Shown: positions 1 through 34,878 of the stretch, in pieces | Layout: every line of letters starts with the position of its first letter | Numbering within the stretch: the stretch's first letter is position 1 | Virus record (IMG/VR): IMGVR_UViG_3300035145_000221 | Location: 1-34,878 of that record | Length of the DNA: 34,878 nucleotides | Direction: 5' to 3' (one strand) | DNA from: a virus | The notes under the pieces: model-generated | The model's input: the letters and a program-made list of their open reading frames with translations, nothing else | The model's database searches: none | Told to the model about the DNA's origin: nothing | Made by a program: the position numbers and the translations under genes

Positions 1-422
1 ATCTTGAAGTACAAGTTGATACGATCAGGAAAACTGTAGGTGGACAGATCGTCTTCACCGATGCAGAAAAAATCATCCTCATTGAGATTGTTGTATCCGC
101 GATAGAAAGTCTTAGAAAGACCTGCGTACTTACGCTTCATCAGTTTCTCAATACGAACATCCTCAATGATGTTCACGAACTGGTGAGGAGTAGAGCGATA
201 CTTATCTTCTGCAATCCAGTTGCGATTGGGAGTATACAGAGCGTGTCCAACCTCATGGGAGACCAGAAGGTCATAGACATAGTTAGAATCAACACGCCAG
301 CTAGGCAGCACCAGGACACGGGTATCGACATTGAAGGATGCAGTCTCTACCTTCTTGTGCTCAACGATAAGGTTCTCGGTGGCAAGCAGTCGGGCGAGTT
401 TGCCCTTAATGTCGTGCAGCAT
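1..422 (-). CDS. HEXXH metallopeptidase-like protein, N-terminal part (cut by window edge)
   Basis: The minus-strand frame from an ATG at 422 stays open to base 1, giving about 140 residues of a longer protein. Around residues 60-65 it has SHEVGHALYTP, a zincin HEXXH motif with the H and E needed for zinc binding and catalysis. It is followed by a conserved-looking IIEDVRIEKLMKRKY helix, in which a glutamate could be the third zinc ligand. Predicted metallopeptidase-like proteins of this kind, some also with a von Willebrand A domain, occur beside gene 46 in T4-like cyanophages. The substrate is unknown. The ATG at 422 overlaps the end of the small gene upstream by 17 bases and is preceded by a purine-rich GAGACGAGA stretch. 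The frame is also open further upstream but has no better ATG. The family call rests on the motif and position; the C-terminal half is not visible. Confidence 0.7.
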   Translation of the reverse strand, partial: MLHDIKGKLARLLATENLIVEHKKVETASFNVDTRVLVLPSWRVDSNYVYDLLVSHEVGHALYTPNRNWIAEDKYRSTPHQFVNIIEDVRIEKLMKRKYAGLSKTFYRGYNNLNEDDFFCIGEDDLSTYSFPDRINLYFK

Positions 423-591
423 GGATCTCGTCTCGTATGCACCTATTATAAAACCCCCGACGCTGGTCGGAGGTCTGCATGTGCCGCTTTTTAAACTGTC
501 TTAGCCGTGCCTTTGCCTGGCGAAGAGCTTGTGGTTTAAGTTTGCGTTTCTGTTCTTTTTTACTGTGGTGTTGCCAGTTTGGGGTGTTCAT
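406..591 (-). CDS. Small very basic protein, unknown function
   Basis: A 61-residue protein rich in Lys, Arg, Gln and His, for example KKEQKRKLKPQALRQAKARL, with no hydrophobic segment. It looks like an amphipathic basic helix that could bind nucleic acid, but no family is recognised. Its ATG overlaps the TGA of gene 46 as ATGA, and its 3' end overlaps the start of the metallopeptidase-like gene by 17 bases. It therefore sits as a translationally coupled link between the two. The tight overlaps on both sides are the main reason to accept it as real. The basic composition would also fit a spurious reading of an A/G-rich strand. Confidence 0.55.
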   Translation of the reverse strand: MNTPNWQHHSKKEQKRKLKPQALRQAKARLRQFKKRHMQTSDQRRGFYNRCIRDEIHAARH

Positions 592-2318
592 GACTCCACT
601 CCACTCTTCTGGGATTTAAAGGAGAACCCTCCTTTCTTTGTAAATTCTATGACGGTGTTGAACTTATCCAACATGTCTTGTTTGTGAGAGATGACAAATA
701 CATTCGCATCTTTTATAACAAAACGAATGATCTTCAAGAATTCGTCTGTACCAAACCCATCGAGAGAACTGTCGAAGACTTCATCCATGATAAGAAGGTT
801 CGTATTCGCTGAGTTTTTGAACCTGGCAACCTCTCTCCATGTGAAGAGAAGCGCCAGGTCGATTCTCATTTTTTCGCCCTCCGAAAAAGATGAATAGGAG
901 AACTTATCGTGGATTGGACTTTGTACCGTTTCGTTAAACTCTTCGTCTAGATGGAAGTTGATGTAGAAATCCATCATCTGTAAGTAACGGTTTACTTGCT
1001 GATTGATCAGAGGGAGATATTTTTTTACGATCTTGGCTTTAACTCCACCATCCTTGAGGAGTGAGTATGCGAAGTCGTTGTAGTTTATCTCTTCTTTTTG
1101 TTTAGCAAGGTTGTCGAATACAGTCTGAAGTTCTTCCCTGTACTGTTCTAATTTCTCGTGTTCAGAATTTCTGTTTTGTAACTGACTGGTAAGAGTTTGA
1201 ATTTCATGTTGTAGATCTCTTGACTGTCTCTGTAGCCCAGAAATTCTTGTATTGTTTTGAGAAATGCCATGTGTGAGGTCAGTAATCTCCTTACTAAGGG
1301 TTTTGTAGAGACGCTCTCTTGTTTCTTCTTCTACTATCGACTCCTCCAGTTGCTTAAAACCTTCGTTGAGTTCCTTTGCTTTAGATTGAGCGTCACTAAT
1401 TTTATTTAGTCTGAAGGTCTCTTCAATGGACTGTGTACAGGTTGGGCAAACCGTATTTTCTGTAAAGAACTTATGCTCCTTTGTAATAGCAGATACTTTC
1501 TGAGAAATCTTACCTTTTAAATTTCCGAGCTTTCTAAGTTTCTCAGTAGCACCAGATACTTTCTCTAAGTCGTCAGTCAATGTTTTCATTTTCACATCAA
1601 GATCATCGTTACTCTTCATTAGAGAATCAATCTCGATAGAAATGTTATCGATCTTACCTTCTTTCTCCTTAATATTATCCTTACCCCTAGTCTCAATATC
1701 TAAGATAAATTCTTCCTGCATCTTAACTTTATCCTTAGATGCAGATTTCTTATACTCAAGAGACTTTACTGCCTCCTTATGCCTACGAATTTGCTCCTTA
1801 ATGAGGTTGTTCATAGCAGAGAAGATACGAATGTCCAGAAGGTCCTCAATGACCTCTCTACGGTTCGCCTGGGTCAACTGCATGAACGGTACAAAGTTGC
1901 TGCTACCCAAGATAACAATCTGAGTAAAAGACTTGTAGTTCAACTTAAGAATATTGTCTTCTAGAATCTTTTGATTAGCACGGTCATCTGCTTCCTTGTT
2001 TAGCACTGTACCGTTGACTTCGATGTCGAATACATTGGGTTTAATCCCACGACGAACGACACAATCTTTATGCCCGACAGAGAACTCAATCTCTACCAGG
2101 CATCCTTTCTCGTTAACAGTGTTAACTAGTTGCGGTTTATTGATCTTTCGATATGGTTTATTGAATAGTACAAAACACAGAGCATCCAGAACAGTGGATT
2201 TACCAGCTCCATTAGTACCCACAATGAGAGTAGTGCCATGAGAATTTAGATCCATTTCCGTCCAATGGTCACCAGTGGACAAGAAGTTTTTCCACTTAAT
2301 CTTCTTGAATAGAATCAT
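588..2318 (-). CDS. 46: gp46, recombination nuclease ATPase subunit (Rad50/SbcC-like)
   Basis: A 576-residue SMC/Rad50-type ATPase. The N-terminus has a Walker A motif, GTNGAGKST (residues 34-42). Long coiled-coil arms flank a CPTC zinc hook near residue 290. The C-terminal lobe holds the ABC signature FSEGEKMRIDLALLF (about 480) and a Walker B, LLIMDEVFDSSLD (about 510). The length matches T4 gp46 (560 aa). In T4, gp46 and gp47 form the Mre11/Rad50-like complex that resects double-strand ends for UvsX-driven recombination and host DNA breakdown. Gene 47 lies upstream with one small gene between, and the start of gene 46 overlaps that gene by 23 bases, so all three are probably translated from one message. 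All key motifs are intact. Confidence 0.97.
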   Translation of the reverse strand: MILFKKIKWKNFLSTGDHWTEMDLNSHGTTLIVGTNGAGKSTVLDALCFVLFNKPYRKINKPQLVNTVNEKGCLVEIEFSVGHKDCVVRRGIKPNVFDIEVNGTVLNKEADDRANQKILEDNILKLNYKSFTQIVILGSSNFVPFMQLTQANRREVIEDLLDIRIFSAMNNLIKEQIRRHKEAVKSLEYKKSASKDKVKMQEEFILDIETRGKDNIKEKEGKIDNISIEIDSLMKSNDDLDVKMKTLTDDLEKVSGATEKLRKLGNLKGKISQKVSAITKEHKFFTENTVCPTCTQSIEETFRLNKISDAQSKAKELNEGFKQLEESIVEEETRERLYKTLSKEITDLTHGISQNNTRISGLQRQSRDLQHEIQTLTSQLQNRNSEHEKLEQYREELQTVFDNLAKQKEEINYNDFAYSLLKDGGVKAKIVKKYLPLINQQVNRYLQMMDFYINFHLDEEFNETVQSPIHDKFSYSSFSEGEKMRIDLALLFTWREVARFKNSANTNLLIMDEVFDSSLDGFGTDEFLKIIRFVIKDANVFVISHKQDMLDKFNTVIEFTKKGGFSFKSQKSGVES

Positions 2319-2574
2319 TCTCTTGTTCAGGGGGGATCACAATGTCATTCGCAGTAATGACAGTATACTTGTAATTATACACCTCACACGCCTTTATGGC
2401 AACATCCTCATCTACCTCAACCACTTCCATCTCTACGCCTTCATTATCTTCTAGTTGCATAGCATAACGCTCAGCGTCATCTTCCTGCTCAAAAAGAAAG
2501 AGAACTCTATCACCAGTAAAATCTTTTACAGCGTATGCACCCTCACGCTTGCCCTCCTCTGTGAGCAAATACAT
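2296..2574 (-). CDS. DUF3110-like small protein
   Basis: A 92-residue acidic protein. The first half (about residues 1-70) reads like DUF3110: a G-Y-V hydrophobic strand, then RVLFLFEQEDDAERYAMQLE, then alternating acidic/valine strands and a VDEDVAIKACE helix. DUF3110 is a small family common in cyanobacteria; its function is not established. It sits between genes 47 and 46, sharing the 47 stop region at 2574 and overlapping gene 46 by 23 bases, so it is co-translated with the nuclease subunits. Its position suggests a role tied to the gp46/47 complex or simply early co-expression; that is inference. The family call was made by eye. Confidence 0.72.
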   Translation of the reverse strand: MYLLTEEGKREGAYAVKDFTGDRVLFLFEQEDDAERYAMQLEDNEGVEMEVVEVDEDVAIKACEVYNYKYTVITANDIVIPPEQENDSIQED

Positions 2575-3626
2575 TATTCAACCTCACATGCCTGGCGATA
2601 TAGAGTTTCCATGATACATTTAATTTTCGACTTGTCTAGTTCGACATCGGACTCCTCTATGTATCTGTGCAAGATACCAATAGTATTTTCTTCTTCCTCT
2701 GCCTCAAAATCTTCGGAGTGTACCCATCCCTGATTATAGTCAAAGTTCTCAATGACTTTTAACTCTTCTACACCAGAAGTATTAAGTTTGTCGATGAAGC
2801 GTTCAAAATCTTTTGGTTTTGATTTTTTACGAACAATAACCTTAACAATCTTTCCACAATACTCAGTAGCATCAAAAAGTTGATACGGAGTATCCTCGTA
2901 ATAGATGTTGTAGAACATCCTGTAAGGATTATTAATTGGAGTAAGTTCGTAAGTATCTGTATCAAAGATATGGAAACCTCTAGGATCTTCTACATCATTC
3001 CAATACATTTCATATGGATTACCCAGATAGAAGATCTTTCCATCATTAGATCTTGTATGATAGTGCCCAGAGAATACTCTATCAAATTTCTGGAAGACAT
3101 CAGGTTCATGTCCTCTATCCTGAGTAAATCCTCTATAAGCAGCAAACCCATTGAGTTCTAGGTGACCGACAGCAACCTTTGCTTTAGATGATTTAATTTT
3201 CTTCAGGATTTTATTCTCGTTCTCTGAGTTAATCCAACCCATGAACAAGAACTTTGTCTTATCTATCGTATACTCGGCACAATCTTGGATAAGAGTAATA
3301 TTACTATACTCTCGTAATAGAAGGTCAACTGTATTAATGCTATTATTGTTTTTGTAATAGGCAGTGTGATTACCCACAACGGTAAACACATTAATACCCA
3401 GATCTCTGAGATTATCGTAGTAATTCTTTTTAGCCCACTCCAAAGACCAAAGATCAATCGAGCGACGATTGTCGAAAGTGTCGCCCATGTCGATGACCGT
3501 GGTGATGCCTTCCCTCTGTAAGGTTGGGAAAAATACTGTTTCATAGAATTTCTTAAAGTATTCGTGAAACAATTTGCTACCCTTCCGACACCCAAAGTGT
3601 TGGTCGGTAATGATCGCTACCTTCAT
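2574..3626 (-). CDS. 47: gp47, recombination nuclease subunit (Mre11/SbcD-like)
   Basis: A 350-residue calcineurin-like metallophosphoesterase. The Mre11 phosphoesterase motifs appear in order: TDQHFG (7-12), DMGDTFDNRR (46-55), VVGNHTAYY (83-91), GHLEL (about 154) and SGHYHTRS (about 186). These provide the two-metal active site. The C-terminal 100 residues are the acidic capping region. T4 gp47 is 339 aa. It pairs with gp46 to process DNA ends during recombination-dependent replication. The ATG overlaps the TGA of the 48-residue gene upstream, and the 3' end abuts the DUF3110-like gene, so the group 55 to 46 is one operon. Confidence 0.97.
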   Translation of the reverse strand: MKVAIITDQHFGCRKGSKLFHEYFKKFYETVFFPTLQREGITTVIDMGDTFDNRRSIDLWSLEWAKKNYYDNLRDLGINVFTVVGNHTAYYKNNNSINTVDLLLREYSNITLIQDCAEYTIDKTKFLFMGWINSENENKILKKIKSSKAKVAVGHLELNGFAAYRGFTQDRGHEPDVFQKFDRVFSGHYHTRSNDGKIFYLGNPYEMYWNDVEDPRGFHIFDTDTYELTPINNPYRMFYNIYYEDTPYQLFDATEYCGKIVKVIVRKKSKPKDFERFIDKLNTSGVEELKVIENFDYNQGWVHSEDFEAEEEENTIGILHRYIEESDVELDKSKIKCIMETLYRQACEVE

Positions 3627-3769
3627 TTGTTCTCTAGACTTTTATTAATGATAATAATTTTTTCACCGTCATGAGTAAATTGCAACTCATCATCTGGGTG
3701 CCACATTAACTCTTCGTACATGTCGTCGAGTTTTTGCATGTCTTCAAATAAGGCGTTAGGGTTCGGCAT
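3623..3769 (-). CDS. 48-residue acidic micro-protein upstream of gene 47
   Basis: A short frame (MPNPNALFEDMQKLDDMY..., ending INKSLENK) runs from an ATG at 3769 to a TGA that overlaps the gene 47 start as ATGA. It also overlaps the end of the 70-residue gene upstream by 14 bases. The composition is ordinary for a real acidic helix-strand protein (LFEDMQKLDDMYEELMW then an FTHDGEKIIIIN strand). It fills what would otherwise be a gap of about 130 bases in an operon with no gaps. No family is recognised and the function is unknown. The double overlap is the main support. Confidence 0.72.
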   Translation of the reverse strand: MPNPNALFEDMQKLDDMYEELMWHPDDELQFTHDGEKIIIINKSLENK

Positions 3770-3968
3770 GATGCGCTTTTAGATTAGGGTCAGGGTTGCT
3801 TTCTTCTCTAGGAGTTTTCCTTTTTACGACAATAAACTTGTCCGCTGCAAAGGTTCCTGCAATTTGAATTTCAATCTCGTCACCATCATTCCAAATTTCT
3901 TCACCATTCTTTTTCTTCATTGCTAGAGCACACTCTAGTTCTGCAATAATCTCGTCAGTAATTTTCAT
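3756..3968 (-). CDS. Small hypothetical protein between genes 55 and 47
   Basis: A 70-residue protein beginning MKITDEIIAELECALAMKKKNG, which looks like a helix, followed by strand-like segments (DEIEIQIAGTFAADKFIVVKRK) and a polar tail. It overlaps the end of gene 55 as ATGA (3965-3968) and the micro-gene downstream. No catalytic motif is visible and no family is recognised. Its place in the sigma-factor/nuclease operon suggests early or middle expression. Confidence 0.75.
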   Translation of the reverse strand: MKITDEIIAELECALAMKKKNGEEIWNDGDEIEIQIAGTFAADKFIVVKRKTPREESNPDPNLKAHHAEP

Positions 3969-4438
3969 CGACTAGACCTGTATTGAATGTTATCTTTAAT
4001 AGAGTTGTAATCAGAAGCACTACCAGAGGCACCCTCTTCTACAACCATCACTTGATCATATCCAGTTCTCTCAATAATCTTAGTCTTAATTTCTAACTGC
4101 TTCTTCTCCTTTTGAATACGACGCAGGAAGGCATAGTAAATAATCTGAGTAAAATAAGCAAACGGGTTGTTAGATTTCTCAGGGTCAAAGTTATGTATAT
4201 ACTGAACGCAGTTCTCAATTCCGTCTCCGATCATATCTTCCCTGAACATGTAGTTCACGAAGTTCGGTTTATATGAAAGGTGTGTTGCAATCTTCAGAAA
4301 ACACTCTCCAAGGTAATTGCCAATCGGTGGAGGTGGAAGATCTTTTTCCTTCGCAACAGCACACTTCTTCCGATAGACGACCATTGCCTCCAGAAGTTCT
4401 TTATTATTAACATAATGATCAGATCTCTTCCTAGGCAT
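3965..4438 (-). CDS. 55: gp55, sigma factor for late transcription
   Basis: A 157-residue divergent sigma-70-family protein. The core FDPEKSNNPFAYFTQIIYYAFLRRIQKEKK is the region 2 equivalent, which binds RNA polymerase and reads the late -10 element. The stretch before it (GDGIENCVQYIHNF) also matches sigma region 2. T4 gp55 is 185 aa and lacks the regions that recognise a -35 element, as does this one. It would redirect host polymerase to the TAAATA-type late promoters found across this window. The gene has its own sigma-70-like promoter just upstream, which fits expression before the late genes. Confidence 0.95.
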   Translation of the reverse strand: MPRKRSDHYVNNKELLEAMVVYRKKCAVAKEKDLPPPPIGNYLGECFLKIATHLSYKPNFVNYMFREDMIGDGIENCVQYIHNFDPEKSNNPFAYFTQIIYYAFLRRIQKEKKQLEIKTKIIERTGYDQVMVVEEGASGSASDYNSIKDNIQYRSSR

Positions 4439-4461
4439 AGGTCATCTGTATAACTGTTTGT

Positions 4462-4490
4462 ATTATAACATATTCGTAAAAATCTGTCAG
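4462..4490 (-). promoter_or_regulatory. Sigma-70-type promoter for gene 55 operon
   Basis: On the minus strand, CTGACA (4490-4485) is separated by exactly 17 bases from TATAAT (4467-4462). The TATAAT is preceded by TGT, an extended -10. This is a near-consensus host promoter ending about 24 bases before the gene 55 ATG. It would drive 55, the small genes, 47 and 46 before late transcription begins. Confidence 0.8.
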
Positions 4491-4504
4491 GAGCTTGACA
4501 GACT
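4478..4504 (-). terminator. Hairpin plus T-run after the small gene at 4563 (possible intrinsic terminator)
   Basis: Read on the minus strand, arms 4504-4496 and 4489-4481 pair over 9 bases with one G-U and a 6-base loop. They are followed at once by five T residues. It lies downstream of the uvsW-containing run of genes and could end that transcript. The same arms hold the -35 boxes of two divergent promoters, so the symmetry may serve those instead. Confidence 0.5.
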
Positions 4505-4523
4505 ATCGAAATATGTGTACAAT
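4495..4523 (+). promoter_or_regulatory. Plus-strand sigma-70-type promoter, antisense to all genes here
   Basis: Perfect TTGACA (4495-4500), a 17-base spacer, then TACAAT (4518-4523) on the plus strand. No plus-strand gene follows; the longest frame soon after has 17 codons. A transcript from about 4530 would be antisense to the small gene at 4563-4991 and then uvsW. The match is strong but could be fortuitous, because the TTGACA is also part of the hairpin arm. Confidence 0.5.
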
Positions 4524-4562
4524 AACCTTGTCGAGGTTCAAAAGAAACATAGCTTTTAAGCT

Positions 4563-4991
4563 TTAAGCATGTGTAGCGATTCCAGACACATGATCAGCTG
4601 TAGTATTATAGATCTTCTCTAGGTTCGATCTTGCGTCTTTTACGCTACCTAGAGATCCCATCTCTTTGCTTACTCTAACCTTGCGCTCTCCATCGACATA
4701 GAATGCTCTTTGGAGATTGTAGTGTTGATATGCTTCAACCATCTCATGATTTTCTGGCAGTTCGGTCATTGTAATGACCTTATCAGGTTTAATGATAAAG
4801 ATATCATCATCTGGAACTGACATCCAGGGCACTAGTTTCATATAACCAGAAGAACCTCTGGTCATGGTCTCAACTTTTAGCGGCGTTTGCATCACGATCA
4901 CAGGATCTGTGTCGTTGTCATCAATCATTATTTCTGAGATGACCTCTTCGCCTGATACTAACTTTAGGCAGCAGTAGAACTCTTCATTCAT
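4563..4991 (-). CDS. Conserved small protein downstream of uvsW, possible Sm-like fold
   Basis: A 142-residue protein. The start, CLKLVSGEEVISEIMIDDN, followed by IVMQTPLKVE and an acidic aromatic stretch, has the strand pattern of an Sm/Hfq-like barrel (hydrophobic-K-x-x-S-G-E-E-hydrophobic). The C-terminal third is polar and helical. The Sm-like idea is inference from the pattern only. The ATG overlaps the end of uvsW by 8 bases, so the two are co-translated, and gene 55 follows after the promoter region. In T4-like cyanophages a conserved unknown gene sits between uvsW and 55, which this appears to be. Confidence 0.8.
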   Translation of the reverse strand: MNEEFYCCLKLVSGEEVISEIMIDDNDTDPVIVMQTPLKVETMTRGSSGYMKLVPWMSVPDDDIFIIKPDKVITMTELPENHEMVEAYQHYNLQRAFYVDGERKVRVSKEMGSLGSVKDARSNLEKIYNTTADHVSGIATHA

Positions 4992-6456
4992 GTTTGTTCT
5001 TTAAATTTACTTTGATGATCTCATAATTAAAGTTCTCTTCGTTATAAATTTTTATTCTCTCGATAAGATGATTCAGAGTATAATTCTTTTTCACCTTAGA
5101 TGAACAGTCATCAGCGATATCATATAGGGTTGCTTTAAATTTGTTAGCCCCTTTCCTCAAAACCCTACCAATGCTTTGGAGGTTTCTAATTCGTGATTTT
5201 GAAGGCGATGCGAAGATTACATTATGTAGATTTTTGATATTAATTCCAGTGCTAAATGTGCCGTAAGATGCAACAATGATTGCACTGTCTTGTGTTTCTG
5301 TTATGGAGCGAGCGAGTTCTCTATTCTCAACATCTACACCGCCGTGAATAAAGAATACTTTTCGGTGTTCATCGACCGAACTATTTATCATTTCATATAA
5401 TACCTTTCCATGGTCTTCTACTCTTGAGAACAAGACTAGAGTGTTTCCTTTTAGATCAACTGCGAGGTTCCTAATAAATTTGTTTCTCTGCTCGTGTCCG
5501 ATGAGGTATTGAATTTCCTCCTCATATTGCGAAAATGGTTTTTTATCGTGCATTAACAACAAAATTTTTGCATTTAATGTTGCTAAGTATCCTTTTTCCA
5601 TTAATTCATCCGTTCGGATGATCTTATATGACGGTCCAAAGAGACCTTCTAGCACTAACTTATGAGTTTGCGTACCATCTAGCGTTCCAGTAAACCCATA
5701 CCTATACTTGGCATGATGTAGTTTTGTCATGATTCCTACGAGAGATTTAGACTTGAACTGGTGTGCCTCGTCTCCGATTACACAGTCGAACCTCTCGAAA
5801 TATTTTTTCTCTAATTTATAGATAGATTGCCAAGTTGTGATAACTACTGGTGCCTTTGCATCTCGCTCTCTACCAGCATATACCTTATGACAGTATGACT
5901 CAACATCCCATCCATAATCTGCGAAGTCCTTATACATCTGCTCTACCAGAGATGTCGTTGGAACAACTACAAGAATACTTTTCTTATGCTCTGCAAAGTA
6001 CCTCACGATTGAGTAAATCATCAAAGATTTGCCAGAGGCTGTTGGGCTTATCAATAGTCTTCTATTGTGTCTCAGAGCATCGTATACACCCTCAATCTGA
6101 TAATCTCTAGGAGCATGTCTAGAAATAGATGTCATATAATCTTTGACACCCTCCATAGAGATCATGTCATTAGACTCGAATGGTAGACCATAAAACTTAT
6201 TGTTCTCGAATGTATATTCGTAATTGTATCTCTTACAAAAAGAGACTACTTTATCTAAGAGACCGACATAGATCTCACCAGTCTGCATATTGAAAAGGCG
6301 AATTTTTCCATCCCAGTATTTTTTTCTATACTGAGGCATAAATTTCGCACCCTCAACATCGAATGTAAATTGATCTGACAACTCATGGTAAACATGAGGG
6401 TCTGCTTCAATCTTGAGAAATACTTCGTTCTTCTTAGAAATTACGATTTTACTCAT
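4984..6456 (-). CDS. uvsW: UvsW, RNA-DNA/branch-migrating helicase
   Basis: A 490-residue superfamily 2 helicase. It has an N-terminal accessory domain (1-110), Walker A SPTASGKS (137-144), a DEAH box GDEAHQF (228-234), motif III-like FTGTLDGT, and motif VI QSIGRVLRKG (about 431-440). T4 UvsW is 503 aa. It unwinds R-loops and branched recombination intermediates, which shifts replication from origin-dependent to recombination-dependent initiation. The ATG overlaps the TGA of the exported HEXXH gene as ATGA. Its closeness to uvsY matches T4 biology. Confidence 0.97.
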   Translation of the reverse strand: MSKIVISKKNEVFLKIEADPHVYHELSDQFTFDVEGAKFMPQYRKKYWDGKIRLFNMQTGEIYVGLLDKVVSFCKRYNYEYTFENNKFYGLPFESNDMISMEGVKDYMTSISRHAPRDYQIEGVYDALRHNRRLLISPTASGKSLMIYSIVRYFAEHKKSILVVVPTTSLVEQMYKDFADYGWDVESYCHKVYAGRERDAKAPVVITTWQSIYKLEKKYFERFDCVIGDEAHQFKSKSLVGIMTKLHHAKYRYGFTGTLDGTQTHKLVLEGLFGPSYKIIRTDELMEKGYLATLNAKILLLMHDKKPFSQYEEEIQYLIGHEQRNKFIRNLAVDLKGNTLVLFSRVEDHGKVLYEMINSSVDEHRKVFFIHGGVDVENRELARSITETQDSAIIVASYGTFSTGINIKNLHNVIFASPSKSRIRNLQSIGRVLRKGANKFKATLYDIADDCSSKVKKNYTLNHLIERIKIYNEENFNYEIIKVNLKNKHE

Positions 6457-7121
6457 TCAATAAACCCTTCTTCTTCCAGATACTTACGAGTCAGGGGAGT
6501 TGGGTCAAAAACTTCCCACATAGCACCAGTTGCACATGCTTCGAGTGCTGTCTGAGTCATACCTTCAGTACGACCTGCCCATGCTGCTTCTGCCTCCCAA
6601 GGGACCGCATGTTTAGGATATGTACGCTCAGCCATCACACGCCAAATCATAGGCACATCCTCTTCAGGTTTGATGATTGCAATCAGATTATTCTTAATAG
6701 AACCTGCCATACAATCTTGTGCAGCGTGCCATCCTTCATGACGCATGACATACATGAGCGTGCTAGGTTCGCCCATATGGTCTTTGTTCAAATAAAAGTT
6801 ATTGCTAACAGTATGGTATACACCACGATGTCCAATAGGGAAATAACGCTGGTCTGCAATAAAGACCTTGACACCAATTTGATTCAGTGTCATCAACATC
6901 TTATTGAACTCTAATGCATTAGAAGTAAACTCTTCAGTATTGGAATACTTGGAAGAAATATCCAACATTGAATGGACTTCCTCCACATCCTTGGTACACT
7001 CACGCACCAGCATACAACCCATGGCATCCATGCTGTTGTATCCTTTGGTAATCTTATCTTCACCCGCTAATGCAGCGAGGGGTGACAGCGCCATCAGTGC
7101 GGCGAGAAATAATTTTTTCAT
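6453..7121 (-). CDS. Exported HEXXH metallopeptidase-like protein
   Basis: A frame from 7154 exists, but the better start is the ATG at 7121 (222 aa). It leads directly into a classical signal peptide: MKK, a hydrophobic LFLAALMALSPLAALA core, and a likely cleavage after ALA-G (about residues 18-20). It lies 2 bases after the uvsY stop, with AGGTT just upstream. The mature part has MRHEGWHAAQ (HEXXH at 128-132) and WEAEAAW (175-181), where a glutamate could be the third zinc ligand of a gluzincin. Four mature cysteines (about 36, 42, 137, 195) would suit disulphides in the periplasm. It may be a periplasmic peptidase or cell-wall-related hydrolase; the substrate is unknown. An exported protein between uvsY and uvsW is out of place functionally. 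Confidence 0.85.
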   Translation of the reverse strand: MKKLFLAALMALSPLAALAGEDKITKGYNSMDAMGCMLVRECTKDVEEVHSMLDISSKYSNTEEFTSNALEFNKMLMTLNQIGVKVFIADQRYFPIGHRGVYHTVSNNFYLNKDHMGEPSTLMYVMRHEGWHAAQDCMAGSIKNNLIAIIKPEEDVPMIWRVMAERTYPKHAVPWEAEAAWAGRTEGMTQTALEACATGAMWEVFDPTPLTRKYLEEEGFIE

Positions 7122-7123
7122 GA

Positions 7124-7555
7124 TTAACCTGCAACTCTTTGCCAATTGTTCCAATCAATAATATTTTTGAGCATGAAACTCCTATTATTGATCTGTTTAA
7201 TAATATCTTCCAAGTAACTAAGCATTACATTGTAATACTTAATTTTGAGATCGATAGTCTGAATCCTTTCATCCGCTGCCATATGGCGTTGAATGGCATC
7301 TTTTTCTCTTACCTTATATGGGAAAGGTTCTTCTTCGTAAACTTCTGCAGATGCTTTGCCAGTATAGTAATTGTATCTGTCCAGTCTAACTTTAGATTCT
7401 TGTGCGACAGCTTTTTCTTTTAGAAGTCTTATCGAGTTGTAGATGTCGTAATACTTAGCATGTAACGACGGAATCTTTGCAGATTCATCGTGTATATTAA
7501 ATTTGTCAATCTGTGAGTCTTTCTCCCACATACTTTGTATAGTTTCTAAGTTCAT
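7124..7555 (-). CDS. uvsY: UvsY, recombination mediator protein
   Basis: A 143-residue, highly helical protein. It matches T4 UvsY (137 aa) in layout: an N-terminal MNLETIQSMWEKDSQIDKF, a central SKVRLDRYNYYTGKAS segment like the LDYYSG stretch of T4, and a C-terminal YYNVMLSYLEDIIKQINNRSF... helix for oligomerisation. UvsY loads UvsX recombinase onto gp32-covered single-stranded DNA. Its start overlaps the stop of the tail-tube-fold gene as TAATG, so it is translated with late structural genes. Recognition is by pattern and by position next to uvsW. Confidence 0.9.
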   Translation of the reverse strand: MNLETIQSMWEKDSQIDKFNIHDESAKIPSLHAKYYDIYNSIRLLKEKAVAQESKVRLDRYNYYTGKASAEVYEEEPFPYKVREKDAIQRHMAADERIQTIDLKIKYYNVMLSYLEDIIKQINNRSFMLKNIIDWNNWQRVAG

Positions 7556-8100
7556 TACAATAGGTTAAATTGAGTATCAAAGATCTCATACAGCAAATAC
7601 TTAAAAGTTACTGTTGCTGTAAAGTATGTATAATCGTTTTCTGAGGCAGTAAATTCAAGAGCACTCAGTGACACTGGGAACATGTCAGTAAATCTGACAT
7701 AGATTGTTGGGTTATAATTGCTGTTCAGGATAGCGAGCGTTCCGTCGCTAAACTGCTTCATGTTGTCAACATCACCTCTATCGTTCACAAAGTCTTTGAA
7801 CTGCTGCACAGACTTAGGATAACCAATACCGTAGATCCAATTGTGAATCTCCATATAGTTTTCCATATTCTCATCCACCAAGAATGATAGAGTGAGATCT
7901 TCATATTGAATGGTATCTCCTGGGATGGGAACCTCTTTCAGGTAGTTACCTACACCAATAGATCCCAGTTGAATGCCAGGAATTTTTGCACTACTGGAAA
8001 AGAAATCTACCTTTGGTGTCTTTGCTAGGTTAAACTTAAAACCAGTAGGAGACAGGTAGTTCCTATTTGAAATTTGTTTTGAGTAAAAGCTATTGGTCAT
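7555..8100 (-). CDS. Tail-tube-fold virion protein at the gp3 position
   Basis: A 181-residue protein. The pattern FKFNLAKTPKVDFF, KIPGI, PIPGDTIQYEDLTLSFLVDENMENYMEIHNWIYG and a C-terminal AT-TF-Y strand is typical of myovirus tail-tube-like folds (gp19/gp54 class). In T4-like cyanophages this slot between 23 and uvsY is annotated as gp3, the tail terminator/tail completion protein; T4 gp3 is 176 aa. I cannot tell from sequence alone whether it is a gp3 orthologue or a tube-initiator protein. The ATG overlaps the TGA of the 80-residue gene upstream, and it is coupled to uvsY downstream. Confidence 0.75.
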   Translation of the reverse strand: MTNSFYSKQISNRNYLSPTGFKFNLAKTPKVDFFSSSAKIPGIQLGSIGVGNYLKEVPIPGDTIQYEDLTLSFLVDENMENYMEIHNWIYGIGYPKSVQQFKDFVNDRGDVDNMKQFSDGTLAILNSNYNPTIYVRFTDMFPVSLSALEFTASENDYTYFTATVTFKYLLYEIFDTQFNLL

Positions 8101-8324
8101 GAATTCCTCTCATCTAACCCCAGTTCTCTAAGGTAGTCTCTCCACCATTGTGGATCTTTCTGTCTTTTCCAGTTTGGAACATCTAGACCTCTTTCAGAAT
8201 AATACTCCAAAAGAGCATCATCTATAGTCTGTGCGATTTCCATACTCCTCTTCCTCTGCATCAACATCCTCATATGGGTTTGCCACAAAGGGTCCTCGTG
8301 TTCGTAGAGGTTCTTTTCTGACAT
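8097..8324 (-). CDS. Small hypothetical protein, Trp-rich C-terminus
   Basis: I start it at the ATG at 8324 (MSEKNLYEHEDPLWQTHMRM..., 75 aa); an upstream in-frame start at 8339 would add 5 residues. It is a charged helical protein with a C-terminal WKRQKDPQWWRDYLRELGL segment. No family is recognised. Its 3' end overlaps the next gene as ATGA. Its first 107 bases overlap the end of the membrane-protein gene upstream in another frame, which is long for this phage. Both frames look like genuine protein. Confidence 0.75.
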   Translation of the reverse strand: MSEKNLYEHEDPLWQTHMRMLMQRKRSMEIAQTIDDALLEYYSERGLDVPNWKRQKDPQWWRDYLRELGLDERNS

Positions 8325-8427
8325 AATCCGATTCAGCATTGACAGCTTCTATCCAAACTGCGAGTTTCATCACAATAAAGATAATAATCAGTGGTGTAAA
8401 GCAACCAACTAGGATTACTGGATTCAT
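8218..8427 (-). CDS. Small single-pass membrane protein downstream of gene 23
   Basis: The frame is open from 8514, inside the gene 23 end, but the sensible start is the ATG at 8427. It gives 69 aa that begin at once with a transmembrane helix (NPVILVGCFTPLIIIFIVMKLAVW) and lie beyond the gene 23 terminator and a CTAAATA late motif. The rest is an acidic soluble tail (NPYEDVDAEEEEYG). A role in the envelope or lysis is possible but not shown. It overlaps the 75-aa gene by 107 bases. Confidence 0.68.
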   Translation of the reverse strand: MNPVILVGCFTPLIIIFIVMKLAVWIEAVNAESDYVRKEPLRTRGPFVANPYEDVDAEEEEYGNRTDYR

Positions 8428-8452
8428 TGTCCTAGGGACAGTGGTATAAACA

Positions 8453-8459
8453 TATTTAG
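8453..8459 (-). promoter_or_regulatory. Late-promoter-like motif CTAAATA
   Basis: On the minus strand, CTAAATA lies 25 bases before the ATG of the small membrane protein and just after the gene 23 terminator. It is the same motif seen before gene 18 and gene groups starting at 19435, 20958 and 32814. It would restart late transcription into the uvsY side. Confidence 0.6.
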
Positions 8460-8461
8460 AC

Positions 8462-8487
8462 AAAAAAAGAGACCCTTGCGGGTCTCT
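8462..8487 (-). terminator. Intrinsic terminator of gene 23
   Basis: On the minus strand, AGAGACCC and GGGTCTCT form a perfect 8-base stem with a GCAA loop (8487-8468), followed by a run of seven T residues. It lies 24 bases after the gene 23 stop. It is the clearest rho-independent terminator in the window and would isolate the very abundant capsid message from the genes downstream. Confidence 0.93.
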
Positions 8488-8510
8488 CTGAGAAATATGT
8501 GTCCTTTGGA

Positions 8511-9953
8511 TCACATGAGGTTTTGAACAACCGTTCTCTGGTAGTAGCGGTTGGTGTTGGGGAAGATACGACCCATGCCCTGGTTGGTGCCTTCTGCGAA
8601 GGGGTTGGCGATAAGACCATAGCGGGTCTTGAAGCCAATCTTGGGCTGGAAGCTGTTCTCGCCAACGGCACGAACCATTTGCAGAGGAACATAGGGGCAG
8701 TAGAAGAGACCAGCGTCATAGGGGCTGGTGCCCTTGTAACCGACAACATAGTACTGGTTAGCAGCACTGTTGGCAGAGAAGGGATCGATGTAGACTCTGT
8801 ACTTACCGTTGATAGTACCAGCGAAGGTATTACCAGTGTCGTCAACCTGCAGGTTAGCGTTAAGGGCGGGGGTGTAATCGAGTACACCAGCCATGGTCAG
8901 AGCGGAAGCAACATCAGCAGAAGTCAGGATGATGTTACCCTTCCCTCTACGAGTTCTTTGGGCGATGCGGTTTGCATCTCTCTCGATGTTGAACAGGAGA
9001 CCCTTGAACTTCTCAACAGACCAGCGACCGTTGGAGTCAACATCCAGGTTGAAGAAACCAGCGTTGGCAACATTGACCTGCGAACCAGCTTCAGCAACCT
9101 TATAGATGGTTCTGATGACTTCGCGGTTGATCTCAGCGAGGATCTCGCTGGAGAGGATGTTTGCCAGTTCGGCTTCAGCGTTCAGACCGTGGATTGCCTT
9201 AAGGTCTTGTGCCAGTTCCAAGGAGTACTCAGCTTTCAGAGCACGGGACTTGGCGGTAACGGTGACCTTCTCGATCGAGAATGCCATTTCGTTGAAATCG
9301 CCATTGGTGCCGTCGCCCAGGGCTTCGGAGTCACCAGTCGCCATACCTTGACCAGTGGTGTACTGGCTGTTGTTACCCAGAGCAGCGCCAGAAGCGTTGA
9401 GGATCTGGGGGTTGTCGCCCAGTTGGGTGCCAGTCGAACCGAAACCAACGGTGCCGCCAGCGCCAACCTGACCGCTGTAGTTACCTTGAGTCTCCTGACC
9501 CAGGGTGTTACCAGCAGAGAAGGCGGAATCGGGCTCGTTGAAGAATGCCTCGGTGCCAGACTGATCGGTGTAGCGGGAGCGCATTGCGAAGATCAGTCCA
9601 GTAGGACCGTTCATAGGCTGAACGCCAGCCAGCTCATAAGCGACCAGGTTAGGCATGGAGCGTCTGATCAGGGAGATCAGAACGGGATCGAAACCAGCAA
9701 CAGGACCAGTGTCAGTTGCGCTACCTGTGAAACCGTCGGAAGCGCCAACAGCGTTACCAGAGTTGGTAGGTGCCTCAGTCAGCATACCGCTGCCACTCTC
9801 GAAGGCAGCTTGCTCACGGAGGAAACGCTCTTGGTTCTCAAGGAGAACGGCGGTTACAGATCTACGGTGGGCGTCTTTGATGGCACCTGCGCCATCAGCG
9901 TCGAGCAGAGGAGCCCACTTCTCCATCAAGTGCTCAGAATTAAACATTGACAT
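8511..9953 (-). CDS. 23: gp23, major capsid protein precursor
   Basis: A 480-residue HK97-fold capsid protein of T4 gp23 type (T4: 521 aa). The N-terminus (1-60) is a helical scaffold-binding peptide ending at GMLTE/APTNS. LTE is a prohead-protease site (hydrophobic-x-E), so gp21 should cut after residue 60, as it cuts T4 gp23 after 65. The following FDPVLISLIRRSMPNLVAYELAGVQPM is the conserved T4-family capsid core. The C-terminus has the QPKIGFKTRYGLIANPFAEG motif and YYQRTVVQNLM end. AGAGGT precedes the ATG. Codon use is clearly optimised: few rare triplets, and the antisense frame stays open as a side effect. A strong terminator follows. Confidence 0.98.
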   Translation of the reverse strand: MSMFNSEHLMEKWAPLLDADGAGAIKDAHRRSVTAVLLENQERFLREQAAFESGSGMLTEAPTNSGNAVGASDGFTGSATDTGPVAGFDPVLISLIRRSMPNLVAYELAGVQPMNGPTGLIFAMRSRYTDQSGTEAFFNEPDSAFSAGNTLGQETQGNYSGQVGAGGTVGFGSTGTQLGDNPQILNASGAALGNNSQYTTGQGMATGDSEALGDGTNGDFNEMAFSIEKVTVTAKSRALKAEYSLELAQDLKAIHGLNAEAELANILSSEILAEINREVIRTIYKVAEAGSQVNVANAGFFNLDVDSNGRWSVEKFKGLLFNIERDANRIAQRTRRGKGNIILTSADVASALTMAGVLDYTPALNANLQVDDTGNTFAGTINGKYRVYIDPFSANSAANQYYVVGYKGTSPYDAGLFYCPYVPLQMVRAVGENSFQPKIGFKTRYGLIANPFAEGTNQGMGRIFPNTNRYYQRTVVQNLM

Positions 9954-9991
9954 TTTCTTTTAATACCTCTTAGGGAATTTAGTGTTTGGGA

Positions 9992-11059
9992 TTAATTAGC
10001 CTTACCAAGGGCTCTCAGGTACGATGCCATCGAGTTAGAAACATCGACGGTCTCATCGCTGACACCTTCGGAAAGGGTTTCAGCTTTATTAGAAGTTTGA
10101 GCTGCTTTGCCACTGGGGAAATAAGATTCTCTCAGTGTAACCAGCTTCTCACGGTATGCGTCTTCACCCTCAAACTCGACTCCCTCAGCGAGAGAATGTA
10201 ACTTTTCCTTTTGGGTTGTAGCAAGACCCTCGGCGATTTCATGGAAAATACCATCTGCTGTAGATTCGCCAAGACGCTTGTTCAGGGAAATGTTCTTCTC
10301 GATTTGTTCGTTAAGTCTGCCTTCCATTTCATCAAGTTTGGAGACCATGCTCTCCAGGACATCATATTTCTCATCAGGGATGTGTACATAATGATCTTCA
10401 AAAAGACTCTTCATGCCAGACAGGAAGCTTTGAGTCATTTCGGTCTTCAGACCATGCTCAACTTCCAGGGCATTTTCTTTAAGCCACTCGTCGGAGACAT
10501 ACTCAAGGTATGCATCGACTCGTTCTACGAGTTCGGTCTTAACACCTTCAAGATGCTCAGACAGAGTAGCCTCGTATTCTTTTGCCATCTCTTCTTGGAC
10601 TTCGTTTACCTTAGCGGTAACGGCAGCCTCGAAAATGGTCTTTGCTTTTTCTTGGAACTGTTCGGAGAGTTCTTCGCCGCCGAAGAGAGCAGCAAGATCC
10701 TCTTCAATGTTAAGGGTAGGTTCTTCGGTAGTCTCTTCGACTTCCTGCTCAGCAACAACTTCCTGAGTCTCTTCGACTTCAGGCTCGTCGCCTTGCTTAA
10801 GAACTTCTGTGCCAATTGACTGCATCGCATCCGCGGCTTTTGCGCCACGATTTACGATATCTTTTACGGTTTTAACAGCGGCAGGCTTCAGCTTGGCAGA
10901 ATCGTTATCAGGCTTGTAGTTCTCGGGGGTAGGACCACCCAGATCTTCTACTGCAGCCAGACCAGTTGCGGTAGGTTCCGACAACTTAGGCATCGATTCA
11001 GCAGCCTTCGCACCCCTGGTGACAGGATTTTCCATCTCTTGTAATTCCTTAGCGGACAT
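9992..11059 (-). CDS. 22: gp22, prohead core scaffolding protein
   Basis: A 355-residue, very acidic, Glu- and Lys-rich helical protein. Long coiled-coil segments run from about residue 115 to 290 (EVQEEMAKEYEATLSEHLEG and similar). It stands directly before gene 23 and after gene 21, which is the gp22 slot. T4 gp22 is 269 aa. The scaffold fills the prohead and is cut to peptides by gp21; L-x-E and similar sites occur along the chain (for example KLSEP). The longer N-terminus holds two copies of a GAKAA(D/E)(A/S)M motif, possibly duplicated core-binding or cleavage units. GGAG stands 9 bases before the ATG. Confidence 0.92.
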   Translation of the reverse strand: MSAKELQEMENPVTRGAKAAESMPKLSEPTATGLAAVEDLGGPTPENYKPDNDSAKLKPAAVKTVKDIVNRGAKAADAMQSIGTEVLKQGDEPEVEETQEVVAEQEVEETTEEPTLNIEEDLAALFGGEELSEQFQEKAKTIFEAAVTAKVNEVQEEMAKEYEATLSEHLEGVKTELVERVDAYLEYVSDEWLKENALEVEHGLKTEMTQSFLSGMKSLFEDHYVHIPDEKYDVLESMVSKLDEMEGRLNEQIEKNISLNKRLGESTADGIFHEIAEGLATTQKEKLHSLAEGVEFEGEDAYREKLVTLRESYFPSGKAAQTSNKAETLSEGVSDETVDVSNSMASYLRALGKAN

Positions 11060-11103
11060 CTGAACTTTCTCCGATTAAGTAGATCGTTGGTATAATCTAT
11101 ATT

Positions 11104-11111
11104 TATTTATA
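11104..11111 (-). promoter_or_regulatory. Late promoter TATAAATA before gene 22
   Basis: A perfect T4 late -10 octamer, TATAAATA, on the minus strand, 3 bases after the gene 21 stop and 44 bases before the gene 22 ATG. It would give extra transcripts of scaffold and capsid genes. Confidence 0.8.
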
Positions 11112-11113
11112 AA

Positions 11114-11764
11114 TTAGAGATTTGATAAGAACTGCTGGAACAGGTCCAACTTGCGCTCATCTAATCTTTTTGCGTCAACGAGAGTATTGACCTGCTTATA
11201 GGTCTTCTCAGCGAGACGCTCTCTCATAACTCCACCGTCCCATACCCAGTCTTTTCCTTCCATAATTCCCTGAACAAATGCGTCAGGTGCGGATGGATCA
11301 GCAACGATATCTGCGGCAGTTGCAAGCATAAAGTCATCGGAAACAATCTTTACGCCTTCGTTATTTACACTCAGTGAACCAAGACCACGGGAAGAAACAC
11401 CGAGCTTTACGCCCTCATCGATAAGATTTTGCGCGATCTTACCCATGGGGGTATTAAGGAGTTTTGCCTTACCGATAAAGTTAGAACCATTCTCTCTAAG
11501 AGAAGTGATCTTGTGAGAAACTCTATCGAGGTTTACGGTAGGACCTTCAGGGTGACCAAGTTCACCGAGAGCGCGACCAGATTGTACGAAGTTCTCATTG
11601 TATCTGTTGACTTCTCTTCGGAGAGTCTCCATAGGATACATGCGTCCATTGCGGTTTTTAATATCTCCCTGCAAGAAGATACCCTCAATGAACATGGACT
11701 TCTTACCGTCGCGTTGTTCGACGATAACTTCAACCTGTTCGATTTCTTCCGTAATTAGTTTCAT
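11114..11764 (-). CDS. 21: gp21, prohead maturation protease
   Basis: A 216-residue serine protease of the T4 prohead protease/herpes assemblin fold (T4 gp21: 212 aa). The catalytic His lies in RALGELGHPEGP (H71) and the nucleophile in GVSSRGLGS (Ser about 124). The N-terminal half is the beta core; the C-terminal helices (ERLAEKTYKQ... FQQFLSNL) bind the scaffold and are removed on activation. It cuts gp22, the 67-like protein and gp23 at hydrophobic-x-E sites before DNA packaging. AAGGA lies directly before the ATG. Confidence 0.95.
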   Translation of the reverse strand: MKLITEEIEQVEVIVEQRDGKKSMFIEGIFLQGDIKNRNGRMYPMETLRREVNRYNENFVQSGRALGELGHPEGPTVNLDRVSHKITSLRENGSNFIGKAKLLNTPMGKIAQNLIDEGVKLGVSSRGLGSLSVNNEGVKIVSDDFMLATAADIVADPSAPDAFVQGIMEGKDWVWDGGVMRERLAEKTYKQVNTLVDAKRLDERKLDLFQQFLSNL

Positions 11765-11769
11765 TTTCC

Positions 11770-12036
11770 TTAGTTAGTAAATCCGACTTTGGCAACTCTA
11801 AGTGCGCCCGTGGTGCAATAGATAAGATCAGAAGCTTTCTTCTCTACTAACTCCGATGTGTTATTGAGTAGAGTAACAGAACCAATTCCTGTATAGGAAG
11901 AATCCTGAACATATAAAACAGAACTACTGCCAGATGTATTTAAGACTCTGACCAATGTTGCTTTGTCTACAGTAGTGCTATTAGCAGCACCAACTGCAAG
12001 CGCAGCCTCATTTCCCAAAATTAAAAGGTTTGCCAT
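11770..12036 (-). CDS. Small conserved structural-looking protein between 67-like and 21
   Basis: An 88-residue protein rich in Ala, Ser, Thr and Val with alternating strands (VRVLNTSGSSSVLYVQDSS, GSVTLLNNTSELVEKKASDLIYC) and no charge clusters. This looks like a small beta-sandwich and would suit a minor capsid or decoration protein. That is inference from composition and from its place inside the head gene block. The start overlaps the stop of the 67-like gene as TAATG. No family is recognised. Confidence 0.78.
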   Translation of the reverse strand: MANLLILGNEAALAVGAANSTTVDKATLVRVLNTSGSSSVLYVQDSSYTGIGSVTLLNNTSELVEKKASDLIYCTTGALRVAKVGFTN

Positions 12037-12236
12037 TAGTCTTCATCTGTGGTAGGTTCTACTTCAGCTTCAACTTCGGTCTCAGTTTCAATCTGATTAC
12101 CAAAAAGACCAGCTGCAGCAGCAGGTCTCAGTGAATCAATTCGTGCAGCAGATTTGCTGAACAAAATGTCTTTAATTTGATCGCTAATATCAGATGCTGA
12201 CGCATCTGTAGCAATCATATTTACGAGCTCTTCCAT
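12036..12236 (-). CDS. gp67-like prohead core protein
   Basis: I use the ATG at 12236 (MEELVNMIATDASASDISDQIK..., 66 aa); a TTG at 12245 would add three residues. It has a helical N-terminus with DILFSKSAARID and a strongly acidic tail (ETETEVEAEVEPTTDED). T4 gp67 (80 aa) begins MEEL, shows the same helix-plus-acidic-tail plan and lies between genes 20 and 21, exactly this place. gp67 is a minor scaffold component cleaved by gp21. Small size limits certainty. Confidence 0.7.
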   Translation of the reverse strand: MEELVNMIATDASASDISDQIKDILFSKSAARIDSLRPAAAAGLFGNQIETETEVEAEVEPTTDED

Positions 12237-12258
12237 AATAACCAAGCACTGATAAGAT

Positions 12259-12266
12259 TATTTATA
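12259..12266 (-). promoter_or_regulatory. Late promoter TATAAATA before the 67-like gene
   Basis: A perfect TATAAATA on the minus strand overlaps the TAA stop of gene 20 and lies 22 bases before the 67-like ATG. It would drive 67-like, the 88-aa gene and gene 21. Confidence 0.8.
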
Positions 12267-13944
12267 TCTCTCCCTCGTTAGCACCTGGTTCTTTAGGCGC
12301 ATTTTGCGGATTAGGTGCTTGTCCTGGTGGCAATGCTGCGGGATCTTCGCCCTGCTGCATCATCATAGGATCCATTGCTGCACCTTGCTCCAGCTCTAGC
12401 ATTTGCTGGTTTGGATCGGGTAGAACACCAGTTTGAATTTCCGCTTCGATCTGCTGATCAATCTCAACAATTTCTTGATCTCTCTGGCGCAGAATCTGTC
12501 TCCGCACATACTCCGTAGAATAGTAACGACCAACATATGGTTCGATCATTCCGAGCAGTTGGAGACGACCCTCCATCAGTTCTTTATCTTTCAGTTCTGC
12601 AAAATGATTGTCATAGATAAAGTCAAACTGAATATGCTCTGACATGATCTCCCAATCTTCGGGAGTAACAATGTTCTTGAGCAGAAGTTGAGTCTTGAGG
12701 AGATCTAAGAACAGAGCACTAAATCTCTTGCGGAGACGACCAACGAACTTAGCAAACTTCAGTTCATCACGAGTAATTTCGCTAGAACGACCAAGATTAA
12801 ACCCATCACCAGAACCAGCGATTCTAGATTCAGGAACAGCAAGTGCTCTATAAAGTTTGCCTTGGAAGTATTCAATATCAGAGAGTTCACCAAGGTTTTG
12901 ACCACCAGGCAGGGTAGTGATTTCTGTTCCGCGACCACCTTCACGACGAGGTAACCAGAAGTCTTCCAACATGGACATGTACTTCTTATCGTCACGCATC
13001 TCACCAGTGTTAGAATCATACACCAGTTTATTGCGATAGCGAGACATTACATCGCGCAAGTATTGTTCTGCTTTAATCTTAGGCAGATTACCGACATCAA
13101 TGTAAAAAATTCTACGCTCAGGTGCGCGTGATAATCTATAGATGACCAGAGAATCCTCAATCATTCTAAGTTGATTGAGTGCCTTAATTGCCTTCTGCAG
13201 ATAGGAAAGAACGGTTCCTTTATTCCTATCTACTAAACCAGAAGTGCAGTATGCAATAGACTCTCTAGAGAACTTAACACCTTTCATTGCCTGACTAGTG
13301 CCAGGTTGTCCAATATTTACAGGATATTTGGGACTTGGTGTATACAGAAAATACTCTTCGATTTCTGGGAAATATACTTTGTCAGTCTCGTGGACATTTG
13401 CAGTATTGAAGATGTTACCCTTATCGTCTTTCTTTTTCTCTTTGCGTATATAACGCATTTTAACGGGATCAATATACCTCAGTTCCTGAATACCATCTGC
13501 GGGATTCTTAATGTCAATAACTTTGTTGTAGTATAATCTACCGTCTACATACCAGTTCTTAAAGATTTCGTGAGCTTTAGTGTCAAAGTCTAAAAGATCT
13601 TTGATGTGCTTAAACTCATCTCTGATAATATTTTTAATACCATCAGATGCTCTAAGATTCTCAAGGTCAATCTCTACAGGAGAATCGTTAGTATCTGATA
13701 CAATTGCCTCGTTTACAATATCTTCTACCGCATTGTCCACCTCTGGGTGGAGTGCCATCTCTCTATATTTTTTAATCGCCTGGTGCTCAGTCTTATAGAT
13801 CCCTTCTAGATCGAGAACCTGACTAGAAAACCCGCTAGAAACATAATAATCAACCCCGTCCTCTCCTGTTTGAGGGACGGGGGATACCACACCTTTCGGT
13901 GTATCATCATTATCTTCAATTGAGAAACCAAAAAGACGAGCCAT
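12262..13944 (-). CDS. 20: gp20, portal vertex protein
   Basis: A 560-residue portal protein (T4: 524 aa). It has the gp20 family stretches YKTEHQAIKKYREMALHPEVDNAVEDIVNEAI near the N-terminus, LRYIDPVKMRYIRK, FYIDVGNLPKIKAEQYLRD, the ALAVPESRI loop and the C-terminal IQFDFIYDNHFAELKDKE. Twelve copies form the ring at one capsid vertex through which gp17 packages DNA, and which later joins gp13/14. The C-terminal tail is longer than in T4 and rich in Pro, Gln and Met (about 515-560). Gene 20 is the usual marker gene for marine T4-like phages. Confidence 0.98.
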   Translation of the reverse strand: MARLFGFSIEDNDDTPKGVVSPVPQTGEDGVDYYVSSGFSSQVLDLEGIYKTEHQAIKKYREMALHPEVDNAVEDIVNEAIVSDTNDSPVEIDLENLRASDGIKNIIRDEFKHIKDLLDFDTKAHEIFKNWYVDGRLYYNKVIDIKNPADGIQELRYIDPVKMRYIRKEKKKDDKGNIFNTANVHETDKVYFPEIEEYFLYTPSPKYPVNIGQPGTSQAMKGVKFSRESIAYCTSGLVDRNKGTVLSYLQKAIKALNQLRMIEDSLVIYRLSRAPERRIFYIDVGNLPKIKAEQYLRDVMSRYRNKLVYDSNTGEMRDDKKYMSMLEDFWLPRREGGRGTEITTLPGGQNLGELSDIEYFQGKLYRALAVPESRIAGSGDGFNLGRSSEITRDELKFAKFVGRLRKRFSALFLDLLKTQLLLKNIVTPEDWEIMSEHIQFDFIYDNHFAELKDKELMEGRLQLLGMIEPYVGRYYSTEYVRRQILRQRDQEIVEIDQQIEAEIQTGVLPDPNQQMLELEQGAAMDPMMMQQGEDPAALPPGQAPNPQNAPKEPGANEGEI

Positions 13945-13972
13945 TATTATGGATGAGTACCTGATATGATAC

Positions 13973-13980
13973 TATTTATC
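13973..13980 (-). promoter_or_regulatory. Late promoter GATAAATA before gene 20
   Basis: On the minus strand, GATAAATA begins inside the TGA stop of gene 19 (13981-13979) and ends 28 bases before the gene 20 ATG. It differs from the T4 octamer at one position. Confidence 0.72.
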
Positions 13981-14599
13981 AGGATACCGCACCACCGTTT
14001 CCGTCAGCTTCCCACCACTGGACCTGCAGGGTTACAGTGAATTCCTCAACAGCATCGCTCTGATCGTAAGAAAGATCGATCTGAGAAACATTTGTTGGGA
14101 ATACGCTGTAGAACTTGTAAGTTCTCAGGATAGGAAGATTTTGGTCAGATGACTGCGAACCAGCAGCAACAGGTGCTCTGCCTAATTGATAGACATATGC
14201 ATCTCTGGTATAATCTTCTGGGTTAACATTACCAGCGTTGTCAGAGACTTTCGACATGCTGTTCATCCATCTCTCGAAGGAAGAACGGATAGCAAAGTCG
14301 GTGTCATTGATAACGGTAATGGTCCACTCGTCGAAGGTTCTATCGCCAGCAATTTTAAGTTGGCGACCTCTGAAAGGAACCGTGATGGGGGCAATGTTAG
14401 ATGCAGGAAGTGCAGCTGCCTTGACCAGGAATCTGGACTTAGCATCGATGTCACTTACATCAGAATCTACTACACCATCGGGGAACGCCAAGACCACCTC
14501 AAAGAGGTTAGGTCTTGCGATACCACCTGTCAGTCTGGACTTAAACTGATCAATAGTCCTGTCAGCTGTTCTTGGGGGATTTTGGTTGTTAATTGCCAT
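13979..14599 (-). CDS. 19: gp19, tail tube protein
   Basis: A 206-residue tail tube monomer (T4 gp19: 163 aa). It has the N-terminal arm (TIDQFKSRLTGGIARPNLFEVVLAFPD), the KAAALPASNIAPITVPFRGRQLKIAGDRTFDEWTITV core strands, FERWMNSMS and a final VQWWEADG strand, all characteristic of the tube fold. Hexameric rings stack to make the DNA channel inside the gp18 sheath. A slightly longer central part and C-terminus account for the size. GAGG precedes the ATG. It follows gene 18 by 32 bases, as usual. Confidence 0.95.
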   Translation of the reverse strand: MAINNQNPPRTADRTIDQFKSRLTGGIARPNLFEVVLAFPDGVVDSDVSDIDAKSRFLVKAAALPASNIAPITVPFRGRQLKIAGDRTFDEWTITVINDTDFAIRSSFERWMNSMSKVSDNAGNVNPEDYTRDAYVYQLGRAPVAAGSQSSDQNLPILRTYKFYSVFPTNVSQIDLSYDQSDAVEEFTVTLQVQWWEADGNGGAVS

Positions 14600-14631
14600 T
14601 GGTCTTTTTCCTCTATTTTATCTGGGTTAGA

Positions 14632-16872
14632 TCAAACTCTACCGATGACTTCTTCAAAGCTGACACCCGTGCGGGTGGCAACGAAGGTCAGACCAATGAA
14701 GTTAATCGACCTTGCGGGTTTGATGTAGATGTCCGCAATAAACTCATTGGAATCAATAACAGCAGGTGTGTTATTCGTTTCGTCGCAAACGACGACGAAA
14801 TCTTGAATACCTCTCTTCGACTGAACATCGCGGAGGAATGGTTCAACAATGTTGATGAAATTCAATCTAGTGATTTCATCGTTGAACTCGAACAGGATGT
14901 CCTTGGCAGCGGCAGCGATTGCCTTCTCAAGGTAGATGAACAGACGGCGAACATTGATTCTGTCGAATGCAGATGCTCTACCAAGTCCAGTCTTATCACC
15001 AAAGAGGATAATACCTGCGCCAGGTGAAACAACAATAGGGTTAATTCTATTGCTGTAGAGTTTGTCTCTGTGTACTCTGTTAGGAGTATATGCAAGTTTG
15101 ACCGCATTCAGAATAGCGCCTCTTGCAGTACCACCAGGAGAGAACCAGGGGAAGTTGTTGATATCATTTCTAGCACATGTGCCAGCGATATCGCCATTCA
15201 GAGGTACATATCTGAACTGTTGGTTGAACCTGTCATACATGTACTTGTAACTACTATCGAATACAGCGTAAGAACTGGATGTGATAGGAGCGTAGAACTC
15301 GATCAGGTTATCGGTTACAGTGTCTGTGTCCAGCGTAAGGGATTCGCCGACAGCAGCAGGACTCAGGAAGCAACCTCTCCAGGGGGAGATGAATGCAACT
15401 GCATCCTTTCTAAACTCAGCAACCTCAATAAGTTTGTTAGCAAGTGCCATGGTTTCAAACTTACCATGGTTTGCGGAACCTTGCAGAAGGAAATCAATAT
15501 CGATTTCATCTGGGTTCTTGAGAAGATCGTAACCTTGGGATAATGAACCGATGTCGATATTCAGAGCGTTAGAAGCAGTTACAGTGGCGATACCATTGTA
15601 GTTAGTGCCGTTAGCGATAGTGCCCTGATAGTTACCAACAGAACTGAAGGTTACATCCTTAACATCTTGGTCCCAACCACCATCTCCAAATACATCCCAT
15701 CCGTCAGAATCGAAACCAGTGGTAGTGATACCAGAGGGAGCAGAACCAGCGAAGAGATTATCAGAACCAACTTCGATTACCTTTCTCCAGTAAGATGCTG
15801 TACCAGCAGAGAACTGTGCATCTCTACCTTTAGAAAGATTGAAGTGTTTCTCAAGGATTGTTCCAGCGTTGCCTGTAAGGGAACCGCTATCGTCGAAGAC
15901 CAAAACATGAACTTCGTCGAATCTGGAGTTTCTAGCAGCGGCGTAGGAAGAGGTTCCAGGTTTCTCAGCGAAAGTGTTCCAAGCAAGAACCGAACCGTTG
16001 TTCAGAGTAATGCTTTGGTTATCGAACCAATCCTTAGCACCAGTGTAGGAAACTGTTGGAGTGTAGTTGGTTACCAGACCAGCAACTGTCTTACCATAGT
16101 GGGAAGAAGTGAAGGTGTGGATACCGAGAGCACCAGTCTCACTGAACTGATAAATGCTCTTTGCTTTGTAATCGACTGCGGTTTCTGTGCCAGCAGCGGA
16201 TACATGAGAGACTAGTTTGACAGTTACCTGACCAGCACCAATTTCGGTAATCTGACCTTTGAAGTATCCATCGAGCAGAGAAGTTGCACCAGCACCAGCA
16301 ACGACTGTTCCAGCAGGAACTGCCTGAGTGATACCGTAACCAACTCTCAGGTCGATAGCAGCAACTGGGTTAACGGTAGAACCGTAACCAAGAACTGCGG
16401 TAGTATCGATACCAGTAATGATCTGGTCACCCAGTCCATCAATGGTGGCAACTGTAATTCCGTTAGACCAAGAACCAGGGTTCTTAGCAGCATAGACAAC
16501 ACCAGTGATGGTGTTTTCGTTATAACCCAGGTTTACATAGTCTTCTGGGCTCTTAATCTTGACGCTGGCAGCAGCACCAATAAAACCGTTCTTAAGTTCT
16601 TCGTCATCAGCTCTGACGACTCTCATTACGCCGCCGTAAGCGAGGTATGAGGAAGCGGTGTACCAATACTCGTAGTGGTTGTCCTTGGGATACGGTTGAC
16701 CGAAAGTATCCAAAAGGTCAGCTTCGGTCTCAATAAGTTCGGGTGTCTCTACTGGACCTTTTGCGAAAGGAGCAACCAGACCACCAGTCAGTGTCGATGT
16801 TGCATCGACTCTTCCGTTGGTAAGATCAACTTCCCTTACATTAATTCCAGGAGATGCTAAATTGAGCGGCAT
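14632..16872 (-). CDS. 18: gp18, contractile tail sheath protein
   Basis: A 746-residue sheath protein (T4: 659 aa). The N-terminus SPGINVREVDLTNGRVDATSTLTGGLVAPFAKGP is typical. The C-terminal third has the conserved sheath core: RNDINNFPWFSPGG, VSPGAGIILFGDKTG, RINVRRLFIYLEKAIAAAAKDILFEFND and TRTGVSFEEVIG. The middle (about 140-480) is a variable, glycine/threonine-rich surface domain, larger than in T4. That is where sheath proteins differ between phages and where host-facing variation is expected. AAGGAG lies 6 bases before the ATG, a strong ribosome site, and a CTAAATA late motif lies upstream. Confidence 0.97.
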   Translation of the reverse strand: MPLNLASPGINVREVDLTNGRVDATSTLTGGLVAPFAKGPVETPELIETEADLLDTFGQPYPKDNHYEYWYTASSYLAYGGVMRVVRADDEELKNGFIGAAASVKIKSPEDYVNLGYNENTITGVVYAAKNPGSWSNGITVATIDGLGDQIITGIDTTAVLGYGSTVNPVAAIDLRVGYGITQAVPAGTVVAGAGATSLLDGYFKGQITEIGAGQVTVKLVSHVSAAGTETAVDYKAKSIYQFSETGALGIHTFTSSHYGKTVAGLVTNYTPTVSYTGAKDWFDNQSITLNNGSVLAWNTFAEKPGTSSYAAARNSRFDEVHVLVFDDSGSLTGNAGTILEKHFNLSKGRDAQFSAGTASYWRKVIEVGSDNLFAGSAPSGITTTGFDSDGWDVFGDGGWDQDVKDVTFSSVGNYQGTIANGTNYNGIATVTASNALNIDIGSLSQGYDLLKNPDEIDIDFLLQGSANHGKFETMALANKLIEVAEFRKDAVAFISPWRGCFLSPAAVGESLTLDTDTVTDNLIEFYAPITSSSYAVFDSSYKYMYDRFNQQFRYVPLNGDIAGTCARNDINNFPWFSPGGTARGAILNAVKLAYTPNRVHRDKLYSNRINPIVVSPGAGIILFGDKTGLGRASAFDRINVRRLFIYLEKAIAAAAKDILFEFNDEITRLNFINIVEPFLRDVQSKRGIQDFVVVCDETNNTPAVIDSNEFIADIYIKPARSINFIGLTFVATRTGVSFEEVIGRV

Positions 16873-16906
16873 CTGTAACTCCTTGTAGAATCCAATAATC
16901 TAGAAA

Positions 16907-16913
16907 TATTTAG
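16907..16913 (-). promoter_or_regulatory. Late-promoter-like motif CTAAATA before gene 18
   Basis: On the minus strand, CTAAATA lies 34 bases before the gene 18 ATG in the 82-base gap after the zinc-ribbon gene. The gap holds nothing else apart from the gene 18 ribosome-binding site. Confidence 0.65.
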
Positions 16914-16954
16914 GGTTAGGGGTATTTTCAGGGGGGAAACACTGCATGAACAAC

Positions 16955-17176
16955 CTACCAGTCTGGGTATTCCCATTGTGTGGATCTTCCAGCTTTTCTT
17001 GTATTGAGTATCCGTTTTTTTGTGCATTCTTTGCACTCATATGAGTACGCCGATGGACCGCTAGTTTTTCTTATTTTATAGAAGTCTGAGACAAGTTCTT
17101 TTGTCTTGAGACAAGATCTACACTTTCTTTCTTTAAAGATGTAATGTTCTAGATCAAACTCATCCCCAAAGTCCAT
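16955..17176 (-). CDS. Small zinc-ribbon protein downstream of gene 17
   Basis: Start chosen at the ATG at 17176, which overlaps the gene 17 stop as TGATG (73 aa). An ATG at 17191 would add five residues inside gene 17. It has two CxxC knuckles, CRSCLKTKELVSDFY and YECKECTKKRI, about 25 residues apart, which form a treble-clef or zinc-ribbon unit. The same unit is found at the N-terminus of phage HNH and endonuclease VII-like nucleases, but no nuclease domain follows here. It may be a DNA- or protein-binding remnant or a packaging accessory; unknown. Confidence 0.78.
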   Translation of the reverse strand: MDFGDEFDLEHYIFKERKCRSCLKTKELVSDFYKIRKTSGPSAYSYECKECTKKRILNTRKAGRSTQWEYPDW

Positions 17177-18828
17177 CAGTAATACTCCCACATAAAAGAT
17201 CTATCACCATACTCATCTGTTTTCCATCTAGTTCCATCAGAGTCAACAAACTCTTCATCATCCTCAACACCGTTTAGAATAAACCCGAAGGGTGCCATGT
17301 CTTGTTCAATCTGATTCTTTTGCTCTTCATAGATTCTCTTACGAACATCATTGTCCGTCATCTCTCGGAAGTAATCTTGAGCGACCAACCATGCGAAGAT
17401 AACCAGACACATTGCAAGGTCATCATGACATCCGTCTTCTGCCTCCCACGATTGTTTCTTCTGTACAAAGGTAGTTAACTCAGCAATAATATCATAGTCA
17501 TTAGTAAATAGTTTGTCCTCTTCAATCAATGCCTTTAGGTTAGAACATCCAGTCTTCTTAACTGCCTGAGTCATCCTGACTCCCATCTGTGTTTTCTTAC
17601 CAGAGAACCCAGACCCAACAATTTGACCTGCTCTACCTCTCATAGAACACATCAGCATATTTTCATACTCTAGATCATATTGCAAGATACTAGCAACCTG
17701 CTCGCCGATATCATTAACTTCGACTAATACATATGCTTCGTTATATGCCTTTGCCATATCCAAGATAATACTTGGGAACAGCATAGGTTTGATCTCATTG
17801 TTTTTATATCTTGCTACAGTTTTGTATGGAAAGGTAGTAATATCAAAAACTACAAATGCACTGTAGTCATGATCAATACCTCTAGCAGTATCGACTGTGA
17901 TAATATAATTTTTTTCCTTCTCTGGTTCTTCATATACTACAAGACCCTTACCATTGTTTTTGATTGGATCTTCAAAAACAAGATTGCGTAATTTAGAAAC
18001 ACTAATGAGAGTATCAACAGATCCAAGGAATTCGCACTCGAACTCAACTTTGAACTGCTGTTCAGATGTGTTGGCAACAGTTTGTGCTTTCCATGCAGCA
18101 TCCCTACCAGGTACTTCGGACCAGTGAACTTCCGTTGCAGTATATTCGTTCTTACCTCTTTGTGCGTCGTGCCAATATCTATAGAAATGGTTCATCCCGT
18201 GAGGGGTAGAAACCATAATTACTTTCGTTGTTTTACCAGAAGTAATAGTAGGATAAACAGAACTAAAGAATTGCTCTGCAATATGGTTTGGAACGAACGC
18301 AAACTCATCGAGGAAGATGATGTTAAACGACATACCTCGGACAGCAGACGCAGATGTAGAAGCTGCCAATATCTTACTGCCATTCTCTAACTCGATAGAA
18401 CCTTTATTCCAGGATATAATACCCTGCTGCATCCACTTTGGCAAGTTTTCGTATGCAGTTGCTAACCTTCCTAACAATTCTCTAGCAGTCGCTGCTTTGT
18501 TGGCAAGAATACCTACATTAACACTGTCATTAAACACAATATAATGCAAGAGGTAAGATACACATGTAGTAGACTTACCAGTCTGTCTGGGCATCTTACA
18601 GATGTTAAATCGTTTCTCGTGGAAGTTTCTAATTAACTTCTCCTGAAAGTCCCACATCTTGAAAGGTACAAGACCTTCATCAAGAGAAACGATCTTTACA
18701 TAGTTTTTGGCAAAATATACTGGATCTTTCTTACACCTCAAATACTCCTCAACATCCTCTTTTGTAAAGTTTATTGGGGTATTTGCTCTTTTTAGATTAG
18801 GATTACCAAGGTAGATATCTTCTGGCAT
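17176..18828 (-). CDS. 17: gp17, terminase large subunit
   Basis: A 550-residue packaging motor (T4: 610 aa). ATPase domain: an adenine-binding region (FKMWDFQEKLI), Walker A MPRQTGKST (79-87), Walker B NIIFLDEFAFV (169-179) and coupling motif VSTPHGMNHFY (206-216). Nuclease domain: the first catalytic Asp in IITVDTARGIDHDYSAFVVFD (about 313), then VEVNDIGE and a GCHDDLAMCLVIF near the end. It cuts concatemers and pumps DNA through gp20. AAGGAG stands four bases before the ATG. The C-terminus is short and acidic compared with T4. Confidence 0.98.
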   Translation of the reverse strand: MPEDIYLGNPNLKRANTPINFTKEDVEEYLRCKKDPVYFAKNYVKIVSLDEGLVPFKMWDFQEKLIRNFHEKRFNICKMPRQTGKSTTCVSYLLHYIVFNDSVNVGILANKAATARELLGRLATAYENLPKWMQQGIISWNKGSIELENGSKILAASTSASAVRGMSFNIIFLDEFAFVPNHIAEQFFSSVYPTITSGKTTKVIMVSTPHGMNHFYRYWHDAQRGKNEYTATEVHWSEVPGRDAAWKAQTVANTSEQQFKVEFECEFLGSVDTLISVSKLRNLVFEDPIKNNGKGLVVYEEPEKEKNYIITVDTARGIDHDYSAFVVFDITTFPYKTVARYKNNEIKPMLFPSIILDMAKAYNEAYVLVEVNDIGEQVASILQYDLEYENMLMCSMRGRAGQIVGSGFSGKKTQMGVRMTQAVKKTGCSNLKALIEEDKLFTNDYDIIAELTTFVQKKQSWEAEDGCHDDLAMCLVIFAWLVAQDYFREMTDNDVRKRIYEEQKNQIEQDMAPFGFILNGVEDDEEFVDSDGTRWKTDEYGDRSFMWEYY

Positions 18829-18829
18829 A

Positions 18830-18970
18830 TCACTCCTTCATTTCGTCAGTAGCCATCTTTAATATGTATGCAACATAATACAAAACCCCCGCCAAAAATA
18901 TGACGAGGGATATAATTACGCTCCATGTAGGATCGTTTAAGTTCTCCAATGGTCGAAGGACAAGATTCAT
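18830..18970 (-). CDS. 46-residue membrane micro-protein upstream of gene 17
   Basis: The frame starts with an ATG at 18970 that overlaps the TGA of the 93-aa gene (ATGA) and ends just before the gene 17 ATG; its last codons carry the gene 17 ribosome site. It encodes MNLVLRPLENLNDP followed by a single transmembrane helix (WSVIISLVIFLAGVLYYVAYIL) and a short KMATDEMKE tail, so the N-terminus is probably outside or periplasmic. Small membrane proteins in this slot may be holin or antiholin-like, but nothing shows that. The tight spacing and clean helix make it a real gene. Confidence 0.75.
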   Translation of the reverse strand: MNLVLRPLENLNDPTWSVIISLVIFLAGVLYYVAYILKMATDEMKE

Positions 18971-19248
18971 AATTTGTCTTCTAGTTCTTTCATCATCGAC
19001 TTTCTTTCGTCGATCTTACCATCTATATATCCTGCTCTATACTCCCATGTCTGCCCACCATCTTGTCCTTTCATAGGATTGATGCAACGATGGTCTCCCA
19101 ACTTATTGCATACCAGACTTGCTAGATCTGTTTCACTACCAGTGTTACCAGTACCACCCCAGATATGTTGCCCATTAATCCAGATAGCACCGCACTTCTC
19201 ACATTCTTTACGCTCAAGTTTGAGGTCTGAAAATTCGTTGTCAGACAT
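18967..19248 (-). CDS. Hypothetical protein with Cys pairs
   Basis: A 93-residue protein. An N-terminal CEKCGAIWINGQHIWGGTGN contains a CxxC, and a second pair of cysteines sits in LVCNKLGDHRC, so one zinc site is likely. The C-terminus is a charged helix (DGKIDERKSMMKELEDKL). The tryptophans and glycines in the middle suggest a compact fold. It overlaps the 68-residue membrane gene upstream by 8 bases and the micro-protein downstream as ATGA. No family name is recognised and no function can be given. Confidence 0.8.
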   Translation of the reverse strand: MSDNEFSDLKLERKECEKCGAIWINGQHIWGGTGNTGSETDLASLVCNKLGDHRCINPMKGQDGGQTWEYRAGYIDGKIDERKSMMKELEDKL

Positions 19249-19435
19249 GTTCGTTTTCCCTCCTAATAATTCCTAGTTGTTTTTCTAGTTTCTTCCGCAT
19301 GAAGTACATCCTCACTTGGATAATGGCATACCTGACTGATAAGTCAGCATAGTGTACTAACCGCATTGTAGACTCGTATCCACCAATAGCAACCAATCCA
19401 ATAAAGATCGCAACGCAGATGTAGAAACCTAGCAT
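19241..19435 (-). CDS. Small single-pass membrane protein
   Basis: A hydrophobic N-terminus (LGFYICVAIFIGLVAIGGY) is followed by a long basic amphipathic helix (RLVHYADLSVRYAIIQVRMYFMRKKLEKQLG). I use the ATG at 19435 (64 aa); a GTG at 19447 in the same frame would add four residues. The region around that GTG is a perfect 6-base inverted repeat. A helix plus positive tail is a plan seen in spanin-like and holin-like proteins, but also in many unknowns. Its end overlaps the Cys-pair gene by 8 bases. Confidence 0.72.
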   Translation of the reverse strand: MLGFYICVAIFIGLVAIGGYESTMRLVHYADLSVRYAIIQVRMYFMRKKLEKQLGIIRRENEHV

Positions 19436-19466
19436 ATGGAGTATCACTCTGATACCATTATAGGTC

Positions 19467-19473
19467 TATTTAG
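19467..19473 (-). promoter_or_regulatory. Late-promoter-like motif CTAAATA before the gene 17 run
   Basis: On the minus strand, CTAAATA lies 31 bases before the ATG at 19435, in the 67-base gap after the DUF3008/DUF6321 gene. It would drive the small genes and the large terminase. Confidence 0.65.
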
Positions 19474-19502
19474 AGATTTGTCAGGTAGGATTTAATACTC
19501 AA

Positions 19503-20123
19503 TCAGCATTTCCACTTACGGAGAGCAAGTGCTTTACGAGTGGGGCGACCCTTCTCGTCTTTCATAGGTCCTTTCATGCCACCCATGCGGGCACAGAAAG
19601 ATCTTTTACGAGGACCACCTTCGGGTTGTGGTGCCTTCAGATCTGAACCAGGATTCTCGCGCTCATAGGACTTACGACCTTTTTCGTTTAGACCGCCAGA
19701 AGGATTCTTTCCTTCCTTACGCTGCCATGCAGACTCACTAACAGAAAACTCCTCTTTTCTACTATTATCCAATCTAATGACTTTATCGCCCAGTCTATGA
19801 GAAATACCCGTTCCTCCAGTCTCAGCTTTTTTTCTGGGACCTTTATGGAGTGGATTTTTGATATCTAGGTTGGGATGACCAATATATCCGTCACCAGGTT
19901 TACCCCCTAAAACTTCATCTAGTTTCTTCTTCTCAGGAAGATCGTCGTGCTTAGTAGATGCAAAGTCCTTCACATCTTTTTTCTTCATGGTCCTGGCAAG
20001 TTTTTTCACTTGCTCAGATGGATTATCCATCTCGCCTTTTTGAGCAGCACGAACCATGCCCATCAGTCTCTGCTGAGACTTACTTTTTGCCTCTTCGGCA
20101 AACTGATGATATGATCTACCCAT
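19503..20123 (-). CDS. DUF3008-like plus DUF6321-like basic protein
   Basis: A 206-residue basic protein that appears to join two small families. Residues 12-66 (SKSQQRLMGMVRAAQKGEMD, MKKKDVKDFASTKHDDLPEKK) match the DUF3008 pattern, a bacterial and phage family. Residues 130-206 (SAWQRKEGKNPSGGLNEKGR, SYERENPGSDLKAPQPEGG, KRSFCARMGGMKG, RKALALRKWKC) match DUF6321, a phage family with a conserved Cys in SFCARM and a C-terminal WxC. Between them is a Gly/Lys/Pro-rich linker. The charge suggests DNA binding or packing inside the capsid; this is inference, as neither family has a known function. Its start overlaps the zinc-finger micro-ORF by 8 bases. Confidence 0.88.
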   Translation of the reverse strand: MGRSYHQFAEEAKSKSQQRLMGMVRAAQKGEMDNPSEQVKKLARTMKKKDVKDFASTKHDDLPEKKKLDEVLGGKPGDGYIGHPNLDIKNPLHKGPRKKAETGGTGISHRLGDKVIRLDNSRKEEFSVSESAWQRKEGKNPSGGLNEKGRKSYERENPGSDLKAPQPEGGPRKRSFCARMGGMKGPMKDEKGRPTRKALALRKWKC

Positions 20124-20247
20124 TTTTACTGAGTCTTTTTTTATTATTTATCTTTGCTTTGCAAATTTTCATGTGGGAAAGAACCAACTGCTCTAGAGTT
20201 GGTGATTCGTGCCCGCAGTACGGGCACTTATGAATCCTTCTTTCCAC
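20116..20247 (-). CDS. GTG-start C2HC zinc-finger micro-protein
   Basis: A 43-residue frame from a GTG at 20247 to a TAG at 20118-20116. It has the finger KCPYCGHE...LSHMKICKAK: C8, C11, H25 and C29, which is a plausible CCHC zinc site, then a basic NNKKRLSKNG tail. It fills most of the space between the 84-aa membrane gene and the DUF3008 gene and overlaps the latter by 8 bases. No ATG is available in frame and there is no strong ribosome site, so it may be translated by coupling. Two inverted repeats and a late promoter lie inside it. Supported mainly by the metal-binding pattern and the packing. Confidence 0.55.
   Translation of the reverse strand: MERRIHKCPYCGHESPTLEQLVLSHMKICKAKINNKKRLSKNG
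20145..20152 (-). promoter_or_regulatory. Late promoter GATAAATA before the DUF3008/DUF6321 gene
   Basis: On the minus strand, GATAAATA lies 21 bases before the ATG at 20123, inside the zinc-finger micro-ORF, and is followed by an A-rich stretch. Confidence 0.62.
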
Positions 20248-20254
20248 GACTACA

Positions 20255-20509
20255 TCATGGCAATGATGGTAATGCGGGACCCGTGGTACTAGGAGGTGCT
20301 GGTACTGCTACATCAGTTATATCTGGTACTGCAGAATCTAACATTCCAGGAAGAGCTCCAGCGATTGCCTCTGTTGCTGCTGCAGCGATCTTCTCCTTAG
20401 CAGATTCAATCAGTGCATCTTTTTGGAAATAAACATAGGCACCACCACCGATGATGCTAGCAGTGCCCAAGAAAGAGAGGACTGCGAGTGTGTTAATAAT
20501 TTTTTGCAT
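20255..20509 (-). CDS. Small membrane-anchored protein with Pro-rich tail
   Basis: An 84-residue protein. The N-terminus MQKIINTLAVLSFLGTASIIGGGAYVYF is a signal-anchor or uncleaved transmembrane helix. A helix rich in Ala follows (DALIESAKEKIAAAATEAIAGALPG), then a disordered Pro-rich end (VAVPAPPSTTGPALPSLP). It stands two bases after the two-helix membrane protein, so the pair may act together in the envelope, for example in lysis. No family is recognised. Confidence 0.8.
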   Translation of the reverse strand: MQKIINTLAVLSFLGTASIIGGGAYVYFQKDALIESAKEKIAAAATEAIAGALPGMLDSAVPDITDVAVPAPPSTTGPALPSLP

Positions 20510-20511
20510 GA

Positions 20512-20958
20512 TTACATTTTGTAAGTGTCGTCTGTGGTAATCTTAAGCGGTGCTTGTTCAACCTTAATAGTTTGAACTGGACCAGTAGATTTTGCAGCCT
20601 CGATCAGTTTTTCTAAGTCTGCTTTAGTGATACCACCAGCAGCACCAGCAGCGTTCGCACCATTCATTTTCATAGTACCGTCACCTGATTTTTTAGCCGT
20701 TTGAACCCCGAAGGTAGCTAAAACCCCAGTAAAGACGCTGGCTATGAAAGTCGGATCGAGATCTTGTTCAGGGAACTGAAGTGCTTTAGGAAGATCTACA
20801 TATGCTAAGGTCAAGATACCACCAGACCATACTAAAATTCCTAACCTTACGAATGTAGACAAGATTGCTAATTGCTCTTCCTTGTCTTCAGATGCCTCTT
20901 TCAGTTTACCGAAGATACCCTTCTTTTTGGGTTCCTCTTTAGTAACTTCTTCGGACAT
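20512..20958 (-). CDS. Two-helix membrane protein, holin candidate
   Basis: A 148-residue protein. It has a charged N-terminal 30 residues (MSEEVTKEEPKKKGIFGKLKEA...), two hydrophobic helices (AILSTFVRLGILVWSGGILTLAYV and PTFIASVFTGVLATFGVQTA) separated by an acidic loop, and a soluble C-terminal part with Gly/Ala and VQTIKVEQAPLKI. Two helices with both ends on one side is a class II/III holin plan, and the neighbouring 84-aa protein could be its partner. No endolysin is nearby, so the holin idea is a suggestion only. A CTAAATA late motif lies upstream. Confidence 0.8.
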   Translation of the reverse strand: MSEEVTKEEPKKKGIFGKLKEASEDKEEQLAILSTFVRLGILVWSGGILTLAYVDLPKALQFPEQDLDPTFIASVFTGVLATFGVQTAKKSGDGTMKMNGANAAGAAGGITKADLEKLIEAAKSTGPVQTIKVEQAPLKITTDDTYKM

Positions 20959-20979
20959 TCGTAAAAAGCGTGGCAGCTT

Positions 20980-20986
20980 TATTTAG
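20980..20986 (-). promoter_or_regulatory. Late-promoter-like motif CTAAATA overlapping the gene 16 stop
   Basis: On the minus strand, CTAAATA contains the TAA stop of gene 16 (20985-20983) and lies 21 bases before the ATG at 20958. Confidence 0.62.
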
Positions 20987-21390
20987 CGTTTGCCACCTCC
21001 CATCTCCTTAAGCATCTTTTGTAGTTCTGCTGTAGACCCTACAAACATAGCGTTGTTAGTTACATGAGAAGGACCAGATTTTTCTTCATCAATATCTTTA
21101 ATCTTCTTCTGCAAGTCGATCAATTTCTCTGCATTATCAGCAACAGTTTTTAACAACTGACCAGCAACTTCATATGCTCTAGGAGAACTTGTCTCCTCTG
21201 CTAACTCCATAATACCATTAAGAGTTTCTTGCCCCTTTTCGATGAGGGAATATAAGTTTGCTCTAGTATAATCGTAGTCTTTTTCCACATCGTCCTTGGT
21301 AAGACGCTCTGGTTTTGTCTTCTCAACAGGAGTTACATCTACGATTTCGCTAGAAGTATTCAGTGCCTTATCGATTTTCTTACTGCTCAT
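20983..21390 (-). CDS. 16: gp16, terminase small subunit
   Basis: A 135-residue helical protein. The central TRANLYSLIEKGQETLNGIMELAEETSSPRAYEVAGQLLKTVADNAEKLIDLQKK is the gp16 coiled-coil oligomerisation region (T4: 164 aa). The N- and C-terminal tails are charged and probably mobile. gp16 rings recognise DNA for packaging and regulate gp17 nuclease and ATPase. The ATG overlaps the gene 15 TGA as ATGA. In T4, genes 16 and 17 overlap; here eight small genes stand between them, which is the cyanophage arrangement. Confidence 0.93.
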   Translation of the reverse strand: MSSKKIDKALNTSSEIVDVTPVEKTKPERLTKDDVEKDYDYTRANLYSLIEKGQETLNGIMELAEETSSPRAYEVAGQLLKTVADNAEKLIDLQKKIKDIDEEKSGPSHVTNNAMFVGSTAELQKMLKEMGGGKR

Positions 21391-22184
21391 ACATCAGTAC
21401 CTCTGGTAGGACTATAATTCTTGGAATCGTAGAGCATTTCTGTAGTCTCCGTAAACCCAAAGTCGTCGCCAGGATCGGCGTTGATTGGGTCTGGAACAAC
21501 AGTGTAACGCATCTCTCTCTTCGCAGTTGCCCTGTCGGTATCTGCATAGTAATCGACCTGAACCTTGCGAATGAGACCGTCGGTGCTCTCCGCAATAGGA
21601 CCGAACAGGTAGGTCTTTGCTGTAAAATTGAGAGTATATGTTAGAACCCTTCTTGTAGAAAAGTCTCCTTCATATTCATCGGTAAATGAAATATTGTCTA
21701 GTACGACAGGGATATCTCTCTTCTCCCCGATAGATTCAACCAGGTCTAGAGAAACATTAAAGGATGGTTGGAAGAAAGGAAGAATTTGTTCAACAATTTG
21801 AAGAGCGTCTTCATTCAACTTTGTAAGAATGTTTAACTCAAAGTTGACATTATATGGTACGGGCAAGAATACTTTCTTTACATTGTCACCATCGACTGCC
21901 TTAAACGACCTGGTAACACTAGTTTTTCTTGCTGGATCATATTGCAATCCTGTCATCTCAAATGACATTCTAGGCAGAGTGATTGCAACTGCCTTTGCTA
22001 ACTCTTGCTGTTGTCTAATTTTTGCAAGGAACTTAGATCTTGGTCCATATGCCAATGGCACCTTTGTATCACTGATTACGCCACCCTGTCTATCCTCATG
22101 TTGGATGTGGATGTCATTAAACAAAGTTCCGAAAGCAACAACTGTCTTTCTAAGAACTTCGTGATAAAAATATGTACCTAACAT
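21387..22184 (-). CDS. 15: gp15, tail completion and sheath stabiliser protein
   Basis: A 265-residue protein (T4 gp15: 272 aa). The N-terminus LGTYFYHEVLRKTVVAFGTLFNDIHIQHED and the following KVPLAYGPRSKFLAK match the gp15 family. The middle has VPYNVNFELNILTKLNEDALQIVEQILPFFQPSFNV, a strongly conserved element, and later YTLNFTAKTYLFGP. A hexamer of gp15 caps the finished tail and joins it to gp14 of the neck. It overlaps gene 14 as TGATG and gene 16 as ATGA, so neck, tail completion and packaging genes are translated together. Confidence 0.95.
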   Translation of the reverse strand: MLGTYFYHEVLRKTVVAFGTLFNDIHIQHEDRQGGVISDTKVPLAYGPRSKFLAKIRQQQELAKAVAITLPRMSFEMTGLQYDPARKTSVTRSFKAVDGDNVKKVFLPVPYNVNFELNILTKLNEDALQIVEQILPFFQPSFNVSLDLVESIGEKRDIPVVLDNISFTDEYEGDFSTRRVLTYTLNFTAKTYLFGPIAESTDGLIRKVQVDYYADTDRATAKREMRYTVVPDPINADPGDDFGFTETTEMLYDSKNYSPTRGTDV

Positions 22185-23629
22185 CAGAATGTACCAAAGG
22201 GATTAGTTTCAGTGAAATCTAAAAGATTATCTGCCTCTGCTTCTATTTCCTCATTAGAGAAATAATCATCAGCAAATGGTGCAGTATCGTTGTCAGAATA
22301 TGAGAAGACTTGATATCTAGCAGAAGATGCTGTGCCAGTAATGAATTCACCAGGCAAGAATGCACCAGTATTTATTGATATCTGCAGTTGCCTATTGGCA
22401 AGATCCCACTTCTTGACATAACCTTCCGTACCAGAAATAGATCCAACCACTCTCTCATTACCGAAGTATGTTCCTACTCCAGCATTCAATGGACCAGAGA
22501 TTGTAACTGTCGGAGTACCTTCATATCCAGCACCAGCGTTGAGGATAAGAATGTTTTGGAGTTCGTCCCCATCCAATACTGCTCGTGCAGTTGCCTGAAC
22601 CTGACCCGATTTAGTTCCTACAGTTGCACCAGTTGTGCCAATGCCAACATCAGATGGATGCTGTACGGTAATCGTTGGAGGACTTACATAGTTAAATCCA
22701 GGTTGTGTAATTCTAATAGATGTAATACCACTATTAGTAATGGATGCAGTTGCAGCAGCACCTGCTCCAGGACCACCGAATGTAAATGATGGTGGTTCCG
22801 TATATGCAAAACCAGGGTTACCAATTGCTAAGAAATCTACTGCCTGCAAGTTACCAATAGATGTGGTAAATGCAACCACAGCACCTAGGGCACTTGTAAC
22901 GCCAGCAGGAGACCTTGAGACAGTTACAATAGGTGGAGAGGTATACCCGAAACCATCATCATTGAGGAAGACCTCTTGGAGAGCACCTGTGAGGGCGAAT
23001 CCATCGACAACAGCAGTGGATGTAGATCCAATTCCTGCAACGGTAACTGTCGTGATATAACCTTCTTCTGATAGTCTGTCGTCGATTGCAGGGATATTTG
23101 TATCGATAATCTCGTCCTGAAGGCGGAAGAGTTCGCACTGCAATTCGTAAATATAATTTTTACCCAACTGATAGAATGGGTTCTCAAACTCTACATGCTT
23201 AATCTCAAAAAGTCTTTCACCTAGGGGGAACCAGATAAGATCTCCCTCCTTAGGTCTTGTAGAGAATATAATATCACCATCTTCTGCACCTTGTAAATTT
23301 GTAGAGTTGAAGATAAACGGTGCAATCAGATCTTCATATTTTTCTCTAGAAACTGTAAGTGTCAGCTCATTCTGCAGATTAATGCCAAATTTTGTCATGA
23401 TATCACTGCCCTTGGCATAACCCTCATAATTGTTGAGGTATGCTTCCATGGCAAAGTTATCGTTGAACTTGGAAGACTCAACCTCTCCAAGAACATCATC
23501 TGTAGTAATTAATTTTCTAGGAATATAAACGATCTCTTGCCCAAACATCGAAAGATGTTCGTCGATCAGAGACTGAACTAGTCTCTGCTCATCAGGCGAT
23601 CCGTGAAGAAAGAATGGATTTAAGGGCAT
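22184..23629 (-). CDS. 14: gp14, neck protein with inserted GY-repeat region
   Basis: A 481-residue protein, against 256 in T4. The first 170 residues (FFLHGSPDEQRLVQSLIDEHLSMFGQEIVYIPRK..., GKNYIYELQCELFRLQDEIIDT) are clear gp14, as is the C-terminal part from YVKKWDLANRQLQIS to DFTETNPFGTF. Between about 180 and 400 lie at least four units of a beta-repeat, each with G(F/A)GY or GFNY, then PP, then a (V/F)TV or ITV strand and Gly/Ala-rich loops. The pattern is of the sort seen in large phage structural proteins. gp14 with gp13 seals the filled head and joins the tail. The insert would project from the neck. Confidence 0.93.
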   Translation of the reverse strand: MPLNPFFLHGSPDEQRLVQSLIDEHLSMFGQEIVYIPRKLITTDDVLGEVESSKFNDNFAMEAYLNNYEGYAKGSDIMTKFGINLQNELTLTVSREKYEDLIAPFIFNSTNLQGAEDGDIIFSTRPKEGDLIWFPLGERLFEIKHVEFENPFYQLGKNYIYELQCELFRLQDEIIDTNIPAIDDRLSEEGYITTVTVAGIGSTSTAVVDGFALTGALQEVFLNDDGFGYTSPPIVTVSRSPAGVTSALGAVVAFTTSIGNLQAVDFLAIGNPGFAYTEPPSFTFGGPGAGAAATASITNSGITSIRITQPGFNYVSPPTITVQHPSDVGIGTTGATVGTKSGQVQATARAVLDGDELQNILILNAGAGYEGTPTVTISGPLNAGVGTYFGNERVVGSISGTEGYVKKWDLANRQLQISINTGAFLPGEFITGTASSARYQVFSYSDNDTAPFADDYFSNEEIEAEADNLLDFTETNPFGTF

Positions 23630-25191
23630 TATCCTATCATGTCAAGGGGTGGAATTTCATAAGTAGAGAGCATCTTATCTTCGATCTGCTGCAACTCTTG
23701 CACAGCATCTTCGTAGATTTGTCTGCCATTTAATTCAATACCTCCAGGGAGTTTAACTCCTTGGAACTTGATGAGGTTTTGACCCCACTGCTTCTTAACC
23801 CTAGATGTAAAATATCTCTTAAGGAAAGAATCATTATAAACACCTGCATAGTTAGCAGGATCCATGATTCTGTAACATTCAATAATTACATATGTTCCTG
23901 ATGCTGCGCTGGACCAATCAATGTCTAGGTATAATCTATTGTTTCTTTTGTTATATCTAACCTGCTTTGAGGTTGTGAGAAGAAAATCAATATCCTCAAG
24001 ATATGTTTTAGTCATCGCATAGTTCATTAAACCTTGATATCCAAGATCAAATGCTAAGTCATTCAGGAATAACTGATATTTGATACTGAACATGCCACTG
24101 CTGACATTGCTATTGTCAAATGTATGAACCCTCTCGATACCCAGAACTGAATCTGGTACGGTCAGATAGTTTGTATTCTCTTCAAAACTCTGAACTTCAC
24201 CACCACCAGAACTGGTCAAAGTTCCATCTGTGGGGAATGCAGAAGTTGGTGCAGTGAAATTGCTAGTGTATCTTTCTTTTGCTGTAATTCTTACATCATC
24301 ATAAATTGCATCAGTGGATCTACCATCAAGATACTTTGGTCTGGAGTTCAAATACAAATATCTATCAGTACGATTTGGAATATTATTATCAATAACTTGA
24401 TTAGAAGATGTACTGCTACTTTCAGTTCCGTTTAAGAAGAAGTGAATACTACCATCAGATGCTCTTCTAGTTACTGCGACATGAACCCAATTCTGAATAA
24501 TTTGTCCAGTGGTATAAGACCCTAAACCAGTACCGTATGTAGAACTGTGAAGGGTATTGTCAGTATTATGCCATCTGAAATTAATAGTTCCGCTTTGGTT
24601 ATCTACAAGCAGTCCGAAGATTCCGCTGGCGAAAGAAGCATTGGTCTTTGAAAATAAAGCACCACCACTGGGACTGCTGTCGATATAGATCCAGGTTTCA
24701 AAAGTCCACTCACCAGTAAAGTCATATGCAGCATTATGACCATAATAAAGATTCTGATTAGTAGTAAATCTACCAGCTTTTCCAAACTTTACTGGAGATG
24801 CTACGATGTCTGGAGAACCACCAAGAGTCGGAGTGTTTCCTACAGGAGAGTAATCTGTAAAGTCAGCATCAAAAGTATGTCTGACAATTACATCATCCCA
24901 GTTTGAATCCCCACTAATGGTAACAGTTCCTCCATCGCCTGTACTAGAAGTAGTGATACCAAGAGACTCACCACCACCCCTTGCTCTGCCTCTGCTGATG
25001 TCATTGTCGGTAAGTTTGTACTTTAAAAAAACTCTCTCAACACCGTCAAAGTGTCTTTCGTAGAATAACTGCAGGGAGTCATCCAAAGCATCATCTACTT
25101 GTTCATCGGCGACATTGATCTCCAAGACAGGATACCCAAGTTGCCTGAGGGCATAATCCTTGAGTTCCTGTCTAGTTGTTGGTTTAGCCAT
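23629..25191 (-). CDS. 13: gp13, neck protein carrying a LamG-like lectin insertion
   Basis: A 520-residue protein, against 309 in T4. Residues 1-66 (TTRQELKDYALRQLGYPVLEINVADEQVDDALDDSLQLFYERHFDGV) and about 333-520 (VPDSVLGIERVHTF, FLKRYFTSRVKKQWGQNLIKFQGV, GRQIYEDAVQELQQIEDKM) are the conserved gp13 neck protein. Between them, about 95-320, is a jelly-roll of the LamG/concanavalin type: FTGEWTFETWIYID, FGLLVDN, NWVHVAVTRRASDGSIHFFLNG and DDVRITAKERYTSNFTAP. Removing the insert leaves about 255 residues. The domain resembles the one in the giant protein upstream, including the closing FTAPT motif. It probably binds glycans on the host or decorates the neck. Confidence 0.92.
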   Translation of the reverse strand: MAKPTTRQELKDYALRQLGYPVLEINVADEQVDDALDDSLQLFYERHFDGVERVFLKYKLTDNDISRGRARGGGESLGITTSSTGDGGTVTISGDSNWDDVIVRHTFDADFTDYSPVGNTPTLGGSPDIVASPVKFGKAGRFTTNQNLYYGHNAAYDFTGEWTFETWIYIDSSPSGGALFSKTNASFASGIFGLLVDNQSGTINFRWHNTDNTLHSSTYGTGLGSYTTGQIIQNWVHVAVTRRASDGSIHFFLNGTESSSTSSNQVIDNNIPNRTDRYLYLNSRPKYLDGRSTDAIYDDVRITAKERYTSNFTAPTSAFPTDGTLTSSGGGEVQSFEENTNYLTVPDSVLGIERVHTFDNSNVSSGMFSIKYQLFLNDLAFDLGYQGLMNYAMTKTYLEDIDFLLTTSKQVRYNKRNNRLYLDIDWSSAASGTYVIIECYRIMDPANYAGVYNDSFLKRYFTSRVKKQWGQNLIKFQGVKLPGGIELNGRQIYEDAVQELQQIEDKMLSTYEIPPLDMIG

Positions 25192-28100
25192 CAGAAGAAT
25201 CCTCCATCGATCGAATCAGTCCAGGTTGGAATTCCATTTGCGTTCGTAGTGAGGACATAGTTTGATGTAGTGAGGAATCCTACTGTGCTAGCAGAACTTA
25301 CCAGTCTTCCATCATTCTCAAAGTAACCAACGCCGTTAGGACCACTATATCCGATTCCGTTGATTCCACCCTGATCAGATCTGTAGTACAGACCATCACG
25401 GAAGGTGCCATAACCGATTACGCTCAGATTGTCTTGGACAGTTACCTGACCAGCAGCAGAGTCGAGAACCAGTTCGCCACTAAGAGTATTTATTTTAGTG
25501 TTAGAAGAACCAGCACCAATCGTAATACTGGAGATCGTAGATACACCAGTTACTTTCAGGTTGTTGGTGGTCGTTACACCAGAGATAAACAGGTTGCGAC
25601 CGTTGACCTCATCGTATACAACATCGCCGATGATGTTCAGGTTACCAGCGATATAAACATCGCTCTCGAAAGTGGAGATTCCAACGAAGGTCGAAAGACC
25701 AGTTACCTTCAGGTTAGTGTTGGTGGTGTTGGTAGTAAATCCAGTTTCGATTCTGGCAGTTGTGATTGCGAAGTCAGTAGCAAGACCAGCGGTGATCTTG
25801 GCATCTTGAATGTCAGCATCGACAACATCTAAGCGATTAGCGGTTACTACACCAGCGGTTGCAACAATAGAAGAACCAATGCTGATCTGACCCTTATAGA
25901 TGCCGTTATCGGAGAAGGTAACGATACCCAACATCTCCGAACCAGCGGCGGTGAGGATCAGTCTTGCGCCGTCGCCATTAGCAAACCGATCACCGTAGAT
26001 TAACTTCAGAGTTTCATTATCTACAGTCATCACATCGCTGGCACCAAGACCAGTCTGGATGCTCAGGAAGTTGCTTCTGACTCTCAGTCTGCTAAAAGTT
26101 GCCTCAGAGTTGAAGTGCTCAATAGTGGTATGACCTCTATTGAAGAACTGCTCGCCATCAGCGTGCTGAATAGTCAGATCATCATCACTACCGATCTTGA
26201 TCAGAACATTGTCTGGGAAGGTCAGCGTGCTGTTGATTCCGATTGGGGAATTGATCGTTGCAGATCCATCTCCAACAACTTGACCAACAGTGAAGTTGGT
26301 AACGAGACCAACTGCTGCTCTCAGAGTGTTGATACCAACGATATGCTCGAATGAAGCAATATCGGTTACTGTCAGACCTGCACCAACGGTGAGGTTAGAC
26401 ATGAATGTAGCAACACCAGTGATCTTGAGATCTTCCAGTAAGGTAGATCCAAGAACATCAACTCTTGCTCTAGGAGCGGCAGTAGCAATACCCAGCAACT
26501 GACCGTTGGTGAGGCGCATACCCTCAACAGCATCAGTGTTGAAGCGGATAGTACCGTCAGAACCAGAGTCATCGAGAGCGATGGAGGTGTCACCCTTCTG
26601 GAAAGCATCCAATTGGATGACCGTAGCAGTCAGGATACCCAGGACATTGACATCACCAGTGATGTTGATATCACCTGCACCAGCGGGGTCGATATTGATA
26701 TCGCCTGTAGTGGACTCAATGTTGTTACCAGCAATTTGGATGTTACCAAATGTGCCGCTAGTAGGTGTGATTGTGCTGGCATCAGTCCCGTCAGTAATCT
26801 GGAGGGAAGACAGTGCCTGCAGACTGGTTACCTGCTGCGAGAATGCAACGGTGCCAGACTCTTGATCAACATAGAATGCATCACCGACTCTAAAGTCGCC
26901 CTTGTGGTCGATGCTGACGAAGGAGACATCACCGTTATTGGTCTCAGTAACCTCATTTGCCTGAATTGCCAGGTTGGGATCGTTGGAGAAATCTCCACCA
27001 GAACCAACATGGTTGAAGTTGAGAGCAAACAGTCTCAGAGTTACGCCATCGCCATCAGCAATGACGCCCTTCTGACCATACTCAACAGCACAACCAACGG
27101 AGCGCATGTCCGCACCGAACTCACTGTAATCAGCAAGGATAACCTTGGTTGCAGTTCCGATACCGCCACCAGATTGAGTGATGCGGATATCCTGGTTACG
27201 GATTACATTATCAGTTGTTGTGCTAATGCCATTTGAACCATTAAAGTTCAGCAGCAATGCAGTATCTTTATCGCCAGTCAGTTCGGCAGTAGGAGCAGTA
27301 AATGCTGCAGTGTACTTAGCAACACCGTATTCAACTCTGAAGTCATCGATCCAACCTGTTACCGAGTTGGATGTGCCATCGAAGTCAGCACCGATGACCA
27401 GACCCTTAGATGCACCGTAGTCAGTTGTATCAGAGGTCTTAATGCCTCTCTGAGTACCGTCAACGAACAGTCTAGTATTTGTACCCTCTCTAGCGAGTGC
27501 ATAGTGCTTCCAGACGCCTGTAGCGATGCCTGCGCCAGAACCAGTGATAGCGGTGGTAGTACCAACGCGCATATCAACTTCACCAGCAGCACGGAAGGCA
27601 AGACTAATACCTTCAGCATCCGTACCATCAGTTCTTAAGTCGAAGAGAGTTGCGCTGCTCAGACCAGTTGTATTTGCGTATGCCCAGAATTCAATCGTGA
27701 AGTCTGTATTGGTGCCGAAACCTAGATCACCGCTAGAAGGAACGCTGATAGAATCATTTGTTCCATCGAGAGCGAGTGACGCGCTACCAAACTTCTTAAC
27801 TGCAGTATCTAACTGAGCGTTGCCATTGAAGGTAACTGCCTTAGCAGATCTCGCGTTGAGAACTTCAAAACCAGTTTGCTTACCAGTTACACCAAGATAT
27901 GTTCCATCATACGATGCAACAACAGCAGTCGCAACACCAGTAGTTCCGTCAGTATCGAAGACGGTAATCGTGTTTCCTACACCAACAGTTGTGATGCCAG
28001 TCAATCTCAGTCTGGTTTCACCAGCAGATGACAGACCAACTGTTCCAGATGTACCTTTGATCGCCTCAGAAGCGAAGTAGGAGAAGCAGTTCAGATACTC

Positions 28101-31100
28101 AATACGAGCACCGTTGGTCATCTCCAGACCTTTACCGCCAGGAACGATGAAGGTACATTCGTTGAATAAGAATCCTGCCTCAAGAGATCCTGATGCTACC
28201 TCAGAACCATCAACAAAGGCACCACCACCAGAGATGTAAGAAGATGGTGGAGAATCTGCAGATCCATATCCATATGGATCGCTAGCAGTAATATTGCTAC
28301 CTTTGTTGAATACTGTTACACGCTGGACATAAGGAGATCTAGATGTGATCGCAATGCCAGGAGCATAACGGAACGCCCAACCTTGGTTACCAGCAGTATC
28401 GAAGTATTGACCAGCAATAGTGACATCTTCAACGACTGATCTGTCGTTCATCAAGAAGCAGTCCTTCTGCCTGGTGGCAGTAGTAGGCATGATCTTGGTG
28501 GCACGGAGACCAGCACCCTTGACTGTCAGACCAGCTGGAACAGTCAGTGGGAAGGTTTCTTCATAAACACCAGCAGCGATGTTCAGAACATCATTAACAC
28601 CGATGTTGGAGATCTGCGACAGAGCGTATGCAATCGTCCTGTAAGGTCTCTCTGGTGTTCTGCCGCGAGAGGCATCACCATCGTCAACACCATTGGTAGA
28701 AACATACCATGTATCAAGTTTGGCATTGATAGTAGCAATACCGATCTGAGCAGGTTCACGCCAAGTGACTGTTCCTGCAGGATCAGTGCTCAGGATATGC
28801 TGAGTGTTCAGACCAACAACACCAGTGGAGTCATACAGCGAGGTGATGAAACCAGAGGTAATAAATGCGGAGGTGGCAATACCGACCTGAGTTACCAGGT
28901 TAGTAATCGCAAAGTCAGTAGCAAGACCAGCAGTGATCTTAGCGTCTTCAATGTCAGCGTTGGTGAAGTCAACATTAACGATTGTGGCAGCAGTACCAAC
29001 GATATCGGTAATGATACCAGCAGTAATCTTGACATCTCTAGCATCCAGGGTCTCAATATCGACCGTGGTGATGGTGGCATAAGTGCCAACCTGAGATGTG
29101 ATAATGCCAGCAGTGATCTTGGCATTAACAATGTCACCTTCAGTGACATCGATGGTTGTAATCGTAGCAGCAGTACCAACAATATCGGTAACCGCAATGC
29201 CAGTAATGTTTACATTGAGAGCATCAAGATTCTCAACATCAATTGTTGTGATTGTGGCATAAGTGCCAACCAGTGATGTTACAACACCAGCGGTGATCTT
29301 TGCGTTAACAATGTCACCTTCTGTAGCATCAATCGTTGTGATAGTTGCTGCAGTACCGACGATATCAGTAATGATACCAGCAGTGATCTTGACATCTCTG
29401 AGATCAGCAGTCTCAGTGTCAAATGTAGTGATCGTAGCGTAGGTGCCAACCAGAGAGGTTACGACACCAGCAGTGATCTTAGCGTTGACGATATCACCTT
29501 CAGTGACATCAATCGTCGTGATGGTAGCAGCAGTACCAACAATGTCGGTAATGATTCCAGCAGTGATCTTGACATCTCTAGCATCGAGAGTCTCAATATC
29601 AACTGTATTGATAGTTGCATAGGTGCCTACCTGACTGGTGATAATACCAGCAGTGATCTTGGCATCCAGGATATCAGCAGCATCGAGGTGTGCGGTGCCA
29701 TCGATGTAGATATCTCTCCACTCACGATCGGTAGTACCGATGTCCAGAGTGTCATCACTGACAGGAGTGAACTTGAGATTAGACTCCCATGCCTCTCTAG
29801 GTTGGTCATATAGGAAGGTCTTGTCAGTCGTACCCTTAACAATGATACCGCCGTTGTCGGCTGTGGCATCAGCGTGGGAACCTGTAGAACTGAAACCAAG
29901 TTCAATGTTCTTATCGGTGATTTGAACAACCGTGCTTTGAACGAAACTCGTGGTTCCATTTACAGTCAGGTCGCCCATGACGGTCATAGCACCACCGACT
30001 CTGACATCATCTTGGAAGTCAGCGTCTTGGAAGGTTACATATGTACCGACAAGTGATGTAACCAGACCAGTGGTAACCTTGACATCAACAGCGTCAAGAT
30101 TATTGATGTCTACCGTAGAAATGGTGGCATATGTGCCAACCATGCTAGTAACAACACCAGCGGTAATCTTGGCAAAGTAACCGTCGAAGTAGTTGGTGTC
30201 TACCGTGTTGATTGTAGCAGCAGTACCAACAATGTCGGTAATAATACCAGCAGTAATCTTGACATCTCTGAGGTCAGCGATCTCAGTATCAAATGTCGTG
30301 ATTGTGGCGTAAGTACCAACATAACTGGTTACGACACCTGCCGTGATCTTCGCATACTCGATGTCTGCATCAGCGAAGTCAGCGTTCGTAATAGTCGCTG
30401 CAGCACCAGTCTGGTATGTAATAATACCAGTATAGATCTTAGCGTTGGTGATAGCAAAATCAGTTGCTAAACCAGCGGTTACCTTAATGTCCTCAACACC
30501 AATATCATTGATGTCAATTTGAGGAATTGTCGCAACACCAGAGACCGTGAGGTCGCCGTTTACAGCGAGAAGAGCATCTGGTGCAGTTGTGCCGATTCCA
30601 ACCCAACCGTCACTGTTACCACTAATCCACTTAGTTCCGCCAGAACCAATGACTAACTGATTATCACCTTCAGTCTTAGCAGCTTCTTGCTGGAAACCAA
30701 TGATGACATTGTTGTCACCAGATGTTGTCTGTCCAGAAGATTGACCAATAGAGATATTGTTGCTACCAGATGCATCAATACCAGAAGATGCACCAATGGC
30801 AATGTTATCGCTGCCCTCTACATTGTAAAGTGTATAAGCACCAATAGCGATGTTATCGCTTTGACTTGTGGAGATACCTGCTCCCCACAGTGCCTGTTGA
30901 CCAATGGCAATATTTCTTTCGTGATCTTCTCTACCAGTGGTAGTGAGAATACCTGCCTTAACTACAATGAAACCAAACGAACCAGTAAGACCCAGAGTAG
31001 GATCGTTGGAGACATAGATGGCATCATGCTTTGCAGTCAGAAGACCTACATTGTCAGTACCTTTTACAGTGAACTGAGTTCCTTGCAGTTTCTGTAAGAA

Positions 31101-32264
31101 ACCTTCTGATGCTGTAGCAAAGTTGAAACTTAATCCACCAGTAACAGCACCGTTAACCGTAACCAGATCGGTCAGGTTGTTCAGAGCAATCGCAAAGTCA
31201 CCATCACTAACATAAGTGGAGATGCCAGACTCTGTAGAACCATATACTCTATACGCATATGGTGGCGAATTGAGTGATGTAGCGTCAGAGAAGGAGATTC
31301 CGCTAGCTGTGCCAGTAGAACCAACAGAAATAATATTTTGAGAACCTAAATCTTGACCTGCCTTATCACCAATGTAGATGTTATAAGAACCCTCTGCCTG
31401 TTGACCAGCAAAGGCACCTAAGAAGATATTGGACTCTGCCTGTACCTGTCCACCAAGTTGGAAGGAACTGTTACCAATGGCGATATTTCTCTTGGTAAGA
31501 GAGGTCTGACCAACACCTTGACCAGAGAAGTTACCAATGAAAATACCCTGACGATCATTACCGTCGGTTTCGGGTTCGCCTGCCTCGCGACCAATTTTAA
31601 TTAATTGGGTTCTGAAGTCAATATTGTCTTCAATCGTGGCAATACCAGTAACCGTAAGGTTTTTGGTAGTTGTAGCATGACTTACATTGACTTCAATAAA
31701 GTTGCCACTAGCACTGGTAATGGCATTGTCAAGGGTTACATTGACACCGAAGAAGTTAGTAACAACACCTGTTTGTACACGAGCAAGATTAATATCTGCA
31801 TCGTTAGTTACATTCAGATCATATGCAGTAGCAATACCCGTGATGTTCCAATTTCGGGCATTTGCTTCATCATATGTGATGTCGCCAGTAACATTGAAGT
31901 TGCCACCAACAGTCAGGTCACCCTGTACTGTAGCACCAGAACCTACAGTAAGGTTTTGTGCAATATCAAATTTAGTTGCTCTTGCCTGGGAGTCTAAGAC
32001 AAGAACTTTCGATGCTTCTGGCGTGCCAAAAGTTACTGGGTTTTCTGGGAATAGACTGGTGTAATATTCACCACCAATTGGAATTGGTGAGAAAGTTGGT
32101 CCACTAGGGTGACCAATGTATAGTTTCTTATATGACTTACCAGCACCTACATTAGTTTCGTCGTAGGTATAAATTAATTCACCAAAACTTACGCCTGTTC
32201 CTACTGGCGCGACATTAGGCGGTGATGTACCCCTAGTCCTTTTTAGGAGAATAATAGCGGCCAT
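25191..32264 (-). CDS. Giant modular tail-fibre/adhesin-like virion protein (2357 aa)
   Basis: No single family covers it. Visible modules in order: an N-terminal domain (1-120) with VNVTGDITYD strands, perhaps for virion attachment; YadA-like head repeats with the N-I-(A/S)-I-G signature at about 255-310 and 450-540; a shaft of about 15 units of 30 residues (about 595-1120); a right-handed beta-helix start (WYVSTNGVDDGD, TIAYALSQI, GVYEETFPL, about 1180-1400) like DUF1565/pectate-lyase-type helices; a LamG-like jelly-roll (GSASLALDGTNDSI, FTIEFWAYA, VWKHYALAREGTNTRLFVDG, about 1480-1680); then more strands and shaft-like units to the end. It has no enzyme motif. Its site between baseplate-type genes and gene 13, and its make-up, point to a host-contact fibre, probably trimeric. 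The start overlaps the 70-aa gene as TAATG. Confidence 0.88.
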   Translation of the reverse strand: MAAIILLKRTRGTSPPNVAPVGTGVSFGELIYTYDETNVGAGKSYKKLYIGHPSGPTFSPIPIGGEYYTSLFPENPVTFGTPEASKVLVLDSQARATKFDIAQNLTVGSGATVQGDLTVGGNFNVTGDITYDEANARNWNITGIATAYDLNVTNDADINLARVQTGVVTNFFGVNVTLDNAITSASGNFIEVNVSHATTTKNLTVTGIATIEDNIDFRTQLIKIGREAGEPETDGNDRQGIFIGNFSGQGVGQTSLTKRNIAIGNSSFQLGGQVQAESNIFLGAFAGQQAEGSYNIYIGDKAGQDLGSQNIISVGSTGTASGISFSDATSLNSPPYAYRVYGSTESGISTYVSDGDFAIALNNLTDLVTVNGAVTGGLSFNFATASEGFLQKLQGTQFTVKGTDNVGLLTAKHDAIYVSNDPTLGLTGSFGFIVVKAGILTTTGREDHERNIAIGQQALWGAGISTSQSDNIAIGAYTLYNVEGSDNIAIGASSGIDASGSNNISIGQSSGQTTSGDNNVIIGFQQEAAKTEGDNQLVIGSGGTKWISGNSDGWVGIGTTAPDALLAVNGDLTVSGVATIPQIDINDIGVEDIKVTAGLATDFAITNAKIYTGIITYQTGAAATITNADFADADIEYAKITAGVVTSYVGTYATITTFDTEIADLRDVKITAGIITDIVGTAATINTVDTNYFDGYFAKITAGVVTSMVGTYATISTVDINNLDAVDVKVTTGLVTSLVGTYVTFQDADFQDDVRVGGAMTVMGDLTVNGTTSFVQSTVVQITDKNIELGFSSTGSHADATADNGGIIVKGTTDKTFLYDQPREAWESNLKFTPVSDDTLDIGTTDREWRDIYIDGTAHLDAADILDAKITAGIITSQVGTYATINTVDIETLDARDVKITAGIITDIVGTAATITTIDVTEGDIVNAKITAGVVTSLVGTYATITTFDTETADLRDVKITAGIITDIVGTAATITTIDATEGDIVNAKITAGVVTSLVGTYATITTIDVENLDALNVNITGIAVTDIVGTAATITTIDVTEGDIVNAKITAGIITSQVGTYATITTVDIETLDARDVKITAGIITDIVGTAATIVNVDFTNADIEDAKITAGLATDFAITNLVTQVGIATSAFITSGFITSLYDSTGVVGLNTQHILSTDPAGTVTWREPAQIGIATINAKLDTWYVSTNGVDDGDASRGRTPERPYRTIAYALSQISNIGVNDVLNIAAGVYEETFPLTVPAGLTVKGAGLRATKIMPTTATRQKDCFLMNDRSVVEDVTIAGQYFDTAGNQGWAFRYAPGIAITSRSPYVQRVTVFNKGSNITASDPYGYGSADSPPSSYISGGGAFVDGSEVASGSLEAGFLFNECTFIVPGGKGLEMTNGARIEYLNCFSYFASEAIKGTSGTVGLSSAGETRLRLTGITTVGVGNTITVFDTDGTTGVATAVVASYDGTYLGVTGKQTGFEVLNARSAKAVTFNGNAQLDTAVKKFGSASLALDGTNDSISVPSSGDLGFGTNTDFTIEFWAYANTTGLSSATLFDLRTDGTDAEGISLAFRAAGEVDMRVGTTTAITGSGAGIATGVWKHYALAREGTNTRLFVDGTQRGIKTSDTTDYGASKGLVIGADFDGTSNSVTGWIDDFRVEYGVAKYTAAFTAPTAELTGDKDTALLLNFNGSNGISTTTDNVIRNQDIRITQSGGGIGTATKVILADYSEFGADMRSVGCAVEYGQKGVIADGDGVTLRLFALNFNHVGSGGDFSNDPNLAIQANEVTETNNGDVSFVSIDHKGDFRVGDAFYVDQESGTVAFSQQVTSLQALSSLQITDGTDASTITPTSGTFGNIQIAGNNIESTTGDINIDPAGAGDINITGDVNVLGILTATVIQLDAFQKGDTSIALDDSGSDGTIRFNTDAVEGMRLTNGQLLGIATAAPRARVDVLGSTLLEDLKITGVATFMSNLTVGAGLTVTDIASFEHIVGINTLRAAVGLVTNFTVGQVVGDGSATINSPIGINSTLTFPDNVLIKIGSDDDLTIQHADGEQFFNRGHTTIEHFNSEATFSRLRVRSNFLSIQTGLGASDVMTVDNETLKLIYGDRFANGDGARLILTAAGSEMLGIVTFSDNGIYKGQISIGSSIVATAGVVTANRLDVVDADIQDAKITAGLATDFAITTARIETGFTTNTTNTNLKVTGLSTFVGISTFESDVYIAGNLNIIGDVVYDEVNGRNLFISGVTTTNNLKVTGVSTISSITIGAGSSNTKINTLSGELVLDSAAGQVTVQDNLSVIGYGTFRDGLYYRSDQGGINGIGYSGPNGVGYFENDGRLVSSASTVGFLTTSNYVLTTNANGIPTWTDSIDGGFF
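28890..30480 (-). repeat. 90-bp tandem repeat shaft, two alternating unit types
   Basis: About 15 diverged copies of a 30-codon unit lie in frame within the giant gene, with one non-repeat insertion in the middle (about 29660-30030). Type A units read AKITAGVVTSLVGTYATI and type B units VKITAGIITDIVGTAATI, and they mostly alternate, giving a 180-bp higher-order period. Copies are near identical at protein level in places, which favours gain or loss by recombination. Confidence 0.88.
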
Positions 32265-32476
32265 TAGAATTCACCTCCGTCAATAAGGGCGGCGGGCAAT
32301 TGAGTTTGGGCGACGAATTTGGCAGTTGCGGAGTTATAAACCAGGAAGCTACCGTTGGTGAGGTTGGCGGCATCTACATCGGAAAGCAAAACTAACTTTC
32401 CGCCACCGCCCCCACCAAGTGCTCCACTGGCAATAACCTTTACCTGGCTACCAGTACCTACTCTTAAAGATGGCAT
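32264..32476 (-). CDS. Small Gly-rich structural-looking protein
   Basis: A 70-residue protein with a GALGGGGGGKLVLLSD stretch and a C-terminal NGSFLVYNSATAKFVAQTQLPAALIDGGEF. The end resembles the ends of fibre repeats (W/L-hydrophobic-DGGFF) in the giant protein, whose own C-terminus is SIDGGFF. It may be a cap, linker or short fibre component. It is coupled to both neighbours by TAATG overlaps. No family is recognised. Confidence 0.82.
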   Translation of the reverse strand: MPSLRVGTGSQVKVIASGALGGGGGGKLVLLSDVDAANLTNGSFLVYNSATAKFVAQTQLPAALIDGGEF

Positions 32477-32814
32477 TACCTTGTGACTCCTGCTCTGACT
32501 AGAACCATTCCTTCAACAACTTTATACTTCGTTCCAGTATTGTCAGTCAAAACTACATCATATACATACCGACCTGGTTTAATATCAGTTGTGAGAGACG
32601 AAGCGAGAGAGACCGTAATCTCCCCCTCCAAAGGACTTGATACTGTAGATGCAAAAGATACAGCGGTGCTGCTACCAGCCCACTTCCTGAATTGCGATGC
32701 TACACTAAAGTTTGAAAGATTCAGAACAGTGTTGTTATCATTATCACCTAGTGAAAATAAATGTTCAAAGTCTACGCCTGTCTCAATCTGCAAATTAGCA
32801 ACATAAACTGCCAT
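32476..32814 (-). CDS. Small beta-rich virion protein
   Basis: A 112-residue protein built of strands: MAVYVANLQIETGVDFEHLF, LSNFSVASQFRKW, EGEITVSLAS, KPGRYVYDVVLTD and KYKVVEGMVLVRAGVTR. The plan (a bound ligand-like linear opening, then an Ig-like set of strands ending in a VxEGxVxVxxxVT pattern) is like the N-terminal BppU/Ig-type domains of phage receptor-binding proteins. It is probably a baseplate or fibre adaptor. The evidence is pattern and context only. A CTAAATA motif lies 26 bases upstream. Confidence 0.83.
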   Translation of the reverse strand: MAVYVANLQIETGVDFEHLFSLGDNDNNTVLNLSNFSVASQFRKWAGSSTAVSFASTVSSPLEGEITVSLASSLTTDIKPGRYVYDVVLTDNTGTKYKVVEGMVLVRAGVTR

Positions 32815-32832
32815 CTTTTACAGTCGATTATC

Positions 32833-33024
32833 CTATAAGGTATTTAGTCGCCTTATTTCCTGTAGCAATGCAAGGGTTAGATTGGTCAAATTATCAACCT
32901 TTCCACTAAGATTTTCTATTTGTAGTTTTAATTTGTTATATTCACTCTCTGTTTGCTGAACAGATGCTTCGCTTACATCGTCACCAAAATGATACCTCAG
33001 AAATTCACTATGGGGATCTCTCAT
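32833..33024 (-). CDS. Small coiled-coil protein
   Basis: A 63-residue protein. After MRDPHSEFLRYHFGDDVSEASV, heptads of hydrophobic residues form a coiled coil to the end (ESEYNKLKLQIENLSGKVDNLTNLTLALLQEIRRLNTL). Its ATG overlaps the stop of the next coiled-coil gene upstream as ATGA, and the two are much alike in plan, so they may associate. They may be small fibre or tail accessory proteins. No family is recognised. Confidence 0.78.
   Translation of the reverse strand: MRDPHSEFLRYHFGDDVSEASVQQTESEYNKLKLQIENLSGKVDNLTNLTLALLQEIRRLNTL
32841..32847 (-). promoter_or_regulatory. Late-promoter-like motif CTAAATA before the fibre-neck operon
   Basis: On the minus strand, CTAAATA lies in the last codons of the 63-aa gene, 26 bases before the ATG at 32814. 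It would drive the 112-aa, 70-aa, giant, 13, 14, 15 and 16 genes, the longest operon in the window. Confidence 0.6.
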
Positions 33025-33230
33025 AATTTGTCTGCAATGTGTGCCAATAAATTTTTGATCTCGGAAATGTCTTTCTTCATTCCCTCAATCTCTTCTCTTT
33101 CTTGTTTTCTTTTCTTTTTTGCTGTTAGATAAGCATGGTAAGCGGAGCTATCATCATTGACGATAGCCCCTGTTGCTTCATCACGGTAGAGACCATCTTT
33201 GCCTGCTACCTTTATGTATCTCTCGTCCAT
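33021..33230 (-). CDS. Small conserved protein with C-terminal coiled coil
   Basis: A 69-residue protein. The N-terminal part (MDERYIKVAGKDGLYRDEATGAIVNDDSSAYHAYLTAKKKRK) has the look of a small conserved T4-like phage protein, followed by a basic linker and a helix with heptads (IEGMKKDISEIKNLLAHIADKL). It is coupled by TAATG to the large protein upstream and by ATGA to the 63-aa gene. It is possibly a virion accessory or chaperone for the large protein; not established. Confidence 0.8.
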   Translation of the reverse strand: MDERYIKVAGKDGLYRDEATGAIVNDDSSAYHAYLTAKKKRKQEREEIEGMKKDISEIKNLLAHIADKL

Positions 33231-34878
33231 TATGCAAGTGCGACTGCTCTGATGTTCTTAATAACAGGTGGTCTTGCCTGATTTTCACCACTCATTACAA
33301 TCTTGATGAGGAAACCACTGAATGGTTCAATATCGTTGATTGTATATTGATACTCTCTATAAGAAGTATCTGGTGCAATAAACTTATCAGGATGACCATC
33401 GTTATTGGATGGGTCGATAGGTACATCACCAAATCCATCACCATCAGTATCAATCATGTTATCGTATCCAGGGAACAACTCGAATGTTGGATCTTCTTCG
33501 CTGGAGTCTGGTCTGATAACACCGTACAGAACTCTAAAGTCTGAACCAGGTGGTCTTACAGCATCAACAACAACTCTTAGAGAGGTTGCAGGTTGCTTCA
33601 GACTGATTACCTTAGAGAGATAGTAAGATGCGTGTGGATCTCTAACAACTGCCTTTGCTCTAGCATCGGTAGCGTAGTTATCAATAGGATCGTTGATTCT
33701 GTAAGAATACAACTGCATCGACATACTATCTAGGCACAACATTGGAGAGTTAAAGAAATCTCCATTATTGTTGAAAGTCAATCTTGCGTTGATGGACTTA
33801 TTCCTAAAGAGACTACCAAGTTGATTTGTCTCATTAATTTCAGAACAAATCATTCTGGTTTCTTCTAAAGTAGTTTGCTCATTCAGCAAGAAACTTTCAT
33901 AACCAAGATCAACGAACGATGACTCATTACCATCAACACTGGTTCCTGTAACAGTTCTAACAACGAAATCAACACTATCATCAACACCAGATGCGGTGAC
34001 ATCAATTAGAGGTCTAATCGCATTAAACTGGAGATTCTTGGATGCAACCACTTCAGAACCACCCATATGAGCATTGTTCGTGAAGGAAAGTTGTGGGAAA
34101 TTCAGAGTAGTGTTGTCAGTTGCTCTACCCTCTCTATCAATCTTGATCAGGTAGCTGTCCATCTGCTTATCCAAGTTTTCAACATCATGAGTTGTGTTGA
34201 TCTTGGTCAGAGATACGCCGTTCGCTTCATACTTCTGGATTCTAGAACCATTGGTGTGGTTAATTGCAGCAGTGTTGTTCGTGCCGCGTACAATGCCACC
34301 GAGGGTGTTAATACCAACGCTGGTGTAAGATACGATCTCATTATTGATAATTGCAAATCCAGTATTGGCAGCACTCACCAATACACCTTCAAATCTATCA
34401 AATCCAGTAGTGCTAGCGACAGAGATTGTTGTTGTAGATGATGTAACATCTGTAGAGACTTCGGTAGGAAGCGCATCAGATTCAACACCAGTGATTTCAA
34501 CTTTATTGCCGAAACCATACATGCCGTGGTTGTAAGAGGATACCCTGGCATATTCGCCAGTAAACTCAGAACCAGTTGCATCGTAACTGAGTAAATCAAG
34601 AGTAGTGTCGATAACAGACCCACTGTCATGGGTATATGTCAGATCACCACCAGCAGTAAACTCCTGTGCCTGAATATCTGTCAGGTAAAGAGTGTCAACT
34701 CCAGCAATAGTGTTAATACCGATTCTGGCACCAACTCCACTACCACCCATGTCAGCAGTTACAAGACCGACAACATCGCCGACTTTATATCCACTACCAG
34801 AAGAAGCGATAGATACCGCACTAATAGCAGAGACACCCATACCAACAGTGACATTAAGAGTCAGACCACTGCCTCTAC
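33230..34878 (-). CDS. Large baseplate/fibre-type virion protein, C-terminal part (5' end outside window)
   Basis: The frame is open to the last base of the window, with residues RGSGLTLNVTVG before the first internal ATG at 34840, so at least 549 residues are visible and the true start lies beyond. It contains GSGYKVGDVVGL-type beta-repeats like those inserted in gp14, a TTISVASTTGF segment and a RGTNNTAAINHTNG loop. The conserved C-terminal region (DARAKAVVRDPHASYYLSKVISL, SLRVVVDAVRPPGSDFRVLYGVI, FSGFLIKIVMSG) ends in IKNIRAVALA. Near residue 485 from its end side, DTDGDGFGD looks like a calcium-binding thrombospondin-3/dockerin-type loop. Cyanophages have a large structural protein in this slot. 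The exact role is not clear. Confidence 0.85.
   Translation of the reverse strand, partial: RGSGLTLNVTVGMGVSAISAVSIASSGSGYKVGDVVGLVTADMGGSGVGARIGINTIAGVDTLYLTDIQAQEFTAGGDLTYTHDSGSVIDTTLDLLSYDATGSEFTGEYARVSSYNHGMYGFGNKVEITGVESDALPTEVSTDVTSSTTTISVASTTGFDRFEGVLVSAANTGFAIINNEIVSYTSVGINTLGGIVRGTNNTAAINHTNGSRIQKYEANGVSLTKINTTHDVENLDKQMDSYLIKIDREGRATDNTTLNFPQLSFTNNAHMGGSEVVASKNLQFNAIRPLIDVTASGVDDSVDFVVRTVTGTSVDGNESSFVDLGYESFLLNEQTTLEETRMICSEINETNQLGSLFRNKSINARLTFNNNGDFFNSPMLCLDSMSMQLYSYRINDPIDNYATDARAKAVVRDPHASYYLSKVISLKQPATSLRVVVDAVRPPGSDFRVLYGVIRPDSSEEDPTFELFPGYDNMIDTDGDGFGDVPIDPSNNDGHPDKFIAPDTSYREYQYTINDIEPFSGFLIKIVMSGENQARPPVIKNIRAVALA

Follow-up and report, generated by a model that had tools for sequence, protein, structure and literature searches.

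In the virus record IMGVR_UViG_3300035145_000221 (positions 1-34,878, one strand; this whole stretch of DNA is referred to here as the window), the gene for the neck protein gp13 carries a predicted LamG-type jelly-roll domain inserted in frame, in the one loop of gp13 that we found to accept domain-sized additions. The insert is present in some relatives and absent from others, its alleles are exchanged as cassettes, and it evolves under weaker constraint than the protein that surrounds it. It probably serves as an exchangeable accessory adhesion domain on the swing domain of gp13, carried in up to twelve copies per virion.

The 520-aa open reading frame lies at 23629-25191 on the minus strand, where a preliminary description of the same DNA had placed it, and homology at both ends of its product assigns it to the gp13 family of T4-like phages: residues 4-64 and 443-507 match T4 gp13 PDB chains (9mkb, a T4 virion structure, and 9lu4; 3.5e-16), and a match to PHROG 211, 'head-tail adaptor Ad2' (3.3e-41), covers residues 358-512. 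The N-terminal segment (residues 1-87; 24931-25191, minus strand), aligned by phmmer to T4 gp13 residues 6-66 and also to insert-free relatives, would comprise the helical core and the first strand of the swing domain, and the C-terminal segment (residues 337-520; 23632-24183, minus strand) the rest of the swing domain, the adaptor loop, the channel helix and the C-terminal arm. The gene order is also that of T4: directly downstream, with a one-base overlap, comes gp14 (head closure Hc2; 22184-23629, minus strand; PF11649, 4.2e-29; PHROG 460, 3.1e-124), followed by gp15, the small terminase, the large terminase and the sheath (13-14-15-16-17-18), an order that P-SSM2 shows as well. Because the best matches of the large terminase are to Synechococcus phages (up to 79.6% identity), we regard the window as a cyanophage-type (Kyanoviridae-like) contig.

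Directly upstream of gp13, at 25191-32264 on the minus strand, is the gene for a 2357-aa repetitive virion protein that matches 'baseplate wedge subunit' PHROGs and has a LamG domain of its own (27333-27767, minus strand). This gene also contains a tandem array at 28980-29665 (unit 180 bp, half unit 90 bp) that encodes repeats such as 'DVKITAGIITDIVGTAATITTID'. The size of gp14 varies, from 657 aa in S-CAM9 (L083:4122-6092) to 481 in the window and 256 in T4, and beyond its homologous first ~190 residues it has stretches in common with other virion proteins. Elsewhere in the window, a 483-aa open frame at 8499-9950 (plus strand) runs antisense to a 480-aa frame at 8511-9953 (minus strand) and is probably a shadow ORF.

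The insert spans about 249 residues, approximately 88-336 of gp13 (24184-24930, minus strand), and is bordered by Gly/Ser/Thr-rich flanks. Native gp13 sequence extends to about residue 83-88 (RGRARGGGESLGITTSSTGDGG, common to insert-free relatives) and picks up again at about 336-337 (SFEENTNYL). Contig L002, whose gp13 of 273 aa has no insert, is collinear with the window on both sides, with nucleotide identities of 88.8% across the 1423 nt that end at window position 24945 and of 80.7% across the 3674 nt that begin at position 24186; as these two alignment blocks flank the insert, it is the only large difference there. Comparison of L091, which carries the LamG domain, with L007, which lacks it, breaks between nucleotides 262 and 1009 of the gene and thus yields the same residues, 88-336. 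The preliminary description had set the interruption at about residues 66-333, a small error, as residues 66-87 are part of the native loop. Its central claim, that a LamG/concanavalin jelly-roll interrupts gp13, is upheld by the existence of insert-free relatives together with the family match and the fold of the insert described below.

In ten further IMG/VR contigs, gp13 contains the insert, always with an intact frame. Two of them (L085 and L086) match the window at 99.99% identity, and in the remaining eight the insert has ~73-79% amino-acid identity to that of the window. Its recurrence in ten contigs, of which eight differ from the window, goes far beyond chance and rules out an assembly artefact such as a chimeric contig. 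The possibility that the insert is an extension of the gp13 core common to all cyanophages is likewise ruled out, since close relatives (L002 and others within a wider set of gp13 ORFs) do without it; the comparison across cyanophages that had been proposed as a check found it absent from most other gp13s.

With regard to the identity of the domain, residues 154-304 (24280-24732, minus strand) match Laminin_G_3 (PF13385; 2.1e-13) with 51.1 bits against a curated cutoff of 27.6, and the match recurs at the same place in the genome search, in agreement with the LamG family membership for which an HMM search had been suggested. Insert and whole protein were folded separately; LamG fragments were misaligned when added to the gp13 alignment. 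The AlphaFold2 model of the insert alone, built from an alignment with 29 relatives, is a confident beta jelly-roll (pLDDT 85.5, pTM 0.86). Prediction of the full protein, which the preliminary description had proposed as a check, gave a model of poor quality (pLDDT 53.8), and we therefore do not interpret the relative placement of the domains. The top PDB matches of the full-length model are T4 gp13 chains, followed by lectin and carbohydrate-binding folds (CBM40, CBM66, pentraxin, neurexin). Foldseek searches with the insert model retrieved concanavalin-A-like domains, including domain 4 of the arabinanase AbnA, and, among viral proteins, the LamG proteins of S-SCSM1, S-TIM5 and S-CAM1 (TM-score 0.78-0.85). 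The insert is, as judged from profile match and model, a concanavalin-A-like jelly-roll of the Laminin_G_3 type. Foldseek matches to clostridial neurotoxin binding domains (10-16% identity) reflect the common ConA-like lectin fold and have no bearing on toxicity. No ligand-binding residue was identified in the insert.

To place the insert among gp13s generally, we used 271 unique ORFs, mainly from four viral-contig searches with different gp13 queries. In this set, which is non-random because it is made up of the top-scoring matches of four gp13 queries, all 52 insertions of at least 25 aa sit in a single loop, anchored at about residues 60 and 97. From anchor to anchor the loop measures 27-287 residues across the 271 ORFs (27-53 where no domain is inserted), and elsewhere segments gain at most about 20 residues, short of the 25-aa threshold in every case. 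The loop is thus a single hotspot for domain insertion in gp13. Most of its insertions (45 of the 52) are an unrelated insert of ~100 residues, found in S-CAM9, S-8S56 and their relatives, that resembles stretches of the baseplate wedge PHROGs 2885 and 32294. Inserts of this second type (NHGLxTGxxVxY...) occur at L083:3001-4119, at L084:3001-4116 and in L097-L148. No LamG domain was found in gp13 among phage isolates, and no description of a LamG within gp13 was found in the open-access literature.

Close relatives differ in whether they have the LamG domain. Nucleotide identity between L093 (with LamG) and L003 (without) is 93.7% over 4980 nt upstream and 77.1% over 3164 nt downstream, so that similarity shifts at the site of the insert; this drop from ~94% to 77% across the insert site is likely a recombination breakpoint between otherwise close phages. 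Among carriers, L090 and L093 agree at 98.6% upstream of the insert, at 80.2% within it and at 99.5% downstream of it, and L087 and L090 are 89.8% identical upstream, 96.7% in the insert and 98.0% downstream: LamG alleles are swapped as cassettes between near-identical gp13 backbones. Trees of the C-terminal half of gp13 reject a common clade for the LamG carriers (AU p = 1e-4) and place the window beside the insert-free L002 (support 93/88); for the N-terminal part, a single carrier clade is not rejected (p = 0.49).

Selection on the insert differs from that on the rest of the protein. Pairwise dN/dS is 0.27-0.53 in the insert as against 0.00-0.11 in flanking gp13, where dS values above ~1 in the C-terminal segment are saturated, and the S-CAM9-type insert shows 0.23 as against 0.04 in its own gp13 core. 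Variable positions of the LamG domain are not clearly concentrated outside its strands (0.44 versus 0.36 variable). That dN/dS stays well below 1, that frames are intact in all carriers, and that the conserved residues of the fold are kept although alleles have diverged to ~73-79% identity indicate that the domain is under purifying selection; the idea that it is a near-neutral passenger in a permissive loop, which would suit the variable length of this loop in all gp13s and an insert dN/dS above that of the core, is for these reasons very unlikely.

The nearest other LamG domains (28-46% identity) reside in fibre-like proteins of the virion, as a rule towards the end of the chain. A protein of this kind is the most likely donor of the gp13 LamG, with the direction of transfer being our inference. 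That the LamG of the upstream 2357-aa protein was recently duplicated to give the insert is unsupported, as the two are only 25% identical and the LamG domains of other phages are closer.

T4 gp13 forms a dodecamer and consists of a helical core, a peripheral swing domain (residues 52-192) and domain III (190-239), which captures the fibritin whiskers; in the mature virion the swing domain flips up, and part of it (90-157) packs against portal and capsid (PMC12270204). Together with gp14, T4 gp13 can assemble into rings in vitro (PMC12270204). The LamG insert lies in a loop shortly after the equivalent of T4 residue 66 and so in the early part of the swing domain; the precise corresponding T4 position is uncertain. 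The preliminary description had put it where the whiskers sit in T4, which is not borne out: the fibritin binder is domain III and the LamG occupies a loop elsewhere, a position that also rules out replacement of domain III by LamG. Cyanophage gp13s are shorter and show gaps roughly over T4 190-239, in a mid-protein alignment of low confidence, and from their sequences they seem to have no counterpart of domain III. Tolerance of domain-sized cargo suggests that the loop is exposed; however, its exposure is not certain, given the packing of T4 residues 90-157 against portal and capsid.

In our preferred reading, the gp13 loop just past the first strand of the swing domain tolerates insertion in some marine T4-like (cyanophage-type) phages, and exchangeable accessory domains would be spliced into it. 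The altered gp13 would still fold and presumably assemble into a dodecamer that sits between portal and gp14, with up to twelve LamG domains projecting from the edge of the neck; that these form a ring in the window phage is suggested by analogy with the T4 dodecamer. The domains may bind glycans of the host surface or the environment in a weak, multivalent and variable manner and so help to keep the particle attached to the cell, with the tail fibres remaining the main receptor binders. A binding-type fold, relaxed constraint and cassette exchange together point to adhesion to variable surface glycans, making sugar binding and adhesion plausible, although most relatives do without the insert. 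LamG domains can also have purely structural or protein-binding roles. In other systems, the neck carbohydrate-binding module of lactococcal 936 phages binds the host (PMC6669499) and neck passage proteins undergo domain shuffling (PMC10684548), but in cyanophage A-1(L) the module at the neck-fibre tip failed to bind the host (PMC10966104).

Two further readings compete with adhesion. The LamG domain could instead be a docking site for a neck or tail fibre, a functional counterpart of T4 domain III, which captures whiskers (PMC12270204). The ability of LamG domains to bind proteins would fit such a role, as would the large repetitive virion-protein gene with a LamG of its own directly upstream. 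However, the upstream similarity between L093 and L003 covers much of this large gene, whose near constancy between relatives with and without the insert argues that its product does not need the LamG; moreover, a fast-evolving domain swapped between near-identical backbones is unlike a conserved docking interface, and we consider docking unlikely. Less probable still is that the domain merely stabilises or shields the head-tail junction as a decoration or extension in size, with no external ligand. In phage Milano, a jelly-roll domain of the collar protein decorates a collar with a stabilising role (PMC10491603), and the gp13 loop also takes an unrelated domain; yet accelerated amino-acid change, allele exchange and patchy presence would not be expected of such a part, and the fold is that of a superfamily made up mainly of binding domains.

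The head-tail adaptor is usually regarded as a conserved, purely structural core gene. More tentatively than the adhesive role itself, and at somewhat less than even chances, we propose that the gp13 adaptor is a general display platform, in which one loop of a dodecameric neck ring takes a LamG domain, an S-CAM9-type domain or nothing, with alleles swapped as cassettes, and which forms a second, fast-evolving adhesion layer apart from the tail fibres. If so, marine T4-like phages bear a variable neck adhesion layer that studies of host range and tail fibres miss. Because near relatives without an insert exist, as does a cultivated phage (S-CAM9) that bears another domain in the loop, the role of the LamG domain can be tested directly.

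Binding modules on phage necks are already known; what is unusual here is the location within the core adaptor of a T4-like phage, at a hotspot common with a second, unrelated domain. With T4 gp13 and PHROG 211 the protein has in common a homologous core at both ends and the gene order 13-14-15-16-17, whereas T4 gp13 has no LamG and its fibritin-binding domain III occupies a different part of the chain and has no evident counterpart in the window. The Milano collar protein, also called gp13, has a neck-decorating jelly-roll that resembles glycan-interacting proteins and is inserted between the halves of another domain (PMC10491603), but it shares only the name, being a separate 60-copy collar protein in which that other domain is a jelly-roll and not an adaptor. 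The neck proteins of lactococcal phages offer an analogy only: they too carry a neck-decorating binding module that is modular and exchanged between phages, but theirs is an accessory neck protein of a siphophage with demonstrated binding, whereas the LamG lies within the core adaptor of a T4-like myophage and its binding is inferred. In isolates, the closest relatives of the domain itself are the LamG virion proteins of S-SCSM1, S-TIM5 and S-CAM1 (29-39% identity by tblastn), where it is part of fibre-like or other virion proteins and not of gp13. Conversely, S-CAM9 and S-8S56 have a domain inserted in the very same loop of gp13 as the window, but theirs is the unrelated ~100-residue domain resembling baseplate wedge proteins (phrog_2885) instead of a LamG.

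Follow-up and report, generated by a model that had tools for sequence, protein, structure and literature searches.

A giant candidate host-recognition fibre with a LamG domain nested in its predicted beta-helix in an uncultured T4-like phage

Described systems and the locus in the window

In cyano- and pelagimyophages, the interval from VrlC to gp14 has been described as a 'host recognition cluster', with a mean length of 34 kb in cyanomyophages and 45 kb in pelagimyophages according to the parts of that study used here (PMC7029224). In phage S-TIM4, the product of ORF108 was termed a 'YadA domain-containing structural protein', and it was mutated in all evolved populations, most of all in those evolved on Synechococcus WH8102. 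A cluster of changes spanning 120 bp in the same ORF was attributed by the authors to recombination with nearby regions of that genome, in the portion of the report on which we draw (PMC6224464).

Here we examined a window of 34,878 nucleotides, by which we mean the whole stretch of DNA under study (positions 1 to 34,878 of the IMG/VR record IMGVR_UViG_3300035145_000221). The window represents part of a T4-like phage, with a major capsid protein sharing up to 75% identity with those of Synechococcus phages, and its structural genes lie on the minus strand (Table 1). An earlier note on this DNA had placed an open reading frame of 2357 residues at 25191-32264 and named no strand; the frame is real and of exactly that length, and is read from 32264 down to 25191. 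This gene, the fibre gene in what follows, lies within a tightly packed run of structural genes, and its start and stop are each shared with the adjacent gene. Upstream of it come, in order, VrlC, two short ORFs, a 112-aa protein and a 70-aa protein, and downstream gp13, gp14 and gp15. As in the clusters described for T4-like marine phages, the fibre gene falls between VrlC and the neck gene gp14; this stretch measures about 9.6 kb in the window. The order VrlC, small ORFs, giant gene, gp13/gp14 is the same in S-TIM4 and in a related 180-kb record (G001), in which the stretch from VrlC to gp13/gp14 likewise contains this single giant gene. The product of gp14 (22184-23629, minus strand) has a long extension at about residues 190-390 with repeated GxGYxxPPxVxI-type segments, and this extension matches the virion structural families phrog_701 and phrog_19630. 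Matches to the late promoter motif (TATAAATA) numbered 2 in the window against a chance mean of 1.27, and NCBIfam returned no family for any of the 5 proteins tried.

Table 1. Coordinates of the fibre gene, its neighbours and its parts in the window
Feature	Coordinates	Strand
VrlC-like protein, C-terminal part, cut at window end	33230..34840	-
112-aa protein, L-shaped tail fibre assembly family (phrog_3304)	32476..32814	-
70-aa protein ending DGGEF, overlaps fibre start; matches phrog_13853	32264..32476	-
Giant candidate host-recognition fibre gene, 2357 aa	25191..32264	-
N-terminal module, residues 1-80, conserved, common to P-HM1 PHM1_093	32025..32264	-
NxxIG repeat block I, residues 226-320	31305..31589	-
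Inter-block region, residues 321-440, with the greatest divergence between groups in the N-terminal part	30945..31304	-
NxxIG repeat block II, residues 441-560	30585..30944	-
Repeat shaft, residues 561-1159, 30-residue period; contains a tree break	28788..30584	-
Beta-helix (predicted), first part, residues 1182-1467	27864..28721	-
LamG inserted in helix, residues 1468-1690 (Pfam 1500-1644)	27195..27863	-
Helix resumed, then conserved region, residues 1691-1930	26475..27194	-
Variable late module, residues 1931-2210	25635..26474	-
C-terminal module, residues 2211-2357, ends DGGFF; profile 2280-2357 common to PHM1_093	25194..25634	-
DGGFF codons with embedded GGAGG before gp13 start	25194..25208	-
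gp13 neck protein with LamG insertion at about residues 88-334	23629..25191	-

ORF108 of S-TIM4 occupies the same slot, continuing through gp13 and gp14 into gp15, belongs to the same size class and is called structural. However, it carries neither NxxIG motifs nor a LamG, its N-terminus is of the Pfam Mtd_N type, and it has no detectable BLASTP similarity to the fibre, so the evidence gathered on it transfers by position only. The statement in the earlier note that the protein lacks an obvious T4 counterpart holds for its sequence but not for its slot, which is known as the host recognition cluster in the cited part of the literature (PMC7029224) and in which ORF108 is an equivalent.

Full-length, co-linear homologues of the fibre were found on 27 metagenomic contigs (loci L003-L081 were drawn with six peptide seeds). 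One of them (L003) is identical and the others are 65-72% identical; with the window included, they form 15 groups at 95%. L003 is identical in its flanking genes too and looks like the same virus recovered from another sample. In a collection of isolate phages, 370 records match the fibre and 0/370 cover 80% of the query, while the first 640 residues are matched by 63 phage records, none over 80%, with about 30% identity among the matches listed. Photosystem reaction-centre genes are present in 3 of 12 related records, with two copies in G001, and for this reason the fibre-bearing group very likely infects cyanobacteria.

Position and literature indicate that this is probably a chimeric host-recognising virion protein, and we consider it likely that, in an uncultured T4-like cyanophage, the gene supplies the host recognition cluster with its principal adhesin or fibre. 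We infer its presence on the virion, a trimeric state, sugar binding and a role in host range. The match of the neighbouring 112-aa protein to a fibre-assembly family speaks for this reading, as do the slot in common with ORF108, the LamG, the predicted tailspike-type helix and the reaction-centre genes of related records. Against it stand the PHROGs name of the fibre, a baseplate wedge subunit, and the good conservation of its LamG (group means 65-86% identity), a domain that one might expect to vary under a contest over host range. The earlier proposal that the protein is the best candidate for a host-range determinant stands within the window, but it is not the sole candidate in such a genome, as G001 carries further long fibre-like ORFs (e.g., 1746, 1647, 1226, and 908 aa).

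The fibre and the adjacent 70-aa protein both end in DGGxF. A DGGx[FWY] terminus was found in 133 of 9879 ORFs in the window and the other loci, and the pattern occurs 141 times overall, ends included. In 126/133 of these ORFs, the following start codon begins 2 bases inside the stop, and the first glycine codon of the terminus is GGA in 115/133 and GGA or GGG in 132/133; in the fibre gene overall, GGA accounts for 38 of 278 glycine codons. A docking tag was considered and rejected, since an embedded GGAGG ribosome-binding site for the overlapping next gene explains most cases. Judging from codons, the terminus would mostly reflect a translation constraint on protein C-termini. One P-HM1 case without overlap retains the DGGxF residues but not GGAGG.

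Repeat blocks, predicted helix and nested LamG

The N-terminal part of the fibre contains two separate blocks of NxxIG motifs, as had been claimed, at residues 260, 279 and 295 and at residues 451, 471, 487, 503 and 519. These 8 matches compare with a mean of 0.8 and a maximum of 5 in 2000 shuffles, and their spacing is mostly 16. Homologues covering the region have 3 to 8 matches each, except for L050, which has none. An AlphaFold model of residues 1-640, where a YadA-type head would form a left-handed beta-roll, was poor (mean pLDDT 36), with short strands that coincide with the NxxIG motifs. YadA heads have NxxIG-like repeats about 16 residues apart, and their head-plus-shaft plan resembles that of the fibre. 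Motif, spacing and plan would suit an adhesin of the bacterial trimeric autotransporter class that a phage had captured, an origin that we regard as extremely improbable. Specifically, Pfam YadA_head gave no match in the window, in 0/12 related records and, at E<=10, in 0/23 homologous N-terminal regions; a PDB profile search of head block II returned nothing significant (best E 0.93); and a Pfam scan of the whole fibre at E<=1 revealed no anchor family that could mark a C-terminal membrane anchor. The C-terminus of the fibre is a module common to a phage protein (PHM1_093), and its virion gene context also sets it apart from YadA-type adhesins. The 'YadA-like' label of the earlier note, and with it the link to bacterial trimeric autotransporters, thus found no counterpart in the Pfam and PDB profiles; what the label describes is a motif and its spacing.

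The shaft that had been proposed after the repeat blocks is present, with a 30-residue period and DNA repeats spaced 90/180 nt. The beta-helix was modelled at block pLDDT 62-88 over residues about 1180-1320, and tailspike beta-helices are among the structural matches, so that the right-handed fold typical of tailspikes is present by prediction. The lectin-type domain is matched by Pfam Laminin_G_3 (E 3e-17) and by PDB chain 4qvs (E 2e-13). In the model of residues 1160-2357 (mean pLDDT 55), block values reach 66-90 over about 1480-1680, and ConA-like domains align with a Z of about 18 and an rmsd of 2.4-2.8 over 173-181 residues. The fibre therefore contains a domain of carbohydrate-binding type. 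Beyond the tailspikes named below, most PDB fold matches are generic ConA-like domains and uninformative on function; the list of fold matches covers mainly model residues 280-525, and families missing from it may still match elsewhere.

Helix and lectin domain had been described as consecutive. Both are there, but the LamG is inserted into the helix, as follows from the alignment with a protein of Synechococcus phage DSL-LC03 (WJZ47902.1) that has the same helix on both sides of the LamG site and another N-terminus. Its residues 58-332 match fibre residues 1184-1465 (43%) and its residues 343-634 match 1691-1993 (32%); relative to the fibre it lacks about 225 residues corresponding to the LamG, with both seams visible in the alignment, and Pfam detected no LamG in this protein. 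The Fri1 tailspike gp49 likewise aligns to the fibre model from 1183 to 1765, spanning the LamG. The nesting of a sugar-binding-type LamG within the helix of a fibre is a new detail, as literature titles and opening abstracts yielded no description of a LamG nested in this helix or of a LamG in gp13.

The helix of the fibre model is matched by CBA120 TSP2 (6w4q, 5w6p; E 4e-8) and Fri1 gp49 (6c72; Z 15.5, rmsd 3.0 over 207 residues), and its lectin fold by the tailspike of cyanopodophage Pan3 (9vyh); all three belong to other phage types, match in fold only and are identified by their entry titles. Together with many invariant acidic residues in the helix, these matches could be taken to mean a tailspike-type depolymerase that would cut host surface polysaccharide, with the LamG as its sugar-holding module. 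We think this quite improbable: the match is one of fold, the CBA120 alignment has an rmsd over 15, and no active site was found in the helix. Furthermore, phage fibres commonly have beta-helices without activity. In the preferred reading of a host-recognition fibre, the conserved N- and C-terminal modules would attach the fibre and terminate it, its length would come from the repeat blocks together with the shaft of 30-residue repeats, probably as a trimer, and the right-handed beta-helix with its inserted LamG would contact cell-surface sugar.

Modules that are united in one protein in the window lie in separate genes in P-HM1. Of these, PHM1_093 carries the N- and C-terminal modules (profile domain E 5e-4 and 5e-5, from a search against the ORFs of 13 loci only), a relation that for the N-terminus was shown by the profile and not by BLASTP, and PHM1_095, labelled gp7, carries the beta-helix and LamG core with 41-46% identity to the fibre. 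In Synechococcus phage ACG-2014f, the core is found in two paralogues labelled as baseplate wedge subunits, namely gp268, which matches fibre residues about 1103-2292 (43%) and differs at both termini, and gp269, which matches residues 1143-1926 (50%). PHROGs families of baseplate wedge subunits match residues 931-2073 of the fibre with E down to 8e-271. Taken at face value, the labels of these families and of the ACG-2014f and P-HM1 relatives would make the fibre a wedge component without direct host contact, which we judge highly unlikely. The gp7-like protein before gp8 in G001 (4050 aa) has no BLASTP match to the fibre, a 3356-aa part of it matches phrog_2885, which is not among the fibre matches, and the presence of two proteins labelled gp7 in P-HM1 points to a label carried by a shared module. 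Because the G001 gp7-like protein is a different one, the 'baseplate wedge' label has probably spread via the shared helix-LamG core. The two P-HM1 proteins labelled gp7/baseplate wedge (L002, NC_015280; 46129-59469 and 70324-77601) are different from each other, and ACG-2014f (L001) likewise has two proteins in one genome labelled gp7 or baseplate wedge; the second gp7 label in such genomes seems to come from the shared core. We conclude that the fibre is of a known kind in a new arrangement, in which the nested and optional LamGs may merit a specialist's attention.

Mosaic origin and variation of the fibre

Trees of fibre segments included the window and 15 of the 27 full-length homologues, near-copies being mostly left out; the gp14+gp15 tree included 13 homologues and the window, and the trees of gp13 and of a 135-aa downstream ORF fewer. 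In the core (residues 1160-1930), the window is nested inside group B with a support of 100/100, and the AU test rejects placing it with A (p 0.0013, an optimistic value because groups A and B were chosen after the identities had been seen). In contrast, the heads (181-560) place the window outside both A and B+C, and so do the flanking genes VrlC, gp14+gp15, gp13 (core) and the small ORFs upstream. The two segments flanking the LamG (1160-1320 and 1691-1930) place it near or in B, segment 1321-1475 does so less firmly, segment 721-870 sides with B and C, and both the C-terminus (2211-2357) and the 135-aa ORF tend towards B. In the late module (1975-2165), the window goes with five of the six A members, and the trees of the LamG alone and of residues 871-1159 do not settle the conflict between lineages. 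Since the placements differ by segment, breaks are indicated within the repeat shaft and beyond residue 1930, and these phylogenies give signs that the helix block may have crossed between virus lineages. An alternative derived from identities, in which A-type heads had been swapped onto a B-type backbone, was dropped after the flanking-gene trees reversed it.

The core of L044 stands apart from the other A members, and the 1975-2165 module of this locus forms a long odd branch, so L044 is probably another recombinant. A second helix insert of about 110 residues, located at residue 1220, was found in each of the seven A and C homologues inspected (L024, L030, L035, L044, L053, L041 and L054). 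The window lacks it, and segment lengths indicate that group B and the C member L018 lack it as well.

Identity to the window is highest in residues 1160-1930 and lowest in 321-440 and 1931-2210. The dN/dS ratio was 0.06-0.16 in all nine fibre regions, and no positive selection on the LamG or the heads was seen in the 21 pairs compared, which came from six close groups. The heads and one late module thus vary most, yet every region is under purifying selection. The low dN/dS throughout suggests that variation arises by module replacement and insertion and not by fast point change. The fibre family would then evolve through events such as the core block crossing lineages and the insertion of the LamG and the 110-residue block in the helix, as opposed to point diversification.

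LamG on the neck and recognition of cyanobacteria

The neck protein gp13 has 520 residues in the window owing to an in-frame insertion at a single site, about 245 residues long, that contains a LamG (Pfam E 2e-13; seams aligned). Among the matches listed, 7/120 loci with both gp13 ends carry this LamG, a proportion biased towards carriers since three of the six seeds for these loci lie inside the insert. The carriers are the window, L003 and L028 (these three being one virus), L010, L043, L044 and L082, which amount to 5 distinct viruses in two lineages. The LamG is present in L010 but absent from L017, which is at least 95% identical to it in the fibre, and it is also absent from L027, whose fibre part is 94% identical to that of the window. 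In the phage collection, 1127 records match this gp13 and none covers 80%. The LamGs of fibre and gp13 are distant relatives (25%, E 3e-4). As a tentative possibility, which we hold to be somewhat doubtful, LamG may be a mobile insert in exposed loops of virion scaffolds (helix and gp13), with the helix core moving between lineages by recombination in the shaft.

That the fibre gene lies directly before gp13, and that gp13 itself can carry a LamG, could also indicate a neck fibre (whisker) attached at gp13 instead of a baseplate fibre, which would help arrange the tail fibres or make a weak first contact. T4 encodes its whisker protein wac directly before gp13. A further precedent is cyanophage A-1(L), which has neck fibres with a distal carbohydrate-binding module; this module, however, did not bind its host according to the part of the report cited here (PMC10966104). 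The upstream neighbours of the fibre gene are a fibre-assembly-type protein and VrlC, which is treated as a baseplate component in the section of the study we use (PMC7029224), and its sequence showed no link to whisker proteins. We therefore consider a neck fibre unlikely, and retain the reading of a main host-recognition fibre.

Genome sequences make it difficult to tell how Synechococcus and Prochlorococcus are recognised by marine T4-like cyanophages, since the fibre genes have great length, a mosaic make-up and misleading labels. The present example distinguishes a core that can be transferred from the ends that serve attachment and places the lectin-type domain as an insertion in the helix, and it suggests that the labels 'baseplate wedge' and 'YadA' have spread through shared modules or motifs. 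It also provides defined pieces for work on sugar binding, namely the helix-LamG of residues 1182-1766 and the gp13 LamG. If LamG is indeed mobile, one particle would bear lectins at both fibre and neck, and if the helix core moves between lineages, sugar recognition could be reset while the remaining fibre follows the genome. If the LamG is optional on the neck, whether necks help in capturing cells would become testable by binding assays.
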